This document shows, in pieces, positions 1 to 64,000 of a DNA stretch of 64,000 nucleotides (position 1 is its first letter; every line of letters starts with the position of its first letter). The translations under genes were made by a program, and so were the position numbers. This stretch comes from Pelomonas aquatica (GTDB lineage Bacteria; Pseudomonadota; Gammaproteobacteria; Burkholderiales; Burkholderiaceae_C). Location of the stretch: assembly GCF_026712205.1 (NCBI RefSeq), contig NZ_JAPPUW010000016.1, positions 1 to 64,000 on the forward strand, read 5' to 3'. A model generated the notes under the pieces. That model was not told the DNA's origin. It did not search any database and was given only the letters and a program-made list of their open reading frames with translations.

Positions 1-33
1 GCCATGCTGGAACTGGATGAAGTTGAACGCCAT
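1..33 (-). CDS. IS1595-type transposase, N-terminal fragment cut by window edge
   Basis: Reading the minus strand from position 33 gives the start MAFNFIQFQHG, which runs off the window. This resembles the typical opening of IS1595-family transposases (a short M-x-x-x-x-IQFQ-x-G segment before the zinc-binding region). A GGAG ribosome binding site lies about 8 bases upstream on the minus strand. Only 11 residues are visible, so the assignment rests on a short but characteristic N-terminus; completeness of the element cannot be judged. The terminal inverted repeat would be expected between 34 and 153, but I could not define it. Confidence 0.5.
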   Translation of the reverse strand, partial: MAFNFIQFQHG

Positions 34-153
34 GGTCTGCACTCCGGGGTGATTCGGAGGTCAGATTACGGGTCGGGTAGCTCATGGCGTGAGCCTGCTG
101 AGGCAGCTTACCAATCAGGTAATTTGTTGGAGTCACTTTGTTGTTTGGTTTCA

Positions 154-2025
<1,872 letters not shown>

Positions 2026-2158
2026 GGCTGCTCTCCGTTCTGTGAGGCCGCCATGCTAGGCATTGCAAGATGGCAATTGCATGCAAAATAAGCAAATATT
2101 TGATTGAAAATTTCCCCAATCTCCAACGAAGAAATATTCATCCAAATTAAAATCAAAC
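2026..2158. promoter_or_regulatory. AT-rich divergent promoter region of glmS and the Lrp/AsnC gene
   Basis: This 133-bp gap is far richer in A and T than the flanking genes, especially 2068-2158. It contains short palindromes such as GCAATTGC, TTGCATGCAA and AAATATTT and several A/T tracts. Lrp/AsnC proteins typically bind AT-rich, curved, degenerate sites next to their own gene, so this is the probable operator for autoregulation and perhaps for glmS. No exact sigma-70 promoter could be assigned. Confidence 0.5.
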
Positions 2159-2635
2159 ATGAATGAATTCGACGCCATCGACCTCCGCCTGCTCGACGCG
2201 CTGCAGGCCGACGCCTCGCTGAGCAACCAGGATCTGGCCACCCGCGTGGCCGTGTCGCCGGCCACCTGCCTGCGCCGCGTGAAGCGCCTGGTGGAGGCCG
2301 GTGTCGTCGAGCGCCGCGTGGCCATCCTGTCGGCGGACAAGCTGGGCGCCGGCCTGTCGGCCATCCTGGAGATCACGCTGGACCGCCAGGGCGCCGAGCA
2401 CCTGGACGCCTTCGAGGCCCGCGCCGTGCAGGAGGCCGCCGTGCAGCAGTGCTGGCGCGTGTCGCCGGGGCCGGACTTCGTCCTCGTCGTGCAGCTGGCC
2501 GACATGCCGGCCTACCAGGCGTTGACGCAGCGCCTGCTGACCCAGGACGCCAACGTCCGCAACATCAAGGCCTTCTTCAGCGTGAAGCGGGCTAAGTTCG
2601 ACACCCGCGTCGCCCTGCCCTCGCCTAGCGCCTGA
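2159..2635 (+). CDS. Lrp/AsnC-family transcriptional regulator
   Basis: A 158-aa DNA-binding regulator. The N-terminal winged helix-turn-helix (about residues 5-55, including LDALQADASLSNQDLATRV and the recognition-helix region SPATCLRRVKRL) is followed by the alpha-beta RAM ligand/oligomerisation domain (about 70-150). Length and layout match Lrp. No clear Shine-Dalgarno sequence precedes the ATG; the upstream bases are A-rich. It diverges from glmS, and its last 11 bases overlap the convergent methyltransferase gene. Effector and targets are unknown; autoregulation and control of glmS are inferred only from position. Confidence 0.9.
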   Translation: MNEFDAIDLRLLDALQADASLSNQDLATRVAVSPATCLRRVKRLVEAGVVERRVAILSADKLGAGLSAILEITLDRQGAEHLDAFEARAVQEAAVQQCWRVSPGPDFVLVVQLADMPAYQALTQRLLTQDANVRNIKAFFSVKRAKFDTRVALPSPSA

Positions 2636-3806
2636 GGATGCCCAGGCCCTTGAGGTAGTCGCCCTCGGGGAAGCGCACCGTCTGCGGATGGTCGGCCGCG
2701 GCCGACAGGCGCTCGACGATGTAGCCGTCCACGCCCGCGTCCAGGCCCGCGCCGGCGACGATCTTGTGGAAGAGGTCGGGCGGGATGCCGCCCGAGCAGG
2801 AGAAGGTGTAGAGCAGGCCGCCGTCGTTCAGCAGCATGAAGGCCAGCCGGTTGATGTCCTTGTAGGCGCGCGCGGCGCGCTCGGCGTGGGCGGCCGTGGG
2901 CGCGAACTTGGGCGGGTCGAGCACGATGGCGTCGAAGCGCCGGCCTTCCTGCAGGCAGCGGCGCAGCGTCGCGTTCACGTCGGCGTCCCAGGCCTCGTGG
3001 CGGCCCGCATCGAAGCCGTTCAGCTCGACATGGGCCTGGGCCCGCTGCAGCGCCGGGCCGGACGAATCGACGCTGACGACCTGGCGCGCGCCGCCGGCCA
3101 GCGCGGCCACCGAGAAGCCGCCCGTGTAGCTGAAGCAGTTCAGCACCGTCTCGCAGCCGAACTGCCTGACCGCGTCGGCGAAGCGCTTGCGGCTGTCGCG
3201 CTGATCGAGGTAGTAGCCGGTCTTGTGGCCCTCGGCCACGTCCAGCGTCAGCCGCCAGTCGTGCTCGCGCAGGGTCAGTGCAGTCTCGCCGTCACCCCTC
3301 AACCAACCCGTCTGCACCGGCAGGCCCTCCCACTCGCGGGCCTGCGCGTCGGAGCGCTCATACAGCCGCGTGAGGCCGGTGGCCGCCAGCAGCGCGTCGG
3401 CAATGACCTGCTTCCAACGCTCGGCACCGGCGCTGCCGAACTGCGCCACCAGCGTGTCGCCATAGCGGTCCACCACCAGCCCGGGCAGGCCGTCGGCCTC
3501 GCCGTGCACCAGCCGCCAGGCGTCGGACGCGATGGCCAGCCGCGCGCGCATCGCGATGGCCTGGGCTATGCGGCGCCGGAAGAAGGCGGCGTCGATGCGC
3601 TCGGCCTCGTCGAAGCTCCAGGCCCGCAGCCGGATCAGCGACCCCGGGCTGAACGCGGCCCAGCACAGGAACTGCCCGTCCGCCGACTCGACGCGCACCG
3701 TCTCGCCCGAATCGCCGCCGCCGCGCGCGATGGAGCTCTCGAACACCCAGGGGTGGCGCTTGACGAGGGAGCGCTCCTTGCCGGGGCGGATGGTCACTTT
3801 CTTCAT
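2625..3806 (-). CDS. Class I SAM-dependent rRNA methyltransferase, RlmI-like
   Basis: 393 aa. An N-terminal PUA-like RNA-binding domain (KKVTIRPGKERSLVKRHPWVF) leads into a Rossmann methyltransferase fold with the SAM motif FSYTGGFSVAALAGGA, an acidic ribose-binding strand VVSVDSS, the DPPKF motif and a C-terminal cysteine in TFSCSGGI as expected for an RNA m5C methyltransferase. E. coli RlmI methylates C1962 of 23S rRNA; the same role is inferred. The ATG at 3806 is the sensible start: it begins the conserved PUA domain and overlaps the stop of the upstream gene as ATGA, implying translational coupling. A longer reading frame upstream is not conserved sequence. Confidence 0.88.
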   Translation of the reverse strand: MKKVTIRPGKERSLVKRHPWVFESSIARGGGDSGETVRVESADGQFLCWAAFSPGSLIRLRAWSFDEAERIDAAFFRRRIAQAIAMRARLAIASDAWRLVHGEADGLPGLVVDRYGDTLVAQFGSAGAERWKQVIADALLAATGLTRLYERSDAQAREWEGLPVQTGWLRGDGETALTLREHDWRLTLDVAEGHKTGYYLDQRDSRKRFADAVRQFGCETVLNCFSYTGGFSVAALAGGARQVVSVDSSGPALQRAQAHVELNGFDAGRHEAWDADVNATLRRCLQEGRRFDAIVLDPPKFAPTAAHAERAARAYKDINRLAFMLLNDGGLLYTFSCSGGIPPDLFHKIVAGAGLDAGVDGYIVERLSAAADHPQTVRFPEGDYLKGLGILRR

Positions 3807-5461
3807 CGCTGCACCGTGCCGAAGGCGTAGCTGAGGGACAGATGCGTCAGCGGCGTGGACTGCTGGCTGCTGCGCAGCGTGCGGAACTCGCCGACGCCGG
3901 CGCGCAGCCGCAGCCGCTCGGCCAGCTGCCATTGCGCCCAGGCCTCGGCCTGGGTCACCGCGCCGCCGCCCACGGCCACGCCGCCGCCGCCGGCCGCGCC
4001 CACCAGCCACTCGGCGCCGAAGCGCAGGCCGCCCCACAGCGGGTCGCTCTGCAGGCCGATGCCGAACAGGCCGAAGGAATAGGCGCCCGCGCTGCCCGCC
4101 GCTGCGCTGCCGGCCATGGCCGCGCCGTAGACATGAGAGGAGAACTCGCGCGACATGCTGACGGCCAGATGGCTGACCGCCTCCTGGCGACCGTCCTTGA
4201 ACTTCACGCGCGGCAGGCGCATGACGCTGGCGCCCAGCTGCTGCACGCGCACCGTGCCGCCGGGGTCCTCGCCGATCAGCGTCGGCGTGCGGTCCAGCGG
4301 CATGGCCAGCACGGCGCGCAGATAGCTCGCGCCGTAGCTCCCGCTGGGCGCATGGGTGAAGCCGGTATCCAGGCGCAGGCTGGGGCCCCAGGGCGTGATC
4401 CAGCGCAGCGTCGGCCCGGCGCGCAGCAGCCAGCCGTTGCCGCTGTCGACATTGCCGCCGCCGCCCAGGCCGGCGCCCAGCTGGCCACCGACGCGCAGCC
4501 GCGGCGAGCCGAACAGCGCCCAGTCCTGGCCGATCTGGCCCAGCACTTCCATATAGCCGTCGACGCCGCCCTTGGCCGCGCCCGAGGCTTCGACACCCCA
4601 CCAGCTGCCGTCGGCGATGTACTGGCGCAGTTCCGCGCCGGCCTTGCCGACCTTGCCGGCATAGGGCGTGCCGCCGCGGGTGCGGCTGGAGGCGCGGGGC
4701 TTCTCGAAGCCGCCGGTCAGCGCGATCTCGTCGAAACCCAGGCCGGTGCGCCGCCCGGCGCGTGCCGGTCGGCCGGCGTCGTTGGGCGAGAAGCTCGCGA
4801 AGTCCATCGTCCGGCCCAGCGTGAAGGACAGGCCCATGCCGCTCTTCACATTGCCGCTCGGGAAGCGGATCTGCGAGATGCCGATGCCCGAATACCAGGG
4901 GCCGGTCTCGGTGCGCAGCGACAGCTCGGGCCGCAGCATCAGGCCGCCGCCGAAGCGCAGCTGTTGGCTGGACACGCCGCCGCCCGCGCCGACGTAGAGG
5001 CTGGCCGCCAGATGCGTGTTGCTCGTCAGCCGCCAGCGCCGCTGGCCCGTGAAGCCCACCGTGAAGATGCCGCCGTAGTTGCCCTTGGCCGCGCCGTAGA
5101 AGCCGGGGCCGAAACCCCAGTCCTCGTCATAGGCCATCAGATAGCTCATCGACGCGAACGCGGTGCGGCCGCCGTCGGGCATCTTCATCGACGTCCAGTT
5201 GCTCTCGACTGCGGCGGGGCGCACCGCGTTCAGGTGCGCGAAGGGGACTTCATCGGGGGTTGCGGAAACAAGGATTGGAGCGAGCGCTGAAAGCGCCGCG
5301 GCACATCGCGCGGCCGCCGCAGAACCGGCTTTGCCGGGCTGCTGGCGGCGCCCCCTTGAGGGGACTGAGGCCGGACACAAAGAGTCCTGAGGACTCTTTG
5401 TGCCTGCCGAAGGCCAAAACCTCTGGCTTTGGCACGGCGAAGCCGGTAGGGGGTGGGTCAT
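3803..5461 (-). CDS. Predicted outer-membrane beta-barrel protein, unknown function
   Basis: 552 aa. The body (from about residue 70) consists of alternating polar/hydrophobic strands rich in Gly, aromatic residues and terminal-type strands, ending in SYAFGTVQR, which suggests an outer-membrane barrel. Residues about 50-68 (AAAARCAAALSALAPILVSA) look like a signal-peptide core. The ATG at 5461 overlaps the xerC stop as ATGA. However, residues 1-60 are encoded by an intergenic-type repeat (see 5370-5416), so the true start may lie downstream, for instance the TTG at 5380. I do not recognise the family; neighbours are housekeeping genes and give no functional clue. Confidence 0.6.
   Translation of the reverse strand: MTHPLPASPCQSQRFWPSAGTKSPQDSLCPASVPSRGRRQQPGKAGSAAAARCAAALSALAPILVSATPDEVPFAHLNAVRPAAVESNWTSMKMPDGGRTAFASMSYLMAYDEDWGFGPGFYGAAKGNYGGIFTVGFTGQRRWRLTSNTHLAASLYVGAGGGVSSQQLRFGGGLMLRPELSLRTETGPWYSGIGISQIRFPSGNVKSGMGLSFTLGRTMDFASFSPNDAGRPARAGRRTGLGFDEIALTGGFEKPRASSRTRGGTPYAGKVGKAGAELRQYIADGSWWGVEASGAAKGGVDGYMEVLGQIGQDWALFGSPRLRVGGQLGAGLGGGGNVDSGNGWLLRAGPTLRWITPWGPSLRLDTGFTHAPSGSYGASYLRAVLAMPLDRTPTLIGEDPGGTVRVQQLGASVMRLPRVKFKDGRQEAVSHLAVSMSREFSSHVYGAAMAGSAAAGSAGAYSFGLFGIGLQSDPLWGGLRFGAEWLVGAAGGGGVAVGGGAVTQAEAWAQWQLAERLRLRAGVGEFRTLRSSQQSTPLTHLSLSYAFGTVQR
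5370..5416. repeat. Palindromic dispersed repeat, copy 1 (xerC / OMP junction)
   Basis: A conserved frame CTGAGSCCGGACACAA...TTGTGCCTGSCGAAGGCC surrounds a perfect hairpin at 5375-5401 (12-bp stem, 3-base loop). A second copy at 28933-29004 has the same flanks but a different stem sequence that still pairs perfectly. It overlaps the 5' end of the outer-membrane protein reading frame and follows the xerC stop. Confidence 0.75.
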
Positions 5462-6462
5462 TTCTTTGCGCGCGGGTGGGCCGCGTCGTAGATGCGAGCC
5501 AGGTGCTGGTGGTCCAGCTGGGTGTAGACCTGGGTCGTCGTGATGTGGGCATGGCCCAGCAGCTCCTGCACCGCACGCAGGTCGCCGCTGGACTGCAGCA
5601 GATGGGAAGCGAAGCTGTGGCGCAGCATATGCGGATGGACATGGGCCGGCGAGCCGGCGGCGACCGCACGCGCCGACAGCATCGCGCGCAGCGTCGAGCC
5701 GGCGACACGGTGGCCGCGCGCGCCGACGAACAGCGCCGGCTCGCCGGCCGCCGCGACCTGCTCGCGCACGGCCAGCCAGGCCTGCAGGGCCTCGGCCGCC
5801 GCACGGCCCAGCGGCGTGCTGCGGCGCTTGCCGCCCTTGCCCAGCACATGCACCTCGGCCGATTGCAGGTCGACCCAGCCGGCCGCGTGGCCACTGGCCC
5901 GCACGTCCAGGCCGATCAGCTCGGCGGACCGCAGGCCGGCGCCGTAGAGCAGCTCGACCATCGCGCGGTCGCGCGCCTCCAGCCGCGAATCGGGCACCTC
6001 GTCGGGCACATGGCTGGCCAGCTGCACGGCATCGTCCACGCCCAGGGCCTTGGGCAGCGGCTTGGGCGCCTTGGGCGCCTTCAGCCCGTCGAAGGGGTTC
6101 AGCGCGACGCGGCCCTGCAGGCCCAGCCAGCGGTAGGCGCTGCGCCAGACCGACAGCAGCAGCGCGATGGACTTCGGGGCCAGGCCCTCGCGGTGCAACA
6201 GCGCGGCGAGGCGCCGCGCCTGCGCGAGGCTCAGCGCCCGCGCGTCGATGGCCGCCTCGGCCAGCATGGCCTGCAGGCGCTCCAGGCCGTCGGTGTAGAT
6301 GCGCAGCGTGCGCGGACTCAGGCGTTGCTGCACGCGGGCGTGCTGCAGAAACTCGCCAAAATCCGCGAGCAGTTGAGGCCCCTCGGCCGCCGGGTACGTC
6401 GGCCGGTCCCCCACGGGGACGTCAGGCCTGCTTGGGGCGGCCCGGCGCCCGGCCTGCCCCAT
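5458..6462 (-). CDS. xerC: Tyrosine recombinase XerC
   Basis: 334-aa site-specific recombinase that acts with XerD at dif to resolve chromosome dimers. An N-terminal SAM-like core-binding domain (LADFGEFLQHARVQQRLSPR onward) precedes the catalytic domain. Catalytic residues are visible: Arg in YGAGLRSAELIGL, Lys in VLGKGGKRRSTPLG, His-x-x-Arg in HPHMLRHSFASHLL, His in LGHAHITTTQVY and the Tyr nucleophile in the same segment. The ATG at 6462 is chosen because it overlaps the upstream stop as TGATG and gives normal XerC length; the open frame upstream is not protein-like. The dapF-DUF484-xerC order is the classic proteobacterial arrangement, supporting XerC over XerD. Confidence 0.93.
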   Translation of the reverse strand: MGQAGRRAAPSRPDVPVGDRPTYPAAEGPQLLADFGEFLQHARVQQRLSPRTLRIYTDGLERLQAMLAEAAIDARALSLAQARRLAALLHREGLAPKSIALLLSVWRSAYRWLGLQGRVALNPFDGLKAPKAPKPLPKALGVDDAVQLASHVPDEVPDSRLEARDRAMVELLYGAGLRSAELIGLDVRASGHAAGWVDLQSAEVHVLGKGGKRRSTPLGRAAAEALQAWLAVREQVAAAGEPALFVGARGHRVAGSTLRAMLSARAVAAGSPAHVHPHMLRHSFASHLLQSSGDLRAVQELLGHAHITTTQVYTQLDHQHLARIYDAAHPRAKK

Positions 6463-7172
6463 CAGGCCAGCAGGCCCGCCAGCCCCGCGCTGGCGATCTC
6501 GCCCACGCGGGTCAGGAAGTCCGTGCCCATCTCGGCCGTGTAGCGCGTCGGGTCGGGCGAGCCCAGCACCAGCAGGCCGAAGGGCTTGCCCTCGTTGGCC
6601 TTGGGCTGGCTCAGCGGGATCAGCGCCAGCGAGGTCGCGATGCCGCCGCTCTCGCTCAGGCCCAGCCAGCGTGCCGCCTCGAAGCCCGAGTTCACGCCGC
6701 AATAGGGCTGGCTCAGGCTGGACGCGAAGCTCCTCACGTCGGCGCTGACCGAGGCCGCGAACTCGGCCGCCTCGTGCGCGGGCGCGACGCCCCACAGGCG
6801 CAGGCTGGCCTGCGGGATCATGAACTGGTGGCGCAGCTCGGCCAGCAGCACCTCGGGCAGCTCGGCCGGCGTGCCGGCGGCGCGCATGACGGCCAGCGTC
6901 CAGCGGTGCAGGCGGTCGGCGATGGCGACGTTGTCCTGGCCGTTGCGGATCATGTCGACGATGCGCAGCTCCAGGCCCTTGATCTTGTCGCGCAGCATCT
7001 CGGCCTGGCGCTCCTGCAGCGACACGGCGCGCGCGCCATGCGGGTGCTGCAGCTGCACGCTGGCCAGCAGGGCCGCGTGGCGCTCGAAGAAGCCGGGCGT
7101 GGCCGCCAGGTAGTTGGCGATGTCGGTTTCGGTGATGCCTTGCACCGCATCCGCGGCCGGGTTGGAACTCAC
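6462..7172 (-). CDS. DUF484 family protein
   Basis: 236 aa, in the standard place between dapF and xerC. The N-terminal helical segment ([20 protein letters not shown]) is the hallmark of DUF484, and the remainder has a GAF-like look with a C-terminal [17 protein letters not shown] helix. Biochemical function is not established for the family. The gene overlaps dapF (ATGA) and xerC (TGATG), so the three are probably translated together. Confidence 0.88.
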
Positions 7173-8017
7173 AGCGCTATCTCTCCGTCAAAAACTTTCG
7201 TCGCGGGGCCGGTCATCAGCACCGGGCTCTGGCCGCCCGCCCATTCGATCTTCAGCAGGCCGCCGCGGGTCTGCACCTCGACGGCGCCGTCCAGCCAGCC
7301 GGCCCGGATGCCGGCGACGACGGCCGCGCAGGCGCCCGTGCCGCAGGCCAGCGTCTCGCCGGCGTCACGCTCGTAGACGCGCAGCGCGATGCGGTCGCGG
7401 GCCAGCACCTGCATGAAGCCGGCGTTGACGCGCTTAGCGAAACGGGCATGGCGCTCGATCAGCGGCCCTTGGGTCAGCACCGGCGCCGTCTCGACGTCGT
7501 CGACGCGCTGCACCGCATGCGGGTTGCCCATGGAGAGCACGGCCACCTCGGCGCCCTGGAGCTCATCCAGGGGCCAGAGCTCGAAGCCGTTCACGAGCCG
7601 CGGCTTCAGGCCGCTGGCGTCGAAAGGCAGGGCCGCGTGCTCGAACACCGGCGCGCCCATGTCCACCGTCACGCGGCCGTCGTCCTGCAGCTTCAGCAGC
7701 AGGCGGCGGTTCATCGTGTCGACGCGGATCTCGCGCTTGTCCGTCAGCGCCGCGTCGACGACGAAGCGCACGAAGCAGCGCGCGCCGTTGCCGCAGTGCT
7801 CGACCTCGTCGCCGGTGTTGTTGAAGATGCGGTAGCGGAAGTCCGCGCCGGCATCGCTGCCGGGCTCGATGACGAGGATCTGGTCGCAGCCGACGCCGAA
7901 GCGGCGGTCGCCCAGCCGGCGCATCTGTTCCCGCGTCAGCGAAAACGGCTCGCGGGTCGCATCGATGACGACGAAGTCGTTGCCCGCGCCGTGCATCTTG
8001 GTGAAGCGCAATCTCAT
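7169..8017 (-). CDS. dapF: Diaminopimelate epimerase
   Basis: Interconverts LL- and meso-diaminopimelate for lysine and peptidoglycan synthesis. The 282-aa protein has both catalytic cysteines in their motifs: EHCGNGARC in the N-terminal half and [12 protein letters not shown] in the C-terminal half, plus the conserved start [13 protein letters not shown]. Two symmetric halves and normal length. It overlaps the upstream acyltransferase (ATGA) and the downstream DUF484 gene (ATGA). Confidence 0.96.
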
Positions 8018-8892
8018 GGGGCCTGATTATCGGGCGCGGCCCCGATGTCCAGGCCGCGAGGCTCCTTGTAGCGGTGATAGCCCCACAAGTATTGCCCCGG
8101 CGCACGGCGGATCAGGCACTCCATCGCCGCGTTGATGGTGGCTGCCGCGTCTTCGGCCAAGGCACCGCGGGCGATCTCCGGCGCCGGCAGCACATGCACG
8201 ACGAAACCGCGGCCGTGGGGCAGCCGCTCGCCCCAGATCAGCAGCAGGGCCGCGCCGGTCTGCTGCACGAGGCGGGCCGCCAGCGTCATCGTGTAGGCCG
8301 GCCGGCCGAAGAACGGCGCCCACACGCCCAGGCCGTCGGGCGGCACCTGGTCGGGCAGCAGGCCGATGACCTCGCCACGGCGCAGGCCGCGGATCATCTG
8401 CCGCACGCCGGCCAGCGTGGCCGGCGCCGTGGCCAGGCCCGGGCGCTCGCGCGAGCCGGCCATCACGTCGCGCAGCGCGGCCTGGCGGGCCGGGCGGTAG
8501 AGCACGGTGATGGGCGACTCGGGTGTCGTGAAACGCTCGGCGATGGCCTGGGCGCAGATCTCGAAGCAGCCCATGTGGGGCGTCAGCATGACCAGCCCAC
8601 GCTTCTCGGCCAGGGCCGCCGCCAGCAGCTCGGCGCCATCCCATTGCAGCGCCCCACCCAGCGGCCGGCGCCGGGTGCCGACCCACAGCCAGGGCAGCTC
8701 CGCCGACATGCGCCCGGCCGCCGCGATGGCGGGGCGCGCCTCGGCCCAGGGGATGCCGGCCTGGGTCGCATTGGCCTGGAAGCGGCGGCGGTAGGTGGGC
8801 GACGCCAGATAGACGATCCAGCCCAGCAGCGCCCCCAAAGCGTGCAAAAGCGCCAAGGGCAAGCGGGACAACAAGCGGAAGACCAAGCCCAT
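8014..8892 (-). CDS. Lysophospholipid/lipid A biosynthesis acyltransferase (LpxL/HtrB family)
   Basis: 292-aa inner-membrane acyltransferase expected to add secondary acyl chains to lipid A precursors. An N-terminal membrane helix ([19 protein letters not shown]) precedes the catalytic H-x4-E motif in [12 protein letters not shown], and there is a conserved GxxPDQ-type segment ([10 protein letters not shown]). It is divergent from metK, a common betaproteobacterial arrangement. Its ATG lies within about 10 bases of the candidate metK promoter. First gene of the minus-strand overlapping chain; the exact acyl step (LpxL or LpxM) cannot be decided. Confidence 0.88.
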
Positions 8893-8898
8893 GCTTCT

Positions 8899-8904
8899 TA
8901 TAAT
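8899..8904 (+). promoter_or_regulatory. Candidate -10 element for metK
   Basis: A perfect TATAAT hexamer on the plus strand, 117 bases before the metK start. The -35 region at a 17-bp spacer has no good consensus. It would give a leader of about 110 bases; the leader contains a small GC hairpin (GACGGCGACGCCGCC) but I could not match it to a known SAM riboswitch class. Confidence 0.5.
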
Positions 8905-9020
8905 TGGCGCATCGCCGAGTTACTGAACTACTTGCGGGGCGATTCACAAATCCCGCTAAAGCGTTCGCCGCACCTCCAGGAGCGACGGCGACGCCGCCAT
9001 CAAGCACCAGGAGTTTAAAA

Positions 9021-10202
9021 GTGGCCAACGACTTCCTCTTCACATCCGAATCCGTCTCGGAAGGACACCCCGACAAGGTGGCCGACCAGATCTCGGACGC
9101 CATCCTCGACGCCATCTTCGAGCAGGACCCGCGCAGCCGCGTGGCCGCCGAGACGCTGTGCAACACCGGCCTCGTCGTGCTGGCCGGCGAGATCACGACC
9201 AACGCCCACGTCGACTACATCCAGGTCGCGCGCGACACCATCAAGCGCATCGGCTACGACAACACCGAGTACGGCATCGACTACAAGGGCTGCGCGGTGC
9301 TGGTGGCCTACGACAAGCAGAGCAACGACATCGCCCAGGGCGTGGACCACGCCTCCGACGACCACCTGAACACCGGCGCCGGTGACCAGGGCCTGATGTT
9401 CGGCTATGCCTGCGACGAGACGCCCGAGCTGATGCCCGCGCCGATCTACTACGCCCACCGGCTGGTGGAGCGCCAGGCCCAGCTGCGCAAGGACGGCCGC
9501 CTGCCCTTCCTGCGCCCCGACGCGAAGAGCCAGGTCACGATGCGCTATGTGGACGGCAAGCCGCACAGCATCGACACCGTCGTGCTGTCCACCCAGCACG
9601 CGCCCGAGATGAGCCTGGGCGACAAGATGACGCCCGAGTTCTACGAGGCCATCCGCGAGGAGCTCATCAAGCCGGTGCTGCCCAAGGACTGGCTGACGGC
9701 CGACACCCGATACCTGATCAACCCGACCGGCCGCTTCGTCATTGGCGGCCCGCAGGGCGACTGCGGCCTGACCGGCCGCAAGATCATCGTCGACACCTAC
9801 GGCGGCGCCTGCCCGCACGGCGGCGGCGCCTTCTCGGGCAAGGACCCGACCAAGGTCGACCGCTCGGCCGCTTATGCCGCGCGCTACGTGGCCAAGAACA
9901 TCGTCGCCGCCGGCCTGGCCCGCCAGTGCCAGATCCAGGTCGCCTACGCCATCGGCGTGGCCCGGCCGATGAACGTGACCGTCTACACCGAAGGCACGGG
10001 CGTCATCCCGGACGAGCAGATCGCGCAGCTCGTGCACGACCACTTCGACCTGCGTCCCAAGGGCATCATCCAGATGCTGGACCTGCTGCGCCCGATCTAC
10101 TCCAAGACGGCGGCCTATGGCCACTTCGGCCGCGAGGAGCCGGAATTCACCTGGGAAAAGACCGACAAGGCGGCCGCGCTGCGCGCGGCAGCAGGCCTGT
10201 AA
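9021..10202 (+). CDS. metK: S-adenosylmethionine synthetase
   Basis: Makes SAM from methionine and ATP. 393 aa, with the family signatures [11 protein letters not shown] (ATP/metal), [12 protein letters not shown] and [16 protein letters not shown]. The GTG at 9021 is chosen as start: it has a CAGGAG ribosome binding site 8 bases upstream and begins exactly at the conserved N-terminus ([14 protein letters not shown]); the longer open frame from 8904 is leader sequence. Single transcription unit, followed by short palindromes at 10208-10265. Confidence 0.97.
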
Positions 10203-10301
10203 GGCCACGAGCGAAGCGAGCTTGGCGGTCTTTCGGCGCAGGCTCACTTCGCCCAGCGAAGTGAAGGGCGGCAGCCGGGCTGTAAGAAGAGCTCGCCGGC
10301 G
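10203..10301. repeat. Short palindromes between metK and glcF
   Basis: Two small inverted repeats are visible: one near 10210 (GAGCGAAGCGAGC-like) and one at about 10240-10261 (TCACTTCG...CGAAGTGA). They separate two convergent genes and may act as a bidirectional transcription stop, although no T-run follows either stem. Confidence 0.4.
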
Positions 10302-11549
10302 TCAGCCGCCCACGCCCCGCAGCGCGTCGTCCAGCACCTCCACCCAATGCCGCACCGGCTGACTGCAACCGCTCTGCAGGTGCTGGATGCAGCCGATGTT
10401 GGCCGACACGATCTGCTCGGCCTGCAGCGGTGCCAGCGCGGCGAGCTTGCGGTCGCGCAGCTGCTTGGAAAGCTCGGGCTGCAGCACCGAGTAGGTGCCG
10501 GCCGAGCCGCAGCAGAGGTGGCTGTCGGTGGGCGCGCAGGCGATCTCGAAGCCCAGCTCGCGCAGCCCGGCTTCGACGCCGCCCTTGAGTTGCTGGCCGT
10601 GCTGCAGCGTGCACGGCGGATGGTAGGCCAGCGCGCCCGCCCTGGCCTTGAGGCGGCTCTTCAGCGCCGGCACCAGCTCGGGCAGCAGTTCGCTCAGGTC
10701 GCGCGTCAGCTCGCCGATGCGGCGCGCCTTGTCGGCGTACCCGGGGTCATGGCGCAGCGCATGGGCATAGTCCTTCACCGTCACGCCGCAGCCCGAGGCG
10801 TTCATCACCAGGGCCTCGACGCGCTCGCCCGGGCCGGCCAGCAGCGGCCACCAGGCGTCGATGTTGCGGCGCATGTCGGCCAGCGCGCCCGCGTGGTCGC
10901 CCAGGTGCTCGCGGATCGCGCCGCAGCAGCCCGCGCCGTCGGCGACGACGGTCTGGATGCCGGCGGCGTCCAGCACGCGGGCCGTCGCGCTGTTGATGTT
11001 GGGTGCCATGGCCGGCTGCACGCAGCCCAGCAGCAGCGCGACCTTGCGGTTGAGCTGGCGCGTGGGCCAGTCATGCGCGGTGGCCGGCGGCCGGCCGGGC
11101 ACCTTGTCCTGCAGCGCGGCGGGCACCAGCGGACGCAGCGCCTGGCCCAGCTTCATCGCCGGCTTGAACAGCGGCGAGGTCAGGCCCTCCTTCAGCAGCC
11201 AGCGCACGCGGCGCTCGCCGCCGGGGCGCGCGACCTTGGCGTCCACCACGCGCCGGCCGATGTCGACGAGATGGCCGTATTCGACGCCCGACGGGCAGGT
11301 CGATTCGCAGTTGCGGCAGGTCAGGCAGCGGTCCAGGTGCAGCTGCGTCTCGCGCGTCGGCTCGGCGCCTTCGAGCACCTGCTTGATCAGGTAGATGCGG
11401 CCGCGCGGGCCGTCGAGTTCGTCGCCCAGCAGCTGGTAGGTCGGGCAGGTGGCGGTGCAGAAGCCGCAGTGCACGCAGCGGCGCAGGATGGCCTCGGCCT
11501 CGGTGCCGTCGCGCGTGCCGGCGAATTCGGGAGCGAGGGTCGTCTGCAT
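10302..11549 (-). CDS. glcF: Glycolate oxidase iron-sulfur subunit GlcF
   Basis: 415 aa. Two 4Fe-4S motifs near the N-terminus (CVHCGFCTATCP at about 33 and CLTCRNCESTCP at about 86) and two CCG-type heterodisulfide-reductase-like domains (GAGCCGAIREHLGDH and HLCCGSAGTYS) define GlcF, the electron-transfer subunit of membrane-associated glycolate dehydrogenase. The ATG at 11549 gives normal length and lies 2 bp after the lrgB stop; the longer frame upstream belongs to antisense-like sequence over lrgB. Last gene of the glc operon, separated from glcE by lrgAB. Confidence 0.95.
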   Translation of the reverse strand: MQTTLAPEFAGTRDGTEAEAILRRCVHCGFCTATCPTYQLLGDELDGPRGRIYLIKQVLEGAEPTRETQLHLDRCLTCRNCESTCPSGVEYGHLVDIGRRVVDAKVARPGGERRVRWLLKEGLTSPLFKPAMKLGQALRPLVPAALQDKVPGRPPATAHDWPTRQLNRKVALLLGCVQPAMAPNINSATARVLDAAGIQTVVADGAGCCGAIREHLGDHAGALADMRRNIDAWWPLLAGPGERVEALVMNASGCGVTVKDYAHALRHDPGYADKARRIGELTRDLSELLPELVPALKSRLKARAGALAYHPPCTLQHGQQLKGGVEAGLRELGFEIACAPTDSHLCCGSAGTYSVLQPELSKQLRDRKLAALAPLQAEQIVSANIGCIQHLQSGCSQPVRHWVEVLDDALRGVGG

Positions 11550-11551
11550 GT

Positions 11552-12268
11552 CTAGAAGAAGAGTTGGAACACGAGGGGCATCAGCAGCGACGCCAGGATG
11601 ACCTGCACGCCCAGCGCCAGGCTGGCGTAGGCGCCGGCATCGGCGTCCACCTGCATCGCGCGCGCCGCGCCCAGGCCGTGGGCGCAGGTGCCGAGCGCGA
11701 AGCCGCGCGCGACCATGGGCTGCACGCCGATCAGGTCGAACAGGTATTTGCCGCCCACCGCGCCGATCATGCCGGTCAGCACCGCGAACACGGCCGCCAG
11801 CGCCGGGATGCCGCCGATCTTCTCGGCGATGCCCATGGCCACCGGCGCGGTGACCGACTTGGTGGCCAGCGATGCGACCAGGTCGTGCGGCAGGCCCAGC
11901 GCCCAGCCGATGGCCACCGCGCCGAGCGAGGCCGCCGCGCCGCCGGCCAGCGCCGCGACGAGGATGGCGCCCCAGCGCCGGCGCAGCTCCTCGCGCCGCT
12001 GCCACAGCGGCCAGGCCATCGCGACGACGGCCGGCCCGAGCAGGAAGTGGATGAACTGCGCGCCGGAGAAATAGGTCGGATAGGGCGTGCCGCTGGCCAG
12101 CAGCAGCACGGCCAGCACCGCCACGCTCCAAGGCACCGGGTTGGCCCAGGCCGCGTGGTCCAGGCGCAGATAGGCCGCATGCGCCAGCACATAGACGGCC
12201 AGCGTGGCCGTCAGCCCGAACAGCGGCGTCGCGCTGAGGTAGACCCAGAGCTGCACGAAGTCCTGCAT
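11552..12268 (-). CDS. LrgB/CidB family membrane protein, probable glycolate/organic acid transporter subunit
   Basis: 238-aa polytopic membrane protein with several hydrophobic helices and the LrgB core KSVTAPVAMGIAEKIGG and GFALGTCAHGLGAARA. LrgAB/CidAB proteins were first described as murein hydrolase regulators, but the plant homologue PLGG1, an LrgA-LrgB fusion, is the chloroplast glycolate/glycerate translocator, and Bacillus homologues move pyruvate. Its place inside a glcDEF operon favours glycolate (or lactate/glycerate) transport here. ATG at 12268; 83 bp after lrgA, with a palindromic repeat in between. Confidence 0.88.
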   Translation of the reverse strand: MQDFVQLWVYLSATPLFGLTATLAVYVLAHAAYLRLDHAAWANPVPWSVAVLAVLLLASGTPYPTYFSGAQFIHFLLGPAVVAMAWPLWQRREELRRRWGAILVAALAGGAAASLGAVAIGWALGLPHDLVASLATKSVTAPVAMGIAEKIGGIPALAAVFAVLTGMIGAVGGKYLFDLIGVQPMVARGFALGTCAHGLGAARAMQVDADAGAYASLALGVQVILASLLMPLVFQLFF

Positions 12269-12301
12269 GTCAGCGCCGCCCGGCCGCCCGAAGGCGCTGA
12301 C

Positions 12302-12343
12302 AGCCCCCCTCGGGGGGCAGTGAACGAAGTGAGCGTGGGGGCC
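12302..12343. repeat. GC-rich palindromic intergenic repeat between lrgA and lrgB
   Basis: A perfect short hairpin GCCCCCCTCGGGGGGC at 12303-12318 is followed by CAGTGAACGAAGTGAGCGTGGGGGC. From memory, this combination is a common dispersed intergenic repeat in Burkholderiales. It lies inside the operon and could attenuate or punctuate transcription, or protect the mRNA end. Confidence 0.55.
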
Positions 12344-12351
12344 GCAACATT

Positions 12352-12702
12352 TCAGCCCTGCTTCTCGCGGGCCAGGAAGGCGCGCAGCACCCAGGCCGTG
12401 ACGGCCAGGCCCAGGCCGGTGGACAGCACGACGGCCAGCAGCAGGCGCAGGCCGTATTCGCCGATCAGGTGCAGATGCGTCATCACGCCGACGCCCACCG
12501 GCACGAAGAGCAGCGACAGATGCGCGAGCAGGCCCTCGGCCGCGGGCCGCAGCGTGTCGCGCAGCGGCGCCCAGCGCAGCGCGAGCAGCATCAGCAGCAG
12601 GCCCAGCACCGGGCCGGGCAGCGGGGCATGGGTCAGCCGCACCAGGGCCTCGCCCAGGGCCTGGGCGATGAGCAGCAGCGTCAGGCCGCGCAGCAGTTCC
12701 AT
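12352..12702 (-). CDS. LrgA/CidA family membrane protein, probable partner of LrgB
   Basis: 116 aa with four hydrophobic helices and LrgA-type motifs (LPGPVLGLLLMLLAL, LFVPVGVGVM). Partner of the LrgB-like protein; both map between glcE and glcF, suggesting they import or exchange glycolate or a related 2-carbon/3-carbon acid. The ATG at 12702 lies 14 bp after the glcE stop. Confidence 0.88.
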   Translation of the reverse strand: MELLRGLTLLLIAQALGEALVRLTHAPLPGPVLGLLLMLLALRWAPLRDTLRPAAEGLLAHLSLLFVPVGVGVMTHLHLIGEYGLRLLLAVVLSTGLGLAVTAWVLRAFLAREKQG

Positions 12703-12716
12703 GCTCAGGCAGCTTC

Positions 12717-13787
12717 TCAGAGCCCCGCGTAGAGGCGGCCGGGGTTGAACACGCCGCGCGGGTCGAACGCGGCCTTGAGCCGGCGGTGGATGGCGGCCAG
12801 CGGCGCCGACAGCGGCGCGAAGGCACCGGGCGATTTGTCCAGCGCGCGGAACAGCGTCGCATGCCCGCCCGCGCCGGCCGCGGCCTCGCGCACCGCGGCG
12901 AGCTCCATCGGCGTGACCACCCAGCGCTGGGCGCCGCCCCATTCGATGAGCTGCTCGCCATGCAGCCTGAGCTCGGGCGCGGTGCCGGGCAGGGAGAGGC
13001 GCCACAGCCGCGCGCCACCGGCCACGGCCCGCTGGGCGCCGACGAAGAACTCGTCGCCCTGGTCGCGCAGGCCGGTCCAGAACGGCGCGGCCATGTCGGC
13101 CGGGATCACATCGCCGCCGAGCCTGCGGCAGGCCGCCTCGACCGCGGCGTTCGCACCGGCCAGACGCAGCAGCAGCGCGCCGTCCCACCAGGCGCTGGCC
13201 TCGATGGGCAGGGGCTGGCCGCCCCAGGCGTTGAGCGCCTGCAGCGCGGCCGGCTGGTCCAGGTCGAAGCGCAGCGTGGCCGTGGCCGCGGGCAGCGGCA
13301 GCACCTTCAGCGTGACCTCGGTGATGAGGCCGAGCTGGCCCATGGAGCCGGCCAGCGCGCGGCTGACGTCGAAGCCGGCCACGTTCTTCATCACCGTGCC
13401 GCCGAAGCTCAGCAGCTCGCCGTTGCCATTGATGAGGACGGCGCCCAGCACATGGTCGCGCACCGAGCCGAGCGCCGCGCGGCTGGGGCCGGACAGACCG
13501 GCCGCCACCATGCCGCCCACGGTGCCGCGGCCGCCGAAGCGTGGCGGCTCGAAGGCCAGGCGCTGGCGTTGCTCGGCGAGCGCCGCCTCGACGTCGGCGA
13601 TGGGCGTGCCGGCCAGCGCGCTGATGTAGAGCTCGCTGGGCTCGTAGGCCGTGATGCCGTTGAGCGTCAGCGTGGACAGCGCCTCGCCGCGCGGCGCCTC
13701 GCCATAAAAATCCTTGCTGCCGTGGCCGCTGATGCGCAGCGGCGTGCGCGCGGCGCGGATCTGCGCCTGCAGGTCGTCGAACTTCAA
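12717..13787 (-). CDS. glcE: Glycolate oxidase FAD-binding subunit GlcE
   Basis: 356 aa. FAD-binding PCMH domain with PLRISGHGSKDFYG near the N-terminus, FGGRGTVGGMVAAGLSGPSR and GTVMKNVAGFDVSRAL, and the C-terminal FDPRGVFNPGRLY shared by the family. The start is taken as TTG at 13787, which overlaps the glcD stop as TTGA and puts KFDDLQAQI at the N-terminus; no ATG fits. Second flavoprotein subunit of glycolate dehydrogenase with GlcD and GlcF. Confidence 0.93.
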   Translation of the reverse strand: MKFDDLQAQIRAARTPLRISGHGSKDFYGEAPRGEALSTLTLNGITAYEPSELYISALAGTPIADVEAALAEQRQRLAFEPPRFGGRGTVGGMVAAGLSGPSRAALGSVRDHVLGAVLINGNGELLSFGGTVMKNVAGFDVSRALAGSMGQLGLITEVTLKVLPLPAATATLRFDLDQPAALQALNAWGGQPLPIEASAWWDGALLLRLAGANAAVEAACRRLGGDVIPADMAAPFWTGLRDQGDEFFVGAQRAVAGGARLWRLSLPGTAPELRLHGEQLIEWGGAQRWVVTPMELAAVREAAAGAGGHATLFRALDKSPGAFAPLSAPLAAIHRRLKAAFDPRGVFNPGRLYAGL

Positions 13788-15271
13788 AACCGCTCCAGCT
13801 CCGGGAAGGCCAGCAGCCCGCGCTTCACATGCATGCGGCCGTATTCGGCGCAGCGGTGCAACGTGGGGATCTGCTTGCCGGGGTTCAGCGTGCCGGCGGG
13901 GTCGAAGGCGGCCTTCAGGGCCAGCATCTGTGCGCGCTCCTCGGCGCTGAACTGCACGCACATGGAGTTCAGCTTCTCGACGCCCACGCCGTGCTCGCCG
14001 GTCACGGTGCCGCCCAGGGCCACGCTGCGCTCCAGGATCTCGGCGCCGAACTGCTCGCAGCGGTGCAGCTGGTCGGGGTCGTTGGCATCGAACAGGATCA
14101 GCGGGTGCAGGTTGCCGTCGCCGGCATGGAAGACGTTGGCGCAGCGCAGGCCGTATTTCTTCTCCATCTGCTGGATGTCGAGCAGGATGGTGGCGAGGTG
14201 CTTGCGCGGGATGGTGGAGTCCATGCACATGTAGTCGGGGCTGATGCGGCCGCTCGCCGGGAAGGCGTTCTTGCGGCCGCTCCAGAAGCGCAGCCGCTGG
14301 GCCTCGTCGGCGCTGACCTGCATGTCGGTCGCGCCGCTGCCGCGCAGCACGGCCTCCATGCGGGCGATCTCCTCGGCCACCTCCTCGGGCGTGCCGTCGC
14401 TCTCGCACAGCAGGATGGCCTCGGCGTCCAGGTCGTAGCCGGCGTGGACGAAGTCCTCCACCGCCGCCGTCATGGGCTTGTCCATCATCTCCAGGCCGGC
14501 CGGGATGATGCCGGCCGCGATCAGCGCGGCCACCGCGTCGCCGGCCTTGCGCACGTCGTCGAAGCTGGCCATCAGGCAGCGCGCGAGCTGGGGCTTGGGC
14601 ACGAGCTTGACGGTGACCTCGGTGACGACGGCCAGCATGCCTTCGCTGCCGACGACCAGCGCCAGCAGGTCCAGGCCCGCGGCATCCAGCGCCTCGCTGC
14701 CGAACTCGACGGGCTCGCCCTCCACCGTGAAGCCGCGCACGCGCAGCACGTTGTGCAGCGTCAGGCCGTATTTCAGGCAGTGCACGCCGCCGCTGTTCTC
14801 GGCGATGTTGCCGCCGATGGTGCAGGCGATCTGGCTGCTGGGGTCGGGCGCGTAGTAGAGGCCATGCGGCGCGGCGGCCTCGCTGATCGCGAGGTTGCGC
14901 ACGCCGCATTGCACGCGGGCCGTGCGGGCCAGCGGGTCGATGGCCAGGATGCGGTTGAAGCGGGCCAGGGCCAGCGTCAGGCCGGCCTCGTGCGGCATCG
15001 CGCCGCCCGAGAGGCCGGTGCCGGCGCCGCGCGCGACGACCGGCACGCCGATGGCGTGGCAGGCCTTCAGCACGGCGGCCACCTGGGCCTCGGTCTCGGG
15101 CAGGGCCACGGCCAGCGGCCGCTGGCGGTAGGCCGTCAGGCCGTCGCACTCATAGGGCGTGGTCTGCTCGGCCTGGTGCAGCAGCGCGTGGGCCGGCAGC
15201 ACGGGCGCCAGCGCAGCGACGAGCTGCTGCAGGCGCGCGGCGCGGTCAGGGTTTCGGGCGGGGGCGTTCAT
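13784..15271 (-). CDS. glcD: Glycolate oxidase subunit GlcD
   Basis: 495-aa FAD-linked oxidase that oxidises glycolate to glyoxylate (also D-lactate in some members). FAD-binding motifs VPVVARGAGTGLSGGA, IGGNIAENSGGVHCLKYG and the C-terminal HGVGVEKL, HAGDGNLHPLI and PAGTLNPGKQIP are clear. It follows the permease gene by 21 bp and overlaps glcE by 4 bases. Confidence 0.96.
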   Translation of the reverse strand: MNAPARNPDRAARLQQLVAALAPVLPAHALLHQAEQTTPYECDGLTAYRQRPLAVALPETEAQVAAVLKACHAIGVPVVARGAGTGLSGGAMPHEAGLTLALARFNRILAIDPLARTARVQCGVRNLAISEAAAPHGLYYAPDPSSQIACTIGGNIAENSGGVHCLKYGLTLHNVLRVRGFTVEGEPVEFGSEALDAAGLDLLALVVGSEGMLAVVTEVTVKLVPKPQLARCLMASFDDVRKAGDAVAALIAAGIIPAGLEMMDKPMTAAVEDFVHAGYDLDAEAILLCESDGTPEEVAEEIARMEAVLRGSGATDMQVSADEAQRLRFWSGRKNAFPASGRISPDYMCMDSTIPRKHLATILLDIQQMEKKYGLRCANVFHAGDGNLHPLILFDANDPDQLHRCEQFGAEILERSVALGGTVTGEHGVGVEKLNSMCVQFSAEERAQMLALKAAFDPAGTLNPGKQIPTLHRCAEYGRMHVKRGLLAFPELERF

Positions 15272-15292
15272 CGCCGGCCGACTGTAGCCCGC

Positions 15293-16951
15293 TCAACGCA
15301 CGAGCAAGGTGAAGGGCGGCACATAGGCCTGCAGCGTGACGAAGACACCGACCAGCGCCGCCAGCGCGATGGAGTGGAAGAAGACGTAGCGCAGGATGGG
15401 CCCTTCGCCGTTCTGCCAGCGCGTGGCCGTGGACGCGACGACGATGGACTGCGCATCGATCATCTTGCCCATCACGCCGCCGGCGCTGTTGGCCGCGCCC
15501 ATCAGGTTGGGGTTCAGCCCGAGCTGCTCGGCCGCCACCTTCTGCATGCCGCCGAAGAGCACGTTGCTGGCGGTGTCGGAGCCCGTCATGGCCACGCCCA
15601 GCCAGCCCATCAGCGTGCCGAAGAAGGGGTAGAGCACGCCGGTGTTGGCGAAGGCCAGGCCCAGCGTCGTGTCCAGGCCGCTGAAGCGCGTCAACGTGCC
15701 CAGGGCCAGCATCAGCACGATGGTCAGCAGCGACATGCGCACCAGCCACACCGTCTGGCCGAAGCAGCGCAGCAGGCCGGCGAAGCGGTAGCCCATGACG
15801 AGGCCGCCGACGACCGCCGCCAGCAGGATGCCGGTGCCGGTGGCCGACAGCAGGCCGAACACATACTCCGCCGCCTCGGCCGTGGGCTTGGGCACGACGG
15901 GCGCGACCTTCTCGACCAGCTTGTGCAGGCCGTCGATCGTGAACTTGGGCGCGAAGACGCCGTTCAGCGCCGCCTTGGTGGCCGGCAGGCCCCAGACGAA
16001 GACGAACACGGTCAGGATGACCCAGGGCGTCCAGGCCCTCACGACGGCCGCGCGCGGGTGCACCGTGGGTTTGACGGCCGGCTTGGCCTCGCCGCCGTCC
16101 TGCTCATGGCCGCGCAGAGACACCGAGGTCCAGATGCGGCGCGGCTGCCACACGCGCAGGAAACCGACCAGCGCCACCATCGAGCACATCGCGGCAATCA
16201 CGTCCACCAGCTCCGGGCCGATGAAGTTGCTGACGAGGTATTGCGGGATCGCGAAGGACAGGCCCGTGACGAGGATGGCCGGCCAGATCTCCCACATCGC
16301 CTTGCGGCCGGCGAAGGCCCAGATCAGCCAGAACGGCACCAGCAGCGAGAAGAAGGGCAGCTGGCGGCCGATCATGCCGGACACGGCCATCAGGTCGTAG
16401 CCATGCACCTTGGCCAGCGTGATGACCGGCGTGCCTAAAGCGCCATAGGCCACCGGCGCGGTGTTGGCGATCAGCGACAGGCCCGAGGCTGCCAGCGGCG
16501 AGAACCCGAGGCCGATCAGGATGGCCGCCGTGACGGCCACCGGCGTGCCGAAGCCGGCCGCGCCCTCGAAGAAGGCGCCGAAGGCGAAGGCGATCAGCAG
16601 CAGCTGCAGCCGGCGGTCCTGGGTGATGCCGGCGATGGAGTCCTGCAGCACCTGGAAGCTGCCGTTCTTCTCGGTCAGCTGGTGCAGGAAGATGATGTTG
16701 AGCACGATCCAGCCGATGGGCAGCAGGCCCGTCAGCCCGCCCAGCAGCGCCGCGCGGCCGGCCATGCCGGCCGGCATGCCGAAGGCGAACACCGCGATCA
16801 AAAAGGCGCTGAGCAGGCCGGCCGCGGCGGCCATGTGGGCCTTCCAGTGCAGCACGCCCAGGCCCAGCAGCATGACCACCACGGGCACGGCGGCCACGAG
16901 GGTGCTGAGCCCCATATTGTCGAAAGGGTTGTAGACCTGTTGCCAGACCAT
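15293..16951 (-). CDS. L-lactate/glycolate permease (LctP/GlcA family)
   Basis: 552-aa inner-membrane permease with a dozen or more hydrophobic segments. The first residues MVWQQVYNPFDNMGLSTLVA and the motifs FGAFFEGAAGFGTPVAV, GYDLMAVSGMIGRQLP and NSAGGVMGKMIDAQSIVVA are those of the lactate permease family (LldP/GlcA). As the promoter-proximal gene of the glc operon it most likely imports glycolate and lactate. Upstream lies the LysR gene in the same direction, 177 bp away. Confidence 0.93.
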   Translation of the reverse strand: MVWQQVYNPFDNMGLSTLVAAVPVVVMLLGLGVLHWKAHMAAAAGLLSAFLIAVFAFGMPAGMAGRAALLGGLTGLLPIGWIVLNIIFLHQLTEKNGSFQVLQDSIAGITQDRRLQLLLIAFAFGAFFEGAAGFGTPVAVTAAILIGLGFSPLAASGLSLIANTAPVAYGALGTPVITLAKVHGYDLMAVSGMIGRQLPFFSLLVPFWLIWAFAGRKAMWEIWPAILVTGLSFAIPQYLVSNFIGPELVDVIAAMCSMVALVGFLRVWQPRRIWTSVSLRGHEQDGGEAKPAVKPTVHPRAAVVRAWTPWVILTVFVFVWGLPATKAALNGVFAPKFTIDGLHKLVEKVAPVVPKPTAEAAEYVFGLLSATGTGILLAAVVGGLVMGYRFAGLLRCFGQTVWLVRMSLLTIVLMLALGTLTRFSGLDTTLGLAFANTGVLYPFFGTLMGWLGVAMTGSDTASNVLFGGMQKVAAEQLGLNPNLMGAANSAGGVMGKMIDAQSIVVASTATRWQNGEGPILRYVFFHSIALAALVGVFVTLQAYVPPFTLLVR

Positions 16952-17128
16952 CGTCGTCTCCGGTTTTTTGAATGCTTGCTGCCGCGCCGGCAGCGGGCAG
17001 GAACTGGGGCGGGATGGTGGCGGCGGCGGGCCTGAAGCGGTGTGAATCCTGCGACACGGCCGCGTGAAGAAATTTCAGCCGGCCGGCCCGACACAGGGTT
17101 GCCCCGGACGCCGGGCGTCAGCGGCCCG
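16952..17128 (-). promoter_or_regulatory. Probable promoter/control region of the glycolate operon
   Basis: The 177-bp gap upstream of the permease gene must hold the operon promoter. A GC inverted repeat GCTGCCGCGCCGGCAGC sits at 16978-16994 and a T-run (GGTTTTTT) at 16961-16968. No confident sigma-70 hexamers or LysR T-N11-A box were identified. Confidence 0.35.
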
Positions 17129-18010
17129 TCAGGCCAAGGCTCGCGTCAGCCACTCGACGAAGGCGGCGCACTCCCAGCGCTCCAGCGTGCCCGGCTTCCA
17201 GCACAGATAGTGGTGGAAGCTGGAGCTCACCGTGCGCGGCGACAGCCGCAGCAGGCGGCCCGAGTCCAGCCAGGACGCGCCCAGCTTCATGCGCATCAGC
17301 GCGACGCCGAAGCCGGCCGCCGCGGCGTCCAGCACCAGGCCGAGGTCGTTGAACTGCGCGCCGACGCGCGGCTCGTCCAGCTGCAGGCCGTGGGCCTCGA
17401 ACCAGGTGCTCCACGGCGCCAGCGGGCTGCGGATCAGGTGGGCGCGGCGGATGTCGGCCACGTTGTCGAAGCCCTCCAGCGGGCCGTGCTCGTGCAGATA
17501 GTCGGGGCTGCAGACGGGCGTCAGCTCGTCGGTCAGCACGCGCCGGCTCTCCAGGCCGGGGTAGTCGCCGGTGCCGAAGCGGATCTCCAGGTCGGCGTCC
17601 TCGGATTTCATATTGGCCAGCGGGATGGCCACCTGCATGACCAGCTCGACCTCCGGGTTGGCGTGGCGGAACAGCGCCAGCCGCGGCAGCAGGATCTGGC
17701 GCGAGAAGGTCGGCGTGACGGCCAGGCGCAGGCGCACGGCCTGCGGCCGCACGCCGTCGACGCCCGGGATCCTCTGCAGCGCGGCCAGGCCCTGGCGCAC
17801 CGAGGGCAGATAGGCCTGGCCCTCGTCGCCGAGCACGAAATCGCGCCCGAAGAGCTTGAAGCCCAGCTGCGACTCCAGCTGGCGGATGCGGTGGCTGACC
17901 GCGCTGGGCGTGACGGCCAGTTCCTCGGCCGCGGCGCTGACGCTGCGCAGCCGCGCGACGGCCTCGAAGGCCTGCAGGCACTGGATGGGCGGGATGCGGG
18001 GTGCGGCCAT
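17129..18010 (-). CDS. LysR-family transcriptional regulator (GcvA-like)
   Basis: 293 aa. N-terminal winged helix-turn-helix (LQAFEAVARLRSVSAAAEEL followed by VTPSAVSHRIRQLESQLG) and a periplasmic-binding-like effector domain. The PPIQCLQAFEAVARL start and the FxRxLFGRDFVL region resemble the GcvA subgroup. The ATG at 18010 begins the HTH domain. It lies just upstream of the glycolate operon in the same direction, so it may control it, although regulation of the neighbouring operon is inferred only from position. Confidence 0.9.
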   Translation of the reverse strand: MAAPRIPPIQCLQAFEAVARLRSVSAAAEELAVTPSAVSHRIRQLESQLGFKLFGRDFVLGDEGQAYLPSVRQGLAALQRIPGVDGVRPQAVRLRLAVTPTFSRQILLPRLALFRHANPEVELVMQVAIPLANMKSEDADLEIRFGTGDYPGLESRRVLTDELTPVCSPDYLHEHGPLEGFDNVADIRRAHLIRSPLAPWSTWFEAHGLQLDEPRVGAQFNDLGLVLDAAAAGFGVALMRMKLGASWLDSGRLLRLSPRTVSSSFHHYLCWKPGTLERWECAAFVEWLTRALA

Positions 18011-18063
18011 GCGCGTCGGGCCTCGGCCGTGCACCCGCAGCGGGGGGCGCGGCCGTGGCTCCT

Positions 18064-18813
18064 TCAGGCCTTGCGCCTGGCCGCAGGGCTGCGCTTGCGG
18101 GCCGGGGCGGGTGGCGTGGCGCCGCCGGGCGCGACGCCGGCCAGGCCCTTGGCCACGCTGCCGACGACGGCGCCGGGCATGGTCGCGGCCTTGCGCAGCG
18201 TGTCGCTGGCGGCGTCGAAACTCTGCTTGACGAGGCTGCCGGCGAGGTTGCGGGCCGCGTCGGTGGCGGTGTCCTTCAGCGCCGACGTGGCCAGCTGCGT
18301 GAACTGCTGGCTCAGCGCCGTCCACCACTGCGTGGGGTCGATGGCGGCGGCCGGGTTGGCCGCGGCAGCCTTGGCGGCATCACCGGCCGTCCTGGCGGCC
18401 ACCTTGGCGGTCTTGGTGGCGGCCTTCACGGCCGTCTTGGCCGCAGCCTGGGCCGCCGGCGCCGCGGCGGCCGCGATCTCGGGCGGGATGCCGGGCCAGG
18501 CCGGCGCATCCATGCCCGTGGGCAGCTTGAGGCTGTCGCGCAGCTCGGCCAGCGGCACGTTCATGCTCTTCAGCGTCGACAGCGTCATGCGCTGCACCTC
18601 CAGCGCCTGGATGGTGGCGGCCAGCATGCGCGCGTTCTGCTCCAGCCAGAACTGCACGGTGCGCAGTTCCTCGATGCGCTTGGCCAGTTCCTCGGGGTTC
18701 AGCGTGGGCGCGACCCACTGGCCGATGCCCGGCAGCGCCGAGCCGGCGTTCTTGACCAGGCCCTGCAGGAACTCGAAACCGGGCACGAACTTGGTGAAGC
18801 TGCTGTCGGTCAT
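18064..18813 (-). CDS. PhaM-like polyhydroxyalkanoate granule regulatory protein
   Basis: 249 aa. The N-terminal half (FVPGFEFLQGLVKNAG, VAPTLNPEELAKRIEELRTV, FWLEQNARMLAATIQALEVQ) is the conserved PhaM domain that binds PHB synthase, while the C-terminal part is an Ala/Lys-rich low-complexity tail ending KRSPAARRKA that resembles a histone-like DNA-binding tail. In Ralstonia, PhaM activates PhaC and tethers PHB granules to the nucleoid. No pha biosynthesis gene lies nearby in this window. Confidence 0.82.
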   Translation of the reverse strand: MTDSSFTKFVPGFEFLQGLVKNAGSALPGIGQWVAPTLNPEELAKRIEELRTVQFWLEQNARMLAATIQALEVQRMTLSTLKSMNVPLAELRDSLKLPTGMDAPAWPGIPPEIAAAAAPAAQAAAKTAVKAATKTAKVAARTAGDAAKAAAANPAAAIDPTQWWTALSQQFTQLATSALKDTATDAARNLAGSLVKQSFDAASDTLRKAATMPGAVVGSVAKGLAGVAPGGATPPAPARKRSPAARRKA

Positions 18814-18837
18814 GGCGTCTCCTCTGTGGACCCGATG

Positions 18838-19755
18838 CTACTTCGCGGGCAGCAGGGCCTGCACCTCGAAACCCCGCGCCGCCAGCAGCCGGGGCAGCGC
18901 CTCGGGGCCGCTCATGTGCAGCGCGCCCACGGCCACCAGCAGGCGCTGGCCGGCGCCGTGCAGCGCATCGATGCGGGCGGCGAGCTGGGTGTTGCGCTCG
19001 TCGTTGACGCTCCGCAGCCAGGCCCGCTCGGCCGGGCTGTCGGCGCAGGCGCACCAGCGCGGGTAGTCGGCCAGAACCTTGAGGTCGCCGCGCGACCAGC
19101 TGGCGGCCAGCCTGCGCAGCGGCGCACGCATCTGGCCGCGCTGCAGCTGGCGCAGCGTGCCGTCGACGAGGGCCGGCAGCCCGGCCGCCTCGGGCTCCAG
19201 CGCCGCCAGCTGCTCGTCCACGCTCTCCAGCGACTGCACCGGCCGGTGCTCCTCCTTGGCCCAGGCCAGCAGCATCAGGTCCTGGCCGAAGGCCGCGTCG
19301 AAGCCGTCGCGGCGCGCCTCAAGCAGCGTCAGCGTGCTGAGCTGCAGCATGGCCGGCAGCGCGGCCAGCGCACCGGGCGGCAGGCAGGCCGCGCGGGCCT
19401 GGGCCTCGATGCGCCGCGCCTGGGCCGGCGGCAGCGGCTCCGCCTGCGGCAGGGCCGCCAGCGCGGGGCCGACGTCGGCCGGGTCCAGCTCCACGGCCAG
19501 CACCTCGGTGTCGGCCCAGGCCTGGCGCAGCGCCGGGCCGGGGTAGGCCCAGTCGGCCCGGCCGACGTGCAGGCTGCCGTAGAGATAGCTGCTGTGGCCG
19601 CCGCGGCTGATGCGCCACAGCAGGCCGCGGTCCGGCGCCGCGGCGGCCCAGCGCGCGGACTGCTCGGCCGTGGGCTGCACGGGCTGGGGCGGGCAGGCGG
19701 CGTGGGCGTTGACGGTGACCTGGGCGAACAGGGCGAGGAGAAGCGCGCGGATCAT
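18838..19755 (-). CDS. TraB/GumN family protein (secreted)
   Basis: 305 aa with an N-terminal signal peptide (MIRALLLALFAQVTVNAHA). TraB/GumN motif SSYLYGSLHVGRADW near residue 55 and the C-terminal VAVGALHMSGPEALP, both histidine-containing signatures of the family. Related proteins are proposed metalloproteases; substrate unknown. The ATG at 19755 overlaps the upstream aspartic protease stop (ATGA), so the two are co-translated. Confidence 0.85.
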   Translation of the reverse strand: MIRALLLALFAQVTVNAHAACPPQPVQPTAEQSARWAAAAPDRGLLWRISRGGHSSYLYGSLHVGRADWAYPGPALRQAWADTEVLAVELDPADVGPALAALPQAEPLPPAQARRIEAQARAACLPPGALAALPAMLQLSTLTLLEARRDGFDAAFGQDLMLLAWAKEEHRPVQSLESVDEQLAALEPEAAGLPALVDGTLRQLQRGQMRAPLRRLAASWSRGDLKVLADYPRWCACADSPAERAWLRSVNDERNTQLAARIDALHGAGQRLLVAVGALHMSGPEALPRLLAARGFEVQALLPAK

Positions 19756-20237
19756 GGCTGGGGTTCGATGCGGAGTTCGCCGGGCTTCTGCGTGAAATGC
19801 AGCCGCCCCAGCACATCCATGCCGAGCAGCGGCGCGCCCAGCGTCGGCAGCACGGTGACGGTCAGGCGGTCCGCGCGCACGCCGCCGTCCAGGCTCAGAT
19901 CGGCCTTGGCGACGAAGCCCTGCACGGTGCCGGCCGCCGTCTGCGTGCGCACGGCGCCCAGCGGCTTGAGGCCGGCGCGCTCGGCCAGGCTCTGCGGCAG
20001 GGCCGTGGCCGTGGCGCCGGTGTCGACGAGGAAGTCGACCTCGATGTCGCCGACGCGGCCGGGCCAGTGGAAATGGCCGTCGTCGGCCCGCGTCAGCACG
20101 ACGGTCTGGCCGGCAAGCTGGAAGCGGCTCGCCGCGCGCTCGCGCTCCCAGGCCTTGAAGCCGAGGAAGACGACGAGGCCGACGAGCAGCCAGATCGTCA
20201 GCAGCTTGAAGCTGTGGGGCAGTTCCTGATGGGACAC
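19752..20237 (-). CDS. Membrane-anchored retropepsin-like aspartic protease (clan AA)
   Basis: 161 aa. An N-terminal membrane helix (LLTIWLLVGLVVFLGF) is followed by a single retropepsin-type domain with the catalytic VDFLVDTGATATALP motif and the family's GAPLLGMDVLGRL segment. This matches the TIGR02281-type clan AA family; such proteins act as dimers at the membrane, with unknown substrates. Start set at the GTG at 20237, which gives the normal short cytoplasmic N-terminus; no strong ribosome binding site is visible. Confidence 0.85.
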   Translation of the reverse strand: MSHQELPHSFKLLTIWLLVGLVVFLGFKAWERERAASRFQLAGQTVVLTRADDGHFHWPGRVGDIEVDFLVDTGATATALPQSLAERAGLKPLGAVRTQTAAGTVQGFVAKADLSLDGGVRADRLTVTVLPTLGAPLLGMDVLGRLHFTQKPGELRIEPQP

Positions 20238-20300
20238 GGTGGAGGGCAGGCCGGGTTTGCTGGGAAGCCAACGATAACCGGGCGGCCCAGAATCGGCCGC

Positions 20301-20789
20301 ATGAAGCTGTGGATCGCCCTGCTGCTCGCCGGCGGCGCCGATGACGCGAGCCTGCTCAACCGCTTCGGCGACCCTTTCGAGCAGCTCTCGGCCGACATCG
20401 CCGGCTGCACCGAGCCGCTCGGCCCGCGCATCACGGCCGCCGAGGCGCGCGTGCAGGCCCATCACCGTGCCGAGCGCGGCACGAGCTGCTGGCTCAAGGG
20501 CGAATGCAGCGAGCCCAATGCCTACCGCTACGACACGCGCATTGCCGCCGCGCTGCGCGAGCGCCTCGCCGCCACGCCCGCACTGCACCCGAGCAGCCTG
20601 TGGCTGACGGTGCAGGGCCGCGTCGTCTACCTGGAAGGCTGCGTCGCGCGGGCCGACCAGGGCGCCGCGCTGGAAGCCGCCGCGCGGGCCGTGCCCGACG
20701 TGCAGCAGGCGCTGGCCCTCGTCGCCATCGGCGCCACGCCGCCCCTGCCCTATCGAACGCTGCCGCCGGGGCCTGCTGACAAGCCCTGA
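20301..20789 (+). CDS. BON-domain protein, small exported
   Basis: 162 aa. Starts MKLWIALLLAGGADDAS, a short weak signal-like helix. Residues about 80-145 (YDTRIAAALRERLAA, LWLTVQGRVVYLEGCVARADQGAALEAAA) form a BON domain, usually found in periplasmic or outer-membrane-associated proteins that bind phospholipid surfaces. It diverges from the aspartic protease gene with 63 bp between starts. Precise role unknown. Confidence 0.72.
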   Translation: MKLWIALLLAGGADDASLLNRFGDPFEQLSADIAGCTEPLGPRITAAEARVQAHHRAERGTSCWLKGECSEPNAYRYDTRIAAALRERLAATPALHPSSLWLTVQGRVVYLEGCVARADQGAALEAAARAVPDVQQALALVAIGATPPLPYRTLPPGPADKP

Positions 20790-20815
20790 CCTTGCTGCCG
20801 CCCAGACTGCGCGGC

Positions 20816-21702
20816 ATGGACACCACCCCCTACACCCACCTCTGGCTCTAGTCCACTGCGTCGGGGAAATGACACCCCCGCCGGGGCGTGCCGGCGGGCA
20901 GGCAAGGCGCGAGGAGGAGGCGGGTCGGAACCCGCAACGCCGCATGCCCGCCGGCACGCCCCGGCCCGCAGGGTGAGGACCAAAGCGGGCCCACTCCGCG
21001 TTGCTCGGCCTTGCCGGGGCCCAAGCCCGGCGGCGCCTCGCGCCTTGATTGGGCCCGCTTTGGTCCTCGCGGGGGTGCCATTTCCCCGACGCAGTGGACT
21101 AGGCCGTGCTCGTCTTCGGCATCATCGTGCTGCCCGGCATGGACATGGCCTTCGTGCTCGCCAGCGCGCTGGCCGACGGCGCCCGCGCCGGCTTTGCGGC
21201 CGTGGCCGGCATGGTCGTCGGCGGCTTCGTGCATGTGCTGGCCAGCGCGCTGGGGCTCAGCCTGCTGCTGAGCACCTGGCCCACGCTGTTCAACGCGCTG
21301 CTGATGGCCGGCGGCCTCTATGTGGCGTGGATGGGCTGGCAGCTGTGGCGCGGCGCCGCGGCGCTGGGCGCCGTGCAGGTCGGCGCATCGCGCCCGCTGC
21401 CGGCCACCTTCGGCCGCGCGGTGCTGACCTGCCTGATGAACCCCAAGGCCTACCTCTTCTGCCTGGCCGTCGTGCCGCAGTTCATCCGGCCGGAACAGGG
21501 CCGCGTCGCGCTGCAGGGCTTCGTTCTCTTCCTGATCGGCGCGGCGGCCCAGCTGCTGGTCTACGGCGGCATGGCACTGGCCGCCGGCCGCGTGCGCGGC
21601 TGGCTGGCCGGCAGCGCGGGCGCCCAGGTGACGACGGGGCGTGCGGTCGGCGCGCTGCTGATGCTGACGGCAGCCTGGACGCTGGCGCAAGGCTGGCGCT
21701 AG
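20816..21702 (+). pseudogene. LysE-family amino acid exporter gene split by a palindromic element
   Basis: The first 11 codons (MDTTPYTHLWL, 20816-20848) run into a TAG created at the junction with the inserted element (20848-21102). The reading frame resumes right after it as AVLVFGIIVLPGMDMAFV and continues to 21702 with the LysE/RhtB fold (six hydrophobic helices, LMNPKAYLFCLAVVPQF). Removing everything between CTC (ending 20848) and GCC (from 21103) restores one in-frame LysE protein. A GTG at 21106 could start a truncated protein lacking part of helix 1, so residual function cannot be excluded. Confidence 0.82.
20848..21102. mobile_element. 255-bp palindromic, MITE-like element inserted in the LysE gene
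   Basis: Terminal inverted repeats of 34 bp (20848-20881 and 21069-21102) match at 33 of 34 positions and begin and end with CTAG. Inside are two further perfect inverted repeats placed side by side: 20881-20900 with 20945-20964 (20 bp) and 20975-20993 with 21050-21068 (19 bp). Together they would fold as a three-way junction. No protein is encoded. A clean target duplication cannot be assigned because CTAG is itself palindromic. Confidence 0.85.
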
Positions 21703-21978
21703 GCAGGAGCTAGGCAGGCGCATTCGGTTTGCATCAGGGCCGCAGACAGCCGCAGAGGGCGCTCAAATATGCCAAGCTGGACAAGCGTCAGCAGGGGCAG
21801 CTGGGACGTTCATTCGGGGACAGAGAGCGGATTGTGCTGGCGGCCAGAAATTGCTGGCCGCGGCAGCGCAGCAATGACGCATCTTCAGGCAGGAAACAGC
21901 CATCTGCGGCGCACAGTGACAGGTACCAGCCAAAGCGCCACTTGAGTCCTCAGGCCCGAACCCTGGGCGATGCTGGAA
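21703..21978. other. 276-bp stretch without a recognised gene
   Basis: Between the LysE remnant and the small coupled genes. Base composition is less GC-rich than the neighbours and no reading frame looks protein-like. It may be a decayed or transferred segment that marks the left edge of the Hsp20 island. Confidence 0.4.
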
Positions 21979-22239
21979 TCAAACGCCCTCGGCCGGCTGC
22001 ACTTCAACACACAACGCCTTGCTCACGTCAGCGCCGTCGGGCAGCTTGATGTGCACATCGTTGCCGCATCCATCAGCGCCCACGAACCGCAACGCGGTTC
22101 CGCCGATCAACGGAGCCTTGGGCCGCAGGCGGTGGACGTGGTACTCGCCCGGCAGAAGGGGTACGCGCTGCCCGGCGACCGTGAAGCCCGTCAGCCGTCT
22201 GCCCTCAGGCACTTTGATGCGGTAGCACTCGATGCTCAT
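21979..22239 (-). CDS. Small protein of unknown function (86 aa)
   Basis: 86 aa, MSIECYRIKVPEGRRL... with alternating strands (FTVAGQRVPLLPGEYHVHRL, IGGTALRFVGADGCG, DVHIKLPDG) that suggest a small all-beta fold. I do not recognise the family. The ATG at 22239 overlaps the stop of a 55-codon upstream reading frame as ATGA, arguing for real translation. It lies downstream of the Hsp20 genes, on the same strand. Confidence 0.6.
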   Translation of the reverse strand: MSIECYRIKVPEGRRLTGFTVAGQRVPLLPGEYHVHRLRPKAPLIGGTALRFVGADGCGNDVHIKLPDGADVSKALCVEVQPAEGV

Positions 22240-22403
22240 TTCCGCGTCTCTGTTGATCCCGAAATCGAGGCCGAGGCCGCATGCCGGATGCGGCGCAGCG
22301 TCTCGCGCGCGAGCAGGTAGGCACGGAATTGGGATGGCGTCATGCACGGGCGCGAACGTGGCGAGCGCCCTGACGCAGCGATGCAAGCATTCAACTTGGC
22401 CAT
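22236..22403 (-). CDS. Small unknown protein (55 aa), coupled to the next gene
   Basis: A 55-codon frame starting MAKLNACIAASGRS and containing MTPSQFRAYLLARETLRRIR, a likely amphipathic, basic helix. Support comes from a strong ribosome binding site (GAGGAA, about 7 bases before the ATG) and from the ATGA overlap with the following 86-aa gene. Function unknown. Confidence 0.5.
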   Translation of the reverse strand: MAKLNACIAASGRSPRSRPCMTPSQFRAYLLARETLRRIRHAASASISGSTETRK

Positions 22404-22456
22404 GATTCAGTTCCTCATCCGAATCGGTGGAGGCGGTTCCAGAAGGACAAGAGCTT

Positions 22457-22498
22457 GGCCCTCACGGCACGCGCGCCGGGCGAGCTGCCGTGAGGGCC
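22457..22498 (-). terminator. Stem-loop after the Hsp20 operon
   Basis: Perfect 13-bp inverted repeat (22457-22469 with 22486-22498) with a 16-base loop, 19 bases after the stop of the last Hsp20 gene. It lacks a T-run, so it may be a weak terminator or an mRNA-stabilising stem rather than a classic intrinsic terminator. Confidence 0.5.
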
Positions 22499-22517
22499 GT
22501 ACGGCGACGCCGCGAGG

Positions 22518-23054
22518 TCACGCCGTATGCACTTCGATGCGGCGGTGCGAAGCCAGCTCGTGCCGAGGCAGCTCGATGCGCAACACCCCGGCCTCATAGG
22601 TGGCCTTTGCACGCTCGACGTCCACCGGCGCCGGCAATTGGATGTCCCGCCGGAAGGTGCCGTACGCGCATTGCACCAGCACATAGCTGCTGTCCGTGTG
22701 TTCTCGGTCGTAGCGCTTGCGTCCGAGCACGCTGAGCATCTCCGGCGAGCTCATCTCGATCTGGAAGTCCTCGCGCGCCATGCCAGGCGCTTCAATGCGA
22801 ACCACCAGCTTGTCATGCGCACCGTAAACGTCCACCGCCATAAAGGACCAGCGTGCCGGGGGAAGCCAGCGATCAGGCTTGCCAGCCACGCTCGGCCTGC
22901 CGCCATCGGCATTGGCAGGCTGCGCTTCGTCGGCGTCGTTCCAGAAACGCGTCAATGCGTTGCCGGCTCGAGAGCCCAGTTCGCGCCAGCCCTCCGTCAG
23001 CGATTCCCAGGCTTGGCCGGCGCCATGTTTCAACTGCTCTGCAAGATGGGTCAT
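22518..23054 (-). CDS. Hsp20/alpha-crystallin family small heat shock protein (third of three)
   Basis: 178 aa. The alpha-crystallin domain occupies the C-terminal half (VDVYGAHDKLVVRIEAPGM to YEAGVLRIELPRHE), preceded by a longer than usual N-terminal region (HLAEQLKHGAGQAWESLTEGW) with amphipathic helices. ATP-independent holdase chaperone. The ATG at 23054 follows the stop of the preceding Hsp20 gene by 16 bp. It is the most divergent of the three in the cluster. Confidence 0.85.
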   Translation of the reverse strand: MTHLAEQLKHGAGQAWESLTEGWRELGSRAGNALTRFWNDADEAQPANADGGRPSVAGKPDRWLPPARWSFMAVDVYGAHDKLVVRIEAPGMAREDFQIEMSSPEMLSVLGRKRYDREHTDSSYVLVQCAYGTFRRDIQLPAPVDVERAKATYEAGVLRIELPRHELASHRRIEVHTA

Positions 23055-23070
23055 GGTTTCGGCCCTCCGG

Positions 23071-23463
23071 TCACGCCGCGTTGACGGCGATTCGCCGCGG
23101 TTGCGCATGCGCCTGCTTCGGTATGCGCAGCGTCAGCACGCCGTCCTTGAGGTTGGCGTCGATCTTGGACGTGTCGAGCTCGCGACTGAGGGTGAAGCTG
23201 CGGCGGTAGCACGGCACACGCAGTTCGGCATAGATGGCCTCCAGGCCGTTCGGCGTCTGTGGTTGGACGCGCCCCTCGATCAGGAGGGAATCGCCTTCGA
23301 CGTGCAACTCCAACTGTTCGCGTGGAACGCCCGGCATATCAGCAAGCAGCGTGATGCCGGTTTCGTCCTCGAAGACGTCCACAGCCGGCGCGGCCGCCCG
23401 CTCGGAGGCAGAGGCGTCCAGAGCCGCTTGAGGCTCCTGGCTTTGAGTGATCTCCTTGCTCAT
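23071..23463 (-). CDS. Hsp20 family small heat shock protein (second of three)
   Basis: 130 aa. Alpha-crystallin domain with VDVFEDETGITLLADMPGV at its start and DANLKDGVLTLRIPK at its end (the GVL motif and a C-terminal IPK in place of the usual IxI anchor). A short acidic/Ala-rich N-terminus precedes it. Lies 25 bp after the first Hsp20 gene and is probably co-transcribed. Confidence 0.9.
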   Translation of the reverse strand: MSKEITQSQEPQAALDASASERAAAPAVDVFEDETGITLLADMPGVPREQLELHVEGDSLLIEGRVQPQTPNGLEAIYAELRVPCYRRSFTLSRELDTSKIDANLKDGVLTLRIPKQAHAQPRRIAVNAA

Positions 23464-23488
23464 GATGTTGACTCCTTCAAAGCGGCGA

Positions 23489-23938
23489 TTACTGGATGGC
23501 GATGCGCTTGGGTTGCGCTGCTTCGCGACGGGCGATGCTCACCTGCAGCACGCCGTCGCGGTAGCTGGCCTTGACTTGGTCGGGATCGACGTCGTCTGGC
23601 AGCGCGACAGTCCGGTCGAAGCGGCCGGTGGCGCGCTCACGCGCATAGAAGCGCTGGCGCTCGCTGCCGGACGCGGGCGGCACCCGCTCGCCGACCAAGC
23701 GCAGCACGCCGCGATCAAGGGTGACTTCGATCTTGTTGGCGTCCAGGCCGGGGGCGAAGGCGTACACCTCCACACTCTGCGGCGTGCGGCCGACGTTGAT
23801 CTGCGGCAAGGTGCCGGTAGCGACCGAGCGAATGCTGGTTGGCAGCCCTGAGATGCCAAAGATCTCGTCGAGCTCGCGGTGCAGGCGGTCAAATTGTCCG
23901 AACAGGCCGTTCGGATGGGTCAGCAATGAGTTGAACAT
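23489..23938 (-). CDS. Hsp20 family small heat shock protein (first of three)
   Basis: 149 aa. N-terminal LFGQFDRLHRELDEIFG helix typical of class A/IbpA-like Hsp20 proteins, then the alpha-crystallin domain (VEVYAFAPGLDANKIEVTLD, ASYRDGVLQVSIARRE). First gene of a three-gene minus-strand operon; a candidate sigma-32 promoter lies about 80 bp upstream. Confidence 0.92.
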   Translation of the reverse strand: MFNSLLTHPNGLFGQFDRLHRELDEIFGISGLPTSIRSVATGTLPQINVGRTPQSVEVYAFAPGLDANKIEVTLDRGVLRLVGERVPPASGSERQRFYARERATGRFDRTVALPDDVDPDQVKASYRDGVLQVSIARREAAQPKRIAIQ

Positions 23939-23996
23939 GGCTTGATCTCCGTTCAGTAATGTTCACCGGCCGGGGGCATCCAGCAGGTCGCATCGG

Positions 23997-24025
23997 AGGT
24001 AGGAGCAAGCGAAGACATTTCAAGG
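23997..24025 (-). promoter_or_regulatory. Candidate sigma-32 (heat shock) promoter of the Hsp20 operon
   Basis: On the minus strand a perfect -35 element CTTGAAA (24024-24018) is followed after 13 bases by TCCTACCT, which only partly matches the -10 consensus CCCCATNT. Position upstream of three Hsp20 genes supports the reading; the poor -10 keeps it tentative. Confidence 0.35.
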
Positions 24026-24116
24026 GCGGGCATTACCCCCAAAAACTAGGGACAGATGCTGGCCGAAGCTGGCGCGCTGCGCGACTGAATCGCACCGCCT
24101 TTCGTGGAGGCCGGCA

Positions 24117-25430
24117 TCAGCTCCTCAGGGCCGCCACCGGCGACAGCCGTGCCGCGCGCCGGGCCGGCACCCAGACGGCGACCTGGCCCAGCAGCCACAG
24201 GGCCACGGCGCCGACGGGCAGATAGGCCCAGGGCAGGCGCGGCAGCTCGTAGCTCTGCATCAGCAGCTGGCCCAGGGCCACGGCGCCGGCCAGGCCGATG
24301 ACGATGCCGGTCGTCGTCAGCAGCAGGTTCTCGAGCTGGAAGTAGCGCAGGATCTGGCCTTCGGTGGCGCCCAGGGCGCGGCGCGTGCCGATCATGCGGG
24401 TGCGCTGCTGAACCCAGAAGCTGGCCAGGCCGACGATGCCCATGGCCGTGACGAGCAGCAGCGCGACGCAGACGCCGCCCATCAGCCAGGCCATCGCGCG
24501 GTCCTGGGCGTAGAAATTGGAGCGCATCTCGGTCAGCGTGCGGGCCTGCGTGACGACGCGGCTCGGGTCGGCCTGCTCCAGCGCCGCGGTGGCGGCCTTG
24601 ATCTGCGCGTCGCGCCGGCCGGCCTCGGTGCGCAGCACATAGCTGCCGCCGTCGCGCAGCGGGAACAGCATCGCGAAGCTGCCGTTGCCGTTCTCGCTGC
24701 CGCTGCCGCCGCGCGCCAGGTGCATCTGCGGGTGGGTCAGCGTCTCGACGACGCCGACGACCGTGGTCGGCGCATTGCCGAACACATAGATGGACTGGCC
24801 CAGCGCCGAACGCCCCGGGAAGAGCCTCTCGGCCATGGCCTTGCTGATGATGGCCTGGCCGATGCGGGGCTCCTCCGTGTCGAAGGCCTTGAAGCCGTCC
24901 AGCACCTCGTCGGGCGTGAAATTGCGGCCCTCGACGAGCTTGAGCCCGAAGGTGGGCAGCAACTGCTCGTCGCCGCTGTACTGCGACGCGACGATGCGCC
25001 CGGCCTTGTTGCCGGGCTCCAGCGCGACGCCGCTGTTGTTGCTGTTGTTGCCGAAGACGATCTGGTTGGCCGACGTGGCGGCCTGCACGCCGGGCAGCGC
25101 GCGCAGCCGCACCAGGTCCTGCGCGACGATGCCCGGCACCAGTTCGGGCGCGGTGCGCGTGCTGCCGCGCACATTCAGCACCACCAGCTCGGACTCGGCC
25201 AGGCCGCTGGCGCTGCCGAGGTGGTCGAGGCGGGTCTGGATCAGGTGCAGCGCGTTGGTCACGATGGCGCAGCTCAGCGCCACCTCCAGCACGATGAGGC
25301 CGGCCGCGATGCGGTGGCGGCGCAGCGTGGACAGGATGGGGCCCAGGTCCGACAGCTGCGTGCGCAGGCCGGCGAGGAAGCCGAGGCCGGCGCGGGGCGG
25401 GTCGGCGGGCAAGGTCAAGGAAGAGGACAT
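24117..25430 (-). CDS. ABC exporter permease, MacB/FtsX type (second permease)
   Basis: 437 aa. MacB-like layout: first membrane helix (IAAGLIVLEVALSCAIVTNAL), a large periplasmic domain (about 70-310), then three C-terminal helices with the FtsX signature GTRRALGATEGQILRYFQLE. Last gene of the exporter operon, following the first permease by 61 bp that include a small inverted repeat (TGCCAGA...TCTGGCA). Two different permeases suggest a heterodimeric transporter. Confidence 0.9.
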   Translation of the reverse strand: MSSSLTLPADPPRAGLGFLAGLRTQLSDLGPILSTLRRHRIAAGLIVLEVALSCAIVTNALHLIQTRLDHLGSASGLAESELVVLNVRGSTRTAPELVPGIVAQDLVRLRALPGVQAATSANQIVFGNNSNNSGVALEPGNKAGRIVASQYSGDEQLLPTFGLKLVEGRNFTPDEVLDGFKAFDTEEPRIGQAIISKAMAERLFPGRSALGQSIYVFGNAPTTVVGVVETLTHPQMHLARGGSGSENGNGSFAMLFPLRDGGSYVLRTEAGRRDAQIKAATAALEQADPSRVVTQARTLTEMRSNFYAQDRAMAWLMGGVCVALLLVTAMGIVGLASFWVQQRTRMIGTRRALGATEGQILRYFQLENLLLTTTGIVIGLAGAVALGQLLMQSYELPRLPWAYLPVGAVALWLLGQVAVWVPARRAARLSPVAALRS

Positions 25431-25491
25431 CAGATTCCCAATCAGTTGATGCCAGAGCTACTCGCTTCGCTCGGGCGGTCTGGCACGCAAG

Positions 25492-26799
25492 TCATGAGAC
25501 TTTCAATTGAACGGCGGGGGTGACGAGGGCGGCGCGCCAGGCCGGCAGCAGGCCGGCGCAGAGGCTGGCCAGCAGCGCCAGGCCCAGCGTCAGCGCGAGC
25601 ATGGGGGCGTCGAGTTCGGCGAGGCGGGCGTAGTCGCTGGGGCTGTGGCGCACCAGCCAGAGGCCGCCCTGCGCGAGGGCCAGGCCGAGCAGCGCGCCCA
25701 TCAGGCCCAGCAGGCCGGCCTCGACGACGAACTGCGCAAAGATCGCGCCGCGCGTGGCGCCCAGCGCGCGGCGCACGCCGATCTCGCCGGCGCGGCGCAG
25801 CGTCTTGGCCAGCAGCAGGCCGACCATGTTGACGACGCAGACCAGCAGGAAGCCGAAGGCCAGCCAGGTCTGCAGCCGCACGTCGGCGGGCAGCACCTTC
25901 TGCGCGTCCAGCCACTGCATGACGTTGCGCAGCCGCACATTGCTCGGGCGCTCGTAGCGGCCGGCGGCGCGCTGGGCGTCGGAATAGCGCACCAGGTAGT
26001 CGCGGTAGGCCGCGGCGTCCTCGGGCCTGTCGAGCTCGACCCAATACTGGACGAAGGAGCAGCTCGCGTTCAGGTCGAGGGGCGAGCCGCCGTTGCCGCC
26101 CTTGCCCCAGCAGTCCATATTGCCCCAGTGGCCCAGCTTCATCAGCATCGCCGTGGAGAAGGGCAGGAACAGGTCCTCCGTCTCCGTGTAGCTGCCCAGC
26201 GTCACGTCGTAGAAGTGCGGCTGCAGCTTCCAGGGCTTGAGCACGCCGACGACGCGCAGCGGCTGGCCGCGCACGATGAGCTCGCGGCCGACGCTGTTGG
26301 CGCCGCCGAAGAGGCGGTCGTTCAGAGCGGCCGAGATCACCGCGACGCGCGCTTCGGCCTCGTCGTCGGCCGCGCTCCAGCCGCCGCCGAACTGCCAGGG
26401 CGCGTCGAACATCGCGAAGAAGTCCGCCGACGTGTAGCGCGTGCCGGCGAAGAAGGGCTTGACCTGGCTGTCGGGCACGGACACCGCGACATTGGTGCCG
26501 CTCATCATGGCCTGGCGGGTGGCGCGCCGGTCGCGCAGCAGCGCCGCGGCATCGAAGCGCGTCAGGTCGAACACCGGCTCCTGGCCGGCCTTGTAGCCCA
26601 CCATGTCGGCCGCATCCAGCTGCACATTGAACAGCCGCGCGCTCCTGGCCGGGATGGGGTCGCCGGACAGCACGTGGTAGACGGTCAGCGTCGTCATGCA
26701 GGCGCCGATGCCCAGCGCCAGCGCCAGCACCATCAGCGCGGACAGGCCCTTGGAGGCACGGGCGCTGCGGGCAGCGAGTTCGAGGTAGTGCAGAAACAT
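25492..26799 (-). CDS. ABC exporter permease, MacB/FtsX type (first permease)
   Basis: 435 aa. N-terminal helix LSALMVLALALGIGACMTTL, large periplasmic domain (about 45-310) and three C-terminal helices with IGVRRALGATRGAIFAQFVVE. The ATG at 26799 overlaps the stop of the outer-membrane factor gene as TGATG. Partner of the permease at 24117-25430. Confidence 0.92.
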   Translation of the reverse strand: MFLHYLELAARSARASKGLSALMVLALALGIGACMTTLTVYHVLSGDPIPARSARLFNVQLDAADMVGYKAGQEPVFDLTRFDAAALLRDRRATRQAMMSGTNVAVSVPDSQVKPFFAGTRYTSADFFAMFDAPWQFGGGWSAADDEAEARVAVISAALNDRLFGGANSVGRELIVRGQPLRVVGVLKPWKLQPHFYDVTLGSYTETEDLFLPFSTAMLMKLGHWGNMDCWGKGGNGGSPLDLNASCSFVQYWVELDRPEDAAAYRDYLVRYSDAQRAAGRYERPSNVRLRNVMQWLDAQKVLPADVRLQTWLAFGFLLVCVVNMVGLLLAKTLRRAGEIGVRRALGATRGAIFAQFVVEAGLLGLMGALLGLALAQGGLWLVRHSPSDYARLAELDAPMLALTLGLALLASLCAGLLPAWRAALVTPAVQLKVS

Positions 26800-28073
26800 C
26801 AGCGTGTCTCCAACAGGGAATTGACGGCGGCGAGCTCGGCGTCGCCCAGCGAACCGGCGGCCTGGTGCAGGGCCAGCAGCGCGAGCACATGGTGGTGGCG
26901 GGCCTGGGCCTGCGCGTTCTGCGCGGCGCCCAGGGTCTGGATGGCGAGCAGCAGGTCGGTGGTGCTGCGCGTGCCCAGCGCGAGGCCGGTGCGGGTGGCG
27001 CCCAGCGCGCGCTCGGCGGCCGCGACGGCGGACTGGGCCGAGCGCAGCTGCGCGGCGCCCTGCCCCACCGCCAGGTGCTCGGCGCGCACCTCGCGCAGCA
27101 CGGCGCGGCGGCCGGCCTCCAGCTGCTCGCGCGCGGCCTCGCGCTGGAAGCCGGCGCGGTCGGCCGCGGCCGTGGTGGCGCCGCCGGAGAACAGCGGCAC
27201 GCTCAGGCGCAGCGCCAGCTGCGTGGGCGTGCGGCCCGCGTCGGACAGCGGCACGCCGTCGCCGCGCTGGCGCGTCGTGTCCAGGCCCAGGCTCAGCGTC
27301 GGCAGATGGCCGGCGCGGGCCGACGCGATGCGCTGCTCGCTGGCCTGCACGTCGAGCTGCAGCGCGCGCAGCCCGGGGTTGGCGGCTTCGGCGCGGCGCG
27401 CCCAGGCATCGGCATCGTCGGGCAGGGGCTGGGCGGCGAGGTCGCGGCGCAGCGGCTGCAGCGTGGGCGCGGCGGCGCCGGTCAGCTGGGCCAGGGCCTC
27501 GCGGGCGTCGGCCAGCGCCAGTTCGGCGGCCAGCGTGCTGGAGCGGGCCAGCTCGCGATAGGCACGCGACTGGTCGGCCTCGACCTGGGCCGACAGCCCG
27601 GCCTTGAAGCGGGTCTCGGCCTCGTTGACCTGGCGGTCGAAGGCGTCCTCGTTGGCCCGTGCGGTGGCGAGCTGGGCCTGGGCCGACAGCAGGCCGAAAT
27701 AGGCCTCGGCGACGCGCGCCCGCGCGGCCTGCTCGGCGGCGGCGAGGCGGGCCGCCTGGGCCGAGGCCTGGCTGCGGCTGGCGTCCCATTCGCGCAGCGC
27801 GGCGAGGTCGACCAGGGTCTGGCTGAGGCTGCTGGTCGTCGTGTTCGAGCGCTTGCCACCGTTGTCGCGCTGGTCGCTGCGCTGCAGGCTCCACCGCGGC
27901 AGCAGGGCCGCGCGCGCCTCGCGGGATGAGGCCTCCTGCGCACCCGCCAGCGCCGCGGCCTGGCGCAGCAGCGGGTCGGCCGCGCGGGCCTGGGCCCAGA
28001 CCTGCAGCAGGTCGTCGGCGCGCGCCGCCATCGTGGCGGCCAGCAGCGCGAGGACGAGGATCGGTCGACGCAT
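26799..28073 (-). CDS. TolC-family outer-membrane efflux protein
   Basis: 424 aa. Signal peptide MRRPILVLALLAATMAARA, then two long repeats of helical hairpins typical of the TolC/NodT family (for instance LVDLAALREWDASRSQASAQ and LALRLSVPLFSGGATTAAAD). Forms the outer-membrane channel of the exporter. The ATG at 28073 is preferred for its clean signal peptide; a TTG at 28082 that overlaps the ATPase stop (TTGA) is an alternative start. Confidence 0.92.
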   Translation of the reverse strand: MRRPILVLALLAATMAARADDLLQVWAQARAADPLLRQAAALAGAQEASSREARAALLPRWSLQRSDQRDNGGKRSNTTTSSLSQTLVDLAALREWDASRSQASAQAARLAAAEQAARARVAEAYFGLLSAQAQLATARANEDAFDRQVNEAETRFKAGLSAQVEADQSRAYRELARSSTLAAELALADAREALAQLTGAAAPTLQPLRRDLAAQPLPDDADAWARRAEAANPGLRALQLDVQASEQRIASARAGHLPTLSLGLDTTRQRGDGVPLSDAGRTPTQLALRLSVPLFSGGATTAAADRAGFQREAAREQLEAGRRAVLREVRAEHLAVGQGAAQLRSAQSAVAAAERALGATRTGLALGTRSTTDLLLAIQTLGAAQNAQAQARHHHVLALLALHQAAGSLGDAELAAVNSLLETR

Positions 28074-28078
28074 TGCGC

Positions 28079-28762
<684 letters not shown>

Positions 28763-29078
28763 GGTGGGTGTCCTGTTCACTCGGTAGCTTGTTGGCGTCC
28801 AGCCTTGCGGACGTTCGGCGTGTCTGCGTGGCGCTTGCCTAGTGGCACGGTGCCGGGAGTCCCGCCCGGCGGCGGGGTAGCTTTCTTCTGCGGCGCGACA
28901 GAGAAAAGTCACCCGCCATCGCGGGGCTGAGCCCGGACACAAGGCAGCCCACTGCGGGCTGCCTTGTGCCTGGCGAAGGCCATTCCGCCTGCAAGCGGAA
29001 TGGCAGGATTCCCGCGGCGGAGCAGAGAGTCGAAAGGCTCTCAGCAAAAGCAACCTGATTGCTCATCACGCCCAACCC
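28763..29078. repeat. 316-bp intergenic stretch with dispersed palindromic repeat, copy 2
   Basis: Contains the second copy of the repeat seen at 5370-5416, again with the frame CCGGACACAA...TTGTGCCTGSCGAAGGCC. Two perfect hairpins lie in series: 28938-28968 (13-bp stem, 5-base loop) and 28979-29004 (10-bp stem, 6-base loop). It sits inside the exporter operon, between adaptor and ATPase genes, and no protein-coding frame is convincing here. Confidence 0.75.
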
Positions 29079-30356
29079 TCAATCCGCAACGAGCGCGCGC
29101 TCCGCACCCTTGAAGTTGTCCGACCCCGAGATGACGACCCGATCCCCGGCAGACAGCCCCGACAGCACCTCGACCCGCTCCAGCGACCTCGCCCCCAGCT
29201 TGACGGCGACCTTCTCCGCATAGCCGCCGCGCACCACATAGGCATACCCGCCGCCGCCCTCGTCGACGAAGCTGCCGCGCGCCACGCCCAGCACCTTGTC
29301 GCGCCGGTCCAGCAGCACGCGCACCGACAGCCGCTGGTTCTGGCGCAGCTGCCCGGGCTGGGCGCCGGCGAAGCGCAGCCGCGCGGCCACCTCGCCGTTG
29401 ACGACCTCGGGCGACACCGAACTCACCTGGCCGGCCCAGCGCTGGCCGTTGCCGGTGATCTCGCCGGGCATGCCGGGCTGCAGCTCGCGGGCGAAGCTCT
29501 CGGCCACCTGCATCTGCACCTCCAGCGCCGACAGGTCGATGACCGACAGCAGCCTGGCGTCGCGGGCGACGTTGCTGCGGTCGGCGATGAAGAGCTGGCC
29601 GACCTGGCCGTCCACCGGCGAGCGCACCTGCAGCTCGGCGACCTGGCGCTCCAGGTCGGCCACCAGCAGCTGCTGGCGGGCCAGCGCGCTCTGCCTGGCC
29701 TGCACGTCGAGCTTGAGACTGTCGGTCTTCAGGCCGCGCAGGTCGCGGGCCTGGTCCAGCGCCAGCCTGGCCTTGGCGAGCGCGTCCTGGGCGCGCTCGA
29801 CCTGCATGCGCGCCGTGGCGCCGGCCTCGAAGGCCTGGGTCTGGCGGGCCAGGTCGTTCTGCGCGGTCTGCTGGTCGATGCGGGCGACATCAAACGCGCT
29901 CTGCAGCGCCGCCGCCTGCTGACGGGCCTCGACCTCGGCCCGGGCCAGCTCGGCGCGCAGCGCGTCGGCGTTGCTGCGCTCCTGCGCGAGGCGGTTGGCC
30001 AGCTCGGGCGAGTCGACGCGGGCCAGCACCTGGCCGCGCCTGACCGGGTCGCCGGCCTGCACGGCCAGCGTCACCGTGCCGGCGCCGGGCGCGAAAAGCG
30101 TGGGGCTCTGCGCGGCGACGACCCGCCCCTCGCCCGCGACGTCGCGCGTCAGCGGCGCGACGTCGACGGTGGCGATGCCGAGCCGCGCGGCGCTGACGGC
30201 CGAGTCCGCGGACAGCATCTGCCTGACGCGCCCGCCCCCGAGCAGCGCCAGCGCGGCCAGGGCCGCCAGGCCGGCCGCGATCAGCAGCGGCCGACGCCGG
30301 GACTGGGGAGGGAGCGGGCGGTCCTGCTCGGAGGTGTCGCGGAAGCCGGTGGTCAT
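29079..30356 (-). CDS. HlyD/MacA-family periplasmic adaptor of the ABC exporter
   Basis: 425 aa. N-terminal membrane anchor (PLLIAAGLAALAALALLGG), a lipoyl domain split around a long coiled coil (about 130-260), and beta-barrel/membrane-proximal domains (FARELQPGMPGEITGN, VRGGYAEKVAVKLGARS). Links the permeases to the TolC-like channel. Two ATGs are possible (30365 and 30356); the second is preferred because a sigma-54 promoter upstream would start transcription at about 30357. First gene of the exporter operon. Confidence 0.9.
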   Translation of the reverse strand: MTTGFRDTSEQDRPLPPQSRRRPLLIAAGLAALAALALLGGGRVRQMLSADSAVSAARLGIATVDVAPLTRDVAGEGRVVAAQSPTLFAPGAGTVTLAVQAGDPVRRGQVLARVDSPELANRLAQERSNADALRAELARAEVEARQQAAALQSAFDVARIDQQTAQNDLARQTQAFEAGATARMQVERAQDALAKARLALDQARDLRGLKTDSLKLDVQARQSALARQQLLVADLERQVAELQVRSPVDGQVGQLFIADRSNVARDARLLSVIDLSALEVQMQVAESFARELQPGMPGEITGNGQRWAGQVSSVSPEVVNGEVAARLRFAGAQPGQLRQNQRLSVRVLLDRRDKVLGVARGSFVDEGGGGYAYVVRGGYAEKVAVKLGARSLERVEVLSGLSAGDRVVISGSDNFKGAERALVAD

Positions 30357-30368
30357 GCCGGTCATTTC

Positions 30369-30383
30369 GCAAGCCCTGTGCCA
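30369..30383 (-). promoter_or_regulatory. Sigma-54 promoter of the ABC exporter operon
   Basis: On the minus strand the sequence reads TGGCACAGGGCTTGC, a complete match to the -24/-12 consensus TGGCAC-N5-TTGC with correct GG-to-GC spacing. Start of transcription is predicted near 30357, one base before an ATG of the adaptor gene. A palindrome fit for an activator lies upstream at 30421-30444. Confidence 0.75.
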
Positions 30384-30420
30384 GGCGGCCGCCCCAGGCG
30401 GATCAAGGACTTGGCGCTGC

Positions 30421-30444
30421 GGACGCTGTCCGCGGACAGCGTCC
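30421..30444. promoter_or_regulatory. 24-bp perfect palindrome, probable enhancer site for a sigma-54 activator
   Basis: A perfect 24-bp palindrome with core TGTCCGCGGACA, flanked on the far side by a second smaller one (GGACTGTCC on the minus strand). Its centre is about 75 bp upstream of the predicted sigma-54 start, which suits an NtrC-type enhancer-binding protein. It overlaps the 5' flank just after the tautomerase-like gene. Confidence 0.65.
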
Positions 30445-30455
30445 GGACAGTCCGG

Positions 30456-30818
30456 CTATCCGGCGAGCCGGCCGCCGAAGGCCATGCGCCCCGCCCCCGC
30501 CGGGGCGTACTCGAGATGCACGCGCTCCGCGGGCCGGCCGCTGGCCCGGGCCAGCGCGGCCGTCAGCGCCGCCACCTCGGCCTGCAGCGCGGCGCCGGCC
30601 GGCGGGCGGGCATGCAGGATGCGCACGAACAGCGGCGGCGCGCCGGGCACCGGGCCGCCGTTCTCGGCGTAGTGCTCGGCCGGAAGCGGGTGCAGACGCA
30701 CCCAGACCCGGCCGGGCGCGGCGTTGAGCGCGTCGCCGGCGGCGTCGGCCAGGCGCGACGCCAGTTCAGCGGCATCGGCCGGCAGCGCGCCGACCCAGCA
30801 CACATCGAGGATGGGCAT
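30456..30818 (-). CDS. Tautomerase (MIF/4-oxalocrotonate tautomerase superfamily)-like protein
   Basis: 120 aa. Starts MPILDVCWVG, placing the superfamily's catalytic proline right after the initiator Met. The rest (ASRLADAAGDAL, VWVRLHPLPAEHYAENG, FVRILHARPP) fits a duplicated beta-alpha-beta tautomerase. Substrate unknown. Lies upstream of the exporter promoter in the same direction. Confidence 0.65.
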   Translation of the reverse strand: MPILDVCWVGALPADAAELASRLADAAGDALNAAPGRVWVRLHPLPAEHYAENGGPVPGAPPLFVRILHARPPAGAALQAEVAALTAALARASGRPAERVHLEYAPAGAGRMAFGGRLAG

Positions 30819-30842
30819 GCGGGCATTCTCCCCCGGAGCAGT

Positions 30843-30929
30843 TCAGGGCCCGACCGCGACGAGGAAGCAGTAGGCCAGCACCGCGCCCCACAGGCACAGG
30901 CCGACCCAGGGGATGGCGGTTCTCAGCAT
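30843..30929 (-). CDS. Small single-span membrane protein (28 aa)
   Basis: Frame MLRTAIPWVGLCLWGAVLAY followed by CFLVAVGP, then a stop: essentially one hydrophobic membrane helix with a basic residue at the N-terminus. A GGGAG ribosome binding site lies 8 bases before the ATG. Located between the DUF1501 gene and the tautomerase-like gene, same strand. Function unknown; too short for ordinary gene callers. Confidence 0.55.
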   Translation of the reverse strand: MLRTAIPWVGLCLWGAVLAYCFLVAVGP

Positions 30930-30966
30930 CTCGTTCTCCCGTTGACTCGTGGGCGACACGCGCCCC

Positions 30967-32199
30967 TCAGCCGCGCAGCAGCCTTTCCGCATAACGCCAA
31001 GTTTGCGGACCCTGCGGAAACACCGTCGCCAGCGCGGCTTCGGTCAGCCCCAGGTGGCGCTGCAGCAGCGGCGCCAGCACCTGCCTGAAGTCGGTGCGCA
31101 CGGCCAGGTCGCGGCCGTCGGCCAGCGCGGCGCGGTCCAGGCCCGGCCATTCGCCCAGCACCTGGCCGCCGGCCACGGGGCCGCCCAGCAGCCACATCAC
31201 GTTGCCGCGGCCATGGTCGGTGCCGCCGTTGCCGTTCTGGCGCAGCGTGCGGCCGAACTCGCTGGCGACGACGATGACCGTGTCCTTCAGGCTGTCGCCC
31301 AGGCCGCTGGCCAGCGCGTCCAGGCCCGCGCCGAGGCTGGCCAGGCGGTTGGCGAGCTGGCCCTTGCCCGCCCCCTGGTTGACGTGGCTGTCCCAGCCGC
31401 CGACGGCCGTGAACGCGAGCTGGGTGTGCGGATCCTTGCGGATCAGCGTGCCCAGCCGGCGCGCGTCGGCCGCGAAGCTGCGGGCAGACGGCGCACCGGC
31501 GTCGGCGCTCGGGTCCATCGCGGGCGCGTCGCCGGCGGCCATGCTGCGCGCCATCTCGCCGCGACCCTCGGTGGTGTCGCGCAACGTGCTGCCGAGCTGG
31601 GGGTCGTGGGCATAGAGCCTGGCCAGGCCGGCCTGCAGCTGCGGGTCATCGATGGCGCGGCGCTGCATCGCGTCCGGCCCCAGGCCCAGGCTGGCGACGC
31701 TGGCCGTGCCGGCAAAGATGCGCGGCGGCGTGCTGCCTTGGCTGATCGCGCGGGTCGGGCTGGGCTCGCCGGGCAGGGCCATCAGCAGCCGGTTCATCCA
31801 GCCGTCGGGCGTGGACTTGCGGCCCGGCGTGCCGGACTCGAAATAGTCCTGCGCATCGAAGTGGGAACGGGTCGGGTCCGGCGAACCGCTGGCATGCACG
31901 AAGGCGAGCTGGCCGCCGTCCCAGTGGCGCTTCAGCGGCGCCAGCGCCGGGTGCAGGCCGAACAGGCTGTCGAGCCTGATGAGGCCGTCGTCCGCGCCCG
32001 GCGGCGGCAGCGCGATCTGCGGGCGGCTGGCCGCGTACTCGCGTTCGCCGAAGGGCGCGACGACCGAGAGGCCGTCCACCGCGCCGCGCAGCAGCACGAC
32101 GACGAACTTCTTCTGCGCCCCGCCCTGAGCGTGGACCAGGGACACGGGCAGGCCGCCCAGCGTGAAGGCACCGAAATGGAGGAGTTGGCGACGCAGCAT
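30967..32199 (-). CDS. DUF1501 family protein (exported)
   Basis: 410 aa with a twin-arginine-like signal (MLRRQLLHFGAFTLGG...VHA). DUF1501 features: VVVLLRGAVDGLSVVAPFG, SHFDAQDYFESG, GGWDSHVNQG, SEFGRTLRQNGNGGTDHGRG; the last two resemble metal-dependent sulfatase/phosphatase-like sites. In many bacteria it pairs with a DUF1800 protein, as here, 5 bp downstream. Role unknown. Confidence 0.88.
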   Translation of the reverse strand: MLRRQLLHFGAFTLGGLPVSLVHAQGGAQKKFVVVLLRGAVDGLSVVAPFGEREYAASRPQIALPPPGADDGLIRLDSLFGLHPALAPLKRHWDGGQLAFVHASGSPDPTRSHFDAQDYFESGTPGRKSTPDGWMNRLLMALPGEPSPTRAISQGSTPPRIFAGTASVASLGLGPDAMQRRAIDDPQLQAGLARLYAHDPQLGSTLRDTTEGRGEMARSMAAGDAPAMDPSADAGAPSARSFAADARRLGTLIRKDPHTQLAFTAVGGWDSHVNQGAGKGQLANRLASLGAGLDALASGLGDSLKDTVIVVASEFGRTLRQNGNGGTDHGRGNVMWLLGGPVAGGQVLGEWPGLDRAALADGRDLAVRTDFRQVLAPLLQRHLGLTEAALATVFPQGPQTWRYAERLLRG

Positions 32200-32204
32200 C
32201 GTGA

Positions 32205-33773
32205 CTACCGTTTCATGAAGTCGGGGCTGGCCAGAAGCAGGGCCACCTGCTGGCCGACGGGCTCGGTGGCCAGCGTGCGGCGCGTGGGTTCGCTCAGCGA
32301 GGCACCCAGCGTCGTGCCGAGCTGGCCAGCGCTGACGCCGCTGCGCCGGCCCAGCGTCGTCGCGAGCTGCACGCGCTGCGTCAGCGCCTCGGGGTTGCGC
32401 CAGGCGGCGGCGGTGTTCTTGTAGCCGTCGGGCGTCTGCGCGCCGTACAGCGGCTGGCCGGCCTGGGCCAGCGCGGCCAGCAGCGGCTGCGGTTGATCCA
32501 GCGGCAGGTCGAGCGCCCGCAGGCTGGACACGAGGTATTGGTAGGGCGTCTTGAACTTGGCCTGGTAGGCCTCGCGGCTCCAGAACTCGTCGGACTGGAG
32601 CAGCGTGCGCGTCAGCTCGCGCAGGTCGCCGCCGCTGGCCTTGAAGTTGCCGGCCAGACGCGCCACCAGGGCCTGCGGCGGCTCGTCCGCGACGAAGGCC
32701 TGGGCGAACTGCCAGGCCAGGTGGCGGGCCGTGGCCGGATGGGCGGCCAGCACGTCCAGCGCATGCTCGCCCTCGGCCTGGCCGGCACCGCGGACGGTCT
32801 CGCCGAGCCAGGTCTTGTCGCCGGCGTCGTGCTTGTGCGGGTCGAAGGCGAACAGGTCGCCCTGAGCCCCATTCGCATCGACCAGGGCCTTGCGCGAGTC
32901 CAGGCCCCAGCCGGTCAGCATGCGCGCGAGCTCGGTCACGTCGCGCTGCGTGTAGCCGCCGTCCACGCCCAGCGTGTGCAGCTCCATCAGCTCGCGGGCG
33001 TAGTTCTCGTTCAGACCGGTGGGCACGCGGGCCTTGAGCTCGGGCCGCCCGGCCAGGAGGTGGCGCGCGCGCTGCGGCGGCCGGTAGCCGGCGACGACGC
33101 TCTGCGCGTTGTCGAGGTAGGTCAGCATCGCCGGGTGGCGGGCCGTGGCGCCCAGCATGTCGCGGAAGCGCCCCAGCACGAAGGGGCGGATGGCGCGCTG
33201 CTCGTAGTCGGCCACGAGCACGCTGACGGAGCCCTTGCCGGCGAACACATTGAAGTGGTTGAACCAGAACTCGACCAGCGCCTCTTCGAGCTGGGCCGGG
33301 CTCTGCAGCGCGCGCGCCAGCCGCGCGGTGGCGGCCTCGGCAACGAGGGGGCGCACCTGTTCGCGCACCGCGTTCAGCGCATCGGCGTCGGGCTTCATGC
33401 CCCGGGCCTGCTCGCGCCTGGCCTCGCGGGCGGACTTGAGCGCGTCGCGGTAGCGGCCGAGGAGTTCGGCCTGGCCGAGCCCGAGCAGCTGCATGCCGCC
33501 CAGTCGTTGCGTCAGCGCCTCGGGCTGCGGCAGGCGGCGCGGCTCCAGCTGCTCGGCCAGGAAGCGCTCCAGCCAGGGGCCGGCGCCCTGCGCGGCGATG
33601 GCGGCGGCATCCTGCGGGCGCGGGCCGTAGCCCAGGCGGTTCAGCGCATGCAGCGCGCGCTCGTCGGCGCTCAGCGGCGCGCCCGCCGGCGCGGCGGCGT
33701 GGGCACGCCGGGCCAGCATCATGGCCCCGGCGAGCGCGGCGCCCGTGCCGAGCACGAAGCGGCGGTTCATCAT
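32205..33773 (-). CDS. DUF1800 family protein (exported)
   Basis: 522 aa with a probable Tat signal (MMNRRFVLGTGAALAGAMML). DUF1800 features include LHALNRLGYGPRPQD, ALVEFWFNHFNVFAGKG, NENYARELMELHTLGVDGGY and TGWGLDSRK. Pairs with the downstream DUF1501 protein; such pairs are widespread but uncharacterised. Confidence 0.88.
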   Translation of the reverse strand: MMNRRFVLGTGAALAGAMMLARRAHAAAPAGAPLSADERALHALNRLGYGPRPQDAAAIAAQGAGPWLERFLAEQLEPRRLPQPEALTQRLGGMQLLGLGQAELLGRYRDALKSAREARREQARGMKPDADALNAVREQVRPLVAEAATARLARALQSPAQLEEALVEFWFNHFNVFAGKGSVSVLVADYEQRAIRPFVLGRFRDMLGATARHPAMLTYLDNAQSVVAGYRPPQRARHLLAGRPELKARVPTGLNENYARELMELHTLGVDGGYTQRDVTELARMLTGWGLDSRKALVDANGAQGDLFAFDPHKHDAGDKTWLGETVRGAGQAEGEHALDVLAAHPATARHLAWQFAQAFVADEPPQALVARLAGNFKASGGDLRELTRTLLQSDEFWSREAYQAKFKTPYQYLVSSLRALDLPLDQPQPLLAALAQAGQPLYGAQTPDGYKNTAAAWRNPEALTQRVQLATTLGRRSGVSAGQLGTTLGASLSEPTRRTLATEPVGQQVALLLASPDFMKR

Positions 33774-34070
33774 CGGCGGTCTCCGGTGTCCTGGGCCGGA
33801 GGATCGCGCCCCTCACGCAAGGCCGTGTGGCCGACGCGCAAAGATTTGTGTCACCCTAGATCCGGCAGTTGGGCAAGCCCGAGGGCCTGGCGAGGCGGCC
33901 GGCTGGCAAGGCGCGCCGACGAAGTGGGCTGCTGCCCACGAGGAGAAGCAACGCGGCCAGCGGGCCGAAGCGCCAGGCCAGCGGGCTTGCAGCGCTGCTC
34001 ACCGAAGTGGTGAACGCCGCGCCAGCACCAAGGTCTTGACCCGCCGAAGCTTTCGATGAGTAGCAAGCGG
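33774..34070. other. 297-bp gap without a recognised gene
   Basis: Lies between the DUF1800 start and the stop of the first receiver gene; both genes are on the minus strand. It must contain the DUF1800 promoter (an AT-rich patch AAAGATTTGTGT is at 33840-33851). I see no protein-like frame or strong repeat. Confidence 0.4.
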
Positions 34071-34463
34071 TCAACTGCCGGGTCTGGGGTCATGGCCGAG
34101 CCAGTGCGCCAGGCTGCGCAGCGTCGCGGCGACGTCCAGCGGCTTGGTCCAGCAGCCGTCGAAGCCGCCCGCGCGGGCGAGCCGGGTCGCCACGTCCTCG
34201 GACTCGGCCGTCACGAGCAGGGCCGGCACGCCGCTGGCCAGGCCGGCGACACGCAGCTCGGCCAGCAGCGCGTCGCCGGCAACGTCGGGCAGGCGCAGGT
34301 CGCACAGCAGCAGGTCCACATCGGCCGCGGCGACGGCGCTGCGCGCCTCGGCACCGTTGCGCGCGACGCGCAGCCGGCAGCCCGCGCCCAGGTCGAGGAT
34401 GCCCTGCATCAGCATCACGTTGAGCGGGTCGTCCTCGACGTAGAGCACGGTCTTCGGGCTCAT
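34071..34463 (-). CDS. Single-domain response regulator
   Basis: 130-aa receiver with no output domain: acidic pair in VLYVEDDPLNVML, phospho-acceptor Asp in LLLCDLRLPDV, Thr in LLVTAESED and Lys in CWTKPLD. The ATG at 34463 starts the receiver domain. Probably a shuttle in a phosphorelay or a CheY-like effector. An AT-rich TTATCAAAT motif lies about 82 bp upstream. Confidence 0.88.
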   Translation of the reverse strand: MSPKTVLYVEDDPLNVMLMQGILDLGAGCRLRVARNGAEARSAVAAADVDLLLCDLRLPDVAGDALLAELRVAGLASGVPALLVTAESEDVATRLARAGGFDGCWTKPLDVAATLRSLAHWLGHDPRPGS

Positions 34464-34544
34464 GCAAAAGCTCCCGGGCATCGGGCGGGCAAACGGTGGC
34501 GGCTCGGGCAGGACATGGCGGCAGGCACGGTGGCGATTGCGAAG

Positions 34545-34563
34545 ATTATCAAATTTATTGATA
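34545..34563. promoter_or_regulatory. AT-rich regulatory motif, site 1 (upstream of receiver gene)
   Basis: TTATCAAATTTATTGATAA: perfect 7-bp arms TTATCAA and TTGATAA separated by ATTTA. The left half contains TTATCAAAT, which recurs at 36009-36040 and 40240-40254 in the same signalling cluster. Confidence 0.6.
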
Positions 34564-34634
34564 AACACGCCTATCCGATCCGGCCCCGGAATGGGTGGAT
34601 GCCGGACCGGAACTGCCAAATATTGCAGACCGCT

Positions 34635-35348
34635 TCAACTTCGAAGCGCCGCCAGCCCCTCGGCCAGGGCCGGCCAGCCGGCCGGCGGCGGCGCGCCCGG
34701 CACCCAGGCCGCGGCGGCGTCCTCCAGCGCGCGGGCCTGGGCCGACAGCGCCGGCTGGCCGATCAGCTCCAGCACGGCCTTCAGGCCGTGGGCCAGGCGG
34801 CGCAGGGCGGCCACGTCGGCGCCCGCCAGCGCAGCGTCGCCCTGGGCGATATCGTCGGCAAAGCGCTCGATGCAGCCGGCGCGGAAGCTGTCGAAGAGTG
34901 CCCTGTCGCCGCCGAAATGCTGCTGCACCGCGTCGACGGCCGGCACCGGTTGCCAGGCGGCGGGCCGCAGCAGGCCGGCCACGACGTCGAGCAGCTCCAG
35001 CAGCGGCACGGGCTTGCGCAGCGTGCGCGCGACGCCGCCCGCGAGCAGCGCCCGCCGCCGTTCCTCGTGCAGGCCGGCGCTGAAGATGAGCCAGGGCGGC
35101 GCGGCAGGGGCCAGCGCATGGCCCTCGGCCAGCAGCTCCTCGGCCGAGCCGTCGGGCAGCATCAGGTCGCTGACGACGAGCTGCCAGCCGCCGCCGGCCA
35201 GCGCGGCGCGGGCGCCGGCCAGGTCGGGCACGAGGTGCAGCTCGACGGCCGGCGCGGCCGGGTCGTGACGGGGCAGCTCCTCCAGCGCGAGCTCGACGAA
35301 GCGGGCGATCGAGGGGTTGTCCTCGATCAGCAGCAGCCGCGCGGCCAT
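34635..35348 (-). CDS. Response regulator with C-terminal Hpt domain
   Basis: 237 aa. N-terminal receiver (LLLIEDNPSIARFVELAL, Asp in LVVSDLMLPDG, Lys in TLRKPVPL) joined to a C-terminal histidine phosphotransfer domain (LRRLAHGLKAVLELIGQ) whose His in RRLAHGLKA is the likely phospho-acceptor. It follows the HTH-receiver gene by 8 bp on the same strand, so both belong to one unit. This provides the His-phosphotransfer step of a relay. Confidence 0.85.
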   Translation of the reverse strand: MAARLLLIEDNPSIARFVELALEELPRHDPAAPAVELHLVPDLAGARAALAGGGWQLVVSDLMLPDGSAEELLAEGHALAPAAPPWLIFSAGLHEERRRALLAGGVARTLRKPVPLLELLDVVAGLLRPAAWQPVPAVDAVQQHFGGDRALFDSFRAGCIERFADDIAQGDAALAGADVAALRRLAHGLKAVLELIGQPALSAQARALEDAAAAWVPGAPPPAGWPALAEGLAALRS

Positions 35349-35356
35349 CGCGGTGC

Positions 35357-35974
35357 TCAGGCGGGGCTGGCGGCGCCGGCCGCCGCCCGCGCCAGCAGGG
35401 CCGGCAGCTCGGCCACCAGGGCCGTCTTGTGCACGACGGGCACGCCCTCCAGTGCGAAGGCATAGGGCGCGCGCTGCGCCGCGTCGAGGGCCGTGACGAC
35501 GATGAGCCGGCTGCGCGCGAACTGCGGGTGCGAGCGCAGGCTGGTGATCAGCGCGGCGCCGTCGATGCCGGGCAGCAGGATGTCGATGAGCAGCACGTCG
35601 GGTTCGAGCCGGCCGGCCATCGCGAGGCCGGCGATGCCGTCGGCGGCGACGTGCAGCTCGGCCCCCGGCAGCTCGCGCCTGACGACGAGGCTGATGAGGT
35701 TCTGGAAATGCACCGAGTCCTCGATCAGCAGCAGCGTCAGCGGGCGGCTCGCGGCGACCGCGGCGGGCGGCGCGGCGCCGCCGGCGTTCGCGGCCAGCCA
35801 GGCGTCGAGGGAGCTGAGCAGGATGCGGCGGTGGCCGCCGGGCGTCTTCCAGGCCTGCAGCTCGCCGCGGTCGACCATCAGCTGGACCGAGCGGACGGCC
35901 ATGCCCAGGCGCCCCGCCGCCTCGGTCGTCGAGCAGGTTTCCGGCATTGATGCAGTGCGATTCACGCGCGACAT
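35357..35974 (-). CDS. Excisionase/MerR-type HTH DNA-binding protein fused to a receiver domain
   Basis: 205 aa. Residues about 13-60 (CSTTEAAGRLGMAVRSVQLM and VDRGELQAWKTPGGHRRI) form an excisionase-like winged helix; about 80-195 is a receiver (LLLIEDSVHFQNLI, Asp in VLLIDILLPGIDG, Lys in VVHKTALV). DNA-binding domain first, receiver second is the reverse of most response regulators. Start uncertain: ATG at 35974 chosen, ATG at 35947 possible. Divergent from the HD-GYP gene across tandem AT-rich motifs, so autoregulation is plausible. Confidence 0.82.
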   Translation of the reverse strand: MSRVNRTASMPETCSTTEAAGRLGMAVRSVQLMVDRGELQAWKTPGGHRRILLSSLDAWLAANAGGAAPPAAVAASRPLTLLLIEDSVHFQNLISLVVRRELPGAELHVAADGIAGLAMAGRLEPDVLLIDILLPGIDGAALITSLRSHPQFARSRLIVVTALDAAQRAPYAFALEGVPVVHKTALVAELPALLARAAAGAASPA

Positions 35975-36008
35975 TTTGCCGAATTCATCAGCCCTTACCG
36001 GAGAGACC

Positions 36009-36040
36009 TTTATTTGATAAAAATGATTTTTATTTGATAA
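36009..36040. promoter_or_regulatory. AT-rich regulatory motif, site 2 (tandem copies in a divergent promoter)
   Basis: Two direct copies of TTTATTTGATAA start at 36009 and 36029, spaced exactly 20 bp (two helical turns), between the HTH-receiver gene and the HD-GYP gene. ATTTGATAA is the reverse complement of TTATCAAAT seen at sites 1 and 3. The 15 bases 36012-36026 recur exactly, inverted, at 40240-40254. Confidence 0.65.
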
Positions 36041-36066
36041 TCCATCCACCACGCAGGAGAGCCGCC

Positions 36067-36893
<827 letters not shown>

Positions 36894-36897
<4 letters not shown>

Positions 36898-37682
36898 AGC
36901 GCCTGGCGCTGGGCGCCTGCGCGGCGCTGCTGCTGGCCGGGCCGGCCGCGGCCGCGCCCCCGGTCGCGCAGCGCGTGCGCGACAGCGGCGAGCTGCGCGT
37001 GTGCATCTGGCCCGACTACTACGGCATCTCGCTGCGCGACCCGCGCACCGGCCAGCTCGCCGGCATCGACATCGACCTGTCCGCCGCGTTCGCGGCCGAC
37101 CTGAAGGCCAGGCCGCGCTACGTCGACTCGTCGTTCGCGACGCTGGTCGACGACCTGCTGCAGGAGCGCTGCGACGTCGCGATGTTCGCCGTCGGCATGA
37201 CGGCGCAGCGCCAGCAGGCGCTGCGCTTCAGCCGCCCCTATCTGCAGAGCGACATCTATGCGGTGACGACGCGCAGCAGCCGCGTCGTGCAGCGCTGGGA
37301 AGACCTCGACAAGCCCGGCGTGCGCGTCGCCGTGCAGGCCGGCACCTTCATGGAGCCGGTCATGGCCGCCGCGCTGAAGCAGGCGACGATGGTCGTCGTG
37401 CGCCCGCCCGACACGCGGGAGCGCGAGCTGGAGGCCGGCCGCGTCGACGCCTTCATGACCGACTACCCCTACAGCCGCCGCCTGCTCGACAACGCCGACT
37501 GGGCCCGCCTCGTCGCGCCGCCCCGGCCCTTCTCGGTGCTGCCCTATGCCTATGCCGTCAAGCCCGGCGACGCGGCCTGGCTGGCCACCGTCGACGACTT
37601 CGTCGTGCGCATCCAGCGCGACGGCCGGCTGCTGGACGCGGCCAGGCGGCACGGCCTGACCGCCATCGTGCGGACCCACTGA
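36894..37682 (+). CDS. Periplasmic amino-acid-type substrate-binding protein
   Basis: 262 aa. Signal peptide (MKRLALGACAALLLAGPAAA) followed by a type II SBP_bac_3 fold (GELRVCIWPDYYGISLRDP, LAGIDIDLSAAFAADL, VGMTAQRQQALRFSRPYL). No ABC permease or ATPase accompanies it; instead it overlaps the HD-GYP gene (ATGA) and the histidine kinase gene (TGATG). It is therefore probably a ligand receptor for the kinase rather than a transport component. Confidence 0.9.
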
Positions 37683-40183
37683 TGCCGCACCGCAGCCGCT
37701 GGCGCCCGAGCAACATCACGGCCGGTGCCGGGGTGCTGCTCGCCGCGCTGCTGCTGGCCGGCACCGGCTACGGCCTGTGGCGCGACCGCCGCGACCTGCA
37801 TGCCGAGGCCGCCGACCGCCAGGCCCTGCTCGCCCGCGTGCTCGAGGACCACGCCAGCCGCAGCCTCGACGCGGCGCAGATCGCCCTCGCCGGCCTGGCC
37901 GACGTGGCCGCGCGCGGCGGCCCGCCCGAGGTGCTGCAGGCCCTGCTCGGCCAGACCCAGGCCAGCCTGGGCTTCCTGCGCGGCGTCGCGCTGCTGGACG
38001 GCGGCGGCCATGTGCTCGCCGCGGCGGACCCGGCCGACCGCGGCGTGCAGATCCCGCCGGCGGCGCTGGGGCCCTGGCCGGCGCCGGGGCGCGACGCGGT
38101 CGGCGGCTTCGTCGCCGGGCGCAGCCTCGCGACGCTCAGCCGCCGCGCGGCCCCCGCGGCCGTGCCGCCCGGCATCGGCTTCATCCCGGTGACGCGGGCG
38201 CTGCAGCTGCCCGACGGCCGCACGCTGCTGCTCGCGGCCCTGCTCAACCCCGATGCGCTGGCCAACTTCCAGCAGCTGACGCTCAACGACGAGCACAGCG
38301 CCGCCGGCCTGGTGGCGCTGGACGGCCAGCTGCTCGCGGCGACGGACCGCGCCGGCCACCTCGCCGGCGCGCGCCTGCCGGCGCTGCTCGGCGCCGGCGC
38401 GCCGCTGGCGCGGCTGCAGCGCGGCGACGAGCACGGCCGCTGGGACGGCCCGGGCCTGCGGCCGGCGCCCCAGCTGGGCACGTTCCGCGCGCTGCGCGCC
38501 CGGCCGCTCGTCGTGCTCGTGGAGCTGCCGCTGGCCGAGCTGCAGCGCCAGTGGCTGGCCGACATGCGCGACACCGGCCTGCCGGCCCTGGCCCTGGCGG
38601 CCGCCCTGCTCGTGCTGTCCAACGTCGGCGCGGCGGCGCTGCGCGGGCGCGAGCGCTCGATGCTGGAACTGGACCGCGCGCAGCGCCAGGCCGCCGACCG
38701 CGAACGCGAGCTCAGCGCCATCTTCGGCAGCGTGCAGGACCTGCTCTTCCGCACCGACGCCGCCGGCCGCGTCACCTTCATCAACGAGCGCTACACCCAG
38801 CTCAGCGGGCTGGCCGTCTCGCACGCCCTCGGCCGGCCGCTGCAGGGCTTCTTCGGCGGCGCCCGGGCCGTGGCCGCGCTGTTCGAGCAGGCGCCCGGCC
38901 CCGGCGACCAGCTGCCGCGCCATGCGCGCGCGGACTGGATCACGCCCGGCGGCGAGGCGCGCAGCTTCGAGATCACGCTGGTGCCGCTGCCGCGCCGGGG
39001 TGCGCTCGAATGGGTGGGCAGCGCCACCGACGTGAGCGGCCTGATGCGCGCCCAGTCGGAGCTGCGCGCCCAGCTCGGCCTCGCGCGCTCGCTGCTGGCC
39101 AGCAGCCCGCTGCCGATGTCGGTGCTGGACCGCCACGGCCGCTACCTCGACGTCAACCGCGCCTGGGAGCAGTTCACCGGCCGCCGCCGCGCCGACGTGC
39201 TGGGGCGCCCCGCCGCCGGCTATCTGCGCTCCGAGGAGGCCCGCGTGCACGACGCGCACGACGCCGAGCTGCTGGAACGCGGCGGCGAGATGAACTACGA
39301 GACCGTCTGGACCAGCGACGAGGGCCGGCGCCGCGACATCTACATCAGCAAGTCCACCTTCCCCGGCACCGACGGCCGGCCGATGGGCATCGTCGTGTGC
39401 TTCATGGACATCAGCGAGTTCCGCGAGGCCGAGCGGGCGACCCGCGCCGCCCGCGACGCGGCGCTCGAGACCTCGCAGGCCAAGTCCGAATTCATCGCCA
39501 ACGTCAGCCACGAGCTGCGCACGCCGCTGCAGTCCATCCTCGGCTTCTCCGAGCTCGGCGAGCTGCGCGCCCGCCAGGAGCCGCGCCTGGCCGGCATGTT
39601 CGCCGACGTGCACCGCGCCGGCCAGCGCATGCTGGCGCTGGTGAACGACCTGCTCGACCTGAGCAAGATCGAGCAGACCCGCGAGCCGCTGAATCTGCAG
39701 CGCCACGACCTGCGCCCCCTCGTGAACGAGGTCGCCGCCGAGCTGCAGCCGCTGCTGCAGGGCCGCCGCATCGAGCTGGCCTGCGCGCTGTGCCGCGAGC
39801 CGCTGGTGGCCATGGTCGACGCGCCGCGCTTCCAGCAGGTGGTGCGCAATGGGCTGGCCAACGCGATCAAGTTCTCGCCCGAGGGCGCTCGCATCGAGGT
39901 CGAGGGCCGCCACGCGCCGGACGGCCAGGTGCTGATCGACATCGCCGACCGCGGCCCCGGCATCCCGGCGGCCGAGCTGGAGAGCGTGTTCGAGGCCTTC
40001 GTGCAGTCCAGCGCCACCAAGGACGGCTCGGGCGGCACGGGCCTGGGCCTGGCCATCTGCCGCCGCATCATGCAGGCCCACGACGGCCGCATCCGGGCCG
40101 CCAACCGCGACGGCGGCGGCACCCTGCTGCACCTGAGCCTGCCCGGCGCCCGCTTCGGCGACACCTCGCCGGCCACGCTGTGA
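37682..40183 (+). CDS. Membrane PAS-domain sensor histidine kinase
   Basis: 833 aa. N-terminal helix (ITAGAGVLLAALLLAGTGYG), a periplasmic sensor region of about 260 residues, a second helix near 300, two PAS domains (FGSVQDLLFRTDAAGRVTFI and ASSPLPMSVLDRHGRYLDV), then HisKA with H-box FIANVSHELRTPLQSIL and HATPase with NAIKFSPEG, DRGPGIP and GGTGLGLAICRR. No receiver of its own, so it must signal through the separate receivers nearby. Start ATG at 37682 overlaps the upstream stop (TGATG). Confidence 0.92.
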   Translation: MPHRSRWRPSNITAGAGVLLAALLLAGTGYGLWRDRRDLHAEAADRQALLARVLEDHASRSLDAAQIALAGLADVAARGGPPEVLQALLGQTQASLGFLRGVALLDGGGHVLAAADPADRGVQIPPAALGPWPAPGRDAVGGFVAGRSLATLSRRAAPAAVPPGIGFIPVTRALQLPDGRTLLLAALLNPDALANFQQLTLNDEHSAAGLVALDGQLLAATDRAGHLAGARLPALLGAGAPLARLQRGDEHGRWDGPGLRPAPQLGTFRALRARPLVVLVELPLAELQRQWLADMRDTGLPALALAAALLVLSNVGAAALRGRERSMLELDRAQRQAADRERELSAIFGSVQDLLFRTDAAGRVTFINERYTQLSGLAVSHALGRPLQGFFGGARAVAALFEQAPGPGDQLPRHARADWITPGGEARSFEITLVPLPRRGALEWVGSATDVSGLMRAQSELRAQLGLARSLLASSPLPMSVLDRHGRYLDVNRAWEQFTGRRRADVLGRPAAGYLRSEEARVHDAHDAELLERGGEMNYETVWTSDEGRRRDIYISKSTFPGTDGRPMGIVVCFMDISEFREAERATRAARDAALETSQAKSEFIANVSHELRTPLQSILGFSELGELRARQEPRLAGMFADVHRAGQRMLALVNDLLDLSKIEQTREPLNLQRHDLRPLVNEVAAELQPLLQGRRIELACALCREPLVAMVDAPRFQQVVRNGLANAIKFSPEGARIEVEGRHAPDGQVLIDIADRGPGIPAAELESVFEAFVQSSATKDGSGGTGLGLAICRRIMQAHDGRIRAANRDGGGTLLHLSLPGARFGDTSPATL

Positions 40184-40239
40184 CGCCCGCCCGGCGTCGC
40201 CGTGACGCATCTCACGGGCGATAAATTCGATTGTTGCTA

Positions 40240-40254
40240 TCATTTTTATCAAAT
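40240..40254. promoter_or_regulatory. AT-rich regulatory motif, site 3 (upstream of the last receiver gene)
   Basis: TCATTTTTATCAAAT, an exact inverted copy of 36012-36026, about 90 bp before the next receiver gene. It contains the shared TTATCAAAT core. Confidence 0.6.
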
Positions 40255-40341
40255 GAAGCCGGCCGACCGGCCGCGCGCCCTCGTCGAATCCCGGAGCGCA
40301 GCGCCGCCGGACCGCCCCCTGCCATCCCTGAGGAGCCCCTC

Positions 40342-40713
40342 ATGAAGCGCGTTCTCATCGTCGAAGACCAGGCCGACATCCGCAAGCTCATCCGCATGAC
40401 GCTGGAGTTCGAGGCCTATGAAATCCACGAGGCCACGGACGGCACAGCCGGGCTGACGCTGGCGCAGGCGCTGCGGCCCGACCTGATGCTGCTGGACGTG
40501 ATGATGCCCGGCGCGCTCGATGGCCTGCAGGTCTGCCAGCGCATCAAGTCCGACCCCGGGCTGGCCCGCATCAGGATCGTGCTGCTGACCGCCCGCGGCC
40601 AGGCGCGCGACCGCCAGGCTGGAGCCCAGGCCGGCGCCGACGACTACCTCGTCAAGCCCTTCAGCCCGCTGCAGCTCATCGACACGATCGAGCGCCTGAC
40701 CGAGACGGCCTGA
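40342..40713 (+). CDS. Single-domain response regulator
   Basis: 123-aa CheY-like receiver: VLIVEDQADIRKLI, phospho-acceptor Asp in LMLLDVMMPGALDG, Thr in VLLTARGQ, Lys in DYLVKPFSP. A GAGGAG ribosome binding site precedes the ATG at 40342. It lies 158 bp downstream of the kinase gene with its own AT-rich motif, so it may have a separate promoter. Confidence 0.9.
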   Translation: MKRVLIVEDQADIRKLIRMTLEFEAYEIHEATDGTAGLTLAQALRPDLMLLDVMMPGALDGLQVCQRIKSDPGLARIRIVLLTARGQARDRQAGAQAGADDYLVKPFSPLQLIDTIERLTETA

Positions 40714-40735
40714 ACCCCGAGGCAGGGCTGCAAGC

Positions 40736-42277
40736 CTAACGCAGCGGCGCGCCGGTGAGCTGCTGGATCAAGGCCCGGTGGCTGGGCAGGTCGACGACGG
40801 CGCGGTCGGCGAAGCGCTGGATCTTGGCGAACAGCCGGTCCGCGGCCTCCACCTGCGTGAAGTCGTCGCGGCCCGCGCCCAGGTCCGTGCGGAAGCCCAT
40901 GCCGTAGAGGATGTACTGGTAGTTGAAGAAGGCGAAGGTCTCGGTGTCGAGCGCGAAGTCGAAGCGGCCCGGCGGGCGCAGCCGCCACTGCGCCAGCAGC
41001 TCGGCCAGGCGCCCGGGGATGGTGGCCGGGTCGGCGTTGTCGCGCCAGAACGGCTCCTGCCGGCCGCTCAAGGCGTAGTGCAGCTTCAGGAAGCCGATGA
41101 TGTTCTCGAAGCGCGCCGCCATCAGCTCGTTGAAGCGCCGGGCCGGCGCCTCCATCGGGCCGCTGTGCGGCAGCATCTCGGCGATCATGCCGACGGCGGC
41201 CTCGATGAGGACGAGGCCGGTCGACTCCAGCGGTTCCAGGAAGCCGGCCGACAGCCCGACCGCGACGCAGTTCTTCACCCATTGGTGCTCGCGGTAGCCG
41301 GGCGCGAAGGGGATGCTGCGCATCGCGATCTCGCCCGCCGCCGCGCCGGCATGGCGGCGCAGGATCGCGGCCGCGGCGTCTTCGCCAAGGTGGTCGCTCG
41401 AATAGACGCAGCCCAGGCCGCGCGAGCCGTTCAGGCCGATGTCCCAGGTCCAGCCCGCCTCGTGGGCGGTGGCGATGGTGCAGCTCTCGAACGCCGCGTC
41501 GTCGGGTTCGCCGGGCAGCTTGCAGGCCAGCGCACGGTCGGCGAACAGGATGCCGCGCGCCGACCTGAACCGGGCGCCCAGCGCACCGCCGATGAGCTCG
41601 GCGCGGAAACCGGTGCAGTCGATGTAGAGGTCGGCCTGCAGCCGCCCCAGCTCGGGCGTGTCGACATGGGCGATGGCGCCCGCATCGTCCAGGCCCGCCT
41701 GGGTGACGGTGCCCTGCAGATGGCGCACGCCGAGCTGGCGGGCGTGCGCGGCCAGCAGCCGCGCGAGCTTCAGCGCGTCGAAGTGGTAGGCGTAGTTCAG
41801 CGGCGCCGTGTAGGGCGCCTCGTGGGCGCGCTTGGGCGCCCTTCGCGCGTCGGCCACGCGCTGCTGGATGGTCAGCGCCTGCGCGAAGGGCAGGCGCGCG
41901 GCCTCGTCCTGCAGCAGCCAGTAGGGCACGAGGTTGAGCCCTTCGGCATAGAACGGCGCCTCGAAGGGATGGAAGAAGTGCCGGGACTCGCCCGCCGCCG
42001 GCGTGCGCGCCCAGTCGACGAAGCGGATGCCCTGCTTCAGCGTCGCCGAGGTCTCGCGGATGAAGCGCGCCTCGTCGATGCCGAGGAACTGCAGCGTCGT
42101 GCGTATCGTCGGGAAGGTGCCCTCGCCGACGCCGATGACGCCGATGTCGGGCGACTCCAGCACCGTCACCTCGAGATGGCTGCGCTCGGCCAGGCGCAGG
42201 GCCTTGGCCAGATAGGCGGCCGTCAGCCAGCCGGCCGTGCCGCCGCCGACGATGAGGATGCGACGCTTGGGGGTCAT
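40736..42277 (-). CDS. Flavin-dependent tryptophan halogenase-family protein
   Basis: 513 aa. FAD-binding GxGxxG (ILIVGGGTAGWLTAAYLA), a Lys in TLKQGIRFVDW at the position expected for the catalytic lysine, and EPLESTGLVLI containing the glutamate region of Trp halogenases. The diagnostic WxWxIP motif is changed to WTWDIG (GWTWDIGLNGSRG). A halogenase or related flavin monooxygenase; substrate unknown. The ATG at 42277 overlaps the upstream toxin stop (ATGA). No TonB receptor or biosynthetic genes sit beside it. Confidence 0.85.
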   Translation of the reverse strand: MTPKRRILIVGGGTAGWLTAAYLAKALRLAERSHLEVTVLESPDIGVIGVGEGTFPTIRTTLQFLGIDEARFIRETSATLKQGIRFVDWARTPAAGESRHFFHPFEAPFYAEGLNLVPYWLLQDEAARLPFAQALTIQQRVADARRAPKRAHEAPYTAPLNYAYHFDALKLARLLAAHARQLGVRHLQGTVTQAGLDDAGAIAHVDTPELGRLQADLYIDCTGFRAELIGGALGARFRSARGILFADRALACKLPGEPDDAAFESCTIATAHEAGWTWDIGLNGSRGLGCVYSSDHLGEDAAAAILRRHAGAAAGEIAMRSIPFAPGYREHQWVKNCVAVGLSAGFLEPLESTGLVLIEAAVGMIAEMLPHSGPMEAPARRFNELMAARFENIIGFLKLHYALSGRQEPFWRDNADPATIPGRLAELLAQWRLRPPGRFDFALDTETFAFFNYQYILYGMGFRTDLGAGRDDFTQVEAADRLFAKIQRFADRAVVDLPSHRALIQQLTGAPLR

Positions 42278-42774
42278 GCTCTGGTGTACAGATTCTTCAG
42301 CCACTGGTGGCCGGTCTGGGTGCCATGGCTCCAGTCCTCGTCCTCGTCGGCGGCTTGCTGGGCGATGCTGCCCGAGGGGTTGAGCAGCTTCACGCGCCCG
42401 GCCCGGAAGGCCGAGACCCGGTGCGTGACGAAGGTGAGGCCGTGCTCCAGCGCCGTGGCGGCCAGCAGGCCGTCGCGCGTGTTGGCATAGGGCAGCTGGG
42501 CGCGGCGGCGCACGATGGCGGCGTCCACCGGCAGCACGCGGCCCTCGAAGGCCGGCAGCAGGCGGTTGTCGATCCAGTCGCGCACGGCCAGGCCGGCGGC
42601 GCGGTCCTTGCGGCCCAGGCGCGCCGCGGCGTTCTCGATCTCCAGCAGGTTGAGCGCCGAGATGAAGAGCTTCTGGCGCGCGATGCCGGCCGCCCAGGCC
42701 GCCAGGCCGGGGTCGGCGCCGCCGGCCTTGGCCCGGCGCAGTTCAAGCACGATGCCGGTGTCCAGCAGGAACAT
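42274..42774 (-). CDS. PIN-domain toxin, VapC type
   Basis: 166 aa. PIN fold with the first acidic site in MFLLDTGIVLELRR, a Glu in NLLEIENAA and further acids in NTRDGLLAATALEHGL: a ribonuclease toxin. About 35 C-terminal residues (SIAQQAADEDEDWSHGTQTG onward) exceed the usual VapC length and run into the halogenase start. Pairs with the upstream antitoxin gene, 8 bp away. Confidence 0.88.
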   Translation of the reverse strand: MFLLDTGIVLELRRAKAGGADPGLAAWAAGIARQKLFISALNLLEIENAAARLGRKDRAAGLAVRDWIDNRLLPAFEGRVLPVDAAIVRRRAQLPYANTRDGLLAATALEHGLTFVTHRVSAFRAGRVKLLNPSGSIAQQAADEDEDWSHGTQTGHQWLKNLYTRA

Positions 42775-42782
42775 CGCCGCGC

Positions 42783-43034
42783 TCAGCCGAGGTTCTCGCG
42801 GTGGTCCCAGGCGCCCTCGGCCGAGGCGTCCGCCGCCTCCAGCGCGACCGCCTCGGGCATGGCCAGCAGCTCCAGCACGCTGTCGCCCTCGCCGCTCAGG
42901 CGGCGGTAGTCGGCAATGCTCATCAGCACATGGGTGGGCTGGCCGCGGTCGGTGATCAGCACCGGCTCGGCCTGCGCGGCCCGCTTGGCCTGGCTGACGT
43001 CACGGTTGAACTCGCGGCTGCTGAGGAGCTTCAT
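42783..43034 (-). CDS. Phd/YefM-family antitoxin
   Basis: 83 aa. N-terminal Phd/YefM DNA-binding fold (KLLSSREFNRDVSQAKRAAQ, VLITDRGQPTHVLMSIADYR) and an acidic C-terminal toxin-binding tail. Neutralises the adjacent VapC-type toxin and represses the operon, probably via the inverted repeat just upstream. Confidence 0.9.
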   Translation of the reverse strand: MKLLSSREFNRDVSQAKRAAQAEPVLITDRGQPTHVLMSIADYRRLSGEGDSVLELLAMPEAVALEAADASAEGAWDHRENLG

Positions 43035-43047
43035 CGTGCCGAGAAAT

Positions 43048-43088
43048 GTACCTACCTACCTGCATGTCTGCAATCGGGAAGTAGGTAT
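43048..43088. promoter_or_regulatory. Inverted-repeat operator of the toxin-antitoxin operon
   Basis: ATGTACCTAC at 43046-43055 and GTAGGTATGT at 43081-43090 form a near-perfect inverted repeat around a 25-base spacer, with extra CCTA units beside the left arm. It begins 12 bp upstream of the antitoxin start, the usual place for autorepression. Confidence 0.6.
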
Positions 43089-43250
43089 GTCGGTTCAGGG
43101 CTGTGCGCCCCGATGGACAGCGCGAGGCCGGCTGGCACAGTGCACTGCGGCGGATCGGCGTTCGGGCCGACCCGCCGGAGACAACGCTGTCGACAACCGC
43201 ATGACGCCGGCGGGTGCCCGGCACGCCACGAACAGAACACAGGAAGCCCC

Positions 43251-44615
43251 ATGGACTTCGACCTCCTCGCCATCCTGGGCGACGTCTTCGCCAAGCACGG
43301 CCCGGCCGTCCAGGCCGTCGCCAAGACCTTCTCGCCGGGCGATTTCAGCGTCCACTTCTTCCTGCAGCTGGCCATCATCATGCTGGCCTGCCGCATCGTC
43401 GGCTGGGCGGGCCGCCGCTTCCTCGGCCAGCCCCAGGTCGTCGGCGAGATGATCGCGGGCGTCATCCTCGGCCCCTCGCTGCTGGGCCTGTTCTTCCCCG
43501 GGCTGCAGGCCACCGTCTTCCCCAAGGAGATGCGCAGCGTGCTCTACGCCGGCGCCCAGCTCGGCGTGGGCCTCTACATGTTCCTGGTCGGCACGACGCT
43601 GCGCCTGGATCACTTCGCCACGAAGGCCAGGAGCGCGATGGGCGTCTCCTTCGCCGGCATCGCGGCGCCCTTCTTCATCGCCCTCCTCATCACGCCGCTG
43701 CTGCTGGGCGTGCCGGGCCTGTTCGCCGAGGGCATCTCCACGGCCAATGCGACGCTCTTCATGGGCGCCTGCATCGCGCTGACGGCCTTCCCCATGCTGG
43801 CCCGCATCATCAACGAGCGCGGCCTGGCCAACACCGCCCTGGGCACGCTGACGCTGACGGCCGGCGCCTTCGACGACGCCGCCTCGTGGTGCGTGCTGGC
43901 CCTGGTGCTGGCGGCCTTCGGCGCGGGCTCGGGCGTGGCCGTGCTGGCCATCGGCGGCGGCATCGTCTGGGCCGCCTTCGTGCTGCTGCTGGGTCGCCGC
44001 CTGCTGGCGCCGCTGGGCCGCATCGTGGAGCGCGACGGCGAGATGAGCCACACCGTGCTGGGCATCACGCTGATCTGCTTCTGCGTCTCGGCCTTCGTGA
44101 TGGACGCCGTCGGCATCCACTCCATCTTCGGCGGCTTCATCCTCGGCGTCGCGATGCCGCGCGGCCTGTTCGTCACCGAGCTGAAGAAGAAGGTCGAGCC
44201 CGTCGCGGTCATCCTGCTGCTGCCGATGTTCTTCACCTACTCGGGCCTGAACACGCGCCTGGACATGATCAATTCCGCCGGGCTGCTGCTGATCGCCGCG
44301 GGCGTGCTGGCGGCCTCGGTGCTGGCCAAGTTCGGCGCCTGCTACCTGGCCGCGCGCATGTCGGGCGAGGACAACCGCACGGCCCTGGGCATCGGCGCGC
44401 TGATGAACTCGCGCGGCCTGATGGAGCTCATCATCATCAACATCGGCCTGCAGAAAGGCATCATCGGCCCGGCGCTGTTCTCCATGCTGGTGCTGATGGC
44501 CGTCATCACCACGATGATGGCCAGCCCGCTGTTCGAGATCCTCTACGGCCGCCAGGCACGCGAACGCGGCGAGCTGGAGGCCGTCACCGGCGGGGCGACC
44601 GGCAGCACCGTTTGA
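43251..44615 (+). CDS. CPA2-family cation:proton antiporter (KefB/NapA-like)
   Basis: 454 aa. Twelve or so membrane helices with the CPA2 signatures GEMIAGVILGPSLLG and AGAFDDAASWCVLALVL (the ion-binding acidic pair DD). No C-terminal RCK/TrkA domain, so it differs from full-length KefB/KefC. The ATG at 43251 has an AGGA ribosome binding site and begins a typical cytoplasmic N-terminus; the longer open frame upstream is antisense to the antitoxin gene. Ion specificity (Na+, K+) not decided. Confidence 0.9.
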   Translation: MDFDLLAILGDVFAKHGPAVQAVAKTFSPGDFSVHFFLQLAIIMLACRIVGWAGRRFLGQPQVVGEMIAGVILGPSLLGLFFPGLQATVFPKEMRSVLYAGAQLGVGLYMFLVGTTLRLDHFATKARSAMGVSFAGIAAPFFIALLITPLLLGVPGLFAEGISTANATLFMGACIALTAFPMLARIINERGLANTALGTLTLTAGAFDDAASWCVLALVLAAFGAGSGVAVLAIGGGIVWAAFVLLLGRRLLAPLGRIVERDGEMSHTVLGITLICFCVSAFVMDAVGIHSIFGGFILGVAMPRGLFVTELKKKVEPVAVILLLPMFFTYSGLNTRLDMINSAGLLLIAAGVLAASVLAKFGACYLAARMSGEDNRTALGIGALMNSRGLMELIIINIGLQKGIIGPALFSMLVLMAVITTMMASPLFEILYGRQARERGELEAVTGGATGSTV

Positions 44616-44735
44616 GATGAAACCCAAAGGCAACCACAGAGGCACGGAGTCACAGAGGAAATACAGAGAAGGCATTGCTCTGTGGCTCTGTGCCTCTGTG
44701 GTTGCATTTCTGCATTCGTTTCATGCGTCGCGGGT
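44616..44735. repeat. Long imperfect inverted repeat (terminator-like) after the antiporter
   Basis: Arms 44630-44657 and 44678-44705 pair over 28 bp with two mismatches; the outer flanks also match (ATGAAAC near 44617 and its complement near 44727). The arms are built from ACAGAG/CTCTGTG units. Low GC compared with the genes. It may end transcription from the antiporter gene. Confidence 0.65.
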
Positions 44736-44818
44736 GCCGCGAACGCGAAATGCATAGTTGAGGCCGGTTTGCCATCGAGGCGGCGCCCAAGCCGGCGCCG
44801 CTGCCAGAATCCCCGCCG

Positions 44819-45496
44819 ATGCGCCTCCTCCTCGTCGAAGACGACCCCATGATCGGCGAGAGCCTGCGCGAGGCGCTGCGCCGCCAGGGCTTCGCGGCCG
44901 ACTGGGTGCGCGACGGCCTCGCGGCCGACGGCGTGCTGGCCAGCGGCGAGCACTTCGACGCCGTGCTGCTGGACCTCGGCCTGCCCAGGCGCAGCGGCGT
45001 GGACGTGCTGCGCACGCTGCGCGCCCGCGGCGACGCCACCCCCGTCATCGTGCTGACCGCGCGCGACGCCCTCGCCGACAAGGTCGCCGGCCTGGACGCC
45101 GGCGCCGACGACTACCTCGTCAAGCCCTTCGAGCTGGACGAGCTGCTCGCGCGGCTGCGCGCCGTCACGCGCCGCCACGGCGGGCGCGCCGACACCGCGC
45201 TGCAGGTGGCCGACCTGCGCCTGGACCCGGCCACCCGCGAGGTCACGCGCGCCGGCCGGCCCATCCTGCTGTCGGCCCGCGAGTTCGCGCTGCTGGAGGC
45301 GCTGCTGGAGCGCCCCGGCGCCATCGTGTCGCGCGCCCAGCTCGAAGACCGCCTCTACGGCTGGGGCGAGGAGCTGGAGAGCAACGCCATCAGCGTCTAC
45401 ATGCACCAGCTGCGCAAGAAGCTCGGCGCCGACCTGCTGCATACCGTCCGCGGCCTGGGCTACTACGCCGGCCCCGAAAAGGGCGGTGCCGCATGA
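44819..45496 (+). CDS. OmpR-family response regulator (QseB/TctD-like)
   Basis: 225 aa. Receiver with acidic pair LLLVEDDPMIGE, Asp in VLLDLGLPRRSG, Lys in DYLVKPFELDE, followed by a winged-helix DNA-binding domain (LSAREFALLEALLERPGAIV, SVYMHQLRKKLGADLLHTVR). Overlaps the kinase gene by 4 bases (ATGA). Candidate target: the phased CTCACC repeats upstream of the Do protease. Confidence 0.94.
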   Translation: MRLLLVEDDPMIGESLREALRRQGFAADWVRDGLAADGVLASGEHFDAVLLDLGLPRRSGVDVLRTLRARGDATPVIVLTARDALADKVAGLDAGADDYLVKPFELDELLARLRAVTRRHGGRADTALQVADLRLDPATREVTRAGRPILLSAREFALLEALLERPGAIVSRAQLEDRLYGWGEELESNAISVYMHQLRKKLGADLLHTVRGLGYYAGPEKGGAA

Positions 45497-46806
45497 AGCT
45501 GCTGAACACGCTGCGCGGCCGGCTGTTCGCGCTGCTCGCCGCCCTCGGCACGGTGACCGCGCTGGCCGTCGGCGGCGCCACCTATGTCAGCGTGCGCGCC
45601 GAGGCCGACGAGCTGTTCGACTACCAGCTGCGCCAGACCGCGCTGTCCCTGCGCGACCAGGGCCGCGTCGCGCGCGACGAGGCCGCCGCGCTGGCCGATC
45701 CCAACTTCGACTACGTCGTGCAGATCTGGTCGCTGCAGGGCCTGGAGCTGTATTCCAGCCGGCCCCAGGGCATGACCGAGCCGCTGCCCGCGCGCGCCGT
45801 GCTGGGCTACTCCAACCTGCACCTGAGCGGCCAGGACTGGCGCGTGTTCGGCGCGGCCACGCCGCTGCGCGTCGTGCAGGTGGCCCAGCCGCTGGCCGTG
45901 CGCCAGCGCCTGGCGGCCGTCGCCGCGCTGCGCAGCATCGTGCCCGTGGCCATCGCGCTGCCCTTCGTCGCCGCGCTGGTGTGGTGGCTGATCGGCGTGT
46001 CGCTGGCGCCGCTGTCGCGCGTGGCCAGCGCCGCCGGCACGCGCCACGCGAACGCGCTGGACGCCCTGCCCACCGCCGGCCTGCCCGGCGAGGTCGCGCC
46101 GCTGGTGGACGCCTTCAACGGCCTGCTCGCGCGCCTGGCCACGGCCTTCGACACGCAGCGCAGCTTCGTCGCCGACGCCGCCCACGAACTGCGCACACCG
46201 CTGACCGCGCTGAAGCTGCAGCTCGGCCTGCTGCGCGACTCGGCCCCCGGCCCCGAGCAGGACGACGCCATCGCCCGGCTGCGCGGTGGCATCGACCGCG
46301 CGGTGCGCCTCGTCGAGCAGCTGCTCGCGCTGGCCCGCGCCGAACCCGGCGCCGCCGCGCCGACCCAGGCGCTGGACCTCGCCGACATCGCCCGCCAGGC
46401 CGTGGCCGACGTGCAGCCGCTGGCCGACCGGGCCGGCGTCGCGCTGACGCTCGACGCGCCCGAGCCGCTGCCGCTGGAGGGCGACCCGCAGGCGCTGCGC
46501 AGCGCGCTGCGCAACCTCATCGACAACGCCGTGAAGTACGGCGCCCGCAGCGTGCAGGTCGCGGCGCTGCGCGCGGCCGGCGCGCCGCTGCTGCGCGTGG
46601 ACGACGACGGCCCCGGCATCCCGCTCGAAGCGCGCGAACGCGTGTTCGATCGCTTCCAGCGCGGCGAAGGTACAAGTGCCGAAGGCAGCGGCCTGGGCCT
46701 GGCCATCGTGCAGGCGGCGGCCAGGCAGCAGGGGGCGGGCGTCAGGCTGGACACCTCGCCGCTGGGGGGACTGAGGGCGGAGATCCGCTGGGCGGCTGGC
46801 GCCTAG
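45493..46806 (+). CDS. Sensor histidine kinase (QseC/TctE-like)
   Basis: 437 aa. Two membrane helices (LFALLAALGTVTALAVGGAT near the start, VPVAIALPFVAALVWWLIGV near 160) enclosing a periplasmic sensor, then a HisKA H-box SFVADAAHELRTPLTALKLQ and an HATPase domain with LRNLIDNAVKYG, DDDGPGIP and GSGLGLAIVQ. Cognate of the upstream OmpR regulator. Confidence 0.94.
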   Translation: MKLLNTLRGRLFALLAALGTVTALAVGGATYVSVRAEADELFDYQLRQTALSLRDQGRVARDEAAALADPNFDYVVQIWSLQGLELYSSRPQGMTEPLPARAVLGYSNLHLSGQDWRVFGAATPLRVVQVAQPLAVRQRLAAVAALRSIVPVAIALPFVAALVWWLIGVSLAPLSRVASAAGTRHANALDALPTAGLPGEVAPLVDAFNGLLARLATAFDTQRSFVADAAHELRTPLTALKLQLGLLRDSAPGPEQDDAIARLRGGIDRAVRLVEQLLALARAEPGAAAPTQALDLADIARQAVADVQPLADRAGVALTLDAPEPLPLEGDPQALRSALRNLIDNAVKYGARSVQVAALRAAGAPLLRVDDDGPGIPLEARERVFDRFQRGEGTSAEGSGLGLAIVQAAARQQGAGVRLDTSPLGGLRAEIRWAAGA

Positions 46807-46831
46807 GCCGAACTGCGCGGCCCGCCGGTGC

Positions 46832-47323
46832 TCAGACCGGTTGCACCACATCGCCCACCCGCAGCAGGCCGCCCTCCAGGATGCGCGCCGTCATGCCGCC
46901 GTGGCCCCGCATCGCGGCATAGCCGCCGGGGCCGATGACCTCCTCCATGCGCGAGCAGGGCGCGCAAGGCCCGACGATCTGCAGCAGCGCCTCGCCGACG
47001 CGCAGCTGCGCGTTTTTCAGCGACAGCAGGTTGATGCCCGACACCACCAGGTTGCGCCGCAGCCCGACCGGGTCGATGGGCCCGCTGCGCGCGAACGCCG
47101 CGATCAGCGGCAGATGCTCCTGCTGGATCAGCGTGACCTGCCGCGTCGACAGCTCCGCCTCGCCTCGCAGCCCCAACCGGTCATCCGCCAGGCCGATGCC
47201 GGCCAGGGCATGCGTCTGCTCTATGCGGCGTGCCAGCTCCCGCGGTGAACCGCGGACGATGATGGCTTCGAGCCGGCCCTGGATATGCGCGGGCGGGGTG
47301 TTGAGGTCGCGGATGGTTTTCAT
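46832..47323 (-). CDS. MOSC-domain protein
   Basis: 163 aa. MOSC (molybdenum cofactor sulfurase C-terminal-like) fold with GLADDRLGLRGEAELSTRQV, LRRNLVVSGINLLSL and the reactive cysteine region PCAPCSRMEEVIG. Such proteins bind molybdenum cofactor or reduce N-hydroxylated compounds. The ATG at 47323 is preferred; an in-frame ATG at 47383 would add 20 unconserved-looking residues. Confidence 0.85.
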   Translation of the reverse strand: MKTIRDLNTPPAHIQGRLEAIIVRGSPRELARRIEQTHALAGIGLADDRLGLRGEAELSTRQVTLIQQEHLPLIAAFARSGPIDPVGLRRNLVVSGINLLSLKNAQLRVGEALLQIVGPCAPCSRMEEVIGPGGYAAMRGHGGMTARILEGGLLRVGDVVQPV

Positions 47324-47402
47324 GGGCGAGACGCTGGCGCAGGGAGCTTGCGGTACCCAAGGTACTGCGAAACTTTCGTTCATTCGTTAGTGCCCCCACA
47401 TC

Positions 47403-48098
47403 ATGAGCCACCCACTCCGAGTCTCGTTGCATGTTTCCGGCCGTTCAAAGCCGTATAGCCACATGTACTTCAGCATGTGCGCAAAGGCGCTTGTGCAATA
47501 CCAAAAGCTCAGCGATGCGCTGCCAAAGTTTCATGACCTCGATCCTCACTACCGCGAATTGAGCGACGCGGTCGAGGAGGCTGCCGTCCTTCCGGTTGTG
47601 TTCGCTGGAATGTGTCTTGAAGCCACGCTGTTCGATCTTGCCGCATGCCTTTTCGGTGAGGCATTTGCCGAGAGCATTGAACGCCTTGACCCCCTTGGCA
47701 AGTTTGTCGTGCTGGCCCAAAGCGTTGATCGAAAGTCGCCCTCAAAGTCCGGCGCCACCTATCAGTCCCTTCAAGCTCTCGTCACAGCACGAAACAGGCT
47801 TGTCCACTACAAGTCGCAGTCCATGATTGACGAAGAGAACCTCGGCAAGGTAATAGACCGAGCTTCAAAGCTCCACAAGCAGCTTTTGTCGGGCATTGAT
47901 GCCTCGTTCAGAGCGCTCGTTTTGCTTTCCATTCACTTCGACGGCAACATATTCGAGGAGCTACGAATTCTTCCGTCCTTCAAGAAGCCGGAATACTGGG
48001 AGTCACTTATTCCCAAAGAGCTTCACGCCGAGGTGCGTCGTTGCATTGAGGTCGCTGCCCATGCACGCAAGAGGCCCTCTTCCGGCCCGGCGTCCTAG
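47403..48098 (+). CDS. Hypothetical protein with HEPN-like RNase motif, atypical base composition
   Basis: 231 aa. Codon use and base composition differ visibly from the neighbours (many A/T third positions), pointing to horizontal transfer. Predicted all-alpha protein with ALVTARNRLVHYKS, which contains an R-x4-H motif (RNRLVH) typical of HEPN-domain ribonucleases, found in toxin and defence systems. No antitoxin or nucleotidyltransferase partner is adjacent. HEPN assignment is a motif-level guess only. Confidence 0.6.
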   Translation: MSHPLRVSLHVSGRSKPYSHMYFSMCAKALVQYQKLSDALPKFHDLDPHYRELSDAVEEAAVLPVVFAGMCLEATLFDLAACLFGEAFAESIERLDPLGKFVVLAQSVDRKSPSKSGATYQSLQALVTARNRLVHYKSQSMIDEENLGKVIDRASKLHKQLLSGIDASFRALVLLSIHFDGNIFEELRILPSFKKPEYWESLIPKELHAEVRRCIEVAAHARKRPSSGPAS

Positions 48099-48223
48099 TC
48101 ACTCCGTCAAGGGGATCGATTACGCGCGACCGCCCCTTACGTCAGACATTGAACGACTACTTCAACGCACCGAAATTGGCGGTGCCTAGGACTGCTTCGG
48201 ATCGTCAGCACCCCGTCCTAACT

Positions 48224-48271
48224 TTCACCTCACCTTCCCCTCACCCAGCCCTCACCCGCCCTTCCTAGAGT
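48224..48271 (+). promoter_or_regulatory. Phased CTCACC repeats and -10 in the Do protease promoter
   Basis: Three CTCACC units begin at 48229, 48240 and 48251, exactly 11 bp apart, so they lie on one face of the helix; a further TTCACC overlaps the first. TAGAGT at 48266-48271 is a plausible -10. Evenly phased direct repeats just before a promoter are typical of OmpR-family regulator binding. Confidence 0.6.
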
Positions 48272-48317
48272 GCTCCCCATCGGCTGCGTCGCAGCCTCAA
48301 GCCGCAAGGAGCCCTCG

Positions 48318-49859
48318 ATGACCCAGACCACCAAATTCGCGCTGACCGCCACCGCGGCGGCCCTGCTTGGCGCGGGCATGACGCTGACCACCGCCGCCTC
48401 CGGCTGGACGCTGCCGGCCTGGCTGCAGAACAAGTCCCCCGTCGCTGCGCCGCTGGCCGGCGACGCCACGCCGGGCAGCAGCAGCGCCAACACCACGGTG
48501 GCCGCCGCGGCCGTGCCGGCACCGGTTGCCGCCACCCTGCCGCCCGCCCAGTTGCCCAACTACCGCGCCATCGTGCAGACCCAGGGCCAGGCCGTCGTCG
48601 GCATCACGGTGGCCGGCCTGCACAAGGCGGACGGCCCCGCCATCGCCGACGGCCAGGGCATGGACGAGGACCCCTTCTTCCGCTTCTTCCGCGGCATCCC
48701 GGGGCTGCGCATGCCCCAGCAGATGAACCCCGGCGCCCAGCCCTTCCGCGGCCAGGGCTCGGGCTTCATCATCAGCGCCGACGGCCTGATCCTGACCAAT
48801 GCCCATGTCGTGCGCGACGCCAAGCAGGTCACCGTCAAGCTCAGCGACCGCCGCGAGTTCTCGGCCCAGGTGCTGGGCAGCGACCCGGCCACCGACATCG
48901 CCGTGCTGCGCGTGGACGCCAAGGGCCTGCCCACCGTGCAGCTGGGCGACGCGCGCCAGGTGCAGGTGGGCGACTACGTGCTGGCCATCGGCGCGCCCTA
49001 TGGCTTCGAGCAGACGGCCACGCAGGGCATCGTCAGCGCCAAGGGCCGCTCGCTGCCGGGCGAGAGCGTCGTGCCCTTCATCCAGACCGACGCGGCGGTG
49101 AACCCCGGCAACTCCGGCGGCCCGCTGTTCGACGCGGCCGGCCGCGTCGTCGGCGTCAACGCGCAGATCTACTCGCAGAGCGGCGGCTTCCAGGGCCTGG
49201 CCTTCTCCATCCCGATGGACGTGGCCCTGAAGGTGAAGGACCAGATCCTCGCCCACGGCAAGGTGGAGCATGCGCGCCTGGGCGTCACGCTGCAGGACCT
49301 GTCGGCGCCGCTGGCCGCGTCCTTCGGCCTGGGCTCGCCCAATGGCGCCCTGGTGTCCAGCGTCGTGCCCGACAGCGCCGCGGCCAAGGCCGGCCTGAAG
49401 GCGGGCGACGTCATCACCGCCATCGACGGCGAGGCCGTGCATGTGGCGGGCGACGTGTCCAGCCGCGTGGGCCTGGCCCGCCCGGGCGACAAGATCAAGC
49501 TCGACATCTGGCGCGACAAGGCCGGCCGCAGCGAGACCGTGTCGCTGGGCCGCGCCGAGCGCGACGCGCAGGAGGCCAATGCGGCGCCGCAGGGCGCCTC
49601 GCTGGGCCTGGCGATGCGGCCGCTGGAGCGCGCCGAGCTGAACCAGGCCGGCCTGGACCACGGCCTGCTGATCGAGCGCGTGGCCGGCCCGGCCCAGCTG
49701 GCCGGCGTGCAGCCCGGCGACGTGCTGCTGGCGCTGAACGGCCGGCCGGTGCAGAACGTCGAGCAGGTGCGCGAGGTGCTGAAGGCCAGGCCGGCCCAGG
49801 TGGCCCTGCTCGTGGCCCGCGACGGCCAGCAGATCTTCGTGCCAGTGCGGCTCGGCTGA
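48318..49859 (+). CDS. Do-family periplasmic serine protease (DegP/MucD-like)
   Basis: 513 aa. Signal region (FALTATAAALLGAGMTL), a trypsin-like domain with His in LTNAHVVRDA, Asp in DPATDIAVLRV and Ser in NPGNSGGPLF, then two PDZ domains (GALVSSVVPDSAAAKAGLKA and GLLIERVAGPAQLAGVQPG). Degrades or refolds misfolded envelope proteins. Ribosome binding site AAGGA before the ATG at 48318. Probably regulated through the phased repeats upstream. Confidence 0.95.
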   Translation: MTQTTKFALTATAAALLGAGMTLTTAASGWTLPAWLQNKSPVAAPLAGDATPGSSSANTTVAAAAVPAPVAATLPPAQLPNYRAIVQTQGQAVVGITVAGLHKADGPAIADGQGMDEDPFFRFFRGIPGLRMPQQMNPGAQPFRGQGSGFIISADGLILTNAHVVRDAKQVTVKLSDRREFSAQVLGSDPATDIAVLRVDAKGLPTVQLGDARQVQVGDYVLAIGAPYGFEQTATQGIVSAKGRSLPGESVVPFIQTDAAVNPGNSGGPLFDAAGRVVGVNAQIYSQSGGFQGLAFSIPMDVALKVKDQILAHGKVEHARLGVTLQDLSAPLAASFGLGSPNGALVSSVVPDSAAAKAGLKAGDVITAIDGEAVHVAGDVSSRVGLARPGDKIKLDIWRDKAGRSETVSLGRAERDAQEANAAPQGASLGLAMRPLERAELNQAGLDHGLLIERVAGPAQLAGVQPGDVLLALNGRPVQNVEQVREVLKARPAQVALLVARDGQQIFVPVRLG

Positions 49860-49939
49860 TCGCGGCAAACCCTCTTCCTCCGCGGATCGATCTGCGGAGA
49901 ATGGGCCGGGCCTTTTTCCTGACTCGACAGGAGACCTCG

Positions 49940-51133
49940 ATGCCCGCCCACCTCTCCCTGCGCCGCCGCGCGCTGCTGGCCGGCGGTGCCGGCCTGCTCG
50001 CCGGCCCGGCCGCCGCCTTCACCCATCCGTTCGCGAACGGCGAGCGCCGCCTCGTGGCCTACCCCGAGAAGCGCCCGCTGATCGTGCTGACCTCGCGCCC
50101 GCCCCAGCTCGAGACGCCGTTCGAGGTCTTCAACGACGGGCCGATCACGCCCAACGACGCCTTCTTCGTGCGTTATCACAACGCCGGCATCCCGACCTCC
50201 ATCGACGCCGACACGCACCAGATCAAGGTCTCGGGCAATGCCATCGCCAAGCCGTTTGCGCTGTCGATGGCCGAGCTGAAGACGGCCTTCAAGCCGGTCG
50301 AGATCACGGCCGTCAACCAGTGCTCGGGCAATGGCCGCGGCCTCTTCAACCCGCGCGTGACCGGCGGCCAGCTGGCCAACGGCGCGATGGGCAATGCACG
50401 CTGGCTGGGCGTGCCGCTGAAGGACCTGCTGGCCCGCGCCGAGCCGAAGAACAGCGCGCGCCAGGTCGTCTTCAACGGCCTCGACGAGGCGCTGTTCGGC
50501 GGCGGCGACTTCGTCAAGTCGCTGGACGTCGCCCACGCGATGGACGGCGAGGTCATGCTGGCCTGGCAGATGAACGGCGCCGACATCCCCCTGCTGAACG
50601 GCTACCCGGTCAAGCTCATCGTGCCCGGTTACTACGGCACCTACTGGGTCAAGCACCTCAGCGAGATCGAGGTCATCGATTCGGTCTACGAGGGCTTCTG
50701 GATGAAGCCGGCCTACCGCATCCCCGACAACGACTGCGCCTGCGTCGAGCCCGGCACCGCGCCGGCGGCGACGCGGCCCATCGCCCGCCTCAATGTGCGC
50801 AGCTTCATCACGTCGGTGGCCGACGGCGCCCGCGTGCCGGCCGGCGCGCCGCTGGCCGTCAAGGGCATCGCCTTCGACGGCGGCCAGGGCATCCGCGAGG
50901 TGGCCTTCTCCACCGACGGCGGCGCCAGCTGGCGCGGTGCCACGCTGGGGGAAGACCTCGGCCGCTACTCCTTCCGCGAATTCCGCTTCGGCTTCACGCC
51001 CGCGCCCGGCCAGCACGACCTGCGCGTGCGCGCCTGGAACCGCTCGGGCCAGAGCCAGCCGATGGAGGCGCTGTGGCAGCCGGCGGGCTATATGCGCAAC
51101 GTCGTCGAGTCCGTGCGCATCACGGCGGCATGA
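49940..51133 (+). CDS. Sulfite dehydrogenase molybdenum subunit SorA-like
   Basis: 397 aa with a Tat signal (LSLRRRALLAGGAGLLAGPA). Molybdopterin-binding sulfite oxidase fold: VFNDGPITPNDAFFVRYH, moco-ligand Cys in AVNQCSGNGRGLF, GYPVKLIVPGYYGTYWVKHL, and a C-terminal dimerisation domain (IREVAFSTDGGASWRGA). Oxidises sulfite to sulfate in the periplasm, passing electrons to the cytochrome encoded next. AGGAG ribosome binding site before the ATG; stop overlaps the next ATG (ATGA). Confidence 0.9.
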   Translation: MPAHLSLRRRALLAGGAGLLAGPAAAFTHPFANGERRLVAYPEKRPLIVLTSRPPQLETPFEVFNDGPITPNDAFFVRYHNAGIPTSIDADTHQIKVSGNAIAKPFALSMAELKTAFKPVEITAVNQCSGNGRGLFNPRVTGGQLANGAMGNARWLGVPLKDLLARAEPKNSARQVVFNGLDEALFGGGDFVKSLDVAHAMDGEVMLAWQMNGADIPLLNGYPVKLIVPGYYGTYWVKHLSEIEVIDSVYEGFWMKPAYRIPDNDCACVEPGTAPAATRPIARLNVRSFITSVADGARVPAGAPLAVKGIAFDGGQGIREVAFSTDGGASWRGATLGEDLGRYSFREFRFGFTPAPGQHDLRVRAWNRSGQSQPMEALWQPAGYMRNVVESVRITAA

Positions 51134-51471
51134 AGGGAATGAACATGAAGCTCTACCCCCTCGCGCTCGCCGCCCTGCTCGCGCTGCCGGCCCTGCCGGC
51201 GGCCTCCGCCCCCAAGACCATCACGCTGCCGCCCGACGGCCTGCAGCTCAAGCCCAGCGCCCTGCCCGGCTATGCCAAGGCCCAGGCGAACTGCGTGGCC
51301 TGCCACTCGGCCGAGTACATGGCCTACCAGCCACCCACGGCCGCCCGCCCCTACTGGGACGCGATGGTCAAGCGCATGAAGGGCGTCTTCAAGGCGCCCA
51401 TCGCCGACGAGGACATGCCCGTCATCGTGGACTACCTCGTGAAGACCTACGGCAACGAGCAGCCGAAGTGA
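51130..51471 (+). CDS. Sulfite dehydrogenase cytochrome c subunit SorB-like
   Basis: 113 aa. Signal peptide (YPLALAALLALPALPAASA) and one c-type haem motif CVACH with distal Met in DEDMPVIVDYLVKTYG. Accepts electrons from the SorA-like subunit. Three in-frame ATGs are possible (51130, 51139, 51145); the first overlaps the sorA stop, whereas the last has the best ribosome binding site (AAGGGA, 6 bases upstream). Confidence 0.88.
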   Translation: MKGMNMKLYPLALAALLALPALPAASAPKTITLPPDGLQLKPSALPGYAKAQANCVACHSAEYMAYQPPTAARPYWDAMVKRMKGVFKAPIADEDMPVIVDYLVKTYGNEQPK

Positions 51472-51492
51472 CGCCGCCGCTGGGCCCACAGC

Positions 51493-52179
51493 TCAACCGA
51501 AGGCCAGCACGATGTCCCAGGACACCGCCATCGCGTCGCGCTCCTGCTTGCCCGTCGGCGTGCCGGGGCGGGAGATCAGCGTCTTGCGGTCCTCGGGCCC
51601 CTGCATCTTCAGCAGCGGGTCGGCCTCGTTCCTGGGCTCGCCCTCGAAATACATCTGCGTGATCAGCCGGCTCCTCTTGCCGCGCACGTCGAAGTGGATG
51701 TGCCGCGTGCGCGGGCCGTAGTTGCCGGGCTGGACGGTCTTGATCAGATAGCTGCCGTCGGCACCGCTGCGGATGCGGGCATAGCCCTGGAAGTTCGGGT
51801 CCAGCGGCGCGTCGCCGGTGTCGCCAGGATGCATGTAGCGCCCGGCAGCGTTGGCCTGCCAGATCTCGAGCACTGCGTTCGCGATGGGTTCGCCGCGCGG
51901 GTTGACCACACGGCCGCTGACGTAGAGCAACTGGCCGAGCGCGCGTGTCTTGTGCCCGGCGACGAGGCTGAGGTCGAAGTCCTGGTCCTTGGGCAGGCTC
52001 AGGGGATAGAAAGGTCCGAGCGCATCTTCGGCCGTCTCATGGCGCAGCGCCTCCTCGGCCAGGGCCCGGGACGCGCCGACCAAGCCCGCCGCACCCCAGA
52101 GCAACCGGCGCCGCGACAGGCGCGCAACCCCGGCTGGATGGCGGTCACCGTCTTGCTGGATGGCGGTCGGCGTCAGCAT
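51493..52179 (-). CDS. Exported intradiol ring-cleavage dioxygenase-like protein
   Basis: 228 aa with a twin-arginine-type signal (LSRRRLLWGAAGLVGASRA). The dioxygenase domain shows ILEIWQANAAGRYMH-type core (Tyr ligand), PGNYGPRTRHIHFDV (Tyr and His-x-His ligands) and GRVVNPRGEPIANAVLEIW. Members of this exported group act on catechol-like or unknown aromatics; substrate not decided. Convergent with sorB. Confidence 0.85.
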   Translation of the reverse strand: MLTPTAIQQDGDRHPAGVARLSRRRLLWGAAGLVGASRALAEEALRHETAEDALGPFYPLSLPKDQDFDLSLVAGHKTRALGQLLYVSGRVVNPRGEPIANAVLEIWQANAAGRYMHPGDTGDAPLDPNFQGYARIRSGADGSYLIKTVQPGNYGPRTRHIHFDVRGKRSRLITQMYFEGEPRNEADPLLKMQGPEDRKTLISRPGTPTGKQERDAMAVSWDIVLAFG

Positions 52180-52260
52180 GGCATCCCCTCTCGAAGCGAG
52201 CTTGCTGGCGGATCCTAGGCTTCGCGGCGCTGCCCGGCGTCCTCTATGTTGAGGAATTGT

Positions 52261-52875
52261 TCAAGGCATGCCGTTGTCGACGAACTCGGCAAAGCCCGGC
52301 TGGCTGCTCAACCGCTGCAGCCAGGCGTCCACGGCCGGCAGCTCGGCCCGCGCGATGGGCGCGTTCTTCCAGCGCTGGGCCGACAGGCCGAGCACGATGT
52401 CGGCCAGCGTGAAGGCGTCGCCGCAGACATGGGCGCCGGTGCGGGCCAGCTGCGCATCGAGCATGGCCATGTGGCGGTTCCAGCTCGCGACGCTGGCCGC
52501 GACGGCCTCGGGCGCATGCGGCTGGCCGCGCACCAGGGCCATGAAGGCGACGCGCCAGGCGTTGTTCAGCTCCCCCGCCTGCCAGTCCATCCACTGCTCG
52601 ACCTTGGCGCGCGCCTGCGGCTCGGCGGGCAGCAGCGCGGTGGCGCCGGCCTTGGCGGCGAGATAGCGGCAGATGCTGTTGCTCTCCCACAGCGTGAAGC
52701 CGCCGTCGATGAGCACGGGGATCAGGCCGTTGGGGTTCAGCGCCAGATAGCCGGCCTCCTGCGGCGAGCGGAAGCCCGCGCCCCAGTCCTCGCGGTCGAG
52801 TTCGAGGCCGAGCTGCGCGGCGGTCCACATGACCTTGCGGACGTTGATGGAGGTCAGGCGGCCGAGGAGCTTCAT
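52261..52875 (-). CDS. Glutathione S-transferase family protein
   Basis: 204 aa. Thioredoxin-like N-terminal domain (RLTSINVRKVMWTAAQLG, NPNGLIPVLIDGGFTLWESN with the cis-Pro and ES glutathione-binding motif) and an all-alpha C-terminal domain (GDAFTLADIVLGL N-capping box). Its ATG overlaps the stop of the small upstream gene (ATGA). Confidence 0.92.
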   Translation of the reverse strand: MKLLGRLTSINVRKVMWTAAQLGLELDREDWGAGFRSPQEAGYLALNPNGLIPVLIDGGFTLWESNSICRYLAAKAGATALLPAEPQARAKVEQWMDWQAGELNNAWRVAFMALVRGQPHAPEAVAASVASWNRHMAMLDAQLARTGAHVCGDAFTLADIVLGLSAQRWKNAPIARAELPAVDAWLQRLSSQPGFAEFVDNGMP

Positions 52876-53121
52876 GGCAGTGGCGTCGGTTGATGAGCGG
52901 CCTCGCGGCCGGCGGGGGTGAGATGGGCGGTCCAGCGCCCCGCATCGTCGCAGACCAGCCGTACCCAGCCCGGGCCGGGCGCGCCGCCGACGACGGCGTC
53001 GCTCAGCGCCGTGCCCTCGCGCAGCAGCACGCTGACGCGCTGATCCAGCCGCTTGGCCAGCCGCGCCAGCGCCACGCCCCTGCCTTCGTCCAGCTCCAGC
53101 AGCAGGCGCAGCAGCGTGGGT

Positions 53122-53129
<8 letters not shown>
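52872..53129 (-). CDS. Small winged-helix-like protein in the FdhF-GST operon
   Basis: 85 aa. The pattern LLRLLLELDEGRGVALARLA, KRLDQRVSVLLREG and a C-terminal strand pair VRLVCDDAGRWTAHLTPAGRE looks like a single winged helix domain, such as in MarR-like regulators. It overlaps the molybdoenzyme gene by 8 bases and GST by 4 bases. Function unknown. Confidence 0.6.
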
Positions 53130-55431
<2,302 letters not shown>

Positions 55432-55446
55432 CGCTCGCACTTCAGG

Positions 55447-55480
55447 AAAAAGGCCCCGCGCCTCGAAAGGACGCGGGGCC
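55447..55480 (-). terminator. Rho-independent terminator of the OFA transporter gene
   Basis: Perfect 9-bp GC stem (55472-55480 with 55452-55460) followed on the minus strand by TTTTT. It ends transcription coming from the OFA-family gene, so the FdhF-like gene downstream needs its own promoter. Confidence 0.85.
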
Positions 55481-55501
55481 CGTCAGCCTAGCAGGCCGGG
55501 G

Positions 55502-57187
55502 TCAGTGGAAGAACTTGCCCACGCTGACCAGGGTCTTGTAGACGCCCCAGGCCAGCGGCAGGCCGACGGCGGCCCAGGCCAGCACCAGGGCGAGCGTGGA
55601 CGTGGCCGCGGCCTGGCGACGGCCGCTGCCCACCTCGGCCGCGGCGGCGCGCTCGCGGGCCAGCCGCTGCTCCTGCGCCAGCTCCTCGTCGCTCATGAAG
55701 TGGCGGGCGGCCACCGGGCGGATCATCAGGTTGGCGAGCAGGCCGACGGCCAGCATGCCGACGAGGATGACCATGGTCTGGTTGTAGACCTGCTCGCGCG
55801 GCAGGCCCAGGCCCAGCTGGTAGTCGCGCATGTAATTCACGACGACCGGGCCGAGGATGCCGGCCGTGGCCCAGGCGGTCAGCAGGCGGCCGTGGATGGC
55901 GCCCACCATCTGCGTGCCGAACAGGTCGGCGAGGTAGGCCGGCACCGTCGAGAAGCCGCCGCCGTACATGCTCAGGATCACGCAGGCCGCGCCGACGAAG
56001 GCCAGCTTGGAGCCCGCCGCCGCGCTGCCCGGCATGCTGGCGTAGAGCAGGCCGCCCAGCACGAAAAAGACCACATAGGTCGCCTTGCGGCCGAGGGTGT
56101 CGGACAGGCTGGCCCAGAAGAAGCGGCCGCCGATGTTGAACAGGCTCAGCAGCGCCGCGAAGCCGGCCGCCACGCCGGCGATGGCGGCGAGCTGGGCCTT
56201 GTCCAGGTCGACGAACCTGGCGGGCACGCCGATCAGCGCGCCGCCGAAGATCTCCTGCAGCATGGGGCTGGCCATGCCGATGACGCCGATGCCGGCCGAC
56301 ACGTTCATGCACAGCGCGATCCAGACCAGCCAGAACTGCGGGATGCCCCAGACCTTGCTCACATGCACATGGCGCTGCGTGATCATCGCGTTGCCGGCCT
56401 GCGCGGCGGGCGCGCTCCAGCCGGCGGGCTTCCAGCCCGTGGGCGGCACGCGGTAGCCGAGCGCACCGCCCATCATGAACACGAAGTAGGCGAGGGCCAT
56501 CACGACGAAGGCCTGCGTGACGCCGACGCCTTCGGGCGTCGCGAACTGCTTCATCAGCTCGGCCGCCAGCGGCGAGCCGATCATCGCGCCGCCGCCGAAG
56601 CCCATGATGGCCATGCCGGTGGCCATGCCGCGCTTGTCGGGGAACCACTTGATCAGCGTGCTGACCGGGCTGATGTAGCCCAGGCCGAGGCCGATGCCGC
56701 CGATGACGCCGCTGCCGAGGATCATCAGCCAGAACTGGTGCATCTGGATGCCCAGCGCCGAGACCAGCATGCCGCCGCACCAGCACAGCGCCGACACGAC
56801 GCCGGCCTTGCGCGGGCCGGCACGCTCCAGCCAGCCGCCCCAGATGGCCGCGGCGCAGCCGAGGAAGACGAAGAACAGCGTGTACATCCAGCCCAGCGTG
56901 GCGACGTTCCAGTTGCAGTCGGTGCGCGTGAACTCGGCGATGCCGGCGGCCAGGCCGCCGAGGAAGCCGGCGCCCTTGGAGCAGGCCGCGGCGCCGGGCA
57001 GCACCTTGGACAGCGGCAGCCAGAACACCGAAAAGCCATAGGCCATGCCGATGCACAGATGGATGGCCAGGGCCGCCGGCGGCACCAGCCAGCGGTTGAA
57101 GCCCACGCCGGCGATGGTGCGCTCCTTGTCGAGCCAACCGGCACTCCGGCCCGGGCCGGGCACGGCGTCAATTCCCACAGACGACAT
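55502..57187 (-). CDS. OFA-family (oxalate/formate) MFS antiporter
   Basis: 561 aa with 12 or more hydrophobic helices. OFA signatures: AIHLCIGMAYGFSVFWLPLS, IGGIGLGLGYISPVSTLIKW, FPDKRGMATGMAIMGFGGGA and NIGGRFFWASLSDTLGRK. Expected to exchange small carboxylates (oxalate, formate, lactate or pyruvate). A C-terminal extension with one extra helix (after residue 520) is unusual. Followed by an intrinsic terminator. Confidence 0.92.
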   Translation of the reverse strand: MSSVGIDAVPGPGRSAGWLDKERTIAGVGFNRWLVPPAALAIHLCIGMAYGFSVFWLPLSKVLPGAAACSKGAGFLGGLAAGIAEFTRTDCNWNVATLGWMYTLFFVFLGCAAAIWGGWLERAGPRKAGVVSALCWCGGMLVSALGIQMHQFWLMILGSGVIGGIGLGLGYISPVSTLIKWFPDKRGMATGMAIMGFGGGAMIGSPLAAELMKQFATPEGVGVTQAFVVMALAYFVFMMGGALGYRVPPTGWKPAGWSAPAAQAGNAMITQRHVHVSKVWGIPQFWLVWIALCMNVSAGIGVIGMASPMLQEIFGGALIGVPARFVDLDKAQLAAIAGVAAGFAALLSLFNIGGRFFWASLSDTLGRKATYVVFFVLGGLLYASMPGSAAAGSKLAFVGAACVILSMYGGGFSTVPAYLADLFGTQMVGAIHGRLLTAWATAGILGPVVVNYMRDYQLGLGLPREQVYNQTMVILVGMLAVGLLANLMIRPVAARHFMSDEELAQEQRLARERAAAAEVGSGRRQAAATSTLALVLAWAAVGLPLAWGVYKTLVSVGKFFH

Positions 57188-57299
57188 TGCAGTTTCCCTT
57201 CGACGTTGTTCGAGCCGCGGCTGCGGCCCGGGGCTTGCGCGTCTTCGCGCGCAAGGCGGCGCAGGATAGGGGCGCGTGCCGCGCGCCGCCGTGACAAAC

Positions 57300-57325
57300 C
57301 GCCCAGGTAAACACTTAGGTGGGCG
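57300..57325. promoter_or_regulatory. Imperfect palindrome between the OFA gene and the NtrC-type regulator gene
   Basis: CCCAGGTAA and TTAGGTGGG form imperfect 9-bp arms around ACAC in the divergent promoter region (57188-57385). A possible operator for either gene; no sigma-70 hexamers were assigned. Confidence 0.3.
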
Positions 57326-57385
57326 ATACAGAGGTAACCGGGCGTTAAGGCCCGGAGGCGCGGAACCGCCCTATCCTCCGCCGCC

Positions 57386-58725
<1,340 letters not shown>

Positions 58726-58726
<1 letters not shown>

Positions 58727-60042
58727 TGGGCCTGCGCCTGTCCCTGCGCGCCCGGGCCCTGCTGGCCCTTGCGGTGGCGGCCGTCGTACCGCCGCTGGTC
58801 GTGCTCGGCGTGCGCCGCGCCGGGCTGGAGGCGGGCGCCGCCGGGGTCGCCGCCGTGCTGGTGATGCTGCCGCTGCTGGCCTGGCTGGCGGCGCTGTGGC
58901 TGGCGCCGCTGCTGCGGCTGACGCGGGCGCTGGAGGGCGCCGTGCTGAGCTATCGCGACGGCGACTTCAGCCTGAACCTGGCGCCCGAGGCCCCCGGCGA
59001 GCTGGCCGTGCTGACGCGGCTGCACGCCGAGCTGGGCCTGGCCCTGCGCGAGCAGCGCCAGCACCTGGCGCAGCGCGAGCTGCTGCTGGACACCGTCGTG
59101 CAGAACAGCCCCGTGGCCCTGGTGCTGACCGGGCCGGGCGGCCGCATCGCGATCGCCAACCTGGCCGCGCGCCAGCTGCTGGGCGACGGCCGCAGCCTGG
59201 CCGGTCTGGACTTCGGCGCCGTCATCGCCCGCCAGCCCGAGGCGCTGCGCGAGGCCCTGGCCGGCGAGGCCGACCGGCTCTTCGCCGTCACGCTGCAGGA
59301 CGGCGGCGAGGAGACCTTCCACCACAGCACGCGCAGCTTCCGGCTGCAGGGCCAGCCGCACCGGCTGCGGCTGCTGCGGCGCATGACGCGCGAGCTGTCG
59401 CGCGCCGAGGTGGCGACCTGGAAGCGCGTCATCCGCGTGCTCAGCCACGAGCTGAACAACTCGCTGGCGCCGATCTCGTCGCTGGCGCACAGCGGCGCCG
59501 AGCTGGCGCGCCGCGGCGACCGCCAGCGGCTGCCCGGCGTGCTGGCCAGCATTGGCGAACGCGCGGCCCATCTGCACGGCTTCCTGGCGGGCTATGCGAG
59601 CTTTGCCAAGCTGCCCGCGCCGCGCCGCGAGGCGGTGCACTGGCCGGCCTTCCTGGCGCGCCTGGCGACGCTGGCCGAGTTCCGCATCGACGGCGCGCCG
59701 CCCGCCGAGCCCGGCTGGTTCGACCCGGCGCAGATCGAGCAGGCGCTGCTGAACCTGATGAAGAACGCGCACGAGTCCGGCAGCGCCACCGACGCGGTCG
59801 CGCTGCGCCTGGGCCTGCAGGGCGGCGAGCTGTGCATCGAGGTGCTGGACCGCGGCCCCGGCATGAGCGAGGCCGTGCTGGCCCAGGCCCTGCTGCCCTT
59901 CTACTCGACCAAGCGCGCCGGCACCGGCCTGGGCCTGGCGCTGGCGCGCGAGATCGCCGAGGCCCACGACGGCCGCATCGCGCTGGCCAACCGCGACGAC
60001 GGCGGCCTGCGCGTCGCGATCACGCTGCCGCAGCCCCCGTGA
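58726..60042 (+). CDS. Sensor histidine kinase, partner of the NtrC-type regulator
   Basis: 438 aa. Two close membrane helices at the N-terminus (LALAVAAVVPPLVVLGVRR and GVAAVLVMLPLLAWLAALWL), a HAMP-like linker, a PAS domain (DTVVQNSPVALVLTGPGGRI), then the H-box RVLSHELNNSLAPISSLAHS and HATPase motifs LLNLMKNAHES, DRGPGMSE and GTGLGLALARE. NtrY-like layout with almost no periplasmic domain, suggesting sensing within the membrane. Confidence 0.93.
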
Positions 60043-60118
60043 GCGATTGCGCGCGGGCGCCGGCTTTGTCAAGGCGGGGGATGGCGGCGACCTGGGGTCA
60101 CCCCTAATATGCCGCGCC

Positions 60119-61156
60119 ATGCGCATGCCCAACCTCTCCCTGCCACCGCCCGCCGCCGCCGCGCCTCTGGACGAAGGCCAGGCCCTGGGCGTGTGGCGGC
60201 TGATGAAGCCGCTGCCCGACGGCGAGCAGGCCCATGCCGGCCAGTGGTACAGCGCCCACCACGCGCTGGCCACCGAGCAGCAGGCCGCCGTGCTGGTGCT
60301 GGACCGCAGCGACCAGGGCGCCGGCGTCATGCTGCGCTATGCCGACCAGGCCGGCGACCTCGCCGGGCTGCAGCACCCCAACATCGCGGTGCCCAGCGAC
60401 AGCGGCGTGACGCCCGACGCCCATCCCTATCTGATCGTCGAGGGCCGGCATGGCGCGCCGCTGCTGCCGCAGCTGTCGGCCCTGGGCCTGCAGCAGCGCA
60501 TCGAGCTGCTGGTGCAACTGTGCGAGGCGCTGCGCTCGGCCCACCAGCAGGGCTGGCTGCTGGCCGAGCTGGACCCGGCCATGATCTGGCTCGGCCCCGA
60601 GGGCGGCGTGCGCCTGATGGGCCTGGGGCTAGCCCGCATCCCGGACCCGACCGACCCTTTCGACCGCGGCCTCAGCATCGGCGCGTCGCCGGCCTTCGTC
60701 GCGCCCGAGCGCCGCAACGGCGCGCCGCCCACGCTGGCCAGCGAGGTCTACGGCCTGGGCGCCCTGGCCCGCGGGCTGATCTGCGGCTGGGAGGACACGC
60801 CGCGGGGCCTGGCGCCCAGGCGCGGCAGCGCCGGCGACCCATGGCCGCTGATGAGCGGGGCGCAGCAGATCCGGCTCGACGCACTGCTGCGCGCCGCGAT
60901 GGCCGAGTCGCCCGAGCTGCGCACGCGCGGCGCCGAGGGCATGGCCGACGAGCTGCGCGACTGGCTGGGCCAGGGCCCGCAGCGCAGCGCCGCCGAAATG
61001 GCCGAACCGCCCGCCGAGGCCGGCCCCAGGCGGGCCTGGTGGAAGCGCTGGCTGTGGCTGGGTGCCGCCGCCGGGCTGGCCCTGCTGGTCCTGAGCGCCC
61101 GCGTCACGGAGCCGCAGGCGACGACCGCCGCACCGGCCGGCCAGCGCCAGGGCTGA
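60119..61156 (+). CDS. Degenerate Ser/Thr protein kinase-like (pseudokinase) membrane protein
   Basis: 345 aa. Overall protein-kinase-like pattern (SAHQQGWLLAELDPAMIWLG at the catalytic-loop position, GVRLMGLGLARI at the DFG position, SPAFVAPERRNG at the APE position, SEVYGLGALARGLICG helix F) but the HRD Asp, the DFG Asp and a clear VAVK Lys are missing. A C-terminal membrane helix (LWLGAAAGLALLVLSARV) follows. Likely a catalytically dead, membrane-tethered kinase fold. A TAATAT -10 lies 10 bases before the ATG. Confidence 0.75.
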   Translation: MRMPNLSLPPPAAAAPLDEGQALGVWRLMKPLPDGEQAHAGQWYSAHHALATEQQAAVLVLDRSDQGAGVMLRYADQAGDLAGLQHPNIAVPSDSGVTPDAHPYLIVEGRHGAPLLPQLSALGLQQRIELLVQLCEALRSAHQQGWLLAELDPAMIWLGPEGGVRLMGLGLARIPDPTDPFDRGLSIGASPAFVAPERRNGAPPTLASEVYGLGALARGLICGWEDTPRGLAPRRGSAGDPWPLMSGAQQIRLDALLRAAMAESPELRTRGAEGMADELRDWLGQGPQRSAAEMAEPPAEAGPRRAWWKRWLWLGAAAGLALLVLSARVTEPQATTAAPAGQRQG

Positions 61157-61235
61157 CCTCCGATCGGGGGATGGCCTGGGGATGCGCCGCGCGCGGCGCT
61201 CGGCAACAATGCGACCCCCGACTTTCGGAGTCCCC

Positions 61236-61313
61236 ATGGCCCGTCCGTTGCCCGCGCCCCTGACCGCCGCCCAGCCGGCCCCCACGCGGGCCTGCCCGCG
61301 GCAGCCGCGCTGA
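61236..61313 (+). CDS. 25-codon upstream reading frame coupled to the O-antigen ligase-like gene
   Basis: Starts at ATG 61236 after a GGAG ribosome binding site (5-base spacing), encodes MARPLPAPLTAAQPAPTRAC and five more residues, and stops at TGA 61311-61313, overlapping the next gene's ATG as TGATG. Pro/Arg-rich, so possibly a translational coupling or attenuation leader rather than a functional peptide. Confidence 0.4.
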   Translation: MARPLPAPLTAAQPAPTRACPRQPR

Positions 61314-63928
61314 TGGCTGCCGTCGGCACCCAGCCCGCCCCCACCGGCCTGCTCGGCCTGGGCGAGTTCAAGCTCAGGCTGCCGGCCACGCGCCTGCAGT
61401 GGCTGGCCCTGCTGGCCGCGCTGGGGCTGGGCGCGGTCGGCGCCGAGCTGGCCTGGCACCACCCGCTGTCGGGCCCGCTGGCGCTGGCGGCATGGGGCGC
61501 CGTCGCGCTGGCGGCGGCCGTGTTCTGGGTCAAGACACCCCTCCTCGTGCTCGCGCCGCTGCCGCTGATCGGCCTGGCGCCATGGACGGGCTGGATCACT
61601 TTTGAAGAGCTGGACCTGCTCGTCACGGCCTGCGGCTGCGGCGGCTACCTCGCCTATGCGCTGCAGCTGAACGCGCGCGACCGCGCGCCGGCCTGGCGGC
61701 ATGCGCTGGTCTATTCGCCGGTCGTGCTGCTGCTGATCGCCGCGCTGGCGCTGTCGGCGGCCTGGAGCATGAAGCGCGGTTTCGCCGATGCCGGCGGCTT
61801 CGAGTTCGGCTGGTTCCAGGGCTATCACGAGGCGATGAACTCGGTGCGCAACGCCAAGGCCATCTTCCTCGTGCTGGCCCTGCTGCCGCTGTGGACGGCC
61901 GCCGCCGCGGCGCGCCCGCGCGGCTTCGCGCGCGGCCTGCTGCTGGGCCTGGTGCTGGCCCTGCTCGGCGGCAGCGCGGCCGCGCTGTGGGAGCGCCTGG
62001 CCTACACCGGCCTGCTCGACTTCTCCACCGACTACCGCACGACGGCGCTGTTCTGGGAGATGCATGTCGGCGGCGCGGCGCTGGACGGCTTCCTCGTGAT
62101 GACGCTGCCCTTCGCGCTGCTGGCCCTGCTGCGCACGCGCTCGCCGCTGAACTTCGGCGCCGGCCTCGTCATCCTGCTGCTGGCCGCCTATGCGGTGCTG
62201 ACGACGTTCTCGCGCGGCGTCTACCTCGCGCTGCCGCTGGCCCTGGTGCCGATGGTGCTGCTGGCCGACGCCCAGCGCCGCCGCGCCGTGGCCGCGCCGG
62301 CCGACAGCAGCCACATCGACGGCTCGACCGGCGCCATCGACGCCCCGCTGCCGCGCGCGGCCAAGCTGGGCGCGCTGGCCATGGCCGGCGCCTTCGCGCT
62401 GGCGGCGGCCCTGGTGTTCGGCGGCGGCGGCTATCGCGGCCTGGCGGCGCTGTTCGGCGTGATGGTCGTGCTGCTGACCATGCCGGCCAGCCTGTGGAAG
62501 CCCGGCTTCGGCCAGCGCCTGACCGCACTGCTCATGGGCGCGCTGCTGGCCCTGCTGCTGGCCGCGGCGAGCTGGGTGCTGTCCACGACCGTGCCCAAGG
62601 CGGCCTATGTGCTCAACGTCGTCGCCCTCGTCGCCTGCGGCCTGCTGCGCTGGCGCGACGAGCCCGGCCAGCTGCGCCCCGTCTACACGCTGCTGGTGAC
62701 GACGGCCTGGTTCTGGCTGCTGTCGACGGTGGTCATCGTGGCCGACTACTGGGGCGGCACCGCGGGCCGCTGGACGGCGCTGGCCGCCGGCCTGGCGCTG
62801 GCCGGCCTGTGGGCCGCGATGCTGCTGGAGCCGCGGCTGTGGCCGCTGCAGGGCGCCGGCAGCCATGGCGCCGCCGGCTGGCGCAAGCGCGCGCTGCTGG
62901 TGGCGGGGCTGATGCTGGTCATGGCCGTCGTCGCGGCGCTGGGCGGCGGCGCCTATCTGCGCGACCGCGTCGCCACCTGGAAGGAGGACGGCCAGACCCG
63001 CCTGACGCACTGGCGCGAGAGCCTGCGGCTGCTGCACGGCGGCCGGCAGTGGCTGCTGGGCAAGGGCGCTGGCCGCTTCGTCGCGAGCAATTTCTACGAT
63101 GGCCCGGCCGCCGACCAGATCGGCGACTACCGGCTGCGCCACGACCCGACCGAGTTCTACCTGGCGCTCGCCGCGGGCAAGCATGTGCTGGGCGGTGGCG
63201 AGCAGCTCCACGTCAGCCAGCGCATCCCGGCGCCGGCGCCCGGGCCGGTCACCCTCCAGCTCGTCAGCCGCACCGCGGCCGAGGCCAATCTCGTGCTGCA
63301 GATCTGCGAGAAGAACCTGATCTATCCGGACCGGTGCAGCGGCATCGAGCAGACGCTCAAGCCCCCGCAGGCCGAAGTTGCGGCGGATGGCGCCAGGCCT
63401 GGCGCCGCTGGCGGCTGGCAGACCCGCGAGTTCAAGCTCGGCCCGGTGCCGGCGCTGGGCGGCGACTGGTGGGCGCCGCGCTTCGTGACCTTCTCGATGG
63501 CGCTGGACACGCGCGGCGCGCGCGTCGACATCGCCCGCATCGCCATGCAGGACGCCCAGGGCCGGCAACTGCTCGTCAACGGCGACTTCAACCGCGAGAT
63601 GGCGCGCTGGTTCTTCTCCAGCGACCGCCATCACCTGCCCTGGCACACCAAGAACGCGGCCCTGCATGTGCTGTTCGAGCAGGGCCTGACGGGCCTGGCG
63701 CTGCTGACCGTGGCCTGGCTGCTGGCGCTGCTGCGCCTGAGCTTCGGCCGCGGGCGCGACCACCCGCTGGCGCCGGCCATCGTCGCCGCGCTGATCGGCT
63801 TCGGCGTGGTCGGCGCCTTCGACAGCCTGCTGGACGCGCCGCGCATCGGCTTCATCTTCTTCACGCTGCTGCTGCTGGGCCTTGGCTTGCGCGCGCTGCC
63901 GGGGGAAGGCGTCGCCCGAGTGGCATGA
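61313..63928 (+). CDS. O-antigen ligase/polymerase-like membrane protein with large extra domain
   Basis: 871 aa, much longer than usual (about 400-600). About a dozen helices in the first 540 residues, then a long soluble region (about 545-770) with GKGAGRFVASNFYD and a beta-rich, carbohydrate-binding-like stretch (RQLLVNGDFNREMARWFFSS), then HTKNAALHVLFEQGLTGLAL, matching the WaaL/Wzy C-terminal periplasmic motif, and final helices. Probably ligates or polymerises surface polysaccharide. No glycosyltransferase genes are nearby. Confidence 0.82.
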   Translation: MAAVGTQPAPTGLLGLGEFKLRLPATRLQWLALLAALGLGAVGAELAWHHPLSGPLALAAWGAVALAAAVFWVKTPLLVLAPLPLIGLAPWTGWITFEELDLLVTACGCGGYLAYALQLNARDRAPAWRHALVYSPVVLLLIAALALSAAWSMKRGFADAGGFEFGWFQGYHEAMNSVRNAKAIFLVLALLPLWTAAAAARPRGFARGLLLGLVLALLGGSAAALWERLAYTGLLDFSTDYRTTALFWEMHVGGAALDGFLVMTLPFALLALLRTRSPLNFGAGLVILLLAAYAVLTTFSRGVYLALPLALVPMVLLADAQRRRAVAAPADSSHIDGSTGAIDAPLPRAAKLGALAMAGAFALAAALVFGGGGYRGLAALFGVMVVLLTMPASLWKPGFGQRLTALLMGALLALLLAAASWVLSTTVPKAAYVLNVVALVACGLLRWRDEPGQLRPVYTLLVTTAWFWLLSTVVIVADYWGGTAGRWTALAAGLALAGLWAAMLLEPRLWPLQGAGSHGAAGWRKRALLVAGLMLVMAVVAALGGGAYLRDRVATWKEDGQTRLTHWRESLRLLHGGRQWLLGKGAGRFVASNFYDGPAADQIGDYRLRHDPTEFYLALAAGKHVLGGGEQLHVSQRIPAPAPGPVTLQLVSRTAAEANLVLQICEKNLIYPDRCSGIEQTLKPPQAEVAADGARPGAAGGWQTREFKLGPVPALGGDWWAPRFVTFSMALDTRGARVDIARIAMQDAQGRQLLVNGDFNREMARWFFSSDRHHLPWHTKNAALHVLFEQGLTGLALLTVAWLLALLRLSFGRGRDHPLAPAIVAALIGFGVVGAFDSLLDAPRIGFIFFTLLLLGLGLRALPGEGVARVA

Positions 63929-63938
63929 TGCGCGCCCC

Positions 63939-64000
63939 ATGTCGTCCGCATCGCCGTCCGCCGGCCTGAACCCGGCCCAGCTCGCCGCCGTCCACCACCT
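63939..64000 (+). CDS. rep: Rep/UvrD-type DNA helicase, N-terminal fragment cut by window edge
   Basis: ATG at 63939 begins MSSASPSAGLNPAQLAAVHH, where LNPAQxxAV is the Q-motif of superfamily 1A helicases (Rep, UvrD, PcrA). Only 20 residues are visible; Rep is more likely than UvrD because its homologues open in this way, but this is not certain. Confidence 0.65.
   Translation, partial: MSSASPSAGLNPAQLAAVHH

What the first reader, a model, noticed from the sequence alone, without database searches (positions are those of the whole stretch)
34545..40254. Shared AT-rich motif TTATCAAAT in all three promoter regions of the signalling cluster
TTATCAAAT or its complement occurs at 34545 (inside TTATCAA-N5-TTGATAA), as two 20-bp-phased copies of TTTATTTGATAA at 36009 and 36029, and at 40240 as an exact 15-base inverted copy of 36012-36026. 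In such GC-rich DNA this is striking, and every copy sits upstream of a cluster gene. The obvious candidate binder is the excisionase-type HTH-receiver protein encoded at 35357-35974, which would make it autoregulatory.
Basis: partly seen in the sequence, partly recalled or inferred. Interest (0 to 1): 0.75.

Follow-up and report, generated by a model that had tools for sequence, protein, structure and literature searches.

The report
Nine-base-repeat operator of signalling cluster
A short AT-rich DNA word that is almost unique in this GC-rich genome marks the control regions of one bacterial signalling gene cluster; many relatives keep it, often as repeats nine bases apart, beside the gene for the same DNA-binding response regulator, which probably uses it to control itself and its partner genes.

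Summary
Observation confirmed. TTATCAAAT occurs five times in the 5.12-Mb genome, four of them in this cluster. The 15-mer TTTGATAAAAATGAT occurs twice, both here, with nothing else at 1-2 mismatches. ATTTGAT is invariant between regulator and HD-GYP gene in 16 of 16 genus loci, and TTGATAAT stands upstream of the small receiver gene RR1 in 14 of 14. A matrix from 15 genus sites (window left out) scores p<=0.05 beside the regulator in 55 of 82 further loci, about 4 expected by chance. The commonest spacing of TGAT is 9 bp (26 of 82 regions, 0.6 expected); such repeats also occur by distant homologues in the order and class. The regulator's winged helix is structurally closest to BldC, which binds 9-bp direct repeats head to tail (PMC5859096, passages). 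Best reading: a BldC-like winged helix fused to a receiver binds this operator and controls its own cluster. Binding, sign of control and phosphorylation are inferred. Corrections: the copy at 36029 behaves like a -10 hexamer; the 40239 copy is absent before RR2 in four genus loci.

The parts
34071..34463 (-). RR1: stand-alone receiver protein, 130 aa
   Evidence: Pfam Response_reg 4e-17
34545..34564 (.). RR1 promoter site TTATCAA-N5-TTGATAA; on the RR1 strand TATCAATAAATTTGATAAT, whose last six bases are a possible -10
   Evidence: only perfect match to TATCAANNNNTTTGATAAT in the genome; TTGATAAT in 14 of 14 genus loci with RR1, ATTTGATAAT in 13 of 14. The promoter scan found no promoter here
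34635..35348 (-). receiver + Hpt protein, 237 aa
   Evidence: Pfam Hpt 1.4e-6; receiver below the Pfam cut-off
35357..35974 (-). proposed binder: N-terminal BldC/excisionase-type winged helix + C-terminal receiver, 205 aa
   Evidence: Pfam HTH_17 2.9e-10, Response_reg 1.6e-11; AlphaFold models; best PDB fold matches of the winged helix are BldC 6ama/6amk
36009..36027 (+). conserved operator TTTATTTGATAAAAATGAT, two TGAT units 9 bp apart (GAT at 36016 and 36025)
36029..36041 (+). second copy TTTATTTGATAAT; contains the predicted -10 (GATAAT) of the HD-GYP operon
   Evidence: TTTGATAAT kept only in the window, L036 and L037; GACAAT in 7 of the other 13 genus loci
36014..36041 (+). predicted sigma-70 promoter TTGATA-16-GATAAT, overlapped by the operator
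   Evidence: 10 of 12 consensus matches; 0.2 promoters expected in shuffles
36067..36897 (+). HD-GYP domain protein (probable c-di-GMP phosphodiesterase)
   Evidence: Pfam HD_5 1.1e-40; HDIGK and HHERWDGTGYP in the sequence
36894..37682 (+). family 3 solute-binding protein
   Evidence: Pfam SBP_bac_3 3.8e-21
37682..40183 (+). PAS histidine kinase
   Evidence: Pfam HisKA, HATPase_c, PAS
40220..40254 (.). site upstream of RR2: GAT pair 9 bp apart on + (40220, 40229) followed by a 9-bp pair on - (ATC 40239, 40248) inside the 16-bp inverted copy 40239-40254
   Evidence: not found upstream of RR2 in L036, L037, L049, L055; promoter scan found no promoter here
40342..40713 (+). RR2: stand-alone receiver protein, 123 aa
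   Evidence: Pfam Response_reg 2e-29

Best explanation
The motif is the operator of the HTH-receiver response regulator encoded in the cluster (35357-35974). Its winged helix is of the BldC/excisionase type and probably binds AT-rich units around TGATAA as head-to-tail units on 9-bp direct repeats; the C-terminal receiver, fed by the cluster's kinase and Hpt/receiver proteins, would set how well it multimerises. It controls its own gene and the divergent HD-GYP/solute-binding protein/kinase operon, and in this genus the RR1 gene. Shown: sequence, rarity, conservation, 9-bp periodicity, association with this regulator family, BldC-like predicted fold. Inferred: binding itself, autoregulation, control by phosphorylation. 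Sign of control: I lean slightly to repression, because the repeats often span predicted core promoters; activation is not excluded.
For: Near-unique in the genome. Conserved at two promoters in the genus. Matrix trained without the window: 22 of 82 held-out regulator loci at p<=0.005 (the lowest value possible) and 55 of 82 at p<=0.05. Among 65 of these loci the site scores p<=0.05 in 43 of 53 with cluster genes nearby, 1 of 4 with the Hpt gene only, 1 of 8 with the regulator alone. TGAT pairs at 9 bp in 26 of 82 de-duplicated regions against 0.6 expected and at 18 bp in 13 against 0.6, on the strand reading from the regulator to its neighbour; on the other strand 0 and 2. In other families of the order TTTGATAAAAATGAT lies next to a distant homologue (L197, L198) or a histidine kinase gene (L199, L200; for L199 a homologue lies 2.1 kb away); L197 has three TGAT and one TGAA in 9-bp step. 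In the class sample arrays lie directly upstream of distant homologues, e.g. four TGAT and one TGAA in L258; 6 of the 10 best-scoring loci reach p<=0.05. In G021 two regulator paralogues and a third promoter 6 kb away carry triple units. The winged helix matches BldC best by fold (TM 0.78-0.82), and BldC binds 9-bp repeats (PMC5859096, passages).
Against: No binding data. 27 of 82 held-out loci miss p<=0.05, about 4 of the 55 hits are expected by chance, and some of the 55 (e.g. L056, L062, L063) do not look like the operator. Other TGAT spacings are enriched too: 5 bp in 9 regions, 4 bp in 6, 13 bp in 6. Regulators with an almost identical winged helix but no cluster neighbours mostly lack the site. 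The RR1 site is an inverted, not direct, repeat. Outside the genus the exact 13-mer and 15-mer also occur away from the regulator: 7 of 30 loci read were cluster-linked, 6 of 18 for the 15-mer, two of these being the window's own. BldC's base-reading Arg30 is Leu32 here; by sequence profile BldC itself is only E 0.14-0.15 and no fold match is below E 0.001. Of 18 weaker class-level loci 3 reach p<=0.05. Held-out loci are partly redundant or closely related.
Confidence: 0.8

Rival explanations
1. The repeated words are only core promoter elements (-35 TTGATA, -10 GATAAT); their resemblance reflects sigma-70 hexamers, with no dedicated binder.
For: In the window the two phased copies coincide with a predicted promoter, TTGATA-16-GATAAT. 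In 15 of 26 loci with a 9-bp TGAT pair the best-scoring promoter spans the pair, e.g. TTGACT-17-TATGAT in L059 (hexamer weights recalled, spacers of 15-19 only, no shuffle control). GATAAT also fits a -10 of RR1.
Against: Bases that would be spacer are conserved (TTTGATAAAAA), a 9-bp repeat is not a promoter feature, in the 7 genus loci with GACAAT the TTGATA lies only 14-15 bp from it (counted), the 15-mer has no near match elsewhere in the genome, and arrays of three to five units occur.
Confidence: 0.12
2. A general AT-binding or bending protein (IHF, H-NS-like) is the binder.
For: AT-rich site in GC-rich DNA; TATCAA...TTG resembles the IHF consensus (recalled).
Against: The IHF consensus WATCAANNNNTTR (recalled) is absent from all three window sites and present in 1 of 16 genus regions between regulator and HD-GYP gene (the genus RR1 regions were not counted). 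Such proteins do not explain a near-unique 15-mer, the strand-specific 9-bp phasing or the link to one regulator family.
Confidence: 0.03
3. Another regulator, not the HTH-receiver protein, binds the site (for example an unlinked transcription factor that co-evolves with the cluster).
For: The site follows the cluster genes more than the regulator alone; no direct binding evidence.
Against: Pfam shows no other DNA-binding domain among the seven cluster proteins. In distant genomes repeats lie beside the regulator gene although the neighbours change.
Confidence: 0.08

Closest known systems
BldC (Streptomyces), BldC family
   Same: Winged helix is the nearest fold in the PDB (6ama/6amk, TM about 0.8); GGHRR wing kept; no charged residue at the Leu43 position (Pro45, Ser in L058); Gly44 kept (Gly46); AT-rich 9-bp direct repeats of variable number.
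   Different: BldC is a 68-residue wHTH without a receiver (PMC5859096, abstract and passages); its specificity residue Arg30 is Leu32 and Arg22 is Gly24 here; BldC's consensus is AATTXXXX(C).
8jbs, 'putative cobalamin binding protein' (MerR-like N-terminus)
   Same: Nearest solved chain by sequence of the winged helix (E 1e-6 by profile; 8.7e-4 by single sequence), shares the PGGHRR wing.
   Different: Other C-terminal domain by its deposited name; no receiver; operator not looked up.
Phage/ICE excisionases (Pukovnik Xis 4j2n, RdfS 8dgl)
   Same: Similar winged helix; NCBIfam excise domain TIGR01764 above cut-off.
   Different: No recombination gene was seen in the cluster; the sites are upstream of signalling genes, and the protein carries a receiver.
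OmpR/PhoB-type response regulators
   Same: Receiver plus DNA-binding domain; direct-repeat operators in some members (PMC5859096, passage).
   Different: Different DNA-binding fold, reversed domain order (DNA-binding domain N-terminal here), 9-bp spacing.
Colwellia 'merR' DNA-binding response regulator, receiver structure 3cnb
   Same: Receiver similar and deposited as part of a merR-type response regulator.
   Different: Only the receiver is solved; no operator was seen.

Membership tests
BldC family of MerR-like regulators | BldC-type winged helix fold | tested here: met
   Foldseek top hits 6ama_B, 6ama_A, 6amk_B, E 1.6e-3 to 2.3e-3, TM about 0.8, 26-28% identity; profile search finds 6amk/6ama only at E 0.14-0.15
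BldC family of MerR-like regulators | 9-bp direct-repeat operator of variable unit number | tested here: met
   TGAT spacing peaks at 9 and 18 bp; two to about five units. This is sequence, not binding, and the RR1 site is an inverted repeat
BldC family of MerR-like regulators | Wing residues His46, Arg47, Arg48 and interface Gly44, with no charged residue at position 43 | tested here: met
   G46, H48, R49, R50 invariant in the 18 sequences; P45 (Ser in L058) at position 43; residue mapping from the alignment and numbering
BldC family of MerR-like regulators | Arg30 major-groove contact and Arg22-Glu16 bridge | tested here: not met
   Leu32 and Gly24 at these positions, E18 kept
BldC family of MerR-like regulators | stand-alone wHTH without effector domain | tested here: not met
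   C-terminal receiver present; so it may work like BldC but is not filed as a BldC
BldC family of MerR-like regulators | cooperative head-to-tail binding | not testable with these tools
   needs EMSA, footprint or structure
Two-component response regulator | receiver with acidic pair, phospho-Asp, Thr/Ser and Lys | tested here: met
   E85 D86, D131, T161, K183 invariant in 18 sequences
Two-component response regulator | phosphorylation changes output | not testable with these tools
   no biochemical data
Classical MerR regulator | C-terminal dimerisation/effector region of MerR type | tested here: not met
   the C-terminal part is a receiver
Classical MerR regulator | palindromic operator in a long (19-20 bp, recalled) promoter spacer | tested here: inconclusive
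   direct repeats dominate but the RR1 site is an inverted repeat; the promoter script allowed spacers of 15-19 only

The most novel reading that the evidence does not exclude
A family of response regulators, spread over several families of the class in which the window lies (Gammaproteobacteria in the GTDB sense, a name recalled, not from a call), uses a BldC-like winged helix to assemble phosphorylation-controlled head-to-tail multimers on arrays of 9-bp TGAT repeats; array length (two to about five units) would set the threshold of autoregulated signalling clusters and, in one lineage, of a repetitive lipoprotein-like gene.
Probability: 0.45. Interest if true: 0.75.

Novelty: new variant of a known kind. 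Interest (0 to 1): 0.6.

Why it matters
It gives a testable DNA code to a class of response regulators (excisionase-type HTH plus receiver) for which my literature searches found no operator, and would link the BldC direct-repeat mode of binding to phosphorylation. In this GC-rich genome the word is so rare that the regulon can be read from sequence.

Tried and rejected
IHF consensus test: rejected. Core promoter only: kept as a rival. Genome-wide regulon in the own genome: no further site at 1-2 mismatches and no second good inverted-repeat site (backward control 2 hits), so the regulon there seems restricted to this cluster at that stringency. G013 as a natural regulator-less control: uninformative, one kinase hit starts at a contig edge. 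Full-length Foldseek was dominated by the receiver, so the winged helix was modelled alone. Literature: ten searches. The one combining excisionase, response regulator, receiver domain and HD-GYP found nothing; the literal 13-mer gave three papers on other subjects by title; nothing in the listings described this operator. Only PMC5859096 was opened, as passages; all other papers were seen as search listings. The library leaves out most subscription papers.
Full report
OBSERVATION. Exact TTATCAAAT is at 34546(+), 36012(-), 36032(-) and 40246(+), none expected in 100 shuffles of the window. The own genome (5.12 Mb, 56 contigs) has five copies, four of them here; the fifth overlaps the start codon of an unrelated ORF. 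The 15-mer TTTGATAAAAATGAT is found exactly at 36013(+) and 40239(-), with no hit at one or two mismatches and ten at three (backward control, all mismatch levels: five). TATCAANNNNTTTGATAAT has one perfect hit, the RR1 site; the overlapping opposite-strand hit has two mismatches and four others have three (control 2).

GENES. The cluster encodes RR1 (receiver), a receiver-Hpt protein, the HTH_17-receiver regulator, an HD-GYP protein, a solute-binding protein, a PAS histidine kinase and RR2 (receiver). Only the regulator has a DNA-binding domain that Pfam recognises. Its receiver keeps the acidic pair, phospho-Asp (D131), T161 and K183.

CONSERVATION IN THE GENUS. Of 19 same-genus genomes, 17 have a regulator hit at 1.7e-57 or better, G013 has none and G014 only a hit at 9.5e-11. 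I aligned the window and the 15 closest loci (L036-L050): ATTTGAT is invariant in 16 of 16 regions between regulator and HD-GYP gene (ATTTGATA in 15; L036 has ATTTGATC), and TTGATAAT is present upstream of RR1 in 14 of 14 loci with that gene. The two more divergent genus loci are L052 (TGACTGATAAAAATGAT, p=0.01) and L055 (weak, p=0.08). The genus is the Roseateles/Pelomonas group, judged from named contigs of the same length.

What is not conserved: the second 20-bp-phased copy is TTTGATAAT only in the window, L036 and L037; 7 of the other 13 loci have GACAAT there, as expected of a -10 hexamer. The scan predicts TTGATA-16-GATAAT at 36014-36041. The site upstream of RR2 was not seen upstream of RR2 in L036, L037, L049 or L055, where about 230 bp were read. 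In more distant loci in which an RR2 homologue is the regulator's divergent neighbour (for example L052, L059, L065, L099) the site does lie upstream of it, so control of an RR2-like gene recurs.

OTHER GENERA. A 17-position matrix from the 15 genus sites (window excluded; sites picked as best match to the consensus) was tested on 82 further regulator loci (L051-L067, L083-L147): 22 reach p<=0.005, the lowest value possible, and 55 reach p<=0.05 against 200 dinucleotide shuffles each; 27 do not, and about 4 are expected by chance. Some loci are duplicates of each other, and a few of the 55 (L056, L062, L063) do not resemble the operator. For the 65 loci L083-L147, success goes with cluster genes: 43 of 53 with kinase, solute-binding, HD-GYP or RR2-like genes nearby, 1 of 4 with the Hpt gene only, 1 of 8 with the regulator alone.

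THE COMMONEST UNIT IS A 9-BP DIRECT REPEAT. After removal of near duplicates (98 to 82 regions, genus and window included) TGAT pairs 9 bp apart occur in 26 regions (0.6 expected) and 18 bp apart in 13 (0.6 expected) on the strand that reads from the regulator gene towards its neighbour, against 0 and 2 on the other strand. Spacings of 5 bp (9 regions), 4 bp (6) and 13 bp (6) are also above expectation. Elsewhere in the order the exact 15-mer gave 18 hits in 13 of 399 genomes (control 3). Six of the 18 are the window's two sites, two beside a distant homologue (L197, L198) and two beside a histidine kinase gene (L199, L200; kinase genes are common, so this link is weaker, though a homologue lies 2.1 kb from the L199 site). 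Nine of the other twelve overlap a long mechanical ORF, as do some cluster-linked sites. L197 shows three TGAT and one TGAA in 9-bp step. In the family sample the 13-mer gave 34 hits in 24 of 299 genomes (control 9), 7 of the 30 loci read being cluster-linked. In 12 genomes chosen for having the regulator or motif, the triple unit TGATA-N4-TGATA-N4-TGA gave 56 hits at up to one mismatch (control 8), of which 8 are exact; 6 of those 8 lie at a regulator or kinase locus. G021 has exact triple units at two regulator paralogues, and one with a mismatch before a kinase-RR2 pair 6 kb away.

CLASS LEVEL. A profile search of 369 genomes of the class found homologues in 28, the own genome included, at E<=1e-30. 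Of 28 loci with a readable upstream region, TGAT pairs at 9 bp on the strand reading towards the regulator occur in 6 (0.4 expected). By a three-unit score, 6 of the 10 best-scoring loci and 3 of 18 weaker ones reach p<=0.05; the split was chosen, and three of the ten loci come from one genus. L258 has four TGAT and one TGAA in 9-bp step. There the array lies directly upstream of the regulator gene and reads towards it, which favours this protein as the binder.

STRUCTURE. AlphaFold models: full length pLDDT 86.7, winged helix alone 92.5. The winged helix matches BldC-DNA structures first (E 1.6e-3 and up; none below 0.001), then Xis, RacA and NmlR. By sequence profile the nearest solved chain is 8jbs (1e-6), BldC coming at 0.14-0.15. 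In BldC each protomer covers a 9-bp direct repeat, head to tail, with the wing in an AT-rich minor groove (PMC5859096, passages). His46, Arg47, Arg48 and Gly44 are kept; Arg30 and Arg22 are not (alignments). Gln31 is invariant in the 12 diverse sequences and is a candidate for base reading (inference).

MECHANISM. Shown: rare, conserved units beside this regulator family; in 15 of 26 loci with a 9-bp pair the best-scoring promoter spans the pair (recalled weights, spacers 15-19 only, no shuffle control). Inferred: the regulator binds them as a multimer, autoregulates and controls the c-di-GMP-linked cluster, with phosphorylation by the kinase/Hpt proteins as the switch. I lean weakly to repression of the divergent promoter.

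NOVELTY. No paper seen describes this operator (ten searches, listed under tried and rejected). It is best called a new variant: BldC-like recognition inside a response regulator.

Noticed in passing
window 35973-35985: ATTTTGCCGAATT at the regulator's start codon is strongly conserved in the genus and recognisable in many other regulator loci, including some that lack the operator; its role (leader, translation or promoter element) is unknown.
   Followed up: partly
window 34613-34627: A second conserved block upstream of RR1 in most genus loci (TATTTGGCA, followed by a CCACCCGTTCAGGGG-like stretch), possibly a site for another regulator or a terminator of the preceding gene.
   Followed up: no
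L199 and L200, about 1490: Three 9-bp units behind a TTGACA sit between a kinase gene and a repetitive lipoprotein-like gene in two genomes of another family of the order: possible regulon member.
   Followed up: partly
L225 centre (G084:C11:732149): A perfect triple repeat with no ORF of 110 aa or more close by, far from the regulator.
   Followed up: no
window 40736-42304: Tryptophan halogenase family gene next to the cluster (Pfam 3.6e-123).
   Followed up: no
window 32205-33773: DUF1800 protein gene beside RR1 (Pfam 1.6e-130).
   Followed up: no
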